From Caulobacteraceae bacterium PMMR1 (lineage in GTDB: Bacteria > Pseudomonadota > Alphaproteobacteria > Caulobacterales > Caulobacteraceae), in assembly GCA_000733915.1 (NCBI GenBank), contig JPOM01000001.1, positions 1,116,001 to 1,180,000 on the forward strand: DNA of 64,000 bases. Direction: 5' to 3'. Of the stretch, positions 1-64,000 are shown piece by piece. Made by a program: the position numbers and the translations under genes. The notes under the pieces are model-generated. The model made no database searches. It was not told the origin of the DNA and saw only the letters and a list, made by a program, of their open reading frames with translations. The first letter of the stretch is position 1. Each line of letters begins with the position of its first letter.

Positions 1-877
1 ACCGCCGAGCAGGCGGCCAAGGCGGTGGGCGTCAGCCGCGCCACGCTGCACCGTTGGTCCAAGCGGCTGGAGCCCAGGAGCCGCCGGCCGCTGCGGGTGA
101 GGCTGAAGAGCTGGACCCCCAAGCTGGTGCGGGCGGTCCAGGATCTGCGGGACGACTACCCCATGTGGGGCCGCGCCAAGCTCGGCCCTTTGTTGCGGGA
201 GCAGGGCTTCTCCGTGTCGAACGCCACTTTAGGGCGGATCATCAGGAGCCTGGTGGACCGCGGCGTGGTGCAGCCTGTTGCGACGCTGCGTCGCCGGCCG
301 CGTTCGCACCGCTGGACGGCCCGGCGCCGCCATGCCGTGCGCCTGCCCAAGGGGCTGAGGCCCGACCGGCCAGGCGGGGTGGTGCAGATCGACACGGTGT
401 TCGTCACCCTGGCTCCGGGCAAGGCCATCAAACACTTCACCGCCTACGATCCCGTCGCCAAGTGGACCGTCGCCAAGGCGGTCAACCGCGCCACGGCCCA
501 CGCCGCCAGCCTGTTCCTCGACAAGGTCATCGCCGAGATGCCCTTCCCGGTGCAGGCCATCCAGGTCGACGGCGGTTCGGAGTTCAAGGCTTAAGTTCGA
601 GCAGGCCTGCCATGACAAAGGCCTGATCCTCTACGAGCTCCCGCCAAAGCGGCCCCAGCTCAACGGCGCGGTGGAGCGCTGCAACGGCGCCTGGCGCTAT
701 GAGGTCTACGGCGTCTACGACCTGCCGAGGTCAGTCGAGAAGCTGAACCCGCTGCTGGACGCCTTCCAGCACCGCTACAACCACCACCGGCCCCACGGCG
801 CCCTGGACGGCCTCACCCCAGCCCGCGACCTCGCCCAGCTCCAGGCCAAAGAGACCCCGCCGTCTCACATGGGCTGA
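1..877 (+). pseudogene. IS481-like transposase, 5' cut by window edge, frameshifted
   Basis: This encodes a DDE (rve-type) transposase of an insertion sequence. The reading frame is already open at base 1, so the start lies outside the window. An N-terminal helix-turn-helix (VGVSRATLHRW) is followed by the integrase core. The catalytic acids are visible in VVQIDTVF and IQVDGGSEF in the first frame and in LNGAVERCNG after the frame change. The first frame hits TAA at 592-594, and the homologous protein resumes one frame over as KFEQACHDKG from base 593. A single extra T at 591/592 explains this exactly. It is probably inactive unless the extra base is a sequencing error. The product would otherwise run to TGA at 875-877. 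Confidence 0.85.
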
Positions 878-886
878 CCCCGGACA
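875..886 (+). repeat. Candidate right terminal inverted repeat of the IS
   Basis: TGACCCCGGACA directly overlaps the transposase stop codon and ends in CA. Its complement starts TGTCCGGGGTCA, the TG...CA type of end seen in IS481 and IS3 relatives. The left end is outside the window, so the pair cannot be compared. Confidence 0.4.
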
Positions 887-1069
887 GTTGCTTCACCCGC
901 GCTCCTGCGCGACAACACCGGCCGGTCTCTGGTCGCCGCTGGATGAAGGGCGGGGGTCAGGTCACGCCCGAAGTGGCTTCTCTACGGTTCGCTACTGAAG
1001 ACATCTGCGTTCCCATTGTCGTAAACGGGCGAGACGCCGAAAGCGTTCTCCGCAACCGTGGCCGCCAGG

Positions 1070-2089
1070 TCAGGCGCCCAGCAAGCGCGCGGTGCGCGGG
1101 GCGAAGTAGGTCAAGACGCCGGCCGCGCCTGCCCGCTTGAAGGCCGTCAGGCTCTCCAGGATCGCCCGCTCCTCGTCCAGCCAGCCGTTCTGTGCGGCGG
1201 CCGTGATCATGGCGTATTCGCCGGAGACCTGGAAGGCGAAGGTCGGCAAGGCGAAGGCTTCGCTGACGCGCCGTACGATGTCGAGATAGGGCATCCCGGG
1301 CTTCACCATGACCATGTCGGCGCCCTCGGCGATGTCGAGGGCCACTTCGCGCAGGGCCTCGTCGCCGTTGCCAGGGTCCATCTGGTAAGTCTTCTTGTCC
1401 ACCGGGTTGGGCAAGCCGCCCGAGCCCAGCTTGCCCGAGCCGATCGCGTCCCGGTACGGACCGTAGAAGGCGGACGCGTACTTGGCGGCATAGGCCATGA
1501 TGGCGGTGTCCTGCAGGCCCTCGGCCTCGAGCGCCGAGCGCAGCTTGCCCACGCGGCCGTCCATCATATCGGAGGGGGCCAGCACGTCGGCGCCCGCCCG
1601 GGCCTGGACGAGGCCCTGTTCGACCAGCCGCTCGATGGTCGGGTCGTTGGCGATGCGACCGTTCTCGATCAGGCCGTCATGGCCGTGATCGGTGAAGGGG
1701 TCGAGCGCGACGTCGCAAAGCACGCCCACGCCCGGCGCGGCGTCCTTCATCGCCTTCACCGCGCGACAGACCAGCCCGTCGGGATTGGCGGCGTCCGACC
1801 CCTGGGCGTCCTTCCGCTCCCCGTCGATGTAGGGGAAGACGGCGATGCAGGGGATGCCGAGGCGCTCGGCCTGCCGCGCCGCCTCCGCCGCCCGCCTCAC
1901 CGACAGCCGCGGCGCGCCGGGCATGGACCCTACGGGTATCTCGTCCTCCGCCCCATCGTGCACCACCAGCGGCCAGATCAGGTCGGAGGGCGTGAGCACG
2001 GTCTCGCGCACCAGCCTTCGGATCCAGTCGGCCTGCCGCAGGCGCCTGAGGCGCAAGGCGGGGTAGGGGGCCAGCGGCGCGCGGCTCAT
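1070..2089 (-). CDS. hemB: Delta-aminolevulinic acid dehydratase (porphobilinogen synthase)
   Basis: This cytosolic enzyme condenses two 5-aminolevulinate molecules into porphobilinogen for heme and other tetrapyrroles. The 339 aa length is normal for the family. The two active-site lysines are visible as K203 in AYAAKYASAFYGPYRDA and K263 in MVKPGMPYLDI. The metal-site segment reads CDVALDPFTDHGHDG, which lacks the cysteine triad of zinc enzymes. It is therefore the magnesium-dependent type common in alphaproteobacteria. The gene runs on the minus strand, 25 bp downstream of a membrane-protein gene, and could share its transcript. Identification is secure. Confidence 0.97.
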   Translation of the reverse strand: MSRAPLAPYPALRLRRLRQADWIRRLVRETVLTPSDLIWPLVVHDGAEDEIPVGSMPGAPRLSVRRAAEAARQAERLGIPCIAVFPYIDGERKDAQGSDAANPDGLVCRAVKAMKDAAPGVGVLCDVALDPFTDHGHDGLIENGRIANDPTIERLVEQGLVQARAGADVLAPSDMMDGRVGKLRSALEAEGLQDTAIMAYAAKYASAFYGPYRDAIGSGKLGSGGLPNPVDKKTYQMDPGNGDEALREVALDIAEGADMVMVKPGMPYLDIVRRVSEAFALPTFAFQVSGEYAMITAAAQNGWLDEERAILESLTAFKRAGAAGVLTYFAPRTARLLGA

Positions 2090-2114
2090 CGGATCGGCTT
2101 CTCGTTTCGTCGGC

Positions 2115-2621
2115 TCAGGTCGTGAACCTGGCGATGGGCCGATTTCCGAGCAGGCGCAACAGCCCGACGATCGAGGCCACGAAGGTGTAGAGCCCGCAGG
2201 CGCAGAGGCTGACCAGGCCGGCGACGAACAGCCCCGCCGTCCAGACGCCCTTGTGCACGATGACAGGAGGGTGCGGGTCCGTCACGGCCGGAGGCGCGAT
2301 CAGGCCGGCGTTGCGGCCCTGCTCGATCACGAAATTGCCGAGCTGGTCCAGCGCCAGGCCGCTCGCGCCCAGCGCGCACAGGATCGCCAGCACCAGCAAG
2401 GTCAGGCCTACGCCGAAGATGTGCGATTGGTTGCGATAGTGGCTGCGGATGAGCCAGTGCGAGTCGTTGCGGTGCGCCAGGGCGAGCACGAAGGCGACCA
2501 CCGCGGGCGCGCCGAACAGGAAGGGCGAGACGATCAGGAGTCCGTAACCCACGAAGGCCACGCCCCGGTCGAACCCGGCCATCAGCGGGTCGCCCTCGTA
2601 GTGTTCCGCACCGTCCGTCAT
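2115..2621 (-). CDS. Small multi-pass inner-membrane protein, probably DUF4870-like
   Basis: The product is about 168 aa. It has hydrophobic segments near residues 20-50, 75-100 and 128-160 and a soluble stretch around HRNDSHWLIRSHYRNQ. This layout resembles DUF4870/RDD-type small membrane proteins, but I do not recognise a specific function. The ATG at 2621 was chosen because AAGGAGG lies about 8 nt upstream. The longer frame reaching 2684 has no such site. It is divergent from the acyl-CoA dehydrogenase gene and upstream of hemB on the same strand, so cotranscription with hemB is plausible. Confidence 0.7.
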   Translation of the reverse strand: MTDGAEHYEGDPLMAGFDRGVAFVGYGLLIVSPFLFGAPAVVAFVLALAHRNDSHWLIRSHYRNQSHIFGVGLTLLVLAILCALGASGLALDQLGNFVIEQGRNAGLIAPPAVTDPHPPVIVHKGVWTAGLFVAGLVSLCACGLYTFVASIVGLLRLLGNRPIARFTT

Positions 2622-2731
2622 GGGCAGGGCCTCCTTCAGCCCGTCGCTGATTGACAGATGGGGAGGGCGCCCGCCATTGCTCAAGCCTGCCTCCCACGAG
2701 GCAAAGCTTCCACCCCCGACCGAGGTTCCGC

Positions 2732-3871
2732 GTGGACTTTACCCTCAACGACGATCAGCGCGCGATCCAGGAGGCCGCGCGCGCCTTCGCCGAGGCAGAA
2801 CTTGCCCCCCACTCGGCCCGCTGGGACGAAGAGAAACATTTTCCCGTCGACGTGATCAAGAAGGCGGCCGAGCTCGGCTTCGCCGGCATCTATGTCCGGG
2901 AGGATGTCGGCGGCTCGGCGCTGAAGCGCCTGGATGCGGCGATCATCTTCGAAGAGCTGTCGCGGGGCGACGTGTCCACGGCCGCCTTCATCTCGATCCA
3001 CAATATGGCGAGCTGGATGATCGACCGCTTTGGGTCGGACGCGCTGCGTCAGGCCTATCTGCCGCGTCTGACCTCGATGGAGTTGATCGCCTCCTACTGC
3101 CTGACGGAGCCCGGCTCAGGCTCCGACGCCGCCAGCCTGCGCACCTCCGCCCGGCTCGAGGGCGACCACTACGTAGTGAACGGGTCGAAGGCCTTCATCT
3201 CCGGCGCAGGCGTCTCGGATGTCTATGTCGTGATGGTGCGGACCGGCGAGTTCGGGCCCAAGGGCGTCTCCACCCTCGTGGTCGAGAAGGGCTGGGAGGG
3301 CCTGAGCTTCGGCGCGAACGAGCGCAAGATGGGCTGGAACAGCCAGCCGACCGCCCAGGTGAACTTCGACAATGTCCGCGTGCCGGTGAAAAACCGCGTC
3401 GGCGCCGAGGGCGACGGCTTCCGCTTCGCCATGATGGGGCTGGACGGGGGGCGGCTGAACATCGCGGCCTGTTCGCTGGGCGGGGCGGGCTTCGCGCTCG
3501 ACACGGCGAAGGCCTACATCGGCGAGCGCAAGCAGTTCGGCCGGGCGCTGAAGGAGTTCCAGGCGCTGCAGTTCAAGATCGCCGACATGGCGACCGAGCT
3601 GGAGGCCGCCCGCCTGATGGTGCGCAACGCCGCCGACGCCCTCGACAAAGGCTCGCCCCACGCGACCCAGCTCTGCGCCATGGCCAAGCGGTTCGCCACC
3701 GACGCCGGCTTCGAGGTCGCCAACCAGGCGCTGCAGCTGCATGGCGGCTACGGCTACCTGAAGGACTATCCGCTGGAGCGCGTCGTGCGGGACCTGCGCG
3801 TGCACCAGATCCTGGAAGGCACCAACGAGATCATGCGGGTGATCACCGCCCGCGAGATGCTGCGGCAGTAG
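2732..3871 (+). CDS. Acyl-CoA dehydrogenase, probably isobutyryl-CoA dehydrogenase
   Basis: This FAD-dependent enzyme of about 379 aa probably oxidises isobutyryl-CoA to methacrylyl-CoA in valine degradation. It has the acyl-CoA dehydrogenase order of N-terminal helical domain, middle beta domain ([13 protein letters not shown], the flavin/substrate motif) and C-terminal helical domain. The C-terminal domain carries [18 protein letters not shown] and the family signature [19 protein letters not shown] followed by LEGTNEIMR. The GTG at 2732 is preceded by GAGG 7 bases upstream. The next gene is a 3-hydroxyisobutyryl-CoA hydrolase, two steps later in the same pathway, which supports the substrate assignment. 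The exact acyl substrate remains an inference. Confidence 0.85.
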
Positions 3872-3917
3872 GCGCGCGACTGGACCGCGCGCTCAAACGC
3901 AACGTGGAGGCGATGGC

Positions 3918-4979
3918 TTGTCGTTAGGCGCCGAACACTCCCCCGTCCTGGCGCGCGTCGAGGGCGCGGTCGGGCGGCTGACCCTGAACCGGCCGAAGGC
4001 GCTGCACGCGCTCACGACGCAGATGTGCCGGCTGATGATCGACGCCCTGCTGGCCTGGCGCGCGGACCCGGCGGTCGAGGCGGTGCTGATCGATCACGCC
4101 GGCGAGCGCGGCTTCTGTGCGGGGGGCGACATCCGCATGCTGGCGGAGAGCGGCGCGGGCGACGCGGTGCAGGCGCGGGAGTTCTTCCACACCGAGTATC
4201 GGCTGAATGCGCTGCTGTTCGACTACCCCAAGCCGGTGGTCGCGATCATGGACGGCGTCGTCATGGGCGGCGGGGTGGGCATCGCCGCGCCCGCCCGCTA
4301 CCGGATCGCGACGGAGCGCACGATCTTCGCCATGCCCGAGACCGGCATCGGCCTCTTCCCCGACGTCGGCGGCGGCTGGTTCCTGCCGCGGCTGCCGGGG
4401 CATGCGGGGCTCTGGCTGGCGCTGACGGGGGCGCGGATCAAGGCGGCGGACTGCCTGCGGCTGGGGCTGGCCACCGACTATGTCGAGAGCGCCCGGATCG
4501 AGGCGCTGAAGGCCGCGCTGATCGCCCGTCCGGACGCGATCGAGACGGTGCTGAGCGAGATCGAGGCCGACGCCGGGGCGCCCCCGTTCGCCCAGCATCA
4601 GGACGAGATCGCGCGCCTGTTCGCCCTGGAGAGCGTGGAGGCGATCTTCGCGGCCCTGGCCGCCGAGGGGAGCGCCTGGGCGGAGGCGCAACTGCAGGCG
4701 CTGAAGACCAAGTCGCCCCAGACGCTAAAGGTCGCCTTCCGCCAGCTGCAGGCGGGGGGGCGCATGACCCGCTTCTACGACAACATGGCCATGGAGTACC
4801 GCATCGCCTCCCGCGTGGTGCGCCGGCACGACTTCCTGGAGGGGGTGCGCGCGGTGATCGTGGACAAGGACAATGCGCCGCGCTGGGACCCTGCGACCCT
4901 TGAGGGCGTCAGCGAGGCCCTGCTGGCCGAGATCTTCGCGCCCCTGCCCCCCGAGGAGGAGTGGACGCCGCTGCCCTGA
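3918..4979 (+). CDS. 3-hydroxyisobutyryl-CoA hydrolase (enoyl-CoA hydratase/isomerase family)
   Basis: This 353 aa crotonase-fold enzyme probably releases 3-hydroxyisobutyrate from its CoA ester in valine catabolism. Motifs typical of the hydrolase branch are NRPKALHAL, ERGFCAGGDIRML (oxyanion hole), YPKPVVAIMDGVVMGGGVG and TIFAMPETGIGLFPDVGGG. The extended C-terminal region beyond 250 residues also fits this branch rather than simple enoyl-CoA hydratases. The start is TTG at 3918, with GGAGG about 8 nt upstream. It lies 46 bp after the acyl-CoA dehydrogenase gene, so the two are probably one operon. Confidence 0.88.
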   Translation: MSLGAEHSPVLARVEGAVGRLTLNRPKALHALTTQMCRLMIDALLAWRADPAVEAVLIDHAGERGFCAGGDIRMLAESGAGDAVQAREFFHTEYRLNALLFDYPKPVVAIMDGVVMGGGVGIAAPARYRIATERTIFAMPETGIGLFPDVGGGWFLPRLPGHAGLWLALTGARIKAADCLRLGLATDYVESARIEALKAALIARPDAIETVLSEIEADAGAPPFAQHQDEIARLFALESVEAIFAALAAEGSAWAEAQLQALKTKSPQTLKVAFRQLQAGGRMTRFYDNMAMEYRIASRVVRRHDFLEGVRAVIVDKDNAPRWDPATLEGVSEALLAEIFAPLPPEEEWTPLP

Positions 4980-4985
4980 GCCAGA

Positions 4986-6241
4986 TCAGGCGCTGAGCTC
5001 CGGCGCCAGCTGGGACGAGGGCCTGAGCTCGCCCTCGAAGCGGGCCACGGCGGCGGCGGCGACGGAGTTGCCGATCACGTTGGTGGCGCTGCGTCCCATG
5101 TCGAGGAAGTGGTCCACGCCCAGCACGAGCAGCAGCCCGGCCTCGGGTATCTTGAAGTAGGGCAGGGTCGCGGCGATCACGACCAGCGACGCCCGCGGCA
5201 CGCCGGCGATCCCCTTGCTGGTCAGCAGGAACAGCAACAGCATGAAGCCTCGCTGCGCCAGGCTCAGGTGCACGCCGTAGACCTGGGCGATGAAGAGGCT
5301 CGCGAAGGTGCAATACATCATCGAGCCGTCGAGGTTGAACGAGTAGCCGAGCGGCAGGACGAAGCTTGCGATCTTCTTCGATACGCCGAACCGCTCCAGC
5401 TCCTCTAGCGTGCGCGGATAGGCGCTCTCGGAGCTCGCGGTCGAAAAGGCGAGCAGCGCCGGCTGGCGGATCATGCCGAAGAGGCCGCCCACGCGCCGGG
5501 GGCCGATGACCAGCGCCCCTGCAGCCACGATCACGACCCACAGGATCGCCAGCGACGCGTAGAACCCGCCCACGAAGCGGGCATAGGTGACCAGCAGCTC
5601 GAGCCCCTCCGTGGTGACCGCCGCCGCGATGGCCGCGAAGACCGCGAAGGGCGCGAACACCATGACATAGTTGGTCACCTTCAGCATGACCGCGGCGAGC
5701 TGCTCGATCCCGGTAAGAAGCGCGCCCGCCCGCTCGCCGAGGGAGGCGATGGCCAGCCCCGCGAACAGGGAGAAGACCACGATCTGCAGGATCTCGTTCT
5801 TGGCCATGGCGTCCACGACCGAGGCTGGAAAGACGTGGGCCAGGAAGTCCTTCACCGAAAGCGAGGTCTGGACGCCGGCGACGGCGCTGGCGGGGGCGGG
5901 GCGAGCGCCAGGCCCCGGCCGGGCTGCAACCACTCCACCATCGCCATCCCGATCGCGAGCGAGACGATCCCGGCCACGACGAACCAGAGGATCGCCTTCA
6001 GCCCGACCCGCCCGATGGCCGCGCCGTCGCCCATGTGAGCGATGCCCGCCACCAGGGTGGAAAGCACGAGCGGGGCGATGATCATCTTGATCAGGCGCAG
6101 GAAGGTGTCGGTGACCAAAGAGAACCAGCCCGCAATCTCGCGCGCCTGCGCCGGGGTCGACGCCGAGGCGTGCAGCACGACGCCTGCCGCCAGCCCCAGC
6201 AGCATGCCGAGCAGGATGAGCAGCGTGAACCGTTGCGACAT
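4986..6241 (-). pseudogene. Dicarboxylate/amino acid:cation symporter (DAACS family), frameshifted
   Basis: Two overlapping minus-strand frames together make a normal-length (about 418 aa) sodium- or proton-coupled dicarboxylate/glutamate symporter. The upstream frame (6241 down to about 5900) gives the first three membrane helices, including RLIKMIIAPLVLSTLVAGI. The other frame (about 5890 to 4986) gives the rest, with the conserved serine-rich hairpin AFSTASSESAYPRTLEE, the LGYSFNLDGSMMY motif and the DHFLDMGRSATNVIGNS signature. The switch falls in the G-tracts at 5892-5901, where one missing base restores a single frame. The family is secure. Whether the gene is truly broken is doubtful, because other genes here show the same defect. 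Confidence 0.85.
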
Positions 6242-6303
6242 GCGCCCCCCGAGGTCCCAGAGCGACTGAGCCTAGAAGCCGACGCGGCGCGGGGGAAGCG
6301 CGC

Positions 6304-6480
6304 TCAGGTCTTCTTGGGCGGCGTCTGGTCGCGCGCTACGCCCGCTTCGTGCAGCGCGATGGCGATCGCCTGGCGAGGGGTCTTCACCTTGCGGCCGCCG
6401 TTCGCCTTCAGGTCGCCCGCCTTGAAGTCGTGCATGACGCGCTCCACGATCGCTTTCTGCTTCGGCGTCTCCTTGGTCAT
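6304..6480 (-). CDS. Small DUF6496-like protein
   Basis: This short gene encodes 58 aa beginning MTKETPKQKAIVERVMHDFK. A central segment, FKAGDLKANGGRKVKTPRQA, is followed by an alanine/isoleucine helix (IAIALHEAG). This pattern of a charged helix, a K/G-rich linker and QAIAIAL matches the DUF6496 family as I remember it, whose role is unknown. A good ribosome site, AAAGGAG, precedes the ATG by about 8 nt. The gene ends 63 bp from the start of the upstream-lying symporter gene on the same strand and begins just after the flavoprotein gene, so all three may be cotranscribed. Confidence 0.75.
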   Translation of the reverse strand: MTKETPKQKAIVERVMHDFKAGDLKANGGRKVKTPRQAIAIALHEAGVARDQTPPKKT

Positions 6481-6498
6481 GGCCAGGCTCCTTTCGGT

Positions 6499-7434
6499 TC
6501 AGGCGGTGAGCGCGAGGCGGGGCGCGGAGCCTCCGGCCAGCACGCGGGGGAGGCGGTTGTGCACGGCCGTGGCCGCCTTGGCGGCCTCGCCTTCCGCGAC
6601 GCTGATCTGGTTCAGCCCCAGGACCACGTCGCCGGCGGCGTAAAGACCCGGAACGCTCGTCTCCTGGTGCGCGTCGACGAGGAGGCGGCCGTCCTTGGCC
6701 AGCGCCGCGCCCATCGCCGCCGCCAGCCCGTCCTGGGGCGTGACCCCAAAGGCGGTGTAGACCGCGTCGAAGGGGCGCTCGAGCCCGTCCGCGTGGCGGA
6801 GCGCGGTGCGTCGGTCCTGCGCGATCTCCACCGCCCGGACCGGGGCGCGCAGGACCTCCACCTGAGCCTCGGCCAGTTGCTGCGCGAGATCGTTCGGCAG
6901 CTCGCCGGACGTCAGCACCACCGTCACCTCGGCCGACCAGGTCCGCAGGAAGAGCGCCTCACGCGCCGCATGCGCGCCATCGCCCACCACCGCCACCGTG
7001 CGCCCGATCGTCTCGAAGCCGTCGCAGATCGGGCAGATGCGGACCCGCCCCGCCTTCACGGCCTCGGCGATGGGGCCGAGTTCGGGCGGCGCGTTCTCGG
7101 TGACGCCCGTGGCCAGGATGACGAAGGACGCCCTGAGGCTTTCGGAGTCCGTCCCCGCCTCGAACCCTTCCGGCGTGCGCGTCAGCCCAGACACGCGCCC
7201 GGGCGTGATCTCGGCCCCGTAGCGCGTCGCCTGGCCGCGCAGGCGCTCCAGCAACTCAGGCCCGGGCAGCCCGTCAGGAAAGCCTGGCAGGTTGCGGCTG
7301 CGCGGGATCCAGGCCGCGCGGCTTTCGCCTCCGTCCAGCACCCGCACCCGTCGGCGGAAGCGCGCGAGGTAGACGGCGGCGGTGAGGCCCGCGGGGCCCG
7401 CGCCGATCACGAGGCAGTCGAGAGAGGGCGGCAT
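6499..7434 (-). CDS. Thioredoxin-reductase-like FAD/NAD(P)-dependent oxidoreductase
   Basis: The product is about 311 aa with the thioredoxin reductase fold. The FAD-binding GAGPAG lies at residues 10-15. The redox pair is in CPICD, with cysteines near 134 and 137. An NAD(P)-binding glycine motif follows in [10 protein letters not shown], and the C-terminal FAD motif is GLYAAGDVV. It may reduce thioredoxin or a related thiol partner, or act as a ferredoxin-like flavin reductase, so the substrate is uncertain. The ATG at 7434 begins [13 protein letters not shown]. An in-frame ATG at 7452 is also possible. It is divergent from a response regulator gene, with about 70 bp between the starts that must hold both promoters. 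Confidence 0.85.
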
Positions 7435-7507
7435 GGCGTCTGAACCCTTCATCCGCGATGAAGTTCGCCCTAGGTTTCGATCAGGGTCGGCAACAGTCGA
7501 GGCGCGG

Positions 7508-8191
7508 GTGAGCGGACGCATCCTGCTGGTGGAGGACGACGCGGACACGGCGGAGTACGTCGCCAAGGGCCTGCGCGAGGCCGGCTTCACCGTGGAGCAC
7601 GTGACCGACGGGCGGGACGGACTCTATCTCGCGTCGTCCTCAGCCTTCGACGCTGTCGTGATGGACCGGCTCTTGCCCGGCATGGACGGGCTCTCGGTAG
7701 TCAAGGCGCTCCGGGCGGGGGGCGTGGAGACGCCGGTCCTGTTCCTCTCCGCCCTGGCTCAGCTCGACGAGCGGGTCACGGGCCTGCGCGCCGGCGGCGA
7801 CGACTACCTCACCAAGCCGTTCGGGTTCTCGGAGCTGCACGCGCGGCTGGAGAACCTGCTTCGACGCCGCCCCGGCACGTCGGTGGAGACGGTGCTCCGC
7901 TGCGGCGACCTGGAGATGGACCTGCTGTCGCGCAAGGTGACGCGGGGCGGCAAAACGCTCGACCTTCTCCCTAGGGAATTCAAGCTTCTGGAGTATTTCC
8001 TTCGCAGCAAGGATCGGGTGGTGACGCGCACCATGCTGCTGGAGCAGGTCTGGGACTATCGCTTCGACCCGCACACCTCGATCATCGACACCCACATCTC
8101 CAGGCTTCGAAAGAAGCTGGACGAGGGCTTCGAGAAGCCGCTGCTCCACACGCTCCGGGGTGTCGGCTATCGCCTTTCCGAAGCACCCTGA
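7508..8191 (+). CDS. OmpR-family DNA-binding response regulator
   Basis: This 227 aa transcription factor has an N-terminal receiver domain and a C-terminal winged helix. The acidic pocket is at EDD (residues 9-11) and the phospho-acceptor is D53 in [13 protein letters not shown]. The conserved lysine is in DYLTKPFG. The DNA-binding domain (about 130-225) contains [13 protein letters not shown] and the recognition-helix segment [16 protein letters not shown]. The GTG at 7508 has GAGG 5 nt upstream. The histidine kinase gene starts 6 bp after the stop, so the two form one transcription unit. The signal and target genes are not evident from sequence. Confidence 0.93.
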
Positions 8192-8197
8192 GGCCGG

Positions 8198-9559
8198 ATG
8201 GCGGGGCGGATCGGCAGCTTTCGGCCGCAGACTTTCCTGGCGTTCGCGCTGGCCCTCGTGGTGGGCGCGAGCGCGGCGGCCCTGGTCGTGGTCTATGCGA
8301 CGGGCTCGGGCATCATCTCCGAGCGCGAGCGGGCGGAGGCTCTGGCGGAACGCGACCTCCTCGACGAGGTCTATCAGGAACAGGGACTGCAGAGCCTGAT
8401 CAACGCCGTGGCCCGGCGCACGCGCTTCTCCGCCAGCGGGGAGCGCTACGGCGTGTTCGGGCCTCAGGGCCAGCCCCTCGCCGGCGACCTGCAAGGCTTT
8501 AATCCCGCCTTCCGTGATGCGGACTGGCGGCTCGTGCGCGTGCGCCGGCCGACGCCTGAAACCCTGCACGTCGTCGCCGCCACCCTGGACGACGGCGGCC
8601 TGCTGGTGGTCGGTCGCGACCGGGCGAACCAAGCGCGCTTCGAACGTTCGGTGGTCTACGGCTTCATCGCCGCCTTCCTGATCGTGGCGGTGGCGAGCGG
8701 CGTGGCTGGCCTGGCGCTGAACGCGGCGGTGCTGCAGCGCGTGGAGGCGATCGCGGCGACGGCGGAGCGCATCGCGAGCGGCGATCTTTCCGCCCGCACC
8801 GTAATCTCCGACCCTGAAGACCCCTTCGGCCGCATCGCCGGCTCGCTCAACGCCATGCTCGACCGCATCGAGGCCCTGATGAACGGGATGCGGAGCGTGA
8901 CCGACAGTGTCGCCCACGACCTGCGCTCGCCCCTGACGCGCATGAAGGGCGCGCTCGCGAGGGCCCAGCACCCCTCCACGCCCGAGCCGGAGCGGAGCGA
9001 AGCGATCGCCGTCGCCGAGACCGAGGCGGATCGAACGCTGGCCACGCTCTCCGCCCTGCTGGACATCGCCCGGGCGGAGTCGGGGCTCTCCCGCGACGTC
9101 ATGCGGCCGGTGGACTTGAGGGCGCTAATGGCCGAGGTGGCCGACGTGTTCGCGCCGGTGATCGAGGACGCGGGCCAGAGCCTGACCCTGGACCTCGGCA
9201 GTCTGCCGACGCCCGTCGCCGCCCACGAGGCCCTGGTCCGCCAGGCGGTCGGCAACCTTCTGCACAACGCCGCCCAGCATGCGGGGGAGGGGGCGGAGGT
9301 GGCGCTGCGCCTGCGCGACCTCGGCGCGCTGGTGGAGATCGAGGTCGCCGACAGCGGCCCCGGCGTGCCCGAGGCGGATCGGGAACGGGTGCAGGAGCGC
9401 TTCGTGCGGCTGGACGCGGCGCGCTCAGGCGGCGGCTCGGGCCTGGGGCTCGCCATCGCTGCGGCCTGCGCCCGCCTGCACGGAGGCGCGCTGGTGCTGG
9501 GCGACGCCGAACCCGGCCTGCTCGCCCGCCTCACCCTGGAACGGGGCGCGGCCGCGTAA
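8198..9559 (+). CDS. Sensor histidine kinase, partner of the preceding regulator
   Basis: This 453 aa inner-membrane kinase has membrane helices near residues 11-35 and 152-178. They enclose a periplasmic sensor of about 115 residues with no recognisable ligand fold. A HAMP linker follows (about 178-232), then the dimerisation/phospho-acceptor domain with H240 in DSVAHDLRSPLTRMKGAL. The ATP-binding domain shows the N-box LLHNAAQHAG, DSGPGVPEADRERV and GGSGLGLAIAAA. It is immediately downstream of the OmpR-type regulator, its likely partner. Downstream is rpoB, with a 357 bp gap. Confidence 0.93.
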   Translation: MAGRIGSFRPQTFLAFALALVVGASAAALVVVYATGSGIISERERAEALAERDLLDEVYQEQGLQSLINAVARRTRFSASGERYGVFGPQGQPLAGDLQGFNPAFRDADWRLVRVRRPTPETLHVVAATLDDGGLLVVGRDRANQARFERSVVYGFIAAFLIVAVASGVAGLALNAAVLQRVEAIAATAERIASGDLSARTVISDPEDPFGRIAGSLNAMLDRIEALMNGMRSVTDSVAHDLRSPLTRMKGALARAQHPSTPEPERSEAIAVAETEADRTLATLSALLDIARAESGLSRDVMRPVDLRALMAEVADVFAPVIEDAGQSLTLDLGSLPTPVAAHEALVRQAVGNLLHNAAQHAGEGAEVALRLRDLGALVEIEVADSGPGVPEADRERVQERFVRLDAARSGGGSGLGLAIAAACARLHGGALVLGDAEPGLLARLTLERGAAA

Positions 9560-9916
9560 CTCCCGCGCCGAACTCGCGCGCGAAATGACTTCACAAGCCC
9601 CGCCTATCCCCCTATATCCGCCGGCCTCACACACACGACTCGCGTCTGCATGCGCCCCAGCGCGCCAGACGCAAAGCCCCCGAGGCGTGCGGGATCGCCC
9701 TCCCGCGCTGCGAAGGGGCGCCGTCGGTTCCTCTCCCGGGAATGCGGCGGCGGCCGAAGAGCGTCCGGCGGAGCCTCCGGTTCCCCGACGGGCGGACGCG
9801 TAAGACCTGGCGCCGCGGGCGCCCGGAGCCGGCGTGCGTCGCGTTCGGTCCGGGGTCGCCTGCGATAGATGATTGTCGAGGCGGCCGATCCTCGCGGCCG
9901 CCTTAAGGGAGCAATG
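9560..9916 (+). other. Gene-free GC-rich leader between the histidine kinase and rpoB
   Basis: No convincing coding region is visible in these 357 bases. A promoter candidate sits at its left end, so the rpoB mRNA would have a leader of roughly 290 nt. Several GC-rich inverted repeats occur, including GGCGCC-GCG-GGCGCC near 9810 and GGCGGCC with GGCCGCC just before the rpoB ribosome site. The leader could be regulatory, but nothing here matches a known RNA family that I recognise. Confidence 0.55.
9590..9618 (+). promoter_or_regulatory. Candidate housekeeping promoter for rpoBC
   Basis: TTCACA (9590-9595) and TATATC (9613-9618) are separated by exactly 17 bp. The -10 region CTATATC also fits the GCTANAWC-like element described for Caulobacter housekeeping promoters. 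It is placed upstream of the long rpoB leader. Confidence 0.5.
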
Positions 9917-14053
<4,137 letters not shown>

Positions 14054-14078
14054 GGCCTTCCCTGATCTCGCGCGCCTT

Positions 14079-14169
14079 CCCGGACCAGCCCTGCACAGGG
14101 CTGATCCGGGGCCAAGGCGAAAGCCGGCGTCTAGACCCTGGCGCTCCGCTGCGCCCCGGCCGGGACGAC
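14079..14169 (+). repeat. Palindromic intergenic repeat between rpoB and rpoC
   Basis: The 159 bp rpoB-rpoC gap contains a strong hairpin at 14079-14110. CAGCCCTG pairs with CAGGGCTG, and outer arms CCCGGA and TCCGGG flank a single mismatch. A second GC-rich palindrome follows (GGCGC...GCGCC) and the element ends in CCGGCCGGGACGAC. The composition and the terminal GGGACGAC resemble the short dispersed palindromic repeats common between genes in alphaproteobacteria. No T-tract follows the hairpin, so a terminator is unlikely. Confidence 0.6.
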
Positions 14170-14212
14170 ATATCTTCCATTTCCCGCGGCCCCGCTGCGA
14201 TCTGAGGACACC

Positions 14213-18412
<4,200 letters not shown>

Positions 18413-18437
18413 GCCGGCGCACCGGCCAAATGCGACG

Positions 18438-18468
18438 CGGCCCGGGGGAGCGATCTCCCGGGCCGTTT
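18438..18468 (+). terminator. Rho-independent terminator of rpoBC
   Basis: CGGCCCGGGGGA pairs with TCTCCCGGGCCG around a GCGA tetraloop, giving a 12-bp stem with one G-T pair. TTT follows. It begins 25 bp after the rpoC stop. Confidence 0.85.
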
Positions 18469-18491
18469 CGCGTCCGAGAGGGCAGGGCGGC

Positions 18492-18836
18492 TCAACCCCT
18501 CAGCTTGCCCCGCATTTGCAGCGAGCGGCGGTTGAGCCCGCCGAGGTCCCCAGCGCCCGCCACAATGGCTTGGGCGAGGGCGATCGCCTGGCGGAGCTGA
18601 TCGGCGCTCAGGTGTCGCCAGGCGGGCGCGGGGAGCGCCTCGCGCCACGGCCGTCCGCAGACCGCATCCAGGATCACGCGTGCAAAGCAGTGGTCTCGGC
18701 GGATGGGCCAGCCGGGCTGGCCTCGAGCGGTCGCGGGCAGGGTCTCGCCCACCAGCGTCCGCCAGCGGGTCCTGAGCTCGGACACCTCAGCGTCGGCCGG
18801 TCGCGGTTGACTTGCGCTCAGGGCGGCCCCATTCAC
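18492..18836 (-). CDS. Conserved hypothetical protein (114 aa)
   Basis: The product is a small, helix-rich, Trp/Arg-containing protein. Recognisable segments are ELRTRWRTLVGETLPATARG, WPIRRDHCFARVILDAVCG, and RPWREALPAPAWRHLSADQL. I recall similar alphaproteobacterial proteins, sometimes labelled GCN5-related acetyltransferase, but I see no acetyl-CoA motif here and leave the function open. The GTG at 18836 is chosen because AGGAG lies 8 nt upstream. A longer frame continues back into riboswitch sequence and is not credible. It is transcribed divergently from the glycine-cleavage operon, and its 5' end overlaps that operon's likely promoter. Confidence 0.65.
   Translation of the reverse strand: MNGAALSASQPRPADAEVSELRTRWRTLVGETLPATARGQPGWPIRRDHCFARVILDAVCGRPWREALPAPAWRHLSADQLRQAIALAQAIVAGAGDLGGLNRRSLQMRGKLRG
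18807..18835 (+). promoter_or_regulatory. Candidate promoter of the glycine-cleavage operon
   Basis: TTGACT (18807-18812) is followed after 17 bp by CATTCA (18830-18835). Transcription would start just before the riboswitch. The element lies inside the 5' coding end of the divergent minus-strand gene. Confidence 0.4.
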
Positions 18837-18850
18837 ATCGCCATCTCCTC

Positions 18851-18948
18851 GCGGGAGAGTCCGGCCATTTCGGTGGCCGGCGCCGAAGGCGCAACCGCCC
18901 CGGAAACGCTCAGGCAAACGGACCGCGACGGGAAAGGCACGCTGGAAA
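18851..18948 (+). promoter_or_regulatory. Glycine riboswitch, first aptamer
   Basis: The order of conserved elements matches the glycine aptamer: GCGGGAGAG, a hairpin of CCGGCC with GGCCGG, GCCGAAGGCGCAA, then CGCTCAGGCAAACGGACC. It forms the first half of a tandem riboswitch directly upstream of gcvT. Confidence 0.9.
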
Positions 18949-19056
18949 GCGGCGAAGGGCTGATCAGGCTCTTGGCCCGCCGAAGGAGCAAGGGCGATCG
19001 CATCCTTAAAGAGGGCGCGGCGGCTCGGAATCTCTCAGGCGATCAGGACAGCGGGG
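18949..19056 (+). promoter_or_regulatory. Glycine riboswitch, second aptamer
   Basis: CTGGAAAGCGGCGAAGG, GCCGAAGGAGCAAGG and AATCTCTCAGG with GGACAG repeat the aptamer consensus. The distance from the end of the aptamer to the gcvT start is about 50 nt. Known tandem glycine riboswitches before gcv genes switch expression on when glycine is abundant, and that role is inferred here. Confidence 0.92.
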
Positions 19057-19108
19057 GCGCTCACGGCCGCGAGATCAGCGGCGCCATGCGCGCAAGAGGA
19101 CCGGGGAC

Positions 19109-20275
19109 TTGGCCAAGACGACGCAGGAGCTGAAGCAGACCGTCCTGCACGGCGCTCACCTGGCGCGCGGCGCACGCATGACGCCCTTCGCCGGCTACGA
19201 CATGCCCGTGCAGTACAAGCAGGGCGTGCTGGCGGAGCACCGCTGGACGCGCGAGCACGCCGGGCTCTTCGACGTCAGCCACATGGGGCCCTCGTTCCTG
19301 GTGCTGCGTGAGCGCACGGGCGACGCTGAGGCCGATCACGCCGCGGTCGCGGCCCTCGTCGAGCCGCTGCTGAGCGCGGACATCGCGGGCCTGAAGCCCG
19401 GCCAAAACCGCTACAGCGTGCTGCTGAACGAGGCCGGCGGCATCCTCGACGACCTGATGGTCGGGCGGCCGCACTGCCCGACGCACGCCGGCGCGCTCTA
19501 CATTGTCGTCAACGCCGACACAAAGGAGGCGGACTTCGCGCTGATCGCTGAGGCCGCTCAGGGCCGGGCGGACCTGCAGCGCGCCGACGCCGCGGGGCTG
19601 ATCGCGCTGCAGGGGCCGGAGGCCCATGCGGTGCTGGCCGACCAGCTGCCCGAGCTGCCCGATCTGGGGTTCATGCAGTTCAGAGGCGTCGATACCCTTT
19701 TCGGCAACCTGACTGTCTCCCGCTCGGGCTACACCGGCGAGGACGGATACGAAATCTTGGTCGCGCCCGAATACGCCGCTGCGCTCTGGGAGGCGCTTCT
19801 GAGCGACGCGCGGGTCAAGCCGATCGGGCTGGGCGCGCGGGATTCCTTGCGGCTCGAAGCCGGGCTGCCGCTCTACGGCCACGACATGGACGCGGACACC
19901 TCGCCCTTCGAGGCGTCTCTGGGCTTTGCGGTCTCCAAGAAGCGCCTGAAGGCCGGGCAGATGCGCGGCGCGGCCCGCCTGCAGGACGAGCTGGCGCGAT
20001 CGCCCAAGCGCGTGCGGGTCGGCCTTTTCGTCGAGGGCGCGCCGGCGCGCGAGGGCGCGGAGATCGCCGACGCCAACGGAGCCGCCATCGGCCGGGTGAC
20101 CAGCGGCGGACCCTCGCCCACGCTCGGCCGCAATATCGCCATGGGCTACGTGCCCGCGGACCACGCCCAGCCCGGCACGCGCCTGCAGGTCGTCGTCCGT
20201 GGCCGCGCCCAGCTCGCCGAAGTCGCGGCCATGCCGTTCGTCGCCCAACGCTACGTGAGGAAGGGAGGTCTCTGA
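19109..20275 (+). CDS. gcvT: Aminomethyltransferase (glycine cleavage T protein)
   Basis: This 388 aa enzyme moves the methylene group from the aminomethyl-lipoyl arm of the H protein to tetrahydrofolate and releases ammonia. The folate-binding fold is supported by [39 protein letters not shown] and the YTGEDGYEI motif, followed by [20 protein letters not shown]. The start is TTG at 19109, with AGAGGA upstream, directly below the tandem glycine riboswitch. The stop overlaps the gcvH start (TGATG), so the genes are translationally coupled. Confidence 0.95.
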
Positions 20276-20643
20276 TGCGCTTCACCAAGGACCACGAGTG
20301 GCTGGAGCCGGCCGAGGACGGCACGGTCACGGTCGGGATCACCGCCTACGCCGCCGAGCAGCTCGGCGACGTCGTGTTCGTTGAGCTGCCCGAGGTCGGC
20401 AAGACCGTGAAGGCCGGCGAGGGCCTGGCGGTCGTCGAGAGCGTCAAGGCCGCGTCGGACGTCTACGCTCCCGTCGATGGCGAGGTGGTGGCGGTCAATG
20501 ACGGCCTGCCCGACGGGCCCGAGACCGTGAACGCCGACCCCGAAGGCGGCGCCTGGTTCGCCAAGATCAAGGTCGCCGATCCTTCCAAACTCGACGGGCT
20601 GATGGATCGCGCGGCCTACGAGGACTACCTGCGGAGCCTCTGA
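20275..20643 (+). CDS. gcvH: Glycine cleavage system H protein
   Basis: This is the lipoyl carrier of the glycine cleavage complex, 122 aa, a normal length. The lipoylated lysine is K58 in [20 protein letters not shown]-terminal KDHEWLE and [19 protein letters not shown] are diagnostic. The ATG overlaps the gcvT stop by one base, and GGGAGG precedes it. A 55 bp gap separates it from gcvPA. Lipoate attachment enzymes are not encoded in this window. Confidence 0.96.
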
Positions 20644-20698
20644 GGGCTCGCTTTCCCCCGCCTTGCGATCCCTTCGGGACGACAGCTGAAAGACCGTC

Positions 20699-22045
20699 AT
20701 GCGCTACCTGCCCCTAACCCCTGAGGACCGGCGCGACATGCTGGGCGTGATCGGCGCGCCCTCGGTGGACGCGCTGTTCGCCGACGTGCCGACGGCTGCG
20801 CGCTTGCCTGGGCCCGTGGACCTGCCCCGTCACCAGGGCGAGCTCGAGGTCGAGCGCGAGCTCCTGACGCTGGCCGCCAGGAACCGCGTCGCGGGGCAGT
20901 ATCCGTTCTTCTGCGGGGCGGGCGCCTATCGCCACCACGTGCCGGCGACGGTGGATCATCTGATCCAGCGTTCGGAGTTCTTGACCAGCTACACGCCCTA
21001 CCAGCCGGAGATCTCCCAGGGCACGTTGCAGGTCCTGTTCGAGTTCCAGACCCAGGTCGCGGCGCTTACCGGCATGGAGGTCGCTAACGCCTCCCTCTAC
21101 GAGGGCTCCACCGCCGCGGCCGAGGCCGTCATGATGGCGAGCCGCATCACCCGTCGGAACAAGGCGGTGCTGTCGCCGGGGCTGCACCCGCACTATGCCG
21201 AAACGGTCCAGACGCTCGCGCACGCCGTGGGGATGGAGATTGAGCGCCTGCCGCTCGCCATCGACGCCGAGGCCGAGGTCGTGTCCCACATCGGGCCGGA
21301 CACGGCCTGCGTGGTGGTGCAGACCCCGAACCTCTTCGGCGCCGCCACCGACGTGACGGCCATCGGCGAGGCCGCCCGGGCCGCAGGCGCGCTCCTCATC
21401 GTGGTGGTGACCGAGGCCGTGTCCTTCGGCCTGCTGAAGTCGCCGGGCGCCATGGGGGCCGATATCGTCGCCGCCGAGGGCCAGTCCATCGGCAACGGCC
21501 TGAACTTCGGCGGACCCTACGTGGGCCTGTTCGCCTTCCGGGAGAAGTTCGTGCGCCAGGCGCCGGGCCGTCTCGCAGGCGAGACGGTGGACGCCGACGG
21601 CCGCCGCGGCTTCGTGCTGACCCTGTCGACACGCGAGCAGCACATCCGGCGAGACAAGGCGACCTCGAACATCTGCACCAATTCAGGCCTCTGCGCGCTG
21701 GCCTTCAACATCCATATGAGCCTCCTCGGCGAGACCGGCCTTCGCCGACTGGCCGCGCTGAACCATCAGCAGGCGCGCAAGCTTAAGGCGACGCTGGACG
21801 CCGTGCCGGGGGTGCAGGTGCTCACACCCCGCTTCTTCAACGAGATGGCCGTGCGACTTCCCGCGCCCGCCGCCGAGGTCGTGGAGACCCTGGCCGGCAA
21901 CGGCGTGCTCGCCGGCGTGCCTGTCAGCCGCCTCGATCCCAAGGCCGGCATGGACGACGTGCTGCTCGTCGCCGCCACCGAGACCACCCGCGACGCCGAC
22001 ATCGAGATTCTCGGCCGCGCCCTGACCCGAGTGCTGTCCCCATGA
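20699..22045 (+). CDS. gcvPA: Glycine dehydrogenase (decarboxylating) subunit 1
   Basis: This is the N-terminal half of the P protein in the split, two-subunit form, 448 aa. It begins [19 protein letters not shown] and carries [20 protein letters not shown] and [19 protein letters not shown], which are typical of the alpha subunit. With GcvPB it decarboxylates glycine and transfers the aminomethyl group to GcvH. The split P protein instead of a single chain of about 950 aa is common in alphaproteobacteria. Its stop overlaps the gcvPB start (ATGA), consistent with equal synthesis of the two subunits. Confidence 0.95.
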
Positions 22046-23628
22046 GCATGAACCCCGTCGGCCGCCCGACCCGCCCCGAGGTCGCCGCCACCAATGACTC
22101 TGTGCACCCGACCCTCACGGGGGGGCGGGGCCTGCTGCAGGACGAGCCGCTGATCTTCGAGCTCGGCGGTTGGGACAAGACCGGCGTCGACCTCCCCGAG
22201 GCGGGCGGCGACACCTCGGTCCTCGGCGACCTCGTTCGCGCCGAGCCGATCGGCCTGCCCGGCCTGTCGGAGCCGGAGGCCATGCGCCACTACGTCCGCC
22301 TCAGCCAGAAGAACCACGCCATCGATCTGGCGCTATATCCGCTGGGCTCGTGCACGATGAAGCACAACCCGCGCCTGAACGAGAAGGCGGCGCGCTATCC
22401 GGGCTTTTCCGACATCCATCCGCTGCAGCCGCAGTCCACCGTTCAGGGCGCGCTGGAGTTGATGGACCGGCTGGCGCACTGGCTGAAGACCTTGACCGGC
22501 ATGCCGGCGGTGGCGCTCAGCCCCAAGGCCGGGGCGCATGGCGAGCTCTGCGGCCTGTTGGCCATCCGCGCGGCGCACGAGGCCAAGGTCGCCCGCGAGG
22601 GCGGGGCGCGTCGCACCACGGTGCTGACCCCGACCTCCGCCCATGGCACCAACCCGGCGACCGCGGCCTTCGTCGGCTACCAGGTGCAGGAGATCGCCCA
22701 GACCGCGGACGGTCGGGTGGACCTGGCGGACCTGGAAGCCAAGCTCGGACCGCACGTCGCCGCCATCATGGTGACCAATCCGAACACCTGCGGCCTGTTC
22801 GAGCGCGACATCCTCGAGATTGCTCGCCTGACCCATGCGGTCGGGGCCTACTTCTACTGTGACGGGGCGAACTTCAACGCCATCGTGGGGCGGGTGCGGC
22901 CGGGCGATCTCGGCGTGGACGCCATGCACATCAACCTGCACAAGACCTTCTCGACCCCGCATGGCGGCGGGGGGCCGGGAGCGGGTCCCGTCGTGCTGTC
23001 GCAAGCGCTTGCGCCCTTCGCCCCGGTCCCCTGGGTGGTGCACGGCGCCGACGGCTTGCAGCTGCTCGAGCAGCCGGAGGGGGAGGCGGCGGACGCGTTC
23101 GGGCGCATGTGCGCCTTCCACGGCCAGATGGGCATGTTCGTGCGCGCCTACGCCTACATGCTGAGCCACGGCGCGGACGGCCTGCGCCAGGCGGCCGAGG
23201 ACGCCGTCTTGAACGCAAACTACGTCAAGGCGCGCCTGTCCGACGTCATGACGGCGGCTTTTCCCGACGGGCCCTGCATGCACGAGGCCTTGTTCGACGA
23301 TCGCTGGCTGGAGGGCACGGGGGTGACCACGCTCGACTTCGCCAAGGCGATGATCGACGAGGGCTTCCACCCCATGACCATGTACTTCCCCCTCGTCGTG
23401 CACGGGGCCATGCTGATCGAGCCGACCGAGACCGAGCCCAAGCACGAGCTCGATCGCTTCACCGACACGCTCCGCGTCCTGGCCGAGGCGGCCAAGGCCG
23501 GCGAGGTGGAGCGGTTCAAGGGCGCACCCTATCACGCGCCGCTGCGCCGGCTGGACGAGACGGCGGCGGCCCGCAAGCCGCGCCTGCGCTGGACGCCTCC
23601 CCCCGCGCACGCGATCGCAGCCGAGTGA
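22042..23628 (+). CDS. gcvPB: Glycine dehydrogenase (decarboxylating) subunit 2
   Basis: This is the pyridoxal-phosphate-binding half of the split P protein, 528 aa. The cofactor lysine is K301 in [18 protein letters not shown]. Other conserved segments are [29 protein letters not shown] and [12 protein letters not shown]. Together with GcvPA it forms the decarboxylase of the glycine cleavage system. It ends the riboswitch-controlled cluster. The next gene, hisD, begins 29 bp later without a clear terminator between, so read-through is possible. Confidence 0.96.
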
Positions 23629-23657
23629 GGCTTGGCCGGGGCGGGCGGGTCCCCTAA

Positions 23658-24953
23658 GTGCGCCAGATGCGCAGGTTCGATACGTCCGACCCCGGCTTCG
23701 ACGCCGCCTTCTCGGCCTTCCTGGACCAGGGGCGGGGCTCGCCCGCCGAGGTCGACGCCGCCGTCGCTGAGGTGATCGCCCGGGTGCGGGAGGCGGGCCT
23801 GGAGGCCGTGCTCGACTACGGGCGGCGATTTGATCGCGCCGAGCTCGACGAGACCACGCTCCGCGTCTCCGCCGAGGAGGTCGCTGCCGGGGCGCAGGCC
23901 TGCTCCCAGGAGGTCCGCGAGGCGATCGCCTTCGCCGCCGAGCGCATCCGCGCCTATCACGCCCGCCAGCGCCCGGCCGACCAGCGATGGACCGACGCGG
24001 CGGGGGTGGAGCTCGGCTGGCGCTGGACGCCTCTGGAGAGCGTTGGGGTCTATGTGCCGGGCGGGCGGGCGGCCTATCCCTCCACGGTGCTGATGAACGC
24101 CGTGCCGGCCCAGGTGGCGGGCGTGAAGCGCATCGCCATGGTCACCCCCCCGGGCCGGCTGCAGCCGGCCGTGCTGGCCGCGGCGCAGGTCGCCGGCGTG
24201 AGCGAGATCTGGCGCGTTGGCGGCGCCCAGGCGGTGGCGGCCCTCGCCTATGGCGCAGGACCGATCCGGCCGGTGGACAAGATCGTCGGCCCCGGCAACG
24301 CCTATGTCACCGCCGCCAAGCGCCGGGTCTACGGCGTGGTCGGCATCGACGCCCTGGCCGGGCCCTCGGAGATCGTGGTCGTGGCCGACACGGACAACAA
24401 CCCGGACTGGATCGCCGCGGACCTGCTCAGCCAGGCCGAGCACGACCCGGAAGCTCAGTCGATCCTAATCACCCCCGACCGGGCCTTCGCGGACGCCGTC
24501 GCGCAGGCGGTGGACGCTCAGCTCAAGACCCTGGCCACGGGCGAAGACGCCGCGGCCTCCTGGCGAGACCACGGGGCGGTCGTAATCGCGCCCCTGACCC
24601 AGGCCGCGGCCTTGGTGGACCGCATCGCCCCCGAGCACGTGGAGATCTGCACCGCCGACCCGGATGCGATCGCCGATCGGGTCCGCCATGCCGGGGCGAT
24701 CTTCCTCGGCCAGCACACGCCCGAGGCGGTGGGCGACTATGTGGCGGGCTCCAATCACGTGCTGCCGACCAGCCGTGCGGCGCGCTTCTCCTCGGGGCTG
24801 TCGATCTACGATTTCCTGAAGCGGACCTCGCTGGTGCGCTGCACGCCGGCCGCGTTCGCCGAGCTCGGACCGCCGACTGCGGTGCTGGCCGAGGCCGAGG
24901 GCCTGCCCGCCCACGCGCGCTCCGCCGCCATCCGCCTCAACCTCGCCCGATGA
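23658..24953 (+). CDS. hisD: Histidinol dehydrogenase
   Basis: This 431 aa zinc enzyme catalyses the last two oxidations of histidine synthesis, L-histidinol to L-histidine with NAD. Visible family motifs are [45 protein letters not shown] (zinc ligands Q and H) and [14 protein letters not shown]-type sequence, then [15 protein letters not shown]. The start may be GTG 23658 or ATG 23667. The first is listed. It lies between gcvPB and a UPF0262 gene on the same strand, and no other his genes are in the window. Confidence 0.96.
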
Positions 24954-24981
24954 GCCGGTCCCTCGCCGAGCGGCGCGCCCC

Positions 24982-25455
24982 ATGAGCGAGGACGCCCATC
25001 ACCGCCTTCAGTCAGTGGAGCTCGACGAGGCGTCGCTCGCGCCCGCCTCGCGGGACGCCGAGCACGAACGCCAGGTCGCGATCTTCGACCTCCTGGAGCA
25101 GAACCTGTTCCAGCCCGAGGACGCGGTCTCGGGTCCCTATGACCTGCGCTTGGCTCTGATCGAGAACCGGCTGGAGTTCGCCATCCGCGGCCCAAGCTAT
25201 GAGCGGACGCACTATCTCTCGCTGACGCCGTTCCGGGGCATCATCAAGGACTATTTTCTCGTCTGCGAGAGCTATTACGACGCGATCCGAAGCGCCGCCC
25301 CGGCGCAGATCGAGGCGCTCGACATGGGCCGCCGGGGCCTGCACAACGAGGGCTCAGAGAAGCTGCGCGAGCGGCTGGAGGGCAAGGTCCGGCTCGACCG
25401 CGACACCGCCCGTCGCCTGTTCACCCTGATCTGCGCCCTCTACCGGCGGCCTTGA
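24982..25455 (+). CDS. UPF0262 family protein
   Basis: This 157 aa protein has the layout of the UPF0262 family, of unknown function and found mainly in alphaproteobacteria. Conserved stretches include [59 protein letters not shown] and [20 protein letters not shown]. No signal peptide or membrane helix is seen. It starts 29 bp after hisD and ends 10 bp before a small phosphatase gene. The hisD-UPF0262-phosphatase-maf order suggests a single operon. Confidence 0.88.
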
Positions 25456-25464
25456 GCGGAGCCG

Positions 25465-25911
25465 ATGGCGGGGCTCCCGGGCGCGGTCCTGTTCGCCTGC
25501 AACCTGAACTGCGTGCGCTCACCGATGGCGGCGGGCCTGATGCGGCAGATGCATGGCCGGACGACCTTCGTGGACTCCTGCGGCCTGCGCGCGGGAGCCG
25601 CGCTCGATCCCCTCGCGGCGGCGGTCATGGAGGAGGTCGGCGTCGACCTCGCCCGGCATCGCCCCAAGTCTTTCGACGAGCTGGAGGACGGCTCCTTCGA
25701 CGTCGTGATCTCGCTGACGCCCCAGGCCCAGCACCGGGCGGTGGAGCTGACCCGCCACTCGGCGGTGGAGCTCATGCTTTGGCCGACGCTCGATCCCACG
25801 CTCGCCGAGGGCAGTCGCGAGCAGCGCCTGGACGCCTATCGCAGCGTGCGCGACGAGCTGAGGCGCAGGCTCATCGCGCAGTTCGGGCGGCCGTCGACCT
25901 TTGGAGGCTGA
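25465..25911 (+). CDS. Low-molecular-weight phosphotyrosine phosphatase / arsenate reductase-like protein
   Basis: The product is 148 aa with the P-loop CNLNCVRSP near the N terminus, matching the C-x5-R-S active site of low-molecular-weight phosphatases and the related arsenate reductases. The general acid is probably the aspartate in LWPTLDPT. Further family features are FVDSCGLRAGAALDPLA and DLARHRPKSFDEL. Substrate specificity cannot be decided from sequence. The gene sits between UPF0262 and maf with short gaps, and no ars genes are nearby, which argues against a dedicated arsenic role. Confidence 0.8.
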   Translation: MAGLPGAVLFACNLNCVRSPMAAGLMRQMHGRTTFVDSCGLRAGAALDPLAAAVMEEVGVDLARHRPKSFDELEDGSFDVVISLTPQAQHRAVELTRHSAVELMLWPTLDPTLAEGSREQRLDAYRSVRDELRRRLIAQFGRPSTFGG

Positions 25912-25929
25912 GCCGCTAAGCCCGCGCCC

Positions 25930-26514
25930 ATGGCCCAGCCCCTTCCGCCCCTCGTGCTCGCCAGCGCCAGCCCGCGCCGGCTGGAGCTTCTGGCCCAGGT
26001 CGGCGTGACCCCCGACGCCGTCCTGCCGGCCGACATTGACGAGACCCCCCTGCGGGGCGAGCTGGCGCGGCCCCTGGTCCTGCGGCTGGCGCGGGGCAAG
26101 GCCGCCGCAGCGGCGCCGCAGCGCCCCGACGCCGTGGTGCTCGGCGCGGACACCGTCGTCGCGGTCGGGCGGCGCATCCTCGGCAAGCCGGCCGACGCGG
26201 ACGAGGCGCGGCGCATGCTGGGCCTGCTCTCCGGACGCGCGCACCGGGTGCTGACCGGCGTGGCCGTCATCGCCCCGGGCGGGCGCACCGCCAGCCGGGT
26301 CAGCGAGACGCGGCTGCACTTCAAGCGGCTGACGCCGGGCGAGACCGACGCCTATGTCGCCGGCGAGGAGTGGCGGGGAGCGGCGGGCGGCTATCGCATC
26401 CAGGGGCGGGCGGGGGCCTTTGTGCGCGACCTGCACGGCAGCTTCACCGGCGTCGTCGGCCTGCCGCTCTACGAGACGCTCGCGCTGCTGGGCGGCGTGG
26501 GCTGGCGGGCGTGA
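25930..26514 (+). CDS. maf: Maf-family nucleoside triphosphate pyrophosphatase
   Basis: This 194 aa house-cleaning enzyme hydrolyses non-canonical or modified nucleoside triphosphates, the dTTP/UTP type being likely. The substrate loop is LASASPRRLELLAQVGV, followed by the conserved DET in ADIDETPLRG. The catalytic and metal region is VLGADTVVAVGRRILGKPAD. The C-terminal GGYRIQGRAGAFV and GSFTGVVGLPLYET motifs are intact. Its stop overlaps the GTG start of the RNase E/G-like gene. Confidence 0.93.
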   Translation: MAQPLPPLVLASASPRRLELLAQVGVTPDAVLPADIDETPLRGELARPLVLRLARGKAAAAAPQRPDAVVLGADTVVAVGRRILGKPADADEARRMLGLLSGRAHRVLTGVAVIAPGGRTASRVSETRLHFKRLTPGETDAYVAGEEWRGAAGGYRIQGRAGAFVRDLHGSFTGVVGLPLYETLALLGGVGWRA

Positions 26515-27527
26515 GCGAGCGCACGCTCTTCCTGGACGCCTGCCCGGGGGAGCGGCGGGGCGTCGTCCTGCTGGACGGCCGGCCCGAGCGCCTGCTCATC
26601 GAGCGCGAGGGCGATGCGCGGCCCCGCCTGGGCGAGGTCTGGCGGGGGCGGATCACGCGGCGGGCTGAGGCGCTGAACGGCGCCTTCGTGGACCTCGGCG
26701 GGGAGCTGGCCGCCTGGCTTCGGCTGGGCCCCGAGGCTCGCGCCTTGCCGGAAGGCGCGGTCGTGGACGTGCGGATCGAGGCCGAGGCCCGTGCGGACAA
26801 AGGTCCGGTGGCGGCCTATGTCGCGCCCTCGCAGGGCCGGCCGGGGCGGCTGGCCAGCGCGCCCGACCTCGAAACCCGGCTGCGCGCCTTCGCTGCGGAC
26901 GCGCCGATTCGGACGGGCGACGCTGCGCGGGAGGCGGCGGACGCGGCGGAGGCGGCTGCCTTGGCCCCGACCCTGCGGCAGGGCGGCGCGACCCTGACCG
27001 TGGAGCCTACGCGGGCGCTGGTCGCCGTCGACATCGACGTGGGGGAGGCGGCGCATGGGCGGGCGCTCCTGGCCGCCAACCTCGCAGCGCTGAGCACGGC
27101 GGCGCGCCTCTTGCGGCTGAAGGCGCTGGGCGGGCTGGTCGTGATCGACTTCGCCGGTCGTCCCAGGAACGGCGCGGCGCTCCTGACGACGGCGCAGGCC
27201 GCCTTCGCCCCGGACGCGCCCGGCGTGGTCTTTGGCGCGCTCAGCCGGTTCGGCGCCCTGGAGCTCGCCCGGCCGCACCGTGAGCAGCCCATCGCGGAGC
27301 AGCTGCTCGAGCCCGGCGGCCGCCCGACCGCCCGCACCGCCGCCCAGCGGCTTGTCCGCGCCCTGGAGCGGGAGGGCCGGGCTGACCCTGGCGCGCTTCT
27401 GCTCGCCGTCTGCGATCCTGAGACCGCCGCGGTCGCCGCGCCCCTGGTCGCCCGGCTCGGACCGCGATTTCAGGTGCGCGCAGACCTTGGACGCGGACGC
27501 GACGCCCCCGATATCGTGCGCCGATGA
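26511..27527 (+). CDS. Short ribonuclease E/G family protein
   Basis: This 338 aa protein is an RNase E/G-type endoribonuclease of reduced length, against about 490 aa for RNase G. An N-terminal S1-like RNA-binding segment (GEVWRGRITRRAEALNGAFV) is followed by the catalytic core. The metal-binding aspartates are recognisable in ALVAVDIDVG and LGGLVVIDFAG. The zinc-link CPxC motif that joins subunits in RNase E and G is absent, so it may be monomeric or differently assembled. The start is GTG at 26511, overlapping the maf stop, and its own stop overlaps yacG (ATGA). The maf-rng-yacG order is typical of alphaproteobacteria. Confidence 0.85.
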   Translation: MSERTLFLDACPGERRGVVLLDGRPERLLIEREGDARPRLGEVWRGRITRRAEALNGAFVDLGGELAAWLRLGPEARALPEGAVVDVRIEAEARADKGPVAAYVAPSQGRPGRLASAPDLETRLRAFAADAPIRTGDAAREAADAAEAAALAPTLRQGGATLTVEPTRALVAVDIDVGEAAHGRALLAANLAALSTAARLLRLKALGGLVVIDFAGRPRNGAALLTTAQAAFAPDAPGVVFGALSRFGALELARPHREQPIAEQLLEPGGRPTARTAAQRLVRALEREGRADPGALLLAVCDPETAAVAAPLVARLGPRFQVRADLGRGRDAPDIVRR

Positions 27528-27751
27528 GCGCCCGCACCTGCCCGATCTGCCAGACCCGCCCGCCTGATGCCGCCTACCGCCCGTTCTGCTCCAAGCGCTG
27601 CGCGGATGTGGACCTGCAGCGCTGGTTCAGCGGCCGCTATGTCGTGCCCGGCGCGCTGGCGGAGGAGCCCCTGGATGACGCCACGGAGGGCCTTGACGAG
27701 GACGGTAGCGCGGGCGGGGATGCTGGACAGGGCGGGGTGCCTCGCCTATAG
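27524..27751 (+). CDS. yacG: DNA gyrase inhibitor YacG (zinc protein)
   Basis: This 75 aa protein carries a single zinc-finger module, CPIC at residues 6-9 and CSKRC at 22-26, followed by ADVDLQRWFSGRYVVPG. This is the YacG signature. YacG proteins bind gyrase and block its DNA access. The acidic C-terminal tail (EEPLDDATEGLDEDG) is also family-like. It starts within the stop of the RNase gene (ATGA). A promoter for the downstream tRNA overlaps its 3' end. Confidence 0.92.
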   Translation: MSARTCPICQTRPPDAAYRPFCSKRCADVDLQRWFSGRYVVPGALAEEPLDDATEGLDEDGSAGGDAGQGGVPRL

Positions 27752-27752
27752 A
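27724..27752 (+). promoter_or_regulatory. Candidate tRNA-Phe promoter
   Basis: TGGACA (27724-27729) and TATAGA (27747-27752) are 17 bp apart. The pair lies in the 3' end of yacG, 27 bp before the tRNA. Confidence 0.5.
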
Positions 27753-27779
27753 CCGCACCTTTCCGCGCCGCGGACCGGC

Positions 27780-27855
27780 GCCTGGGTAGCTCAGTTGGTA
27801 GAGCAGCGGATTGAAAATCCGCGTGTCGGTGGTTCGAATCCGCCCCCAGGCACCA
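27780..27855 (+). tRNA. tRNA-Phe (GAA)
   Basis: This is a full 76 nt cloverleaf. Acceptor GCCTGGG pairs with CCCAGGC, followed by A and an encoded CCA. The D arm is GCTCAGTTGGTAGAGC and the T arm contains GGTTCGAATCC. The anticodon stem GCGGA/TCCGC encloses loop TTGAAAA, giving GAA. Confidence 0.97.
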
Positions 27856-27927
27856 TCGTCGCACGTCCCTGACCGCGAGCTTTCCGCGCCGGTTTGATGG
27901 CGCTTGCGCCGCGAGCGCGTCTCAAAT

Positions 27928-27942
27928 TGCTGCGTTGCACAA
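27928..27942 (+). promoter_or_regulatory. Imperfect copy of the TGCTGC-N-TTGCA element
   Basis: TGCTGCGTTGCACAA matches the perfect palindrome at 28003-28017 in 12 of 15 positions. The two centres are 75 bp apart. Confidence 0.4.
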
Positions 27943-28002
27943 TGTTTTCTCGTGCGGCGGGAGCCGCGGTGCCTAAGCTTCGCTTGGAGCGACGAAATAT
28001 TC

Positions 28003-28017
28003 TGCTGCATTGCAGCA
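28003..28017 (+). promoter_or_regulatory. Perfect palindrome, candidate operator
   Basis: TGCTGCA-T-TGCAGCA is a perfect inverted repeat and contains CTGC-N3-GCAG, the form described for PhaR-type repressors of polyhydroxyalkanoate genes. Whether such a repressor acts here is unknown. Confidence 0.5.
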
Positions 28018-28347
28018 TTGTCACTTGACCCCGCTCGCGTTCTGCGTGGCGGCCCTTGACGGGACTGGGGGCTGTTGCGAAAGGGAACCCGACCGCAATC
28101 CGCAGGATCGTGGTAAGGCCGTGTGCCCTGGCGACAGGGCGGGCGGGCGACAGTGCGCCTCACGAGACGCAGGCTTCATCCCTCGGGGTGGCGCGCGGCG
28201 GATCCGATCGGCGTAGCGATAGCGAACCGTAGCAGCCATTCGGCTCGAATGACGTTACGGGATTAGTTCAGAGTAGGGTGGAGACGCTCTCGCGCGACGA
28301 CCCTCGGTCCTCAACGTGCTAGACCAACCAGGAACTGGCTCAAGAAA

Positions 28348-29271
28348 ATGCTGGAACAGAAGCGAACCACACCCCTTCTCGCGCTCGTCGGCGCCGCGGC
28401 CCTGCTCGTGGCCGCCCCGGCGATGGCGCAGACCGCCGCCCCGGCCGACAATTCGGCCGCGGCGAGCTCTAACGCAACCACCACGACGGCCGCAAACACC
28501 ACCGCGGCCAACACCACCTCGGCTTCGACGGGCGCGGGTGCGAGCGGCGGCGACACGGCGGCCCCAATCGGCATCAAGCACGCCGGCAAGCTGACCCCGG
28601 TCCAGATGTTCATCGACGCGACCCCGGTCGTGAAGGTGGTGATGATCGGCCTGCTGCTGGCCTCGATGCTGAGCTGGATCATCTTCATCTCGAAGATCAT
28701 CGAGTTCGCCCGTCTCAATCGTCAGGCAAACAACTTCGTGGAGTCCTTCCGCGGGGCCCGCTCCATTGCGGACATCAACCGCATGTCGTCCTCCGAAGAG
28801 TTCCAGGGCAATCCCCTGGCCGACATGGCGGCGGCGGCCTCGGGCGAAGTCGAGCTGAGCCGTCAAGCCGGCCTGCAGGTCGCCGGGGAGCATCGCGACT
28901 CCACCGTCACCCGCGCCGCGGCCGCTGTCGGCGCCGTCCAGGCGGGCCTGGCCCGTCGCCTCTCGGGCGGCATGCAGTTCCTGGCCTCGGTCGGCTCCTC
29001 GGGTCCGTTCATCGGCCTGTTCGGCACCGTCTACGGCATCATGAACTCGTTCATCGGCATCGCGAACACCAACACCACGAACCTCGCGGTCGTGGCGCCG
29101 GGTATCGCCGAGGCCCTGCTGGCGACCGGTATCGGCCTTTTTGCCGCCATTCCGTCGGTTATCTTCTACAACTACTTCCAGACGCGGATCGCCGCCTTCG
29201 GCACCCGTTCGGAAGGGTTCGTGGCGGAACTGATGAACGCCATTTCCCGCCAGCTCGACCGCGGAGCGTAA
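28348..29271 (+). CDS. exbB: ExbB/TolQ-type proton channel subunit
   Basis: This 307 aa subunit, with ExbD, uses the proton gradient to energise TonB. A cleavable signal peptide is likely (residues 1-27, ending PAMAQ). A low-complexity Ala/Thr/Asn linker follows to about residue 70. Membrane helices lie near 93-115, 210-235 and 255-280. The last two belong to the MotA/TolQ/ExbB domain with FLASVGSSGPFIGLFGTVYG and GIAEALLATGIGLFAAIPSV. The N-terminal signal plus linker makes it longer than the E. coli protein and is typical of a subgroup of alphaproteobacterial ExbB. It heads a three-gene operon with exbD and tonB. Confidence 0.93.
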   Translation: MLEQKRTTPLLALVGAAALLVAAPAMAQTAAPADNSAAASSNATTTTAANTTAANTTSASTGAGASGGDTAAPIGIKHAGKLTPVQMFIDATPVVKVVMIGLLLASMLSWIIFISKIIEFARLNRQANNFVESFRGARSIADINRMSSSEEFQGNPLADMAAAASGEVELSRQAGLQVAGEHRDSTVTRAAAAVGAVQAGLARRLSGGMQFLASVGSSGPFIGLFGTVYGIMNSFIGIANTNTTNLAVVAPGIAEALLATGIGLFAAIPSVIFYNYFQTRIAAFGTRSEGFVAELMNAISRQLDRGA

Positions 29272-29277
29272 ACGCCT

Positions 29278-29715
29278 ATGGCAGCTCAACTTTCGGGCCC
29301 GGCCACGGGCTCGAAGTTCAACATCAAGCAGAACAGCGAAATCAACGTCACACCGTTCGTGGACGTGATGCTGGTCCTCTTGATCATCTTCATGGTGGCG
29401 GCTCCGCTCGCCACCGTGTCGGTGCCCATTGATCTTCCGACCGCCGTGGCGCCGCCGACTCCCAACCCGCCTAAGCCGGTGTACATCTCGATCAAGAAGG
29501 ATGGAGCCTTGTTCATCGGCGACTTCCCGACCGACATTGAATCGCTGGGCGCTGACCTGAAGAAGAACATCGGCGCACGCGACCCGAACAAGGAGCGGAT
29601 CTTCATTCGCGCGGACAAGGAGACCGAGTATGGGGACTTCCTCCGCGTGATGAACAAGCTCCAGGACAACGGGTTCTACAGCGTCGCTCTCGTCGGTGAA
29701 GACAACAGCAAGTAA
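29278..29715 (+). CDS. exbD: ExbD/TolR-type proton channel subunit
   Basis: This 145 aa protein has one membrane helix. The conserved protonatable aspartate is in EINVTPFVDVMLVLLIIFMV (residues 22-41). The periplasmic domain includes VYISIKKDGALFIGD and RIFIRADKETEYGDFLRVM. It pairs with ExbB to form the proton channel that drives TonB. The gene starts 6 bp after exbB, and tonB follows 11 bp after its stop. Confidence 0.96.
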   Translation: MAAQLSGPATGSKFNIKQNSEINVTPFVDVMLVLLIIFMVAAPLATVSVPIDLPTAVAPPTPNPPKPVYISIKKDGALFIGDFPTDIESLGADLKKNIGARDPNKERIFIRADKETEYGDFLRVMNKLQDNGFYSVALVGEDNSK

Positions 29716-29726
29716 GGGCCGCGCGT

Positions 29727-30452
29727 ATGACTGAAGCTCAGGAGGCCCCTCACCGTTACGACCCGCTCTGGGACGACGGTCCCAGGAGGAAGGGTCTGAA
29801 GACCGAGCATATTGTGGCGGGGGTCGTGGTGCTCGCGCTGCACGCTGGTCTGATCTACTACCTCTACAAGACCAAGATCGAGCCCAAGTACGTCACCTAC
29901 GAGGACGTGGCGACGAAGGTGGACCTGGTGAAGCCGGCGCCGCCGCCGCCTCCGCCGCCGCCCCTCCGCCGCCGCCGCCCCAGGCGCCCGGACGCCGCCG
30001 CCGATCGCGCCGCACCCCACGCCGCCGCCGCCGATGTCGCTCCCCTCGCCGGAGCCGCTTCAGCTGCCGCCGGCGCCCGCGCCGCGCCAGGAAAGCGTAG
30101 CGCCGCCTCAGCCTGTGCCGCCGTCGCCCCGGCGCCGCCGGCTGCACCGGCGGTGATCACCAGCCCCGACTGGATCCGCAAGCCCGACGGCAACGACCTC
30201 GCGGACCTTTTCCCTGACCGCGCCCAGCGGCTGGAGAAGTCGGGTTCGACGACCATGACGTGCACTGTGCGCGCCAATGGCATGCTGACGGCCTGCGCCA
30301 TCGTCAACGAGGATCCCTCCGGCTACGGCTTTGGCGAGGCGGCGCTCAAGGCGGCGTCGCGCTTTAAGATGCGCCCCGCGACAGCGGATGGCCGTCCGGT
30401 GGAGGGCGCGAAGGTGACGATCCCGATCCGCTGGACGCTTCCGGCGAGCTGA
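29727..30452 (+). CDS. tonB: TonB energy-transducing protein, with doubtful linker frame
   Basis: The 241 aa product has a cytoplasmic start, one membrane helix (about residues 28-48), a proline run from residue 71 and a C-terminal TonB domain. That domain runs from about residue 150 and includes CTVRANGMLTACAIVNEDPSG and GAKVTIPIRWTLPAS. Between about 29,960 and 30,135 the open frame gives an odd Ala/Arg-rich stretch. A neighbouring frame there reads TPPPIAPHPTPPPPMSLPSP, which is what a TonB linker should look like. Two opposite indels would explain this. The protein transmits energy to outer-membrane TonB-dependent receptors. Confidence 0.88.
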   Translation: MTEAQEAPHRYDPLWDDGPRRKGLKTEHIVAGVVVLALHAGLIYYLYKTKIEPKYVTYEDVATKVDLVKPAPPPPPPPPLRRRRPRRPDAAADRAAPHAAAADVAPLAGAASAAAGARAAPGKRSAASACAAVAPAPPAAPAVITSPDWIRKPDGNDLADLFPDRAQRLEKSGSTTMTCTVRANGMLTACAIVNEDPSGYGFGEAALKAASRFKMRPATADGRPVEGAKVTIPIRWTLPAS

Positions 30453-30478
30453 GATCGCAGGTCCATCCCGTCATTCAG

Positions 30479-30507
30479 GGCCGCGCCTTCGGGGGCGGCC
30501 CTTTTTC
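30479..30507 (+). terminator. Rho-independent terminator after tonB
   Basis: GGGCCGCGCC and GGGGCGGCCC form a stem with one mismatch around TTCG. Five T residues follow at 30503-30507. It lies 26 bp after the tonB stop. Confidence 0.85.
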
Positions 30508-30557
30508 TTGCCCGGAACGGTCGCGCCCTTTAGGTTCCGCGCTCTTCGCGCCAGGCC

Positions 30558-31643
30558 TTGCGAGTCGAACGCTTCTCCGTGCCCGATCCCGTCATCATCT
30601 CCGTGGACGCCATGGGCGGCGACATCGGCGCGGCCGTCAGCGTCGCGGGCGTCGACCTCGCGCTGGAGCGGATCGGCCCCTCGCGCGAGGTCCGCTTCCT
30701 GCTGCACGGCGATGAGCGCGCCATCGCCGCCGAGCTGGCCCGCCATCCCCGGGCGAAGGCCGCCTGCGAGATCCGGCACACCGATCAGGTGATCGCCGGC
30801 GACGAGAAGCCCGCCGTCGCCCTGCGCCGCGGCAAGGGCTCCAGTCTCTGGAACGCGGTGGAGGCTATTCGCGACGGCCAGGCGCACGCCGCCGTCTCGG
30901 GCGGGAACACGGGCGCGCTCATGGCCATCTCCAAGCTGATCCTGCGCATGGCGGGCGGGCTGGAGCGGCCGGCGATCGTCGCCAGCTGGCCCACGGCGCG
31001 GGGCATCACCTCGCTGCTGGACGTGGGGGCCAATCTGGAAAGCGACGCCGCCCAGCTGGTGGAATTCGCCATCATGGGCGAGGCGTTCCACCGCGCCGTT
31101 CACGCCCGGTCTGGCGCGCGGCCCTCCGTGGGCCTGCTCAACGTCGGCTCGGAGGACGTGAAGGGTCACGAGGAGGTGCGCGAGGCCCATCGCCTGCTGC
31201 GTGACACGGGGCTGGAGCTGAACTTCTTCGGCTTTGTCGAAGGCAACGATATCGCCCGCGGGACCGTGGACGTGATCGTCACCGACGGCTTCACCGGGAA
31301 TGTGGCCTTAAAGACCGGCGAGGGCCTGGCGCGCTTCTTCGCCGACACCCTTCTGGAGTCGCTGAGGTCGAGCCCGCTGGCCATGGCCGGCGCGGTCCTG
31401 GCCCAGGGGGCGATCCGCGACATGCGCCGCCGCCTGACGCCGCCGGGAGGCGGGCCGCTGCTCGGGCTGAAGGGCACGGTGGTGAAGTGCCACGGGGGCG
31501 CGGACGCGGCCGGTTTCGCCGACGGGATCAAGATCGCCGTCGATCTCGCCTCCAGCGGCTATGCGGACCAGATCGCCCGCAACCTGGAGCGCCTCGCCGC
31601 CGCCCTGAAGGCGGACGCCGCGCCCAAGGAGGCGGTCACTTGA
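30558..31643 (+). CDS. plsX: Phosphate acyltransferase PlsX
   Basis: This enzyme makes acyl-phosphate from acyl-ACP for phospholipid synthesis. Diagnostic segments are ISVDAMGGDIG, AVSGGNTGALMAISK, LLDVGANLESDAAQLVEFA, NVGSEDVKGHEE and VIVTDGFTGNVALKTGEG. The start is uncertain. TTG 30558 gives 361 aa, while GTG 30579 gives MPDPVIISVDAMGG, closer to the usual N terminus. Neither has a strong ribosome site. Its stop overlaps the fabH start, and plsX-fabH is the standard order. Confidence 0.94.
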   Translation: MRVERFSVPDPVIISVDAMGGDIGAAVSVAGVDLALERIGPSREVRFLLHGDERAIAAELARHPRAKAACEIRHTDQVIAGDEKPAVALRRGKGSSLWNAVEAIRDGQAHAAVSGGNTGALMAISKLILRMAGGLERPAIVASWPTARGITSLLDVGANLESDAAQLVEFAIMGEAFHRAVHARSGARPSVGLLNVGSEDVKGHEEVREAHRLLRDTGLELNFFGFVEGNDIARGTVDVIVTDGFTGNVALKTGEGLARFFADTLLESLRSSPLAMAGAVLAQGAIRDMRRRLTPPGGGPLLGLKGTVVKCHGGADAAGFADGIKIAVDLASSGYADQIARNLERLAAALKADAAPKEAVT

Positions 31644-32617
31644 GCGCCACGCGCAGTCTGGTCACCGGGGTCGGCGGCTATCTCCCGGCGGAGATTGTGA
31701 CCAACGACGACCTCGCCCAGACGGTCGACACCTCCGACGCGTGGATCCAGGAGCGGACCGGCATCCGTCAGCGCCGCCGCGCGGCCAAGGACGAGGCCAC
31801 CTCCGATCTGGCGGTGGAGGCCGCGCGGCGGGCCCTGGCGGCGGCCGGCCGCACGCCCGCGGACCTCGACCTGATCATCGTCGCCACGACCACGCCCGAC
31901 CTGACCTTTCCTGCGACCGCCGCCATCGTCCAGCGCAAGCTCGGGGCGCCGGTCGGCGTCGCCTTCGACGTGCAGGCCGTTTGCTCGGGCTTCGTCTACG
32001 CCCTGGCGGTGGCGGACGGCTTCGTCGCCCGGGGTCAGAGCCGCTGCGCCCTCGTGATCGGGGCCGAGATCATGACGCGCCTGCTCGACTACCAGGACCG
32101 CACCACCTGCGTGCTGTTCGGCGACGGGGCGGGCGCCTTCGTGCTGGAGCCTGGCGCAGGGCAGGGGACCAAGGCGGACCGCGGCCTGCTCGCCACCGCG
32201 CTCCGCTGCGACGGGACCAAGCAGGACCTGCTCTACGTCGATGGCGGACCCTCCACGAGCGGCGCGGTCGGCCACCTGCGCATGGCCGGCCAGCAGGTGT
32301 TCCGCCACGCGGTCGTCAACATCGCCGAGGCCGTGCGCGCCGCCGCCGACGCCGCGGGCGTCGACATGGCCGAGGTGGACTGGTTCATCCCCCACCAGGC
32401 CAACCAGCGCATCCTGCAGGGTGTGGCCCATCGCCTCGGCATCGAGGAGAGCCGGGTCGTCTCCACCGTCGCGGAACACGCCAATACGTCCGCCGCCTCG
32501 ATCCCGCTGGCGCTGGACGCGGCCATGGCCGATGGCCGGATCGGCCCAGGCGCCCTGCTGATTCTGGAGGCGATGGGCGGCGGCCTGACCTGGGGCGCGG
32601 CGACGCTACGCCTCTGA
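31640..32617 (+). CDS. fabH: Beta-ketoacyl-ACP synthase III
   Basis: This 325 aa enzyme starts fatty-acid synthesis by condensing acetyl-CoA with malonyl-ACP. The catalytic triad is visible: C115 in DVQAVCSGFVYAL, the histidine in WFIPHQANQRI and the asparagine in EHANTSAASIP. The C-terminal EAMGGGLTWGAATLRL is typical. The start is TTG at 31640, overlapping the plsX stop, with AAGGAGG about 7 nt upstream. Confidence 0.96.
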   Translation: MSATRSLVTGVGGYLPAEIVTNDDLAQTVDTSDAWIQERTGIRQRRRAAKDEATSDLAVEAARRALAAAGRTPADLDLIIVATTTPDLTFPATAAIVQRKLGAPVGVAFDVQAVCSGFVYALAVADGFVARGQSRCALVIGAEIMTRLLDYQDRTTCVLFGDGAGAFVLEPGAGQGTKADRGLLATALRCDGTKQDLLYVDGGPSTSGAVGHLRMAGQQVFRHAVVNIAEAVRAAADAAGVDMAEVDWFIPHQANQRILQGVAHRLGIEESRVVSTVAEHANTSAASIPLALDAAMADGRIGPGALLILEAMGGGLTWGAATLRL

Positions 32618-32665
32618 GGCGCACGCCCTTTCCGGGCTCGCGCTTGTAGGTCGCACGCGAAGCCT

Positions 32666-32694
32666 TTGACGCCGCGCGCCTTTCGCGCCTAAAC
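32666..32694 (+). promoter_or_regulatory. Candidate ihfA promoter
   Basis: TTGACG (32666-32671) and CTAAAC (32689-32694) are 17 bp apart, similar to the Caulobacter housekeeping consensus. It lies about 28 bp before the ihfA start. Confidence 0.45.
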
Positions 32695-32721
32695 CGGAGG
32701 CGGGGCAGGATACGGGCGACG

Positions 32722-33114
32722 ATGAACAATACCTTGACCCGGGCGGACCTGGCGGAAGCGGTGCACCAGGAAGTGGGGCTTAGTCGCCAGGATTGCGCCC
32801 TTCTGGTCGAGCGCACGCTTGATCTTGTGGTCGAGGCGCTCGAACGGGGCGAGACCGTCAAGCTTTCGGGCTTCGGCGTCTTCCAGGTTCGCGCCAAGAG
32901 CGCCCGCATGGGCCGCAATCCCAAGACGGGCGAGCCTGCGCCGATCGACCCGCGCCGGGTGATCAGCTTCCGCGCCTCCCAGGTCATGAAGGCCAAGGTC
33001 GACAGCGCCTTCAACAGCCGCCAGCTGAACGGGCACGGGCGCGATGGCCTGCCGACGGGCTCGCTGGACCGCGACGGCGTCCCGTCGGACCGCCGCGTCG
33101 CCAACGCCGGCTGA
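32722..33114 (+). CDS. ihfA: Integration host factor alpha subunit, with C-terminal extension
   Basis: This is a DNA-bending nucleoid protein of the HU/IHF family. Residues 1-100 are typical: [35 protein letters not shown] and the DNA-contacting arm [17 protein letters not shown]. The protein continues to 130 aa with a hydrophilic tail rich in Gly, Asp and Arg ([16 protein letters not shown]), about 30 residues beyond usual IHF alpha. It is followed by a MerR-family gene 13 bp later, as in many alphaproteobacteria. Confidence 0.93.
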
Positions 33115-33127
33115 GGGAGCGGCCCAG

Positions 33128-33562
33128 GTGGCGGCGAAAGGGCCCGAGGCCTTCCGCACCATCTCCGAGGCGTCGGACGAACTCGGCGTGCCCCAGCACG
33201 TGCTGCGGTTCTGGGAGACGAAGTTCTCCTTCATTCGCCCCATGAAGCGCGCCGGCGGCCGCCGGCTCTATCGTCCTCAAGACCTGGCGGTCCTGAAGAG
33301 CGTGCAGCGGCTGCTGCACGAGCAGGGCTACACCATCAAGGGCGTGCAGCGCCTGCACAAGGAGCACGGGCTGAAGCGCCTGGTCGCGGGCGGCGGCGAG
33401 GACCCGTCCGCGGTCGACGCCTTAGGCGACGCTGCGCCGGACGATGGCGCGGCCTCGGCGATGGGCGGCGGCGCCCGCGCGGCCCTGGAACGCGCCCTGG
33501 CGGAGCTGGAGGCGGCCAAGGCGCGCCTTGACGCCCTGCTCATCGGCGACGCCGCAAGCTGA
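33128..33562 (+). CDS. MerR-family transcriptional regulator
   Basis: This 144 aa protein has an N-terminal MerR-type winged helix: [20 protein letters not shown] then [22 protein letters not shown]-terminal alanine/glutamate-rich helix ([20 protein letters not shown]) is probably a dimerising coiled coil. No metal- or drug-binding cysteines are seen, so the effector is unknown. The GTG at 33128 has GGGAG about 9 nt upstream. It is close behind ihfA and ahead of tRNA-Pro. Confidence 0.88.
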
Positions 33563-33583
33563 CGCGGGGATCGCACTTGGGGT

Positions 33584-33613
33584 TTGCCTTCGCCTCAGCG
33601 ACCTGCGTATAAG
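33584..33613 (+). promoter_or_regulatory. Candidate tRNA-Pro promoter
   Basis: TTGCCT (33584-33589) and TATAAG (33608-33613) are 18 bp apart. The -10 ends 11 bp before the tRNA. Confidence 0.5.
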
Positions 33614-33624
33614 CCGCCCTTCGT

Positions 33625-33701
<77 letters not shown>

Positions 33702-33738
33702 TCGCCTTGACCCGGCGGCCGCCGCAGAGCCCGCCGGT

Positions 33739-33942
33739 TTACTTCCGGTCCGCCCCGTTCATCCAGCTGAGCAGCGGCAGGACCGGCACGCCCCAGCCGA
33801 TGCCCACGATGGCGTAGTAGGCGAGCTGCATCCAGGGCGAGGGCGGCAGCCGCGCGCCGATCCACCCCGCCGCCCCCACGTACAGGAAGACGAACAGCAG
33901 AAGGCCGATGCCTCCGATCAGCTTTCGCGTGCGCGCGGGCAA
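33739..33942 (-). CDS. DUF2842-like small membrane protein
   Basis: The 67 aa product begins with the basic stretch PARTRKL and has two membrane helices, [20 protein letters not shown] and [20 protein letters not shown], separated by a short loop. This matches DUF2842, a family of unknown function in alphaproteobacteria. TTG at 33942 is chosen because GGAGG lies 6 nt upstream. The open frame extends further, but no better start is seen. It is convergent with tRNA-Pro and on the same strand as the next membrane-protein gene. Confidence 0.75.
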
Positions 33943-34028
33943 GGCCGCCTCCGGGTCGTTCCGCTCCGCATTTAGAGTAAGGCGGGCGCGGCGTGAACCG
34001 GAGGCTGGCCAGATCCGAGCTGAAGCGA

Positions 34029-34295
34029 TCAGGCCTCGCGTCGGCGGAACAGTCCCAGCAGGAACAGCAGCACGATCGCGCCCACCAGGCTGACCCCGAG
34101 CTCGGTCCAGAACGGGTGCAGCGACGCCATCGGGTAGAAGCCGAGCGCGCGGACGATCCAGCCGCCCAGGACCGCGCCGATCAGGCCGATCACCAGGTTC
34201 ACGAACAAGCCGTGATGGCGGTTCATCACCATGCCGGCGATCCACCCGGCCAGTAGGCCGATCACGATCCAAGAGACGATCCCAAGGCTGTGCAT
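34029..34295 (-). CDS. GlsB/YeaQ/YmgE family stress-response membrane protein
   Basis: This 88 aa protein of three membrane helices has the family's glycine-rich pattern: GIVSWIVIGLLAGWIAGMVM, then LVIGLIGAVLGGWIV and a C-terminal helix ending RRREA. Proteins of this family are induced under general stress in many bacteria, and their exact role is unclear. The ATG at 34295 is preceded by GGGAGAAG. It lies between the DUF2842 gene and the divergent heme A synthase gene. Confidence 0.88.
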   Translation of the reverse strand: MHSLGIVSWIVIGLLAGWIAGMVMNRHHGLFVNLVIGLIGAVLGGWIVRALGFYPMASLHPFWTELGVSLVGAIVLLFLLGLFRRREA

Positions 34296-34354
34296 CTTCC
34301 GCTTCTCCCATTCCCGACGGGTCTTGCCGCCCGCCGTCGGCACCTTAGCTGAAA

Positions 34355-34376
34355 CCGATGCCGATGCCGATGCCGA
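34355..34376 (+). repeat. Tandem hexamer CCGATG, 3.7 copies
   Basis: Three copies of CCGATG are followed by CCGA. The tract lies in the non-coding gap before the heme A synthase gene and adds several spurious ATG codons. Confidence 0.7.
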
Positions 34377-34495
34377 ACCTTGGACGAAGTTCCGCCCCGC
34401 TTTCGCCCCGCACGCCGTGGACGCAGATCGGACAGGGGATTAGAGGGCTCGGGGCTGAACGGCGCGGGCGAGATCCCGCCGATCGAAAGTCGTCG

Positions 34496-35539
34496 ATGCG
34501 TTGGAGCTATAACCTGGAGCGCTCCTACGGCGTGGCCGCCTGGCTCTTCGCCGTCGCCGCCCTGATCGTGGCCATGGTGGTCGTGGGCGGGGCCACGCGC
34601 CTGACCGGCTCGGGCCTGTCGATCACCGAATGGAAGCCGATCCTAGGCGTCGTGCCGCCGCTCAGCGAGCAGGGCTGGCAGGTCGCCTTCCACAAGTACC
34701 AGCAAATCCCGCAGTACCACTATGTGACCCGCGGTATCTCGCTCGGCGAGTTCAAGACGCTCTACTGGTGGGAGTGGGGGCATCGGCTGCTCGCCCGCCT
34801 GCTGGGCCTGGTGTTCTTCGTTCCGCTGGTCGTCTTCCTCTGGCTGAAGCGGATTCCCCGCCGATTGGTCTGGCGGTGCTGGGCGATCCTGGCGCTGGGC
34901 GCCCTGCAGGGCCTGGTCGGCTGGTGGATGGTGGCGAGTGGGCTGGAGCAGCGGGTGTCGGTCGCGCCGGAGCGGCTGGCCACGCACCTGGGCTTGGCGC
35001 TCCTGGTCTATTGCGCCTGCCTCTGGACGGCCCTTGAGGCCTGGTTCGGCCGCGGTCGCTCGCCGCTCGGCCAAGACGAACGCTGGGCGTCCAACGCGGG
35101 GGCGCTGGCCGCGGCGGTCTATTTGCAGAGCCTGCTGGGCGCGCTGGTCGCGGGCTCCAAGGCCGGTCTGGTCTACAACGACTGGCCGCTGATGGGCGGG
35201 CGCCTGTTCCCGCACGACTATGTCCAGAAGGGGCAGGGGATGCTCGACGCTCTGCTGCACAGTCAGGCGGCGGTGCAGTTTAACCACCGCATCGGCGCCT
35301 ATGTCGTCTTCGCCCTCGTGATGACTTTCGCGGCCCTGATCTGGCGGGCGCCGCGCATCCCGCAGGGAAGCCGGACCGCCGCGGCGGTGCTGGCGGGCGC
35401 CGTGGTGGTCCAGGTTCTGCTCGGCGTCACGACCCTGATGGCGGGCGACCCCCTGTGGCTGGCGCTGCTGCACCAGCTTGGGGCTGTCGCGGTACTGAGC
35501 GCGGCGGTCGTGACGGCCTGGCGCCTGCGCCGGAGCTGA
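34496..35539 (+). CDS. ctaA: Heme A synthase (COX15/CtaA family)
   Basis: This 347 aa membrane enzyme oxidises the heme O methyl group to give heme A for cytochrome oxidase. Eight membrane helices are apparent. The heme-ligand histidines are in WWEWGHRLLARLLG, ATHLGLALLVY, QFNHRIGAYVV and LLHQLGAVAVL. GGATRLTGSGLSITEWKPI near the N terminus is the family signature. The ATG at 34496 is chosen to match the family's N terminus (MRWSYNLERSYGV). In-frame ATGs upstream fall in a hexamer repeat and are unlikely. Other cytochrome oxidase genes are not in the window. Confidence 0.94.
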   Translation: MRWSYNLERSYGVAAWLFAVAALIVAMVVVGGATRLTGSGLSITEWKPILGVVPPLSEQGWQVAFHKYQQIPQYHYVTRGISLGEFKTLYWWEWGHRLLARLLGLVFFVPLVVFLWLKRIPRRLVWRCWAILALGALQGLVGWWMVASGLEQRVSVAPERLATHLGLALLVYCACLWTALEAWFGRGRSPLGQDERWASNAGALAAAVYLQSLLGALVAGSKAGLVYNDWPLMGGRLFPHDYVQKGQGMLDALLHSQAAVQFNHRIGAYVVFALVMTFAALIWRAPRIPQGSRTAAAVLAGAVVVQVLLGVTTLMAGDPLWLALLHQLGAVAVLSAAVVTAWRLRRS

Positions 35540-35559
35540 CGGTATCAAGATACCGTATC
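35539..35559 (+). promoter_or_regulatory. Nested palindromes in GTATC/GATAC between ctaA and rplM
   Basis: ACGGTATC-AA-GATACCGT is a perfect inverted repeat at 35539-35556. It overlaps GATAC-C-GTATC at 35549-35559. It starts at the last base of the ctaA stop codon and lies about 55 bp before the rplM promoter. It is a candidate operator of unknown factor. Confidence 0.5.
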
Positions 35560-35611
35560 GCTGAATCCGTTGTGGCATAAGGACTTTCCCGGGCCCTGCG
35601 AAACAATTGCG

Positions 35612-35640
35612 TTGACAGGCTCGCGCTCGCCCCCTATCGA
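35612..35640 (+). promoter_or_regulatory. Promoter of rplM-rpsI
   Basis: A consensus TTGACA (35612-35617) is followed by a 17 bp spacer and TATCGA (35635-35640). A short leader of about 48 nt would precede rplM. Confidence 0.65.
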
Positions 35641-35694
35641 CGCCGATCTTTCGACCGGACGGCCCTCTCGCCGCCGGCGCTCAGGATTTGACCC

Positions 35695-36171
35695 ATGCTC
35701 AAGCACACGACGGCTTCGCTGAAGCCGGCCGATGTCGAGAAGAAGTGGATCGTGATCGACGCGGAAAACGCCGTGGTCGGCCGTCTCGCCTCCTTCATCG
35801 CCATGCGGCTCCGCGGCAAGCATCGCCCGGACTACACGCCCCATGTCGATTGCGGCGACCATGTCGTGGTGATCAACGCCGACAAGGTGAAGTTCACCGG
35901 CCGCAAGCTGCAGCAGAAAACCTACTACTGGCACACCGGCTATCCGGGCGGCATCAAGGAGCGGACCGCGGACAAGATCCTCGGCGGCCGCCATCCCGAG
36001 CGCATCCTGGAGAAGGCGGTGGAGCGCATGCTGCCCAAGGAAAGCCCGCTCGCCCGCAAGCAGATGACCCACCTTCGCATCTTCGCCGGCGCCGAGCACG
36101 AGCATCAGGCGCAGCAACCCGAAACCATCGCGTTCGCCGAGCTGAACGCCAAGAACGTGCGGAGCGCGTAA
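35695..36171 (+). CDS. rplM: 50S ribosomal protein L13
   Basis: This large-subunit protein is 158 aa. Typical L13 segments are [38 protein letters not shown] and [13 protein letters not shown], then [20 protein letters not shown]. The C terminus is slightly longer than in E. coli, as is usual in alphaproteobacteria. It starts at ATG 35695 and is followed by rpsI after 5 bp, the conserved operon order. Confidence 0.97.
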
Positions 36172-36176
36172 GCCTC

Positions 36177-36677
36177 GTGACCGACGTCCAACCCCAAGCC
36201 GCCCCTGCGACCGGCTTCGACGCCCTCGCCAGCCTGTCTTCCAATCCGGCCCAGGCCCAGATCGTCTCCCGTGAACCGATCCTGGACAAGTTCGGCCGCG
36301 CCTACGCCACCGGCAAGCGCAAGAACGCCGTCGCCCGCGTGTGGCTGAAGCCGGGCTCCGGCAAGATCACCATTAACGACCGGGACCAGACGGTCTACTT
36401 CGCCCGTCCGGTGCTGCGCATGATGATCGCCCAGCCGCTGGTGGTCACCGATCGCCTGACCCAGTTCGACGTGGTCGTCTCCGTCCAGGGCTCGGGACTG
36501 TCCGGCCAGGCGGGGGCGATCCGCCACGGCATCTCCAGAGCCCTGACGCACTACGAGCCGGGCCTGCGCCCGGTGCTGAAGCCGCACGGTTTCCTGACCC
36601 GCGACTCCCGCGTGGTGGAGCGCAAGAAGTACGGCAAGGCCAAGGCCCGACGCAGCTTCCAGTTCTCGAAGCGCTAA
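36177..36677 (+). CDS. rpsI: 30S ribosomal protein S9
   Basis: This small-subunit protein is 166 aa. The conserved body begins at [20 protein letters not shown] and ends in the basic tail [19 protein letters not shown] that reaches the decoding centre. An N-terminal extension of about 40 residues, rich in Ala, Pro and Gln, precedes it. This is common in alphaproteobacterial S9. The start is GTG at 36177, 5 bp after rplM. Confidence 0.97.
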
Positions 36678-36743
36678 GGTCTGCGGGCCGGCGCTCGCCG
36701 CGGCCCCGGCTTTGCGCTGTGCTGCGGTCGAGATGACGGGCCG

Positions 36744-37709
36744 ATGTTGAAAGTCTTCATCGACGGCGAGGCCGGCACGACGGGCCTGCAGATTCGCGAG
36801 CGTCTCCAGGACCGGCGCGACCTCGCCCTGATCTCCATCGCGCCGGAGCGCCGCAAGGACGCTGGCGCGCGGGCCGAGCTGCTGAACGCGGCCGACGCTG
36901 TGATCCTGTGCCTGCCCGACGACGCGGCGCGGGAGGCGGTGGCCCTGATCGAGCGGCCCGAGGTGCGGGTGATCGACGCCTCCACCGCCCACCGCACGGC
37001 GCCCGGCTGGACCTACGGCTTCCCGGAGCTGGCGCCTGGCCAGCGAGCCGCGATCGCGGGGTCCAGGCGCGTGGCCAATCCCGGTTGCTATCCGACCGGC
37101 TTCATAGGTCTGGTCGCGCCGCTGGTCCGTGCGGGCCTGATCCCGGCCGACGCCCCTCTGACCGTGAACGCGGTGTCGGGCTATTCGGGGGGCGGCAAGG
37201 GGCTGATTGCCGAGTTCGAGGCCGGCGGCGCGAGCGACCCTTACCGCCCTTATGGTCTGACGTTCCGCCATAAGCACGTGCCGGAGATGACGGTCCATTC
37301 GGGACTCTCGCATTCGCCCCTGTTTGCTCCGGCGGTGGGCGCGTTCGCCCAAGGCATGCTGGTCGAGGTCCCGTTGCACCTCTGGGCGTTGCCGGGCCGG
37401 CCCAAGGTCGCCGACCTCAGGATGGCGCTGCAGGCGGCCTATGCTGGGGAGCGGTTCGTCGAGGTCGTGGCGCCGGCTGACACCGAGCGCCTCGCGCTCG
37501 CCCGCGCCGGCGCGGCGGGGGACGTGCCCGAGCTCGACCCGCAAGCGCTCAACGGCACCAACCGCCTGCGCCTGTTCGTCTTCGGCGACGACACCGCGGG
37601 CCAGGCGTTGCTGATCGCACAGCTCGACAACCTCGGCAAGGGCGCGAGCGGCGCTGCGGTTCAGAACCTGAACCTCATGTGCGGCCTGGACGAGGCCGCG
37701 GGCCTCTGA
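36744..37709 (+). CDS. argC: N-acetyl-gamma-glutamyl-phosphate reductase (type 2)
   Basis: This 321 aa NADP-dependent enzyme makes N-acetylglutamate semialdehyde in arginine synthesis. The N-terminal cofactor loop is [17 protein letters not shown]. The catalytic cysteine is C115 in [11 protein letters not shown]. Further motifs are [10 protein letters not shown] and the histidine region RHKHVPEM. The short N-terminal region and spacing fit the type 2 (about 310-320 aa) enzymes. The gene starts 66 bp after rpsI and may be on the same transcript. Confidence 0.95.
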
Positions 37710-37719
37710 CGCCCCGCCG

Positions 37720-39768
37720 CTAGGCGGCTGCGTCCGAGCGGACCTTCACGTAGCTGCCGGGCGCGTCCTCGATGACCCCCAGCGGACCCTCGGCCGGTCG
37801 GCGCGCCGGGACCCTGCCGCCGGAGCGCTCGGCCAGCCAATCGCGCCAGGCAGGCCACCAGCTGTAAGGGAACTCCTTGGCCCCGGCGAGCCACTCCTCG
37901 ATTGTCGCGGGCAGCTCGGCGCAGGTATTGATCCAGTGCTGGTACTTCTTCGCGCCGGGCGGGTTGATCACCCCGGCGGTGTGGCCCGAGCCCGCCAGCA
38001 TGAAGGTGACCGGTCCCCCGAAGAGCTTGGCGCCGCGATAGACCGAGCGCATCGGCGCGATGTGGTCCTCGCGGGAGGATTGCACGAAGATCGGCGTCTT
38101 CACCGCGCCGAGGTTCAGACGCACATTATCGAGCACCAGCTCGCCCCGGGCCAGCTTGTTGTCTCTGTAGAAGTCCCGCAGGTACTGCAGGTGCAGCGCC
38201 TTGGGCATGCGGGTCTGGTCGGAGTTCCAGAACAGGAGGTCGAAGGGCGCAGGGTCCTTGCCGAGCAGATAGTTGTTCACGAAGAACGACCAGATCAGGT
38301 CGTTGGCGCGCAGGGCATTGAAGGTGCCCGCCATGGCCGAGCCCGAGAGCACGCCGCCGGCCGCGTCCATGCGCGCCTCGATCTCCTTCAGCCAGTCGTC
38401 GGTGGTGAACAGCAGGAGGTCGCCGGCCTCGGAGAAGTCCTGCTGGGCGGCGAAGAAGGTCGCGGCATTGACGCGATCGTCCCCCTTGTGGGCCATGTGC
38501 GCGAGCGCGCAGGCCAGCAGCGTGCCGCCGATGCAGTAGCCGACGGCGTTGAGTTTCGTCCCGCCTGTCTGGCGCAGAACCGCCTCTATGGCGGCATAGG
38601 CGCCGTCGCGCATGTAGTCGATCAGCGAGGCGTCGGCGAGCTCTGGTCCGGGGTTGACCCACGAGGTCACGAAGACGGTGAAGCCCTGGCCGGTGAGCCA
38701 GCGGATCATCGAGTTCTCGGGCCTGAGGTCTAAGATATAGTACTTGTTGATCCAGGGCGGAAAGATCAGGAGCGGAACGTCGTAGACCTGCTCGGTCGTG
38801 GGCTCGAACTGCAGGAGCTGGAAGAGCCGGTTTTGGAACACGACCTTGCCCGGCGTGGTGGCGACGTTCTCGCCGATCTTGAAGCGGCTGAAGTCGGTCT
38901 GGCTGATGGCCAGTTCGCCGCCGCCCCGCGCCAGGTCTTTGGCGAACTGCTCGGCCCCGCGTCTCAGGCTCTCGCCCTTGGTCTCGACCAGGGCCTTCAG
39001 GGCGGCAGGATTTGAGGCCAGGAAGTTCGAGGGCGAAAAGGCGTCCGTCAGCATCTTGGTGAAGAACTCGACCCGGCGCTTCTCGAGCGGGTCCACGCCC
39101 TCGGCGCTGGCGACCAGGCCGTTCAGCCAGTTGGACGTGAGCAGGTAGGACTGCTTCATCACGTCGAAGACCGGGTTTTCGCTCCAGGCGGGGTCCAGAA
39201 AACGTTTGTCGCCCTTGGCCGGGGCGGCGACCGGCTCGGCGGGCTGGCCGGCGAGGCGCTTGGTCGTGGCGCTCCAGAGGTCGAGGTAGCGCTCGAACAG
39301 CTCCTGCTGCGCCTTGATCAGCTTGTCGGGGCGGGAGGCGAGCTGGGTCGCGACGTCTCCCAGGGCAGGGGCGACATGGAAAGGGTCGGGCGAGACAGGC
39401 TGCTCGATGGAGCGCGTCGCGGCCTGGGCCATGGCGGTCTGGACGGTCAAGGCGGCCTTGGCGAGGTTCAGCGACAGCTGCTCCAAATTGGCCTGCTGGG
39501 CGATGTCGAGCAGGGCGAGGGGATCGGGGCGGGGCGCCGTACCGGGCTCAGGAGTCGGCTTGGCCTCGGGCGCACTCGCGGCCGCCGCGTGCGGCGGGGG
39601 CGAGGGCTTGGCCCTGGCCGTCTCCGGCGCAGGCTCCGCCGCCGCCGGCTCGAGCTTCGTCGCGTGGACCTTCTTGCCGCTCCCAGCCTTGGCCAGCTTG
39701 CCGCCCTTGGACTCCGCCTTCGCCTTGGCGCGCTTGGATCGCAGGGCTGCGCTCGCGTCGTCCGCCAT
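37720..39768 (-). CDS. phaC: Class I poly(3-hydroxyalkanoate) synthase with basic N-terminal extension
   Basis: This enzyme polymerises 3-hydroxyacyl-CoA into storage polyester on cytosolic granules. The nucleophile is C412 in the lipase-like box GYCIGGTLLA. The acid and base are in SREDHIAPM and AGSGHTAGVINPP. PPWINKYYILDLRPENSMI is also conserved. At 682 aa it exceeds the usual 570-600. The first 85 or so residues are Lys/Ala/Pro-rich with repeated AK-type stretches, possibly a granule or polymer contact. No phaA, phaB or phasin gene is adjacent. It is convergent with argC. Confidence 0.93.
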   Translation of the reverse strand: MADDASAALRSKRAKAKAESKGGKLAKAGSGKKVHATKLEPAAAEPAPETARAKPSPPPHAAAASAPEAKPTPEPGTAPRPDPLALLDIAQQANLEQLSLNLAKAALTVQTAMAQAATRSIEQPVSPDPFHVAPALGDVATQLASRPDKLIKAQQELFERYLDLWSATTKRLAGQPAEPVAAPAKGDKRFLDPAWSENPVFDVMKQSYLLTSNWLNGLVASAEGVDPLEKRRVEFFTKMLTDAFSPSNFLASNPAALKALVETKGESLRRGAEQFAKDLARGGGELAISQTDFSRFKIGENVATTPGKVVFQNRLFQLLQFEPTTEQVYDVPLLIFPPWINKYYILDLRPENSMIRWLTGQGFTVFVTSWVNPGPELADASLIDYMRDGAYAAIEAVLRQTGGTKLNAVGYCIGGTLLACALAHMAHKGDDRVNAATFFAAQQDFSEAGDLLLFTTDDWLKEIEARMDAAGGVLSGSAMAGTFNALRANDLIWSFFVNNYLLGKDPAPFDLLFWNSDQTRMPKALHLQYLRDFYRDNKLARGELVLDNVRLNLGAVKTPIFVQSSREDHIAPMRSVYRGAKLFGGPVTFMLAGSGHTAGVINPPGAKKYQHWINTCAELPATIEEWLAGAKEFPYSWWPAWRDWLAERSGGRVPARRPAEGPLGVIEDAPGSYVKVRSDAAA

Positions 39769-39888
39769 GGTCGCCTCCTGAAGCCGTTTCCCTGGACGCG
39801 CCGAGGTCTTGCACCTCGGCCGCGCCTTCCGTTCTCCGGGGGATCATCGCATAAGGGCGGGGTGATTTCGAACACAAGGATGTTTTCC

Positions 39889-40353
39889 ATGCGCCGCGCC
39901 CTCGCCCTCGCCGCCGCCAAGCCCCTGGCCGTCGCGAGCGTGGCCGCCGCGGCGCTCGCCCTGGCCGGCTGCGCGGACGTGACCCGTCTTGGGCAGCTCA
40001 CCTCCAACAAGGCCGATCCGCGCTCCCCGGTGGCGGGGACGGTGGAGGCGGTCGCTGCGTCGAGCCCGCCCTACATGCGCTTCAGCGACATCCCGCCGAA
40101 GCCGACCGATCGCCCGGCGGAGGGATGGAAGTCCGACGTCGTCGCCCAGGTGAACGCCCGTCGCGAGCTGAACCGCTGGATCGCGCAGAACCCGCCGCTG
40201 AGCCCCGGCGACACCGAGTCGTTCGCGCAGGCCCTGCGTCGTCAGGCGCCGCCCCCCGGCGCCGATGCGCCCCCCGCCGACCAGGCCCAGCAGTCCGACG
40301 CCTACGCCGCCCGCCTGCGCCAGGAGGCCGCCGCTCCGCCTCCGCCCAGGTGA
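39889..40353 (+). CDS. Predicted lipoprotein of unknown function
   Basis: This 154 aa protein has a lipoprotein signal peptide of about 27 residues ending in the lipobox ALAGC. The mature part is alanine/proline-rich and contains SPPYMRFSDIPPKPTDRPAEG and a helix WKSDVVAQVNARRELNRWI. I do not recognise a family. ATG 39889 is favoured over 39880 because AAGGA lies 8 nt before it. It ends 10 bp before the aminotransferase gene and is divergent from phaC. Confidence 0.75.
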   Translation: MRRALALAAAKPLAVASVAAAALALAGCADVTRLGQLTSNKADPRSPVAGTVEAVAASSPPYMRFSDIPPKPTDRPAEGWKSDVVAQVNARRELNRWIAQNPPLSPGDTESFAQALRRQAPPPGADAPPADQAQQSDAYAARLRQEAAAPPPPR

Positions 40354-40363
40354 GGGCGCGGCG

Positions 40364-41584
40364 ATGAACCTGGATTTCCACAAGATCCGGCGGCTGCCGC
40401 CCTACGTCTTCGAAGAGGTCAACCGGATCAAGGCGCGGCTGCGCGGGCAGGGGATCGACATCATCGATTTCGGCATGGGCAACCCGGACATGCCGACGCC
40501 CAAGCACATCGTCGACAAGCTGGTGGAGACCGCGCGCGATCCCAAGGCCGGGCGCTACTCCATGTCCAGGGGCATTCCGGGCCTCAGGCGCGCGATGGCG
40601 GGCTACTATGGCCGCCGGTTCGGCGTGCAGCTCGATCCGGAGACCGAGGTGGTCGCCACCCTCGGCTCCAAGGAAGGCTTCGCCAACCTCGCCCAGGCCC
40701 TCACCGCGCCGGGGGACGTGATCGTCTGCCCGAACCCGGCCTATCCGATCCACGCCTACGGCTTCATCATGGCGGGCGGCGTGATCCGGCACGTTCCGGC
40801 GCTCTCGCCCGAGGCCTATCTGTCCGGCGTGAGCCGGGCGGTGCGCCACTCCGCCCCGCCGCCGAGCGTGCTGATCCTGAGCTATCCGTCCAACCCGACG
40901 GCGCAATGGGTCGACCTCGACTTCTACCGCGAGGCCGTTGCGCTCGCCCGCAAGCACGACCTGCTCGTGCTGTCCGACATCGCCTATTCGGAAATCTACT
41001 TCGAGGACAACCCGCCCCCGAGCGTCCTGCAGATCGAGGGCGCGAAGGACATTGCGGTCGAGGTCAACAGCCTGTCCAAGACCTACGCCATGGCGGGCTG
41101 GCGCGTCGGGATGGTGGTCGGCAACGCCCGCATCTGCGCGGCCCTGGCCCGGGTGAAGAGCTACCTGGACTATGGCAACTTCACCCCCGTGCAGGTGGCG
41201 GCGACCGCGGCGCTCAACGGGCCTCAGGACTGCGTGGCCGAGATCCGCGCCACCTACAAGGCGCGTCGCGACGTGCTCGTCTCCGCCATGGGCCGGGCCG
41301 GCTGGCCGATTCCGGCGCCGCCTGCGTCCATGTTCGCCTGGGCGCCTCTCCCCGAGCCCTACCGGGAGGCAGGCTCTCTGCTCTTCGCCAAGCTCCTGAT
41401 GGAGGAGGCGCATGTGGCCGTCGCGCCGGGGGTCGGCTTCGGCGAGTACGGGGAGGGGTTTGTGCGCATCGGCCTGGTCGAAAACGAGCAGCGCATCCGC
41501 CAGGCGGCGCGCAATGTGAAGCGCTTCCTCAGCCAAGCGGACGCGATCCTCGGGCGGGCGCAAACCGCGCTCGCGGCGCAATGA
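40364..41584 (+). CDS. alaC: Aminotransferase class I/II, probably alanine transaminase AlaC type
   Basis: This 406 aa pyridoxal-phosphate enzyme has its cofactor lysine at K239 in SLSKTYAMAGWRVG. Other fold-type I features are DFGMGNPDMPTPKHIVDKL, SYPSNPTAQWV and DIAYSEIYFE. The N terminus FHKIRRLPPYVFEEVN and overall match point to the AlaC (glutamate-pyruvate) group, although related enzymes act on other amino acids. The next gene is homoserine dehydrogenase, and this pairing is common in alphaproteobacteria. Confidence 0.85.
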   Translation: MNLDFHKIRRLPPYVFEEVNRIKARLRGQGIDIIDFGMGNPDMPTPKHIVDKLVETARDPKAGRYSMSRGIPGLRRAMAGYYGRRFGVQLDPETEVVATLGSKEGFANLAQALTAPGDVIVCPNPAYPIHAYGFIMAGGVIRHVPALSPEAYLSGVSRAVRHSAPPPSVLILSYPSNPTAQWVDLDFYREAVALARKHDLLVLSDIAYSEIYFEDNPPPSVLQIEGAKDIAVEVNSLSKTYAMAGWRVGMVVGNARICAALARVKSYLDYGNFTPVQVAATAALNGPQDCVAEIRATYKARRDVLVSAMGRAGWPIPAPPASMFAWAPLPEPYREAGSLLFAKLLMEEAHVAVAPGVGFGEYGEGFVRIGLVENEQRIRQAARNVKRFLSQADAILGRAQTALAAQ

Positions 41585-41630
41585 GCAGAGGCGGACCAAG
41601 ACCGCCTCGTCCCGTCGAGGGAAGGGGAGC

Positions 41631-42917
41631 ATGAGCCGCACCTGGCGTGTCGGCGTCGCGGGGCTGGGCACGGTCGGTGCGGAACTTGTGCGCTTCCTGC
41701 AGGCGCAGCCGGACTTCGCCCCGGGCCGCGACAGGGTCGAGGTCACGGCCGTCTCCGCGCGGGACCGCGCCCGGCCAAGGCCGTGCCGTCTCGAGGGCCT
41801 CGCGTGGTTCGACGACCCTGTCGAGCTGGCGCGAAGCCCCGGCATCGATCTATTCGTGGAGCTTATCGGCGGCGCAGAGGGGGCGGCGAAGGCGGCGGTC
41901 TTGGCGGCGCTGGACGCCGGCAAGCCTGTCTGCACCGCCAACAAGGCGATGATCGCCCATCACGGCCAAGCGCTGGCCGACCTCGCGGAGGCCAAGGACG
42001 TCCCCTTGCTCTTCGAGGCGGCGGTCATGGGCGGCACGCCCGCGGTGAAGCTGCTCCGCGAGGGGCTGCTCGGCGAAGACGTGCGCACCCTGGCCGGCAT
42101 CCTGAACGGCACCTGCAACTTCATCCTGAGCGAGATGGAGCGCAGCGAGCGCAGCTTCGGCGAGGTGCTGAGCGAGGCGCAGCGGCTGGGCTATGCCGAG
42201 GCGGACCCGACCACCGACGTCGGCGGCTTCGACGCAGGCCACAAGATCGCGATCCTGGCGGCCCTGGCGTTCGGCTATGCGCCGAACCTGGAGTGCGCCG
42301 AGATCAGCGGCATCGAGCGCATCGAGCTGCTCGACATCAGGCTGGCGCGCGATCTCGGCTATCGCATCAAGCTGATCGCCTCGGCGCAGCGCGAGGCCGG
42401 CGGGGCCGTCGTGCGCGTCGCGCCGGCGCTCGTGCCCCTCGCTCACCCGCTGGCCCAGGCCGGCGGAGCGCTGAACGCCCTGTTCGTCGAAGGCGCGCGG
42501 GTCGGGCGCCTGTACCTTCAGGGCCCCGGGGCGGGGGCGGGCCCGACCGCCGCCGCCGTCGCCGCCGACATCGCCGACGTGATCGCCGGCGCCCGCCGTC
42601 CCGTCTTCCAGCGTCCCGCGAACGAGCTTCTGCCCTGTCCGCCCGCCGACCCCGGCCACCGCTCGGGCAAGGTCTTCATCCGCCTAATGGTGCACGACCG
42701 CCCGGGCGTCATCGCGGCGGTGTCGGAGGCGCTGGCGAAGGCCCAGGTCTCCATCGACAGCTTTCTGCAGCGGCCGGTGGACGAAACCGGCGTGGTGCCC
42801 ATCGTGCTTACTACCCAGCCGGCCTCCGAGGCGGCGGTGGCGGACGCGGTCGGGCACATCGCCGAGCTCGACGCCCTGGTCCAGCCGCCCCGCGTGCTGC
42901 CGCTGGCCCGCATCTGA
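41631..42917 (+). CDS. hom: Homoserine dehydrogenase
   Basis: This 428 aa NAD(P)-dependent enzyme reduces aspartate semialdehyde to homoserine for threonine and methionine. The nucleotide-binding loop is VAGLGTVGAELVRFLQ. The catalytic region includes GGTPAVKLLREGLLG, GILNGTCNFILSEME and EADPTTDVGGFDAGHKIAIL. A C-terminal ACT domain (about 345-428, FIRLMVHDRPGVIAAVSEAL) suggests feedback control by threonine. The ATG has GGAAGGGGAG just upstream, and the gene starts 46 bp after the aminotransferase. Confidence 0.96.
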   Translation: MSRTWRVGVAGLGTVGAELVRFLQAQPDFAPGRDRVEVTAVSARDRARPRPCRLEGLAWFDDPVELARSPGIDLFVELIGGAEGAAKAAVLAALDAGKPVCTANKAMIAHHGQALADLAEAKDVPLLFEAAVMGGTPAVKLLREGLLGEDVRTLAGILNGTCNFILSEMERSERSFGEVLSEAQRLGYAEADPTTDVGGFDAGHKIAILAALAFGYAPNLECAEISGIERIELLDIRLARDLGYRIKLIASAQREAGGAVVRVAPALVPLAHPLAQAGGALNALFVEGARVGRLYLQGPGAGAGPTAAAVAADIADVIAGARRPVFQRPANELLPCPPADPGHRSGKVFIRLMVHDRPGVIAAVSEALAKAQVSIDSFLQRPVDETGVVPIVLTTQPASEAAVADAVGHIAELDALVQPPRVLPLARI

Positions 42918-42990
42918 AAAGTGTCGCAACGGGGGCACTTGCCGCTATAGGCGTGCCGAACACGTGTTCACGCCCTTGGAGTTCTCTTTG

Positions 42991-43980
42991 ATGAGCCTGC
43001 CGTCCCTGCCCGCCACCTTGCCGCTGGAAGCCGCCGCTGTGGCCGAGATGGCCGCGATCGCCGCTGCGAAGCTCGCCGGCCGGGGCGACGAGAAGGCGGC
43101 CGACCAGGTCGCGGTCGATGCGATGCGCACGGCGCTGAACGCCATGGCCATCGACGGCCTGATCGTCATCGGGGAGGGCGAGCGGGATGAGGCGCCCATG
43201 CTCTACATCGGCGAGAAGGTCGGGACGGGGCAGGGACCGCGGGTGGACATCGCCCTCGATCCGCTCGAGGGCACGACGCTCACCGCCAAGGCCATGGCCA
43301 ACGCCCTCGCCGTGGTCGCCTTTTCGCCGGGCGGCGGCATGCTGCACGCCCCCGACACCTACATGGACAAGATCGCCATCGGCCCCGGCTATCCGGACGG
43401 CCTGATCGACCTCGACGCCTCGCCCGCCGACAACATCCGGGCGCTGGCCCAGGCGAAGGGCTGCGAGACCGCCGACATCACCGCCTGCGTGCTCGACCGT
43501 CCCCGCCATGCCGACATCATCGCCAGCATCCGCTCGGTAGGCGCGCGCGTGCACCTGATCACCGACGGCGACGTCGCGGGCGTGATCAACACCACGGACC
43601 CCTCCACCGGCATCGACATCTACATCGGCCAAGGGGGCGCGCCGGAGGGCGTGCTAGCCTGCGCGGCGCTGAAGAGTGTGGGCGGGCAGTTCCAGGGCCG
43701 GCTCGTGTTCCGCAACGAAGACGAGAAGGCGCGCGCCCGCCGCCTGGGCCTTAAGGACGACGCCTTCGGCCGCAAGTATGCGCTCAACGATTTGGTCAAG
43801 AGCGACGCCGTGTTCGTCGCCACCGGCGTGACCAAGGGCGCTCTGCTCGACGGCGTGCGGGTGGAGAACGGCTTTGTCCAAACCCACACCCTGATCATGG
43901 ACTCCGCCACCCGGACCGTGCGCGAAATCCGGGCCAAGCGGCCGCTCGAGCGTTCACCGGACGGCGGTCAGGTCAGGTGA
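42991..43980 (+). CDS. glpX: Fructose-1,6-bisphosphatase class II
   Basis: This 329 aa enzyme hydrolyses fructose-1,6-bisphosphate in gluconeogenesis. The metal and substrate motifs are IVIGEGERDEAPMLYIGEKV, ALDPLEGTTLTAKAM and DRPRHADIIASIR. Later segments are RVHLITDGDVAGVINT and GQGGAPEGVLACAALKSVGG. The ATG at 42991 is chosen because GGAG lies 9 nt upstream. The earlier GTG at 42964 lacks a site. Its 3' end overlaps the convergent HIT gene by 8 bp. Confidence 0.95.
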   Translation: MSLPSLPATLPLEAAAVAEMAAIAAAKLAGRGDEKAADQVAVDAMRTALNAMAIDGLIVIGEGERDEAPMLYIGEKVGTGQGPRVDIALDPLEGTTLTAKAMANALAVVAFSPGGGMLHAPDTYMDKIAIGPGYPDGLIDLDASPADNIRALAQAKGCETADITACVLDRPRHADIIASIRSVGARVHLITDGDVAGVINTTDPSTGIDIYIGQGGAPEGVLACAALKSVGGQFQGRLVFRNEDEKARARRLGLKDDAFGRKYALNDLVKSDAVFVATGVTKGALLDGVRVENGFVQTHTLIMDSATRTVREIRAKRPLERSPDGGQVR

Positions 43981-44410
43981 TCTCGGCCGCGATCGCTCTG
44001 GCGAGGGCCTGCAGCTCCGCGGGGTCCGCCATCCGGCCGTGTCCGTGGCCGCCCAGGGGCTGATCGGCATAGCGCGGGATCACGTGGAAGTGCAGGTGGA
44101 AGACCGTCTGCCCCGCTGCCGCGCCGTTGAACTGCATCACGGCCACCCCGTCCGGCTTCAGCGCCGCGCGAACCGCGCGGGCGACCCGCTGCACCGACAG
44201 CACCAGGTGCTGCAGCCGCTCCGGCTCGATCTCCAGCAGGTTGCGCGCCTGCGAGCCCTTCGAGACGACCAGCACATGTCCGCGGGACTGGGGAAACAGG
44301 TCCATGAACGCCAGGCTGTCGTGGTCCTCGTAGACCTTGGCGGCGGGCGCCTCGCCCCGGATCACCTTGGCGAAGACGTTGTCAGGATCGTATCGACCGT
44401 CCAGGCTCAT
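43973..44410 (-). CDS. HIT-family nucleotide-binding hydrolase
   Basis: This 145 aa protein has the histidine triad in VFHLHFHVIPRY and the HIT-domain start YDPDNVFAKVIRGEAPAAKV. Family members hydrolyse nucleoside phosphoramidates or AMP-lysine-type bonds, and the natural substrate is unknown here. The ATG at 44410 has GGAGG upstream. It is convergent with glpX, and the two share 8 bases. Confidence 0.93.
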   Translation of the reverse strand: MSLDGRYDPDNVFAKVIRGEAPAAKVYEDHDSLAFMDLFPQSRGHVLVVSKGSQARNLLEIEPERLQHLVLSVQRVARAVRAALKPDGVAVMQFNGAAAGQTVFHLHFHVIPRYADQPLGGHGHGRMADPAELQALARAIAAEIT

Positions 44411-44511
44411 CGGTGGCCTCCGCAGGAATGTCGAGGCCGGGTTAGCAGGAAGCGGGGAGAGGCGGAACCTGTCCGGCTGGGATGACGCTTGGGACCGAAG
44501 CTGAGGCCGGA

Positions 44512-45066
44512 CTACTCGGCCGCCATCTTCGGCGGCGGGGGCTGGTCGGCGAGGCTGCGGATCAGCGCCTCGGCCTGGCTGGCGAGGCGCTGCATCTCCG
44601 GCGGCGCGTCCTCCGGCATGTCGGCGACGCTGGCCGCCACCTCGCGGGCGAGCGCCAGGAGGCGCGGTGCGGCGGCGATGACGCGGGCCTGCTCCTCGAT
44701 CCGCAGCGGATCGCGGTCGTATTCGGCGCCAGGCACGCGCCACCCGCCCCAGTCCTGGGCGTCGGTGACGACCACGGGAAAGGTGCCCGGCATCGGGTGA
44801 TGCGGACAGTCCTCTGGCGCCTGCCACTTGTTGCGGGCCCGCAGGATGCGCCAGCTCGGCCCCTGTGAAGGGTCCTCCGCGTTCGACGGCGCTTCCGCCG
44901 CCAGCTCGTGCGCCTGGAACTCGCGGCCGAGGCCCACGTCGTAAGTGATCCGCACGGGCTCGTCGAAGCCCTTGGCCCAGATCGGCTGGATGCGCTCCAC
45001 CACGGCCCAGGCGCCCACCGCCTCGACCCAGACCTTCTGATGCTTGTGGAACGCAGCCTTGGCCAT
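44512..45066 (-). CDS. Conserved hypothetical protein (184 aa)
   Basis: I do not recognise this family. The N terminus, AFHKHQKVWVEAVGAWAVVE, and the next segment, TYDVGLGREFQAHELAAE, look like a small beta-rich SH3-like module. A middle region contains WRILRARNKWQAPEDCPHHP and GTFPVVVTDAQDWGGWRVPG. The C-terminal 60 residues form an alanine/leucine-rich helix. There is no signal peptide or membrane helix. It is divergent from an acyl-CoA dehydrogenase pair, with a palindrome between them. Confidence 0.6.
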   Translation of the reverse strand: MAKAAFHKHQKVWVEAVGAWAVVERIQPIWAKGFDEPVRITYDVGLGREFQAHELAAEAPSNAEDPSQGPSWRILRARNKWQAPEDCPHHPMPGTFPVVVTDAQDWGGWRVPGAEYDRDPLRIEEQARVIAAAPRLLALAREVAASVADMPEDAPPEMQRLASQAEALIRSLADQPPPPKMAAE

Positions 45067-45114
45067 GAGCGGCTAGCCCCTTTGGATGGACTGCGCCATC
45101 TTGGCCTGTAATCC

Positions 45115-45129
45115 TTGACGCACGGTCAA
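45115..45129 (+). promoter_or_regulatory. Candidate operator TTGAC-N5-GTCAA
   Basis: A perfect 5+5 inverted repeat with a 5 bp spacer (TTGAC-GCACG-GTCAA) lies in the divergent promoter region. TTGACG could also be a -35 box for the acyl-CoA dehydrogenase genes, so a bound repressor would block it. Confidence 0.45.
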
Positions 45130-45200
45130 TCTTTCCCAAGCCGGACAAGGCGGTATGGTGCGCCTTGGCCTGCGCCGGAGAGCGCGGCGGGAGGACGGCC

Positions 45201-46316
45201 GTGAACCTCGACTATTCCGACGACCAGAAGTTCCTGAAGGACGAGGCCCGCAAGTTCCTGGAGGCGCGCTGCCCGCCGTCGGTGGTGCGGGGCGTGCTGG
45301 ACGATCCGGACAAGAGCTATGACGCCGACCTCTGGAAGGCCGTCGCCGAACAGGGCTGGCTGGGCGCGGCGATCCCGGAAGTCCACGGCGGGCTGGGACT
45401 GGGCCACGTGGAGCTCTGCGCGCTCGCCGAGGAGCTCGGGCGCGCCCTGGCCCCGATCCCCTTCGCCTCCACGGTCTATTTCTGCGCCGAGGCGATCCTG
45501 ACGGCGGGCTCCGATCAGCAGAAGGCCCATACCCTGCCCAAAATCGCGGCGGGCGAGTGGATCGGCTGCTTCGCCACCTCCGAGCGGCCCGGCCCGCTCA
45601 GCGCCGACACCCTCGAGGCCACGGTGCGGGACGGCAAGCTGTCGGGGGTGAAGATCCCGGTCACCGACGGCGACTGCGCCGGCTTCGCCCTTGTGCTGGC
45701 CAAGGAGAACGGCCGCCCGGGGCTCTTCATCGCCAATCTGAACGAAGCGGGCGTCACGCGTGAGACCCTGAAGACCCTGGACCCGACCCGAGGCGCAGCC
45801 CGGCTGACCTTCGACCAGGTGCCCGTGTGGCCGCTCGGCGCGCCGGGCGAGGGCATGGACATCGTCGAGGCCGTGTTCGACCGCGCCGCCGTCCTCCTGG
45901 CCTTCGAGCAGCTGGGCGGGGCGGATCGCTGCCTGGAAATGGCCAAGGATTACGCGCTGGATCGCTACGCCTTCGGCCGGCCGATCGCGGGCTATCAGGC
46001 GATCAAGCACAAGCTCGCGGACATGTATGTCAAGAACGAGTTGGCGCGGTCCAACTGCTACTATGGCGCCTGGGCGCTGAACACCAACGCGCCGGAGTTG
46101 CCGCTCGCCGCCGCCGCCGCGCGCGTGGCCGCGTCGGAGGCCTTCTGGTTCGCCTCCAAGGAGAACATCCAGACCCACGGGGGCATGGGCTTCACCTGGC
46201 AGGTGGACGCGCACCTCTACTTCCGGCGCGCCCGCCAGCTCAGCCTCGTCGCCGGCGCCCCCGCGACCTGGAAGGAGCGCCTCGTGGGCCAACTCGATCG
46301 CAAAAACGCGGCCTGA
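45201..46316 (+). CDS. Acyl-CoA dehydrogenase, smaller partner of a pair
   Basis: This 371 aa FAD enzyme of the acyl-CoA dehydrogenase superfamily has the N-terminal helical domain (DYSDDQKFLKDEARKFLEAR). It has a weakly conserved middle domain without the usual TEPGSGSD motif, and a C-terminal domain with YAFGRPIAGYQAIKHKLADM and HGGMGFTWQVDAHLYFRRA. Loss of the classic flavin motif suggests it works with the next gene product as a mixed enzyme, as in known two-subunit acyl-CoA dehydrogenases. The GTG at 45201 has GGGAGGA upstream. The substrate is unknown. Confidence 0.85.
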   Translation: MNLDYSDDQKFLKDEARKFLEARCPPSVVRGVLDDPDKSYDADLWKAVAEQGWLGAAIPEVHGGLGLGHVELCALAEELGRALAPIPFASTVYFCAEAILTAGSDQQKAHTLPKIAAGEWIGCFATSERPGPLSADTLEATVRDGKLSGVKIPVTDGDCAGFALVLAKENGRPGLFIANLNEAGVTRETLKTLDPTRGAARLTFDQVPVWPLGAPGEGMDIVEAVFDRAAVLLAFEQLGGADRCLEMAKDYALDRYAFGRPIAGYQAIKHKLADMYVKNELARSNCYYGAWALNTNAPELPLAAAAARVAASEAFWFASKENIQTHGGMGFTWQVDAHLYFRRARQLSLVAGAPATWKERLVGQLDRKNAA

Positions 46317-46332
46317 TCCGCAGGAGCACGTC

Positions 46333-47571
46333 ATGGACTTCAACGACAGCCCCGAAGAAGCCGCCTTCCGTAGCCAGGTGCGCGCCTGGCTCGACGCCCA
46401 TGCGGGGCCCTTCCGCTCCGGCTCCAGCATGGCGGCGCGCAGACCCAGCCACGATGAGCTCCTGCGCTTGGCCAAGGCCTGGCAGGCCAAGAAGGCCGAC
46501 GCCGGCTATGCCGCGATCACCTGGCCCAAAGCGTGGGGCGGCGGCGGGGGGGAGCCGATCCAGCAGGTGATCTTCAACCAGGAAGAGCAGAAGGCCGGCG
46601 TCGCCTTCCCCTTCTTCACCATCGGGCTCGGCATGTGCATCCCCACCGTCATGGCCTTCGCCGACGAGGCGACCAAGAAGCGCTTCGTCGGCCCGGCGAT
46701 CCGGGGCGAGGAGATCTGGTGCCAGCTGTTCTCCGAACCCGCGGGCGGGTCGGACGTCGCGGCGTTGCGCACCCGCGCGGAGAGGGCCGAGGACGGCTCC
46801 GGCGACTGGATCATCAACGGCCAGAAGGTCTGGACCACCGGCGCCCACTACAGCGACTACGGCATCCTGCTCACGCGCACCAATCCGGACGTGCCCAAGC
46901 ACAAGGGCCTGACCATGTTCTGGATCGACATGCACGCTCCGGGCGTGGAGGTGAGGCCGATCCACCAGATGTCGGGAGGTTCGGAGTTCAACGAGGTCTA
47001 TTTCACCGACCTGCGCGTGAAGGACAGCCAGCGGCTGGGCGACGTCGGCCAAGGCTGGCAGGTGGCGCTGGTCACGCTCATGAACGAACGGCTGGCGGTG
47101 GGCGGCGCCTCGGGGCCGAACTACCGCGAGATCCTGGAGCTGGCGCGCACGACCCTGGGCGCGGACGGGCCGGCCATCGAGGATCGGGCGTTCCGGCAGC
47201 GCCTGGCCGACTGGTACGTCCAGGCGGAGGGGCTGAAGTTCACCCGCTATCGCACCATGACCGCGCTCTCCCGCGGCCAGACGCCGGGGCCTGAGAGCTC
47301 CATCGGCAAGATCATCGCCGCCAACCAGCTGCAGGACCTGACCAACCAGGCTATCGAGATGCAGGACCAGTTCGGCATCATCGCCGACCCGTCCATCGCG
47401 CCGATGGAGGCGGCCTTCCAGCAGGCGTTCATGTGGGCGCCGGGGCTCAGGATCGCGGGCGGCACGGACGAGATCTTGAGGAACATCATCGCCGAGCGCG
47501 TGCTGGGCCTTCCCGGAGACGTGCGGGTCGACAAGGACGTGGCCTTCAAGGACATGCCCCGCGGCGTCTGA
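46333..47571 (+). CDS. Acyl-CoA dehydrogenase, larger partner of a pair
   Basis: This 412 aa protein has the complete acyl-CoA dehydrogenase plan. The flavin motif is WCQLFSEPAGGSDVAALRT, the second is INGQKVWTTGAHYSDYGIL, and the C-terminal signature is APGLRIAGGTDEILRNIIAE. GEPIQQVIFNQEEQKAGV near residue 75 is typical of the long-chain/sterol-type branch. It starts 16 bp after the smaller partner, and the two probably form a heteromeric enzyme. The actual acyl substrate cannot be named from sequence. Confidence 0.88.
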   Translation: MDFNDSPEEAAFRSQVRAWLDAHAGPFRSGSSMAARRPSHDELLRLAKAWQAKKADAGYAAITWPKAWGGGGGEPIQQVIFNQEEQKAGVAFPFFTIGLGMCIPTVMAFADEATKKRFVGPAIRGEEIWCQLFSEPAGGSDVAALRTRAERAEDGSGDWIINGQKVWTTGAHYSDYGILLTRTNPDVPKHKGLTMFWIDMHAPGVEVRPIHQMSGGSEFNEVYFTDLRVKDSQRLGDVGQGWQVALVTLMNERLAVGGASGPNYREILELARTTLGADGPAIEDRAFRQRLADWYVQAEGLKFTRYRTMTALSRGQTPGPESSIGKIIAANQLQDLTNQAIEMQDQFGIIADPSIAPMEAAFQQAFMWAPGLRIAGGTDEILRNIIAERVLGLPGDVRVDKDVAFKDMPRGV

Positions 47572-47663
47572 GGCCGGACCGCGACTTCAAGACCCTTCCC
47601 CTGGCCGGCGGCTTTGGCTATAGCCGCCCCCTTCCTCGGGCGATGCGGTCAGCGGCCCGCGGC

Positions 47664-47738
<75 letters not shown>

Positions 47739-48018
47739 CCACGTTCAATCACCTAGGGGGCGATGGCGCGTCGGCCGTCTGACCCGACTCACCGCGAGGC
47801 CGGAAAAGCCGTCCCACGCTGTCGCAAGTCCGGCGGGTCCAAGCGTGGTCCGCCGCCGCGGCGGGAAAGATCGTCCGCATCGGAGCGGATTTACGCGAAG
47901 ATCAGGCCGACACCATCGCGATGGCTGTGACGTCCGAAAGCCGATGCGGTCAGCGCCGGCTTGGAACAAGCGGGCGGCGTGAGGGGATTAGCTCCGCGCG
48001 ATCGGCTCGGAGTCACAG
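47739..48018 (+). other. Gene-free region between tRNA-Thr and a short ORF
   Basis: I see no credible gene in these 280 bases. CGATGCGGTCAGCG at 47942-47955 repeats exactly the 14 bases at 47641-47654 on the other side of the tRNA. The stretch joins core genes to the restriction-modification region. Confidence 0.5.
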
Positions 48019-48129
48019 ATGCCCATCATCACCCTCCCCCGTGTCCTGCTGTCGCTCGTATCGCTCGCGGTCCTCGCCGCCGGAATCTATTTTCTTCCTG
48101 TAGGGCGCACACCGTCAGCGCCAAGGTAG
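48019..48129 (+). CDS. Short membrane peptide, possibly a truncated gene
   Basis: This 36 aa frame begins MPIITLPRVLLSLVSLAVLA, one membrane helix, and ends in a short polar tail (VGRTPSAPR) at TAG 48127-48129. It resembles the first 30 residues of a membrane-anchored protein whose remainder is missing. It abuts the 3' end of hsdR. It may be a remnant cut off by arrival of the restriction genes, or a chance frame. No strong ribosome site is seen. Confidence 0.35.
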   Translation: MPIITLPRVLLSLVSLAVLAAGIYFLPVGRTPSAPR

Positions 48130-48177
48130 CCCAGGAGCCCCATGGAAGCGCGAGTGGGCTCTTCGACGACTACAAGC

Positions 48178-51100
48178 CTACTCGACGGGCTCAGGGTTCC
48201 TCTCAGCACGGGCGCGCAACGATTCATAGAGCTGCGCTGGACCCAGCAAGATCGACTTCAGCCCCTCTCTGACCTTCTTCGAGTCGAGCGCCTGCTTGCT
48301 CATGGTCTGATGCGCGTCCAGCGCATCCATGATGGCACCGAGCAGCGCATCGTCGAGCGTGGGCGAGTTGGCGAACTGCGCCTTTGTGTTGTTGGCCGCT
48401 TGTGAGACGAGCACGTCGGACTCCAACATCTTCCCCTTGATGACGTCGTTGACGTAGACGAGCTGATCGCCCTCCGTCAGGTCGCCAGTGAAGAGCTCGT
48501 TCACGAGCGCGATGATCTCGGCCAGCAACGCCGTGTTCTTGTCCTGGACGGCGCCCGAGCCGGCTTCGCCTAGCGGCGCAATCTTGGGCGCGTCGTCGCC
48601 CCCGAGCGCGAACGGGCGCTTGCCCAGGCTCTTTAGCTTGTGATGGGTCATAGTCAGCGAAGACAGATCGACCGTGTTGCGCTCGCGGCCGAATTCCAGG
48701 AGTCGACCGAGGTACTTGTAAAAGAGGAAGCGCTTTTCGATGTCCGTGCTTCCGTAGTCGAAGATCTGGGACAAGAACGTGTAGGCGCTGACGAAAGTTG
48801 CCATATCGGTCTTGAACAGGGCGAGGGCGTCCATCGCGTCCATCGCGTCCTTCGCGCGCTTCTCAGCCTCCTTGTCACCGCTTTCGCGCGCTCCGGTCCA
48901 TTCCGCTTTGGCTGCCGCATAGCGCTTGATCAGTCGGTCGGCGACCGGCTCGATCGCGGCGAACAGCTTGTTCTGTTCGGGGCGAGGGTTCAGGACCGCC
49001 GACGCGACCCGGTCGACTTCGAAGTCGTCGTAGTGGCCAGAGGCGTCGAGCTTGTGGCGCAGGTCGTAGATCAGGTTCGGATCGGTGACGCCCGAAAGCG
49101 CTGCGGTCTCGTAATAGGTCTGGAACGCGGTCAGCACCTCGTCGGCGCTGTTCACAAAGTCCAGGACGTAGGTGGTGTCCTTGCCCTGATACGCACGGTT
49201 CAGCCGGGAGAGCGTCTGCACCGCCTGAATGCCGGCGAGCCGCCGATCGACATACATGCCGCAGAGCAGCGGCTGGTCGAAGCCCGTCTGGAATTTGTTG
49301 GCGACAAGAAGCAGGTGGTATTCGGCGCCTTTGAACGCGTCGCGGATGTCGCGCCCGTTCAGGCCGGGGTTCAGCGCGGCGCCGGTCTCCGTAAACGGCG
49401 CCTCGCCCGACTCCGGATCGTTCACCTCGCCGGAGAAGGCGACCAGGGTTCCCAGGCCATAGCCGCGCTCGGCGATATAGCGGTCGATGGCGAGCTTCCA
49501 GCGGACCGCTTCCTTCCGGCTGGCCAGCACCACCATCGCCTTGGCCTTGCCGTCCAGCAGCGGCTGCACGTTCTCGCGGAAGTGCTCGACGACGATGCGG
49601 ACCTTCTGGCTGATGTTGTGGGGGTGCAGCCGCACCCACTGCATGATGCCCTTGGTCGCCGCGCTGCGCTCGACCTCGACCTCGCTCAGCTCTTTGCCCT
49701 GGTGGGCCAGTCGGAAAGCCAGCTTGTAGGGCGTGTAATTCTTCAGCACGTCGAGGATAAAGCCCTCCTCGATCGCCTGGCGCATGGAATAGACGTGGAA
49801 CGGCACAGGCACACCGTCGGGGCCGGGCCGGCCGAAGAGCTGCAGCGTCTTGGCCTTGGGCGTGGCCGTGAAGGCGACATAGGTCACGCCCGTCTCGCCG
49901 GCGCGGGCGGCCATCTGCGCGGCCAAGAGGTCCTCGGTGTCCACCTCGCCGCCGTCCGCCAGCTCGGCGATCTCTTCGGCCGAGAGCACGGCCTTCAGCT
50001 TGGCGGCGGCTTCACCGGTCTGGCTCGAGTGCGCCTCGTCGGCGATCACGGCGAAGCGCTTGCCCTCGGTGGCCGCGAGCTTGCGCACTTCTTCTAGGGC
50101 GAAGGGAAAGGTCTGGATGGTGCAGACCACGATCTTTTTCCCCGCCGCCAGCGCCTGGGCCAGCTGGCCGCTCTTGGCGCCGGCTTCGGAGCGGATCGTC
50201 TCCACCACGCCCTGGGTGCGCTCAAAGCCGAAGATCGCCTCCTGCAGCTGGCCGTCGATCACCCGCCGGTCGGAGACGACGATCACGCTGGAGAACAGCT
50301 TGCGGTCCTGCGCGTCGTGCAGCTCGGAGAGGAAGTGCGCCGACCAGGCGATCGAGTTGGTTTTGCCCGATCCGGCCGAGTGCTGGACCAGGAACTTGCC
50401 GCCCGCCCCCTCAGCCAGCACCTGCGCCTCCAGCTTCCGGGTGACGTCCAGCTGGTGATAGCGCGGGAAGATCAGGCTCGTGATCGCCCGCTTCTCGTTC
50501 CGTTGCGCCACCATGTAGCGGCCGAGGAGTTCGAGCCAGCTGTCGCGCGCCCACACCTCTTCCCACAAATAGGCGGTGGGGTGGCCCACGGGCGGGATCG
50601 GATTGCCCTTGCCCCCCCGGTCGCCCTGGTTGAACGGCAGAAAGCGGGTGGCCGGCCCCTCCAGCTTGGTCGTCATCATCACTTCGCGGTTCGACACGGC
50701 GAAATGGACCAGCGCGCCGGAGGGGAAGCTCAGCAGCGGCTCGGCCGCGCCGCCCTTGGGCCGAGGCAGGCGGTCAAAGCGGTATTGATCGACCGCGTCC
50801 TCCACGCTCTGAGTGAAATCGGTCTTCAGCTCGACCGTGGCGGTGGGGATGCCGTTCAGGAACAGCACGAGGTCGAGGCTGTTCTCGTTCGCCGTCGAAT
50901 AGCGCACCTGCCGCACCACGCGCAGGCGGTTGGCGGCGTAGCGCGCCATGATGTCGGGGTTCATGCGCAGCGCCGGCTTGAACTGGGCGAGCGAAATCGA
51001 CCCTCGCGCCCCGATCATCTCGATGCCGTGGCGCAGCACGTCCAGCGTCCCGCGGTCGTCGAGAGACTTGCGCACCCGGTCGAGCAGCACAGCCTCCGCC

Positions 51101-51336
51101 GCTGGTCCGTGCGAAGCCTGAAGCGCCGCCCACGCCTTGGGCTGGGTTTCCTGCACCCAGGCGATCAGGTCGGCGGGGAACAGGGCGCGCGCGCGGTCAT
51201 AGGCCTTCGCATCGTCCCAAGCGTAGAGCCAGCCCTTGGCCGCCAGGGCGTCGCACACCTCCGTCTCGAACGTGAGCTCTTCATGAACCGCGCCGACGCG
51301 GGGACCGGACGGGAGGGGGTATTCCAGCGGGCTCAT
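48178..51336 (-). CDS. hsdR: Type I restriction enzyme, R subunit
   Basis: This 1052 aa subunit is the motor and nuclease of a type I restriction-modification complex. The PD-(D/E)xK nuclease is near the N terminus, with D155 in NSLDLVLFL and E169-L-K171 in ATVELKTDF. The helicase follows: Walker A HSAGSGKT at 319-326, DEAH at 433-436, TYVAFTATPKAKTL, and the second helicase lobe with VANKFQTGFDQPLLCGMYVD and QTLSRLNRAY. The C-terminal part (about 850-1052) is the helical domain that docks on the methylase. The ATG at 51336 overlaps the stop of the GIY-YIG gene (ATGA). All key motifs are intact. Confidence 0.96.
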   Translation of the reverse strand: MSPLEYPLPSGPRVGAVHEELTFETEVCDALAAKGWLYAWDDAKAYDRARALFPADLIAWVQETQPKAWAALQASHGPAAEAVLLDRVRKSLDDRGTLDVLRHGIEMIGARGSISLAQFKPALRMNPDIMARYAANRLRVVRQVRYSTANENSLDLVLFLNGIPTATVELKTDFTQSVEDAVDQYRFDRLPRPKGGAAEPLLSFPSGALVHFAVSNREVMMTTKLEGPATRFLPFNQGDRGGKGNPIPPVGHPTAYLWEEVWARDSWLELLGRYMVAQRNEKRAITSLIFPRYHQLDVTRKLEAQVLAEGAGGKFLVQHSAGSGKTNSIAWSAHFLSELHDAQDRKLFSSVIVVSDRRVIDGQLQEAIFGFERTQGVVETIRSEAGAKSGQLAQALAAGKKIVVCTIQTFPFALEEVRKLAATEGKRFAVIADEAHSSQTGEAAAKLKAVLSAEEIAELADGGEVDTEDLLAAQMAARAGETGVTYVAFTATPKAKTLQLFGRPGPDGVPVPFHVYSMRQAIEEGFILDVLKNYTPYKLAFRLAHQGKELSEVEVERSAATKGIMQWVRLHPHNISQKVRIVVEHFRENVQPLLDGKAKAMVVLASRKEAVRWKLAIDRYIAERGYGLGTLVAFSGEVNDPESGEAPFTETGAALNPGLNGRDIRDAFKGAEYHLLLVANKFQTGFDQPLLCGMYVDRRLAGIQAVQTLSRLNRAYQGKDTTYVLDFVNSADEVLTAFQTYYETAALSGVTDPNLIYDLRHKLDASGHYDDFEVDRVASAVLNPRPEQNKLFAAIEPVADRLIKRYAAAKAEWTGARESGDKEAEKRAKDAMDAMDALALFKTDMATFVSAYTFLSQIFDYGSTDIEKRFLFYKYLGRLLEFGRERNTVDLSSLTMTHHKLKSLGKRPFALGGDDAPKIAPLGEAGSGAVQDKNTALLAEIIALVNELFTGDLTEGDQLVYVNDVIKGKMLESDVLVSQAANNTKAQFANSPTLDDALLGAIMDALDAHQTMSKQALDSKKVREGLKSILLGPAQLYESLRARAERNPEPVE

Positions 51337-52250
51337 GCGGGGGACGCGGTGGTTGCAGAGGCGAGCTGCTGCGCCTCCCACTCCTTGTAGGTCTGGCCGG
51401 TCGGCGTCTTCCATTCCACCGTGCCGTTCGCGGGGCGCCCGTTGACCACGGCAGCGGCGGCGCTGGGGCTGCTGAAGGCGTAGCTCTTGGCGAATACGCA
51501 GACCGGGCCCTCCGGCAGCAGCACCTTCTCGTTACGCAGTTCCTGGTGCAGCTGGGCGTAACTCGTCGCCTCCGAGCCCTTCCCCTCCCAAGCGAGGCGA
51601 GCTTTCGATCCGGCCTGCACGACGAACTCGCCTGCCACGAGTACGGCTTCGGCATGAACGCCGTGCTTCTTCGTTGTCAGGAGGAAGTGGGCTGGAGGGG
51701 GCGAGCTCGCAGTCGGCGGCGCAAGAGCGGCTTTTGTGCGCACTCGCTGGATGAACAGGTCTACGCGGACAGCGGGCAGCACCAGAAGGATGTTCTGCAG
51801 GAACGCCTCCATCTTCGACACGTCAGCTTCGCTGAGGGTCGGGCGTGGAGGGTTGGTGCCGTTGTCCAATCGGGTCCGGCCAACGACGCGGGCCTCCTCG
51901 ATGAGCCGCGCTTCCAGATAACGCACGTGGGCCTTGTTGAGCTTGTTCCCGGCCGTAACGACCAGAACGGCGGTGGTCCACCAGTCCTTCTTCAGGTCGT
52001 GGTTCTTTATGCGGCTGCCGATCTCTTCGCTCTCCCCGATGTAGGCTAGTGGCTCGCCCTCAAGCTCGCCGAGTAGAAGATAGACGCCCGCATACGCCGT
52101 CTCCGGGCGCGTCATCGCCTCCAGGAGCTGTGTGCGGGGAAGCATGAGGACATGCCCAGTCCAGTTGAACATCTCGGCGGTCAGCATGCCGTCGGGACGG
52201 CCGTCGATGTAGTAAAGCTCCAGGGAGCGGCCGAGCGCGGGCGCGGTCAT
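51333..52250 (-). CDS. GIY-YIG nuclease-domain protein with C-terminal DUF4357
   Basis: This 305 aa protein lies between hsdS and hsdR. The GIY-YIG core is complete: GVYLLLG (55-61), LAYIGESEEIGSRIKNH (YIG at 70-72, arginine at 80) and HVRYLEARLIEEA (metal glutamate at about 113). The middle is a linker. The last 60 residues, including VEWKTPTGQTYKEWEAQQ, match the DUF4357 module as I remember it. Both ends overlap neighbours by ATGA, so it is made with the restriction subunits. It may be an extra nuclease, a DNA-binding accessory or a control factor of the system. Its role is unproved. Confidence 0.85.
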   Translation of the reverse strand: MTAPALGRSLELYYIDGRPDGMLTAEMFNWTGHVLMLPRTQLLEAMTRPETAYAGVYLLLGELEGEPLAYIGESEEIGSRIKNHDLKKDWWTTAVLVVTAGNKLNKAHVRYLEARLIEEARVVGRTRLDNGTNPPRPTLSEADVSKMEAFLQNILLVLPAVRVDLFIQRVRTKAALAPPTASSPPPAHFLLTTKKHGVHAEAVLVAGEFVVQAGSKARLAWEGKGSEATSYAQLHQELRNEKVLLPEGPVCVFAKSYAFSSPSAAAAVVNGRPANGTVEWKTPTGQTYKEWEAQQLASATTASPA

Positions 52251-53569
52251 GCCGCCTCCGCCGCCTCAGGCTCGGCAACGAGCCCGCGCACGTCGATCTT
52301 GCCGGTGACCGCGGCGGAGATCAGGGCGGCTCGGCGTTCCTGCAACAAGGCGACGAGCCGCCGCTGCGCCTCCACCAACGCATCTATCTTCGCCGTCTCC
52401 CGGTCGAGGAAGTCGGCAATGGCCCGCTGCTCCGCGACGGATGGCGTCGAAATTTGCAGGTTGTCGAGGGCGTACTGACCAAGGCCAACACGGGTGAGTC
52501 CGTTTGCGCGTACCGCGACACTTGCCTTGGCGAAGGCACTGTCAAAGTACCTCTTCAAGAACGCGCCGTCGGCGACGGAGGATTTGGAACGGATAACTGC
52601 AAGATGATAGCCGCAGACCACGCCTGGGAGATTAGCGGGAACATAGGCGCTAATCGCTATATCGTCTGCTGTCTCCGAGTCTTTGGTCAATATCACGTCG
52701 CCCGCACGAAGACCGAACCGGCCGATTTGCTCGGCGCTGGCGCTCGCCTCCATGAAGCTGATCTCGCGGGTGATCAGATCATTGTAATATACGTCGGTGT
52801 AGTTGCAGAGTTGAACTGAAATTTGGCCTTCTACTGTTTTCTTATCAACGTTGCTGGGCATCACTGCAGCTAGCCGCTTCAGCGGCTTCACCTCCCAATG
52901 CGCGGGGATGTCGCCGAGCCAGGGGATGCCGGAGGGTTTGAGGGGGACGGAGGGGTCGAGGCCCTTGGTGACCGCGTGGGAGATGACGGCTTGGCGCTTC
53001 TCCTTCAGCAGCGAGATCAGCCGCCGCTGCGCCTCCACCAGCGCATCGATCTTCGCCGTCTCCCGGTCGAGGAAGTCGGCGATGGCCCGCTGCTCCGGAA
53101 GCGGAGGAAAGGCTAGGCCGAGCCCGCATAGGAACTCCCAGCCTACTCTCGGCATCTTAGCGCCGAAGGTAGACCCATCGAGAACAGATACTATCTCCCT
53201 CGTAAGTAGAGCATATGCAATAAAGCGAGATGAGGTTTTTGTTTCTGGCCGCAAGACGTGGAAATCGCCAACCGCCTCGCCAGAGAAAGCGGCGGCATGC
53301 ACCTTAGCAAGATACGGGCGCAACTTTCCGTAGAGAACATCTCCTTCCTTGAAAGCGACGCCATCCCCCTCAAATTCGGTTTCAGTCTCTACTAGCTTTC
53401 CAGACCAACCTTCGATGTTCTCTAGCCCCAAAGGTCGACTACGACTGCCCGCCCGCTCGGTTACAAGCCGCGTCTCGCGCTTCAGCGGCTTCACATCCCA
53501 ACCGCTCGGCACCTTCCCCAGCCACTCCACCCCGCTGTCCTTGTAGCTCGGATACTGCGGGAAGCTCAC
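52247..53569 (-). CDS. hsdS: Type I restriction enzyme, specificity (S) subunit
   Basis: This 440 aa protein reads the bipartite DNA target. It has two target-recognition domains, about residues 25-150 and 235-375. Each ends in the same helical spacer, EQRAIADFLDRETAKIDALV with EAQRR after it. Each is preceded by a WLG-x2-P-x2-W-x-VKPLKR segment, so the protein is an internal duplication. The spacers are encoded by two 78-bp direct repeats. The start is GTG at 53569 overlapping the hsdM stop, and the stop overlaps the GIY-YIG gene start. Confidence 0.95.
   Translation of the reverse strand: MSFPQYPSYKDSGVEWLGKVPSGWDVKPLKRETRLVTERAGSRSRPLGLENIEGWSGKLVETETEFEGDGVAFKEGDVLYGKLRPYLAKVHAAAFSGEAVGDFHVLRPETKTSSRFIAYALLTREIVSVLDGSTFGAKMPRVGWEFLCGLGLAFPPLPEQRAIADFLDRETAKIDALVEAQRRLISLLKEKRQAVISHAVTKGLDPSVPLKPSGIPWLGDIPAHWEVKPLKRLAAVMPSNVDKKTVEGQISVQLCNYTDVYYNDLITREISFMEASASAEQIGRFGLRAGDVILTKDSETADDIAISAYVPANLPGVVCGYHLAVIRSKSSVADGAFLKRYFDSAFAKASVAVRANGLTRVGLGQYALDNLQISTPSVAEQRAIADFLDRETAKIDALVEAQRRLVALLQERRAALISAAVTGKIDVRGLVAEPEAAEAA
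52356..52433 (-). repeat. hsdS direct repeat, copy encoding the C-terminal spacer
   Basis: These 78 bases match 53019-53096 with 3 differences. They encode the conserved helix after the second recognition domain. Confidence 0.95.
53019..53096 (-). repeat. hsdS direct repeat, copy encoding the central spacer
   Basis: This is the second copy of the 78-base repeat, in the same orientation 663 bp away. It encodes the conserved helix between the two recognition domains. Confidence 0.95.
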
Positions 53570-55398
53570 GCCGCCAGCTCCGCGATCATGCGGGTGATCC
53601 GCTCGGTCACCGCCTTCAGGTCGGCGTCGATCTCGTCGAGCGGGCGGGGCGGTTCGAAGACATAGAACTGGCGGTTGAAGGGGATCTCGTAGCCGACCTT
53701 GGTCTTGTCGGGGTCGATCCAGGCGTCCGGGGCGTGCGGCTTCACCTCGCGGTCGAAGTAGGCCTGCACGTCCTCCGACAGGGGCACGTTCTCGGTGTCG
53801 CGCAGGGCCGGGTCCGGCTGGGGCTTGCCCTTGTTCTTGCCCTTCTCGAAGCGGAGCACGCGGCCGGCCTCGTCCTTCAGCGGCCGCTCCACCGTGATGG
53901 TGCGATAGCCGAAGGCGGTGTTGGGCAGGATGCGCGAGAGGGGGGCGAGCTTGATCTTGCCGCCCTCGGGCGCGGCGGGCGGGGCCTCGCCCTCGCGCAC
54001 CACCACGCGCGTCTCCTTGCCCTGGGCGTCGGTCAGGATGGCGACCTGCGCCTCGACGCAGGCGCCGAACAGGCGGGTGATCTCGTCGATGTGCTCCTCG
54101 GCCAGCTCCTTACGCTTGGAGCCGAGGGACTTGCGCATCTTGCGCCAGAAGCCTGAGCCGTCGATCAGCTGCACCACGCCGCGGCGCTCGGGCAGCTTCC
54201 GGTTGGTGAGAATCCAGACATAGGTCGCGATGCCGGTGTTGAAGAACATGTCGGTGGGCAGGGCGACGATCGCCTCCACCAGGTCGTTTTCCAGGAGGTA
54301 GCGGCGGATTTCGCTCTCGCCTGATCCCGCCCCGCCGGTGAACAGGGGCGAGCCGTTGAGCACGATGCCGAAGCGGCAGCCGCCCTCCACCTCCGGCCGC
54401 ATCTTCGACAGCATGTGCAGCAGGAACAGCAAGCTCCCGTCCGACACCCGCGGCAGGCCGGGGCCGAAGCGCCCGGCGAAGCCGCGCTGCTCGTGCTCGT
54501 CGCGGACCACCTTTTCGACCTTCTTCCAATCCACGCCAAAGGGCGGGTTGGCGAGCATGTAGTCGAAGGTGCGGCCCGCATGGCCGTCCTCTGACAGGGT
54601 GTTGCCGAAGGCGATGTTGGAGACGTCCTGCCCCTTGATCAGCATGTCGGCCTTGCAGATGGCGTAGGACTCCGGGTTCAGCTCCTGGCCCGAAAGGGTG
54701 ACGCGGATGGTGGGGTTGGCCGCCTTCAGGTGCTCTTCGGCGACCGAGAGCATGCCGCCGGTGCCGGCGGTGGGGTCGTAGAGGCTGCGGACCACCTCCG
54801 GCCGGTGCAGGGCGTCGTCGTCCTCCACGAACAGGAGGTCGACCATCAGGCGGATCACGTCGCGCGGGGTGAAGTGGTCACCCGCCGTCTCGTTGGAGGC
54901 CTCGGCGAACTTGCGGATCAGCTCCTCGAACGCCAGCCCCATCTGCATGTTGGAGACGCGGTCGGGGTGCAGGTCGACGGCGGCGAACCGCTCGGCCACC
55001 TGGTAGAGCAGCTTGGCCCTGGCCAGCCGGTCGATCTGAACGGCGAACTCGAACCGCTCGAAGATGTCGCGGACTTCGGCCGAGAAGCCCTGGACGTAGG
55101 ACTCCAGGTTGCCGCGCACGTTGGCCGCGTCGCCCAAGAGGCGCTGCAGGTCCATCGGCGAGGTGTTGAAGAAGCCGTGGCCGGACTTTCGCCTCAGGAA
55201 AGGCTCGGGGTTGACCCCGGCCTTGCTGCGCAGCTCGAACTCGGCCAGCACCTCGGCCTTGGTGGGCGCCAGCACGCAGTCCAACCGCCGCAGCACCGTG
55301 AAGGGCAGGATCACCTTGCCGTAGTCGGCCGGCTTGTAGTCGCCCCTTAACAGGTCCGCGACGGACCATATGAAGGCCGACAGCGCTTGCTGGTTCAT
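53566..55398 (-). CDS. hsdM: Type I restriction-modification system, methyltransferase (M) subunit
   Basis: This 610 aa adenine-N6 methyltransferase has the S-adenosylmethionine motif DPTAGTGGML (208-217) and the catalytic NPPFG (284-288). The N-terminal helical domain (about 1-150) and DHFTPRDVIRLMVDLL before the SAM site are typical of HsdM. The C-terminal region binds HsdS. At 610 aa it is somewhat longer than the EcoKI-type subunit (529 aa). The ATG at 55398 has GGGGAG about 8 nt upstream. It is the first gene of the operon, and the promoter must lie in 55399-55600. Confidence 0.96.
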   Translation of the reverse strand: MNQQALSAFIWSVADLLRGDYKPADYGKVILPFTVLRRLDCVLAPTKAEVLAEFELRSKAGVNPEPFLRRKSGHGFFNTSPMDLQRLLGDAANVRGNLESYVQGFSAEVRDIFERFEFAVQIDRLARAKLLYQVAERFAAVDLHPDRVSNMQMGLAFEELIRKFAEASNETAGDHFTPRDVIRLMVDLLFVEDDDALHRPEVVRSLYDPTAGTGGMLSVAEEHLKAANPTIRVTLSGQELNPESYAICKADMLIKGQDVSNIAFGNTLSEDGHAGRTFDYMLANPPFGVDWKKVEKVVRDEHEQRGFAGRFGPGLPRVSDGSLLFLLHMLSKMRPEVEGGCRFGIVLNGSPLFTGGAGSGESEIRRYLLENDLVEAIVALPTDMFFNTGIATYVWILTNRKLPERRGVVQLIDGSGFWRKMRKSLGSKRKELAEEHIDEITRLFGACVEAQVAILTDAQGKETRVVVREGEAPPAAPEGGKIKLAPLSRILPNTAFGYRTITVERPLKDEAGRVLRFEKGKNKGKPQPDPALRDTENVPLSEDVQAYFDREVKPHAPDAWIDPDKTKVGYEIPFNRQFYVFEPPRPLDEIDADLKAVTERITRMIAELAA

Positions 55399-55589
55399 GC
55401 GCGAACTCCCCTTGGGGACAGATAGCACCATCTGGACGGCAGGTGGCAACCAGGAGCTGCGCCGGCAGGCGGACCGGTGCAGGGCGCTATCCCCCCGAGC
55501 GGGTCTGGATCGAGCGAGCCGGCGCGCCGTCAGATGATTTCCAGACTGGTCGAATTCCGCCTGCGGTCGGCGCTCGATCCTGACAGGCA

Positions 55590-55619
55590 AGACCCCGCCG
55601 GCGGGCGCCGACGGGGTCT
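55590..55619 (-). terminator. Hairpin terminator for the upstream minus-strand gene
   Basis: A 13-bp stem with one G-T pair (AGACCCC...GGGGTCT ends) encloses a 4-base loop. It lies 26 bp beyond the restored stop of the 55645-57329 gene and is followed on the minus strand by TTGCC. A T-run is absent, so efficiency is uncertain. It separates that gene from the hsd promoter. Confidence 0.6.
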
Positions 55620-55644
55620 GCTGTCGTGACGCGGCGGCGAGGGT

Positions 55645-57329
55645 CTACTGACCGGGCGGCCGTCCGGGATAGGCGTAGCCATAGCCCCCATAGCCGCCGT
55701 AGCCGTAGCCATAGCCATAGCCGGGACCGTAGCCCGGCCCCGGATAGGCGGGCCGGCGCCAGCCGTAGCCGCGACGGGGCGGCGGGGGCGGTTGCGCGTC
55801 CTCGTCCTGATCCTCGGCGCTGTCGTCCGGCAGCATTTGGGCGCGGCGGGCGGCGCGGCGCTCGTCCAGCCACCGCTGCAGGCGGGCAAAACGGGACTCG
55901 CGTTCGTCGGCCTGAGCCCAAGCCGGCGCGGCCTCCGAAGCTGGGGCGGGCGGAGCCAGGGCGGGCGAGGGCGGGGCGCGGGCGAGGCCGCTTCGGCGGC
56001 CTGGGGGCGGGGCGCGCGGCCATAGGCGGCGTCGCTCTCGGGCCCGCCGGACGAGGCAAGGGCGATCGGCACGGAGGTCGTGGGCGCAGGCCCCGGCGCG
56101 GCGGCGGCGATCATGACCGGGGCGGGCTCGGACACTGCGCCCGCGGCGTCGGCCACGCACTGGGCGGTTTCGGCCACGGCGTGCTTGCCCAGGCAGTAGA
56201 CGTCTTCGTACTCGGGCCCGGCGACGCTCAGGCACTGGAAGAGGTTCAGCTTGGCCATCTTCAGGCACTGGGCGGACTTGGCGTCGGCCAGCAGCGGCGC
56301 GATCTGGTCGGCGTGGGCCTCGTCGGCCTGGCCGAGCATGATCAGGGCCGCGAGCGCCACCGCATGGGTCACCACCGGGGTCGGCTGGGTCGCCCCGCCC
56401 CGCAAGCCGGTGCGGAGCGCCACCAGGTGGGCGTAGAGCGCCTGTTCGTCTTCCGCCTTCAGGGCGAGGCGGACGAGGGACTGTCCCTTGGCGGCGGCCA
56501 GGCGCTTTTCAGGGTCGGCGACGGGCGTCTTGGACCAGGGCGAGGCCTGGATGGAATAGGCGGCCTGGGACACGGCCTTGCCGCTGGTCAGCGCCTCTCG
56601 GGCGAGCTTGGCCAGGGCGCTGGCAGCCATGCCGGCAGCGTCCGGCGCGCCCGGCAGGCGGAGCGCTGCGGCGGGGTCGGCCAGCAGGTCGGCGCTCAGG
56701 GCGGCGCGGTCGCGAGGCTCCTGGGCCAGGTCGTGAACGGACTGGACGAAGGCGGGCGACTGCAGGGCGGCCAGGGCCGCATAGGCCACCTCGCCCTCCT
56801 GCAGCTGCTCGGCATGGCCGGTTTGGCCCGCGGCGAGCGCCTTCAACACGTGGCCGGACTCGCTGAACTTCGGGTCGATACCGGCCAGCTCCGCCATGTG
56901 GCTCTGGAACGCCCAGGCGGATTCCACCAGCCGCCGCGCGATGGGCGCTGTGGCGGACGAGGGCGGGGCGGATTGCAGCTGCGCCGGCGCGACCTGGGCG
57001 GCGGCGACCTGAACGGGCGCGGGCGCGGGCGGCGGGCCGGTCAGGGCGAGCGAGGCGTCCGCCGCTGGCAGGGCCTTGGCCTGGCGAAGCGCCAGGAACT
57101 GTTCGCCGAGGCCGGTGGGTTCCTGGTCGGGCTGGGGCGCGCTCGCCTGGGGCGCCTTGGCCAAGGCGGGCGGGAGGGGGGCGCCTTCGATGGCGGAAGC
57201 AGGCGCAGGAGCGAGCGTTGCTACGGCCGCAGCCGCGCCCTGACCTTGCTCCTGCGCATGGGCGGCGAGCGCCCCGGACATCAAACCAGCCGCGGCGACC
57301 AGACCCCAGCCTTTACGCAATCCGTCCAT
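55645..57329 (-). pseudogene. Secreted Ala/Pro-rich protein with Gly-Tyr tail, frameshifted
   Basis: This large exported protein of about 561 residues, if repaired, is of unknown function. A signal peptide (MDGLRKGWGLVAAAGLMSGA, cleavage after AHA) precedes an Ala/Pro-rich segment. A helical domain follows (from about residue 140), then a four-cysteine segment with AKLNLFQCLSVAGPEYEDVY and GKHAVAETAQC. In the second frame come a charged helix (ARLQRWLDERRAARRAQML) and a Gly/Tyr repeat (GYGYGYGYGGYGGYGYAYPG) ending at 55645. The frames join in the G/C tracts at about 55,960-55,985, and one missing base fits. The uncorrected frame runs on to 55530 with unnatural Arg/Pro-rich sequence. Confidence 0.7.
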
Positions 57330-57492
57330 CGCGAAACCCCGTGTTACTGGGAACATCTGACTTCACGAGCCCTAATTGGCCGTGAATACAGATGAACAAG
57401 ACGGAATTTACGCTAACACCACAATTTCGCCTCGCCAACGCCACAGTCAGCGGCGTTAAGCCTCACGTCCGGCTAAGCTTTTCGGGCGCTCC

Positions 57493-57529
57493 TGACAGGC
57501 CTGTTCAGGTCCGGTTCAGCTCGGGTCAG
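57493..57529 (-). promoter_or_regulatory. Four TNCAG boxes at 10-11 bp spacing
   Basis: ACAG, TTCAG, TTCAG and GTCAG recur every 10 or 11 bp, so they lie on one face of the helix. Such direct repeats are typical of OmpR/PhoB-type response regulator sites. They lie about 165-200 bp upstream of the secreted-protein gene. Confidence 0.45.
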
Positions 57530-57570
57530 TCGCGACGACCGGCCCGCAGCTACTTAGGCTTGCTGAGGCC

Positions 57571-58082
57571 TTAACGGGCGGTCTGCTCGCGGCACTGGCG
57601 CGCCAGCTCTTCGGCGGCGACCGGCGGCCCGGCCTCTTGCCCGACGCGCTGGCTCACCTGCGCCAGGGCGGCCTCGGCTGCGTCGCGGGCGGGACCGATC
57701 GCAGCGGAACAGTCCATCGCCCGCGCCTCGTTGCGCTTGAGCTTCTGGAAGACGTCGTTGAGCGCCTCGCCGTACGCGCCGCGCTGGCCGTTATAGCGGC
57801 CGAGCGCCGATTGCGTGCAGAGCAGGGCCGCCTCTTGACGCAGGAAGCCGGCGCAGTCGCGGGTCTCGCCCTCGCTTGGGGCGGTGCGGGCGGCGGGGCC
57901 GGGCGGGGCGGCGGGCGGGCGGCGTGCGGCGGCGCGGCGGTCTCGCCGGGCGCCCCTGCGTTCTGGATCGTCACCGCGCCCTGGCTGGCCGTGTTGTTCT
58001 CCTGCCCCCCCTTGCGGTCGTTGCAGGCGGCGAGGGCCAGGGCGGCGAGGCAGGCGGCGGCGAGGGCGGGGGCGAGGCGCAT
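57571..58082 (-). pseudogene. Small lipoprotein of unknown function, frameshifted
   Basis: The first frame starts at ATG 58082 with a lipoprotein signal (MRLAPALAAACLAALALAAC) and continues NDRKGGQENNTASQGAVTIQ into a proline run. The other frame supplies a helical C-terminal domain with TRDCAGFLRQEAALLCTQSA, then MDCSAAIGPARDAAEAALAQ. Two frames are needed for one sensible protein of about 170 aa. The switch is in the G-rich tract 57,895-57,925, and adding one base restores it. I do not recognise the family. Confidence 0.65.
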
Positions 58083-58147
58083 CGGCAAGGGCTCCGGGAC
58101 CGGGACGATCTTGATTCCCACAGGGTGGCGGCCCCAGTGTGACACGG

Positions 58148-58330
58148 ATGGCGAAGGGGCCCACACAGGAAGAGCGGCTGGCGGCGGCGCTGCGCGCCAA
58201 CCTGCGCCGGCGCAAGGCGGAGCGGCCCGCCCCCACGTCCGCGTCGCCAAAGCTGGACGATCCCAAACCCGGCGATCCCGGCGATCCCAAACCCGGCGAC
58301 CCTAAACCCGACACGTCAAAGCCCCCGTAA
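58148..58330 (+). CDS. Small basic protein with Pro/Gly/Asp tandem tail
   Basis: This 60 aa product begins with a charged helix, MAKGPTQEERLAAALRANLR, followed by RRKAERP. The tail repeats the motif DPKPGDP (three overlapping copies) and is encoded by near-perfect tandem repeats between about 58258 and 58316. I recall similar helical small proteins in Caulobacterales but no function. ATG 58148 is favoured over GTG 58139. It is divergent from the lipoprotein gene and ends 36 bp before a glycosyltransferase-like gene. Confidence 0.6.
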   Translation: MAKGPTQEERLAAALRANLRRRKAERPAPTSASPKLDDPKPGDPGDPKPGDPKPDTSKPP

Positions 58331-58366
58331 GGGCGCGCTTAAGCCTCGGCGGGGCAGGCCCCAGAC

Positions 58367-59574
58367 ATGCTGGGGCTGCTCGACAGGTGGATCACGCGGG
58401 ATCGGGTCGCGGTCTACGCCGTCATGCTGCTGACGGCGGAGATGATCGCGGCGGGGCTTTGGGCGGCGTCGTTGAACCACGATCTTGACCCGACCGGCAC
58501 GCCGGTCGGCGGCGACTTCCTCATCTTCTATGCGGCCTCCGCGCTGGTCCTCAAGGGGAAAGCGGTCCTGGCCTATGCGGCGGCCCCGTTCCTGGCCGCG
58601 CAGCACGCCGTCGTCCCGGCCAGTCGCGCGCTTTTGCTCTACGCCTATCCGCCGGTCTGGCAGCTGATGGCCGCCCCGCTTGCGCTCCTGCCGTTCCTCT
58701 GGGCCTACGCGGGGTTCGAGCTCACGACCTTCCTGGCCTTGCTGGCGGTGCTGAGGAGCCTCACGCGGGCGCGGCTGATGTGGCTGGCGACGCTGGCCTT
58801 CCCAGCCGTGTTCCTCAACGCGCTCCAGGGCCAGAACGGCTTCCTGACCGCTGCCCTGATCGGCTTCGGCCTCGCCAAGCTCGACCGGCGGCCGTGGCTG
58901 GCGGGCGTGGCGCTGGGGCTGGCCTGCTATAAGCCCCATCTCGGGGTTCTCCTGCCCGTTCTGCTCGCGGGCTCGGGCCGCTGGCGGCCGTTCGTGGCTG
59001 CGACCGCGACCGTCGGCGCGCTGGTCACCACGAGCCTGGTCGTCTTCGGCGTTGAGGACTGGCGCGCGTTCCTGACCGCCCTGCCCGAGGCCTCCGCCCA
59101 CCTGGACTCGGGCGCGCTGCCCTGGGCCAAGATGCCCTCGCTCTACGTAGCCATGCGCTCGCTCGGCGCGTCGGCGGCCACGGCGGCGGCGGTGCAGGCC
59201 CTGGGCGCGGTCGCGGTCGCCGGCGTGACGCTCTACAGCTGGCGCGCGGGCGGGCCTGGGCGCCCAAGGCGGCGATGGCCTGTTTCGCCGTCCTGATCGC
59301 CAGTCCCTATGCCTTCGACTACGACCTTGTGCTGTTGGCGGTTCCGATCGCCTTGTTGGTCGAGCACGGGCGGCAGCATCGTCTCGCGCCGGGCTCCGCC
59401 GCCGCGCTCAGCCTGGCCTATATGACGCCGGTGCTGTTCCGGCCCCTGGCGCAGGCCACGGGGGTGCAGCTGATGCCCTTCGCCCTGCTGCTGGGCTTCT
59501 TGGCGTGCTGGCGGAGCGATCGCCGCGATCGGCTGAGCGTCGCGGACCCGCGCTTCCGCTTCACGCCCGCCTGA
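58367..59574 (+). pseudogene. DUF2029 / GT87-type membrane glycosyltransferase, frameshifted
   Basis: The repaired product of about 402 aa is a multi-pass membrane protein resembling the DUF2029 (GT87) mannosyltransferase-like family. The first frame includes VGGDFLIFYAASALVLKGKA, YPPVWQLMAAPLALLPFLWA, LQGQNGFLTAALIGFGLAKL and YKPHLGVLLPVLLAGS, all characteristic. From about 59,270 the neighbouring frame continues ACFAVLIASPYAFDYDLVLL to the stop at 59574. The break is in the G-rich run 59,249-59,265, and one missing base restores the gene. Its end overlaps the convergent purN by 14 bp. Confidence 0.8.
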
Positions 59575-60153
59575 GCCGCACCGCCTCGGCCGCCTTCGCC
59601 AGGCACTGCGGATAGAGCCGGTGCTCGGCCTGCAGCACCCGGGCGGCGAGGCTGTCCGGCGTATCGTCCGCCAGGACGGGGACGTCCGCTTGGCCCAGGA
59701 TCGGCCCGGCGTCCACGCCCTCGGTGACCCAGTGCACGGTGCAGCCGTGGATCGTGCAGCCGGCCTGAAGCACGCGGGCGTGGGTATGCAGGCCGGGGAA
59801 GGCCGGCAGGAGACTGGGATGTATGTTGATCATCCGCCCGGCCCAGCGGCCCACGAACCAGGGGGTCAGCACCCGCATGTAGCCGGCCAGCGCCACCAGC
59901 TCCACGCGTGCGGCCTGAAGCGCTTGGTCGAGTACGCGCTCGTGCGCCTCGCGGTCCTGCTTGAAGGGGCGATGGTCGACGGCCAGCGCCTCGATCCCCG
60001 CCGCGCGCGCCCGCGCCAGACCTGCAGCTTCGGGGTTGTTGGAGAGCACCTGCACGATCCGCGCCGGAAAGCCGGGCTCGGCGCTTGCCGCGATCAGGGC
60101 GTCGAGATTTGAGCCGCGGCCCGAGATCATGACCGCGGTGCGGACCCGATCGC

Positions 60154-60157
<4 letters not shown>
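59561..60157 (-). CDS. purN: Phosphoribosylglycinamide formyltransferase
   Basis: This 198 aa enzyme transfers a formyl group from 10-formyl-tetrahydrofolate in purine synthesis. Key features are MISGRGSNLDALIAA (substrate loop) and QVLSNNPEAAGLARARA. The folate and catalytic residues are in LVALAGYMRVLTPWFV, GRMINIHPSLLPAFPGLHTH and GCTVHWVTEGVDAGPI, the last with the catalytic Asp. The start is GTG at 60157 overlapping the purM stop (GTGA), so the two are translationally coupled. Confidence 0.96.
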
Positions 60158-61182
<1,025 letters not shown>

Positions 61183-61294
61183 GGTGATCTCGGACAGTCG
61201 GAGAACGCGGGGCGGAGGCGGGCGGTTTGGGTCCCCTACGCCGGCGGGGTCAAGCCTCGCTTGGGAATCGGCGCGGGCCCGCTATAGCTAGCCT

Positions 61295-62443
61295 ATGCAT
61301 CCCATCACGACCAACGAGGAGCTCGCGGCCTTCTGCGAGCGCTTGCGGCAAGAACCTTTCGTCGCCGTCGACACCGAGTTCATGCGCGAGACCACCTATT
61401 GGCCGAAGCTGTGCCTGATCCAGGCGGCGGGGCCAGACGTCGCCGGCGTCATCGACCCCCTCGCGCCCGGCCTGGACCCGAAGCCCTTCTTGGACCTGCT
61501 GGGCGATCCCAAGATCGACAAGGTGTTCCACGCTGCGCGCCAGGACGTGGAGATCTTCCATAACCTCGGCGTCATGCCGACGCCGCTCTTCGACACCCAG
61601 GTCGCGGCCATGGCGGCGGGCTTCGGCGACCAGGTCGCCTACGACAGCCTGGTGCGGCAGATGCTGCGCATCGATCTCGACAAGAGCAGCCGCTTCACCG
61701 ACTGGTCCCGCCGCCCGCTCGCCGAGGCCCAGCTGACCTATGCCCTGGGCGACGTGACGCACCTGGCCAGGCTCTACCCCAAGCTCCGCGACCGCCTCGA
61801 GCGCGAGGGTCGCCTGTCTTGGGTGCTGGAGGAGATGGCGGCGCTGACGGACCCCGCGGCCTACGACCTCAATCCCGACAACGCCTGGAAGCGCCTGCGT
61901 CCGCGCAAGTTCAACCCCCGCTATCTCGCCGTGTTCAAGGCGGTGGCGGCCTGGCGCGAGCGCACTGCCCAGACGCGCGACCAGCCCCGGGGCCGCATCC
62001 TGAAAGACGAGGCGATCGACGAGGTGGCGACCCAGGCGCCGCAGGACATCGAGGCGCTGAACCGGCTGCGCTCGGTGCCCAAGGGCTTTGGCGGCTCGCG
62101 GTTCGGGCCGGACCTCGTGGCGGCCGTGCGCGAGGCGCTGAAGGCGCCCGAGGCCAACGCCCCGGTCGTGGAGCGTCCCGCGCCCCCGCCCCAGGCCGCG
62201 GGCGCGGTGGTGGAGTTGCTGAAGGTCCTGCTCAAAGCGCGCTCGGAGGAGGCGGGGGTCGCGTCCAAGCTGATCGCGACCGTGGCGGACCTAGAGCGCA
62301 TCGCGGCGGACGACGCGGCCGATGTCGGCGCCCTGAAGGGGTGGCGTCGCGAGCTGTTCGGCGAAGACGCGTTGCGCCTCAAGCGGGGCGAGCTCGCCCT
62401 CGTGCTCGACGGCGCGCGGGTCAAGATCGCCGAGCTCGGCTGA
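61295..62443 (+). CDS. rnd: Ribonuclease D
   Basis: This 382 aa 3'-to-5' exoribonuclease trims tRNA and other small RNAs. The DEDD catalytic acids are in FVAVDTEFMRET (D26, E28), HAARQDVEIFHNLG and YALGDVTHLARLY. A C-terminal HRDC domain follows (about 210-290, ERTAQTRDQPRGRILKDEA). The ATG at 61295 fits the usual N terminus. It is divergent from purM and is followed by a hairpin and tRNA-Glu. Confidence 0.95.
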   Translation: MHPITTNEELAAFCERLRQEPFVAVDTEFMRETTYWPKLCLIQAAGPDVAGVIDPLAPGLDPKPFLDLLGDPKIDKVFHAARQDVEIFHNLGVMPTPLFDTQVAAMAAGFGDQVAYDSLVRQMLRIDLDKSSRFTDWSRRPLAEAQLTYALGDVTHLARLYPKLRDRLEREGRLSWVLEEMAALTDPAAYDLNPDNAWKRLRPRKFNPRYLAVFKAVAAWRERTAQTRDQPRGRILKDEAIDEVATQAPQDIEALNRLRSVPKGFGGSRFGPDLVAAVREALKAPEANAPVVERPAPPPQAAGAVVELLKVLLKARSEEAGVASKLIATVADLERIAADDAADVGALKGWRRELFGEDALRLKRGELALVLDGARVKIAELG

Positions 62444-62446
62444 GGC

Positions 62447-62467
62447 GCTGGCGGCAGCGCCGCCAGC
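62447..62467 (+). terminator. Hairpin after rnd
   Basis: GCTGGCGGC pairs perfectly with GCCGCCAGC around a 3-base loop. It begins 4 bases after the stop. No T-run follows, so it may stabilise the 3' end more than terminate. Confidence 0.4.
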
Positions 62468-62601
62468 CGTGACATTACGGTCAGGGCCCTCGGCGACACG
62501 GCTCTCGTCTACGCCTACCAGGTCGAACCCGCCAGGAGCGGCCTCGGGCCTTGCGTATCCGGGCGCATTTTCCCTTGCGGGGCGACCCGAAACTGAGGGG
62601 C

Positions 62602-62630
62602 TTGCAAGTCGTCGCGCTCTCGGTTTATAC
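62602..62630 (+). promoter_or_regulatory. Candidate tRNA-Glu promoter
   Basis: TTGCAA (62602-62607) and TTATAC (62625-62630) are 17 bp apart, 18 bp before the tRNA. Confidence 0.5.
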
Positions 62631-62648
62631 GCCGGCCTCCCGCGACGC

Positions 62649-62723
62649 GGGCCCTTCGTCTATCGGTTAGGACACCAGATTTTCATTCTGGGAAGAGCGG
62701 TTCGACTCCGCTAGGGCCTGCCA
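62649..62723 (+). tRNA. tRNA-Glu (TTC)
   Basis: This is a 75 nt cloverleaf. Acceptor GGGCCCT pairs with AGGGCCT, with a G-T pair at 1:72, followed by G and an encoded CCA. The D arm region is TCGTCTATCGGTTAGGA. The anticodon stem CCAGA/TCTGG encloses TTTTCAT, giving TTC. The T arm is AGCGGTTCGACTCCGCT. Confidence 0.96.
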
Positions 62724-62893
62724 CCGCCGCCTCGCCAAAAAGGCGCCCCCTCTCCCCTGCGACATCCGCGCCGAGCTTGGCCGCGCCGCGCTCGTGCGCC
62801 CGCGCGGAAAAAGATTGATTCGTGTCCCGCGCGAGGACTAGCTATGATAAAAATGTGCGTGCGCCATGGCTATAGCGCATGACGAGGGGCTGG

Positions 62894-63502
62894 ATGACTG
62901 AGCTTCATTTTGGGGAAGCTGACGCGACTGAGGAACTCGTTCGTATCAGCGGCCGGGTGAAATGGTTCGATCCGGGCAAAGGCTATGGCTTCATTGTACC
63001 CGACGAGCCGGACAAGACCGACCTGAAGGACGTGCTGTTGCACGTGACGAGCCTCAGGCAGTCCGGGCGGGAGAGCGCGCTCGAGGGCGCGATCGTAGTG
63101 TGCGACGTCGTGCGCCGCCCCAAGGGCTGGCAGGTCAGCCAGGTCGTAAATCTCGACGAATCGTCCGCGTCGCTGCCGAACCTGCGCCGCGCCGCCGAAA
63201 TCCAGCGCCCCGGCCCGGACCGCCCTCGCGTGCGCGTCGACGCCGACCCCGCCCGGCCGCTGCGCCGTCCGCCGCTCGCCGCCCCCGCGGGCCCGGCCGA
63301 ACGCGCCAAGGTGAAGTGGTTCAACAAGACCAAGGGCTACGGCTTTGTCGTGCGCGACTCCGCCCCCGGCGACGTCTTCGTGCACATCGAGACGCTGCGC
63401 CGCTGCGGCCTTGAGGACCTACAGCCGGGCGAGGACGTGATGGTGCGCCTCGCCGACGGTCCCAAGGGGCTGGTGGTCGCCGAGATCGGCCGCGACGGCT
63501 GA
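62894..63502 (+). CDS. cspD: Protein with two cold-shock domains (CspD-like)
   Basis: This 202 aa nucleic-acid-binding protein has two cold-shock domains, at about residues 16-75 and 140-202. The RNP1 motifs are KGYGFIVPD and KGYGFVVRD, each after VKWF. A proline/arginine-rich linker ([20 protein letters not shown] and following) separates them. Most bacterial cold-shock proteins have one domain. The two-domain form is known from Caulobacter CspC and CspD, where it relates to stationary phase. ATG 62894 is preceded by GAGGGG 4 nt upstream. An in-frame ATG at 62879 is less likely. The symbol is by analogy. Confidence 0.88.
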
Positions 63503-63572
63503 GGCCCGCCGCCGCTCTTCCGCTCCGGCGCCAGCGCAGGTATCCAGACGCAAACGTCCGGAGTTCAAGCCT

Positions 63573-64000
63573 GTGAAGCGGATCGGTCTCCTCCTTCTGT
63601 CCCTCGCGGTCGCCGCCTGCGCCGTGGCCGCGCCGGCGCTAGCCAGGAAGTCCAAGCTGCCGGTCGAGGTGGTCCGCATCGAGACCGCCAAGGGCGTGCG
63701 CAGCTTCACCGTCGAGGTCGCCGCCGACGAGAAGTCCCGCAACTATGGCCTGATGAACCGCAAGACCATGCCCGCCGACCACGGCATGATCTTCGACTTC
63801 AATCCGCCCCGGCAGGGCGTCACCTTTTGGATGCACAACACACTCCTGCCGCTCGACATCATCTTCGTGGGGCCCGATGCGCGCATCATCTCGATTGCGC
63901 GCGACGCCCAGCCGATGTCCGACGCCCTGATCCCGGCCGGGGGCGTGGTGCGCAGCGTCATCGAGATCAACGGCGGCCTTTCGGAGAAGCTCGGGATCGA
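63573..64000 (+). CDS. DUF192 family secreted protein, 3' cut by window edge
   Basis: The frame is open from GTG 63573 to the window end (142 codons seen). A signal peptide (MKRIGLLLLSLAVAACAVAA, cleavage near ALA) precedes a DUF192 domain. The domain contains VEVAADEKSRNYGLMNRKTM, GMIFDFNPPRQGVTFWMHNT and LPLDIIFVGPDARIISI. DUF192 proteins are small exported proteins of unknown function. GGAG lies about 10 nt before the start. It follows the cold-shock gene by 70 bp, a pairing I recall from Caulobacter. Confidence 0.85.
   Translation, partial: MKRIGLLLLSLAVAACAVAAPALARKSKLPVEVVRIETAKGVRSFTVEVAADEKSRNYGLMNRKTMPADHGMIFDFNPPRQGVTFWMHNTLLPLDIIFVGPDARIISIARDAQPMSDALIPAGGVVRSVIEINGGLSEKLGI

Follow-up and report, generated by a model that had tools for sequence, protein, structure and literature searches.

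Type I restriction-modification operons are usually regarded as three-gene machines. A preprint by Payne et al. reportedly has embedded defences as its subject. TgvAB, located in a type I operon, protects without a need for HsdR activity, and with several phages the protection given by the TgvAB genes alone is 10- to 100-fold weaker than that given by the complete cluster (PMC11411939). CMoRE is a single GIY-YIG type IV enzyme (PMC12923530). GIY-YIG enzymes of the wH-GIY-YIG type that depend on N6-methyladenine (6mA), Ahi29725I and Apa233I, also exist, and the same source proposes that GIY-YIG-RAMA fusions are 6mA-sensing type IV enzymes and names GIY-YIG-RAMA as a future target (PMC11037411). 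DUF4357 itself has been reported as a fusion with GmrSD (PMC4619093) and is given as an alias of McrB in a list of domains that are often McrB-fused or belong to larger families (PMC11090510). Our searches of the open-licence literature yielded such fusions and listings and a single reference to GIY-YIG-RAMA; they turned up neither a test of DUF4357 or the candidate defence family PDC-S14 nor a published mechanism for the family.

The window, a 64,000-nucleotide stretch of the Caulobacteraceae bacterium PMMR1 genome, holds a type I operon of four genes, in the order hsdM, hsdS, GIY-YIG/DUF4357 gene and hsdR on the minus strand:

53566..55398, minus strand: hsdM, type I N6-adenine methyltransferase subunit, 610 aa (Pfam N6_Mtase 1.1e-57, HsdM_N 6e-27; PADLOC MTase_I 1.3e-267)
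52247..53569, minus strand: hsdS, type I specificity subunit, 440 aa, GTG start (Pfam Methylase_S 2.1e-13 in two stretches; PADLOC Specificity_I 4.4e-114)
51333..52250, minus strand: GIY-YIG/DUF4357 gene, 305 aa (PADLOC PDC-S14 7.1e-114; Pfam DUF4357 3.2e-15)
51852..52178, minus strand: predicted GIY-YIG nuclease domain of that protein, residues ~25-133 (Y57, Y70, R80, E113, N130), from the predicted structure
51348..51710, minus strand: C-terminal DUF4357 region, RAMA-like, residues ~181-301, from VIA-align and weak Pfam RAMA matches
48178..51336, minus strand: hsdR, type I restriction/translocase subunit, 1052 aa (Pfam HSDR_N 1.8e-14, SWI2_SNF2, ResIII, T1R_D3-like; PADLOC REase_I 9.8e-29)

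The four genes are joined, just as the earlier note had described, by a GTGA overlap between hsdM and hsdS (53569-53566) and by ATGA overlaps between hsdS and the GIY-YIG gene (52250-52247) and between the latter and hsdR (51336-51333). Pfam places an N6-methyltransferase domain in HsdM, two specificity stretches in HsdS, and nuclease and translocase domains in HsdR, as befits a type I system. Direct reading of the translations finds ANPPF and DPTAGTGG in HsdM and GSGKT, DEAH and VELK in HsdR, which we take to be the characteristic motifs, so the restriction-modification system looks intact. Scores against the NCBIfam models for hsdR (153.8 bits, cut-off 284.55) and hsdM (96.1, cut-off 242.75) both fall below the cut-offs and, as far as profile scores can tell, mark the operon as a divergent type I subtype.

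The active site of the embedded protein is strongly conserved. G55, Y57, Y70, G72, E113 and N130 are kept in all 64 close relatives and R80 in 63 of them, bearing out the earlier claim that the catalytic residues are intact, and a more diverse set of 27 members shows no change at any of the seven. The fold itself is barely visible to sequence profiles: DUF4357 is the sole Pfam domain above cut-off in the 305-aa protein, GIY-YIG reaching 14.6 bits against a cut-off of 22.6, and at E values of 0.1 or less the GIY-YIG model picks up 17 of 27 family members. Searches of solved structures by sequence, with the whole 305-aa protein and then with the family profile, returned no meaningful relative. 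The AlphaFold2 model (pLDDT 85.4) is more informative. VIA-align matched its N-terminal domain to 2lwf (Z 8.4, rmsd 2.8 over 95 residues), UvrC (Z 6.0, rmsd 2.9 over 81-82), I-TevI (Z 5.1) and CMoRE (9u75, Z 3.8), the top ten rows being GIY-YIG proteins without exception; the predicted structure thus supports a GIY-YIG fold. Foldseek found no match in the PDB at E 0.001 for the whole-protein or C-terminal model, and otherwise only weak matches to viral GIY-YIG proteins (best 1.2e-3), viral intron-associated endonucleases among them. The dN/dS ratio was 0.03-0.15 in eight of 11 pairs (two of these with dS >1.5), dS being saturated in the remaining three, and 0.04-0.15 in six hsd-linked pairs. 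Nuclease activity is what we infer for the 305-aa protein.

The likeness of the DUF4357 region to the DNA-binding RAMA domain is, in this predicted form, new to the present analysis. The best solved match of the C-terminal region in VIA-align was the MPND-DNA complex 7ydw (Z 6.2, rmsd 3.2 over 74 residues), well ahead of the next (3.1). Pfam RAMA reaches 14.3 bits in the window protein, below its cut-off of 35.2, and weakly matches 30 of 60 members in one set and 15 of 27 diverse members in another. Comparison by hhalign of the C-terminal alignment with 26 CcrM-type RAMA sequences gave a probability of 1.2 percent, inside the range of 32 controls and not significant; the claim therefore draws on the MPND structure match and the weak Pfam matches. 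CcrM was also absent from the VIA-align rows for this region, an absence that rules nothing out, and the one match in a solved-structure search with the C-terminal profile was at chance level. By analogy, such a domain may just grip DNA, since in one study the RAMA domain of MPND showed no preference for 6mA when it bound DNA (PMC9963953). Furthermore, a nuclease with general 6mA dependence would attack the host's own DNA, because the host itself writes N6-methyladenine through HsdM and through a 437-aa frame that bears RAMA and is probably CcrM. Modification sensing would fit the RAMA-like character of the region, the GmrSD fusions and McrB listing of DUF4357, and the proposal that GIY-YIG-RAMA fusions sense 6mA. 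The link to RAMA suggests for DUF4357, whose function has been undefined, a role open to experiment: binding of DNA or of modified DNA.

The earlier note had seen in this locus a poorly described defence variant. The family, however, is already listed: PADLOC model PDLC04923 (PDC-S14) matches residues 6-298, nearly the whole protein (7.1e-114), which by sequence assigns it to a known candidate defence family rather than to a new kind. Of 398 Pseudomonadota genomes sampled, 42 gave a match to the candidate family; four weak or fragmentary matches were not fetched, and 40 loci, the window lying outside them, were classified. In 32 of the 40 the gene has no hsd neighbour, so the wider sample places it mostly away from hsd operons, the outcome that the earlier note had named as counting against its reading. 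Nearer to the window the picture is borderline: among the matches listed, the 79 closest relatives comprise 38 in the order hsdS-GIY-hsdR, 37 without hsd and four with a partial or other hsd order. Several features of the sample bear on these counts: the 80 closest loci were picked, from the best matches listed, by similarity to the window's group; two pairs of loci (L039/L150 and L040/L177) apparently come from the same genomes and are each counted twice; and the hsd detector was built on the window's HsdMSR family, so that unrelated type I systems beside hsd-free loci may be missed. On one plasmid (L231) another type I system carries the gene. Among the matches listed, the nearest relatives of the window protein are from Bradyrhizobium (L149, L150) and lack hsd, and one Bradyrhizobium relative, present in two records, stands last in a type III-like operon. 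Other relatives lie in type III-like (N6_N4_Mtase and ResIII), BREX-like (PglZ and BrxL) and moaC-moeA operons. On the context tree, built with FastTree and including some long branches, there are at least 14 label changes, nine of them forced by well-supported branches, and on this evidence the gene appears to move into and out of hsd operons. Six fetched loci were excluded from the tree, one without a usable gene (L191) and five broken, partial or odd. The 15 moaC-GIY-moeA loci form a single branch; a general housekeeping role, which they might suggest, was set aside for this reason and because, among 80 genomes of the family concerned, the gene occurs in 12 and stands at moeA in only two. 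Two phage records hold a relative, and a scan of viral contigs found none.

The hsdS-hsdR junction deserves attention in its own right. From 67 HsdR rows 48 were used (many of the 19 dropped were partial), and two of these showed no visible hsdS, leaving 46 measured junctions. Six contain the GIY-YIG gene, nine are nearly empty, and 23 are longer than 900 bp and free of it. As many as 21 of these 23 carry defence-type genes, two of which (Schlafen in L112, Fic in L116) were identified solely by Pfam; of the other two junctions, one gave no family match (L148) and one lay outside the family scan (L137). At two junctions occupied by other genes, L062 (Septu-type) and L068, the GIY-YIG gene is placed after hsdR instead. 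Judged by their contents, the junctions between hsdS and hsdR in this HsdR family serve as a slot for defence cargo, and such a slot would explain the embedding of the nuclease. With a defence-type gene in 27 of 46 slots (six GIY-YIG and 21 others), and the Septu-type L062 besides, it could also serve as a search tool for new defences.

What, then, does the embedded protein do? The reading we prefer, and to which we give an even chance, is that of an autonomous nuclease with a GIY-YIG and a RAMA-like domain, which probably senses modification and travels as cargo in the hsdS-hsdR slot, not as a subunit of HsdMSR. Its anatomy, active-site conservation, context mobility and slot diversity come from this analysis. 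The N-terminal domain (~25-133) would cut DNA, and the C-terminal DUF4357/RAMA-like domain (~181-301) would bind it and probably sense its modification state. The gene would be co-expressed with the type I operon through the 4-bp overlaps, and the protein would most likely restrict incoming DNA that HsdMSR cannot cut, e.g. phage DNA with modified bases, like TgvAB; phages are its presumed target. The earlier suggestion of a role against phage DNA thus stays plausible for an intact-site nuclease embedded between hsdS and hsdR, but membership of the HsdMSR machine, which had been read from the embedding, finds no support here: the gene changes context, the slot takes unrelated defence-type genes, and other operons host relatives. 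Should the protein indeed read modifications, a single operon would act against modified phages as well as against the unmodified ones, which fall to HsdMSR. The rival most directly opposed to this is an accessory subunit, which would bind HsdMSR and nick or trim HsdR-translocated DNA or control HsdR, its stoichiometry being set by translational coupling. The 4-bp overlaps speak for it (hsdS/GIY in 35 and GIY/hsdR in 23 of 44 hsdS-GIY-hsdR loci), as do the gene order shared by 38 of the 79 closest relatives, the low dN/dS of the hsd-linked pairs, and a correlation of 0.72 between GIY-YIG and HsdR distances (Mantel p 0.001). Yet HsdR and HsdM correlate at 0.96 (bootstrap difference 0.04 to 0.55), operons without hsd genes, moaC-moeA among them, show the same coupling, hsd is absent beside relatives, among the matches listed, that share 75-78 percent identity, and elsewhere other defence-type genes occupy the slot. 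We therefore consider a subunit unlikely, and the idea that the protein works together with HsdMSR has weak support. Even so, co-inheritance with hsdR is real, and some functional link is possible. In 9 of 41 genomes, with HsdR sites counted by hand, the gene and an HSDR_N gene are no more than 10 kb apart, against about 0.26 expected under uniform placement. As a separate observation, the 38 of 79 closest loci (among the matches listed) in hsdS-GIY-hsdR order, together with the correlation of 0.72, exceed what purely random cargo would give.

Two further explanations concern the choice of neighbours. In one, the nuclease would spare or attack DNA according to the N6-methyladenine that type I, type III or BREX methyltransferases have written and that its RAMA-like domain recognises, and would be a second effector guided by the same self-label. 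The recurring neighbours, type I, type III-like and BREX-like, are methyltransferase-based and presumably 6mA makers. The RAMA-like C-terminal region and the known 6mA-dependent wH-GIY-YIG enzymes also agree with the idea, but many relatives have no methyltransferase neighbour detectable by a few seed models, and the MPND result, too, is against it; we find it distinctly unlikely. A broader version, which we rate as quite doubtful, would make DUF4357 an unrecognised RAMA branch and the protein a methylation-reading GIY-YIG-RAMA nuclease that plugs into type I, type III and BREX systems, using or checking their adenine mark as a second effector. The other explanation is a selfish, homing-type endonuclease gene that spreads by insertion at gene junctions and is tolerated in operons. 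GIY-YIG folds do include I-TevI and the intron-associated endonucleases met in the weak viral matches, the gene sits at 4-bp overlaps of unrelated operons, and its distribution is patchy (of 59 further relatives of the host, three carry it, one in broken form). It sits, however, at several unrelated junctions (in hsd, type III-like, BREX-like and moaC-moeA operons, among others), with no constant target apparent, and its association with defence operons is strong. Moreover, unrelated defence-type genes also fill the hsd slots; the slot, and not the gene, therefore explains the placement, and a homing-type gene is very improbable. An autonomous nuclease carried as cargo remains our preferred reading.

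How does this candidate compare with known systems? It matches PDC-S14 over its full length, and we found no difference. TgvAB, on Vibrio cholerae VPI-2, is likewise an additional restriction system lodged between hsd genes (PMC11411939), but it consists of two GmrSD-type proteins and the window system of one GIY-YIG protein; modification dependence has been shown for TgvAB, whereas we infer it for the window protein. SNIPE is also a single-gene defence with a GIY-YIG nuclease, but it is membrane-anchored with DUF4041, and the accessible part of its description mentions no DUF4357 (PMC13190303). CMoRE (PD-T4-3) is closer in layout, being one protein with an N-terminal GIY-YIG nuclease and a C-terminal sensing domain, although its fold match (9u75) is weak. 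It has the third tyrosine of GIYxY-YIG, and its C-terminal domain is reported to lack homologues (PMC12923530). The C-terminal domain of the window protein, by contrast, resembles RAMA, and leucine (L59) takes the place of that tyrosine in 64 of 64 close relatives, for which reason we rejected membership of CMoRE. With Ahi29725I, Apa233I and the proposed GIY-YIG-RAMA fusions, the window protein has in common a GIY-YIG domain joined to a putative reader of DNA modification. The reader is a winged helix in Ahi29725I and Apa233I and RAMA-like in the window protein, whose gene type, in addition, is often embedded in restriction-modification operons.

The arrangement described in the earlier note is real: hsdM, hsdS, the GIY-YIG gene (GIY gene) and hsdR are all present on the minus strand, joined by overlaps of GTGA (hsdM/hsdS) and ATGA (hsdS/GIY and GIY/hsdR).

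55398-53566, minus strand: hsdM (Pfam N6_Mtase and HsdM_N)
53569-52247, minus strand: hsdS (Pfam Methylase_S)
52250-51333, minus strand: GIY gene, 305 aa (Pfam DUF4357; PADLOC PDC-S14)
51336-48178, minus strand: hsdR (Pfam HSDR_N and helicase domains)

The GC content of the operon genes (0.60-0.68) is below that of the flanks (0.70-0.72), and the GIY gene was found in three of 59 other genomes from the host's family and order, in one of them as broken pieces. Low GC and this patchy distribution suggest that the operon arrived horizontally. At comparison locus L077 the gene lies in broken pieces with stops at two nearby places, representing decaying copies.

In Pfam, DUF4357 is the only family above cut-off in the GIY protein. 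Since PADLOC family PDC-S14 matches the whole protein (7.1e-114), the family is already catalogued as a phage defence candidate. The catalytic residues, as had been proposed, are intact: all 64 close relatives keep G55, Y57, Y70, G72, E113 and N130, 63 of the 64 keep R80, and none of the seven varies among 27 more diverse members. In the AlphaFold2 model (mean pLDDT 85.4, pTM 0.59), VIA-align matched residues 25-133 to GIY-YIG domains. The best of these was that of a plant Grx (2lwf; Z 8.4, rmsd 2.8 over 95 residues), followed by UvrC (Z 6.0), I-TevI (Z 5.1), and CMoRE 9u75 and Eco29KI (both Z 3.8). Of 11 gene pairs compared, eight gave a dN/dS of 0.03-0.15 (two of the eight with dS >1.5) and three were saturated. 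Such low values indicate selection on the protein, whether it is encoded beside hsd genes or elsewhere.

A separate model of the C-terminal domain (residues 181-305; pLDDT 84.0, pTM 0.73) has as its best solved match the MPND-DNA complex 7ydw (VIA-align Z 6.2, rmsd 3.2 over 74 residues; next row 3.1). The part of MPND that was crystallised belongs to the RAMA (restriction enzyme adenine methylase associated) domains, and its nearest structural relative is the RAMA domain of CcrM (PMC9963953). Independently, the Pfam RAMA model finds a match in 30 of the 60 close members (best 4e-5), where the next family finds five, and in 15 of the 27 diverse members (best 2.8e-6), where the five other unrelated families find one each. 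Because the window's domain scores weakly against this model (14.3 bits, cut-off 35.2) and hhalign of the region against 26 CcrM-type RAMA domains was not significant, we name it RAMA-like, not RAMA. DUF4357 is reported in fusions with GmrSD (PMC4619093) and is listed among McrB aliases, domains often fused to McrB or belonging to larger families (PMC11090510). Our search of open-licence literature on the RAMA domain, MPND or N6-methyladenine found no mention of DUF4357.

In a sample of 398 Pseudomonadota genomes that includes the host, 42 have the GIY gene. An HSDR_N domain lies within 10 kb of it in 9 of 41 genomes, against about 0.26 expected, so the association with hsd genes is not due to chance. 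A survey of the hsdS-hsdR placement, as had been suggested, gave a divided answer. The placement holds for 38 of 79 closest relatives with a usable gene (from the best 80 among matches listed in genome contigs; 37 have no hsd genes, four a partial or other order), but only for 6 of 40 sample loci, two others being hsdS-hsdR-GIY and 32 having no hsd neighbour by the models used. These 40 represent 37 of the other 41 genomes (four weak or fragmentary ones left out) and three loci from the host-relatives search. Nor is the association fixed: on a FastTree tree of 115 rows the hsdS-GIY-hsdR label must change at least 14 times, and well-supported branches force nine of these changes. The rows closest to the window are three hsd-free Bradyrhizobium ones, two of them identical (L039/L150). 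In these two, an N6_N4 methylase, a ResIII helicase and a 215-aa gene precede the GIY gene, the last overlapping it by 4 bp. Elsewhere the gene follows PglZ and BrxL (L065), or has an SNF2-type helicase ahead of it and, behind it, a 256-aa gene and an N6_N4 methylase (L183). Plasmid copies lie in hsd operons (Roseomonas, Rhodococcus, Acinetobacter), between other type I genes (Sphingobium), or apart from annotated hsd genes (Acuticoccus, Rhodothermus).

Relatives are also present in phage records MT835479.1 (38 percent identity; no annotation) and PV036410.1 (25 percent), and amid tetrapyrrole-methylase-type (cobalamin-like) genes in L053, L055 and L060 (one neighbour, in L053, confirmed by Pfam). 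Some small or mid-size neighbours of the GIY gene gave no match: L039 8885-9532 (Pfam; overlaps GIY by 4 bp), L151 9447-9992 (PADLOC) and L044 8939-10360 (Pfam or PADLOC).

Does the tight coupling, by which the earlier note has the GIY protein made in step with the R-M complex, also make it part of that complex? Among 44 hsdS-GIY-hsdR loci, a 4-bp overlap joins hsdS to GIY in 35 and GIY to hsdR in 23, while in 16 another gene, or no start in range, precedes hsdR. However, the family also lies between moaC and moeA in 15 loci of Rhodobacteraceae-type genomes, on one tree branch (L041, L043, L203, L205, L206, L214-L216, L218, L220-L223, L226 and L227), and there moaC overlaps GIY by exactly 4 bp in 12 of 15. 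What the overlap shows, therefore, is integration into the operon and not membership of the complex. A role within the complex is not favoured. Among 30 moeA loci from the same genome family, moaC runs straight into moeA with a plain 4-bp overlap in 17, and two contain the GIY gene, a candidate defence nuclease in a core cofactor operon. At L253, 1,019 bp separate moaC and moeA in a genome without a GIY match, pointing to a different insert. Across 40 loci, the window among them (most were picked by likeness to its GIY protein, which limits the test), pairwise distances correlate at 0.96 for HsdR-HsdM, 0.72 for HsdR-GIY and 0.60 for HsdR-HsdS, the bootstrap range of the difference between the first two being 0.04 to 0.55. 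Thus, judging by sequence distances, the GIY gene travels with hsdR over long stretches, though less faithfully than HsdM does.

The hsdS-hsdR junction itself behaves as a cargo site. An HsdR search of 398 Pseudomonadota genomes, drawn as before, gave 67 rows in 61 genomes; 48 were used and 19 dropped, and two of the 48 lacked a visible hsdS, leaving 46 junctions. The GIY gene is inside six; in two more (L062, L068) other genes occupy the slot and GIY follows hsdR. The remaining 38 have gaps of <150 bp (9), 293-664 bp (6) or >900 bp (23). Of these 23, 21 carry a gene from a defence-type family, 19 as judged by PADLOC (PDC-S11, GmrSD/Orf5/HEC-06, SoFic, PDC-S20, IetA, PtuA, PDC-S35, PDC-S15, PDC-S02, HNH, DarT/DarG) and two by Pfam alone (Schlafen, Fic); of the other two, L148 gave no family match and L137 was outside the scan. 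GIY also shares some slots with a second cargo, for example PDC-S11 (L151), AbiE (L045) or SoFic (L071). This fits a published suggestion that defence genes may have a recombination hotspot at the site (PMC12255303). The L062 and L068 operons, ordered hsdM, hsdS, two more genes, hsdR, GIY, possibly hold three defences in one run: the L062 slot matches an AAA ATPase and PtuB (Septu), and the L068 slot genes are of similar size (the scan covered L062 only).

We conclude that the GIY gene is an autonomous predicted nuclease carried as cargo; its protein would act in type IV-like restriction. GIY-YIG-RAMA fusions have been proposed as possible 6mA-sensing type IV enzymes (PMC11037411), and one study saw no preference of MPND for 6mA (PMC9963953). 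Since 6mA is produced by the host itself, through HsdM and a probable CcrM (a RAMA-bearing frame in its genome), a cut that simply depends on 6mA is unlikely. Worth following are the RAMA-like assignment and the inventory of slot genes. TgvAB, the closest precedent that has been tested, is a GmrSD-type system within a Vibrio type I operon. It is reported to protect against modified phages without needing HsdR activity, although its two genes alone gave 10- to 100-fold less protection than the whole cluster against several phages (PMC11411939). CMoRE demonstrates that one GIY-YIG protein is able to act as a type IV enzyme (PMC12923530); unlike CMoRE, the GIY protein is without the CMoRE motif.
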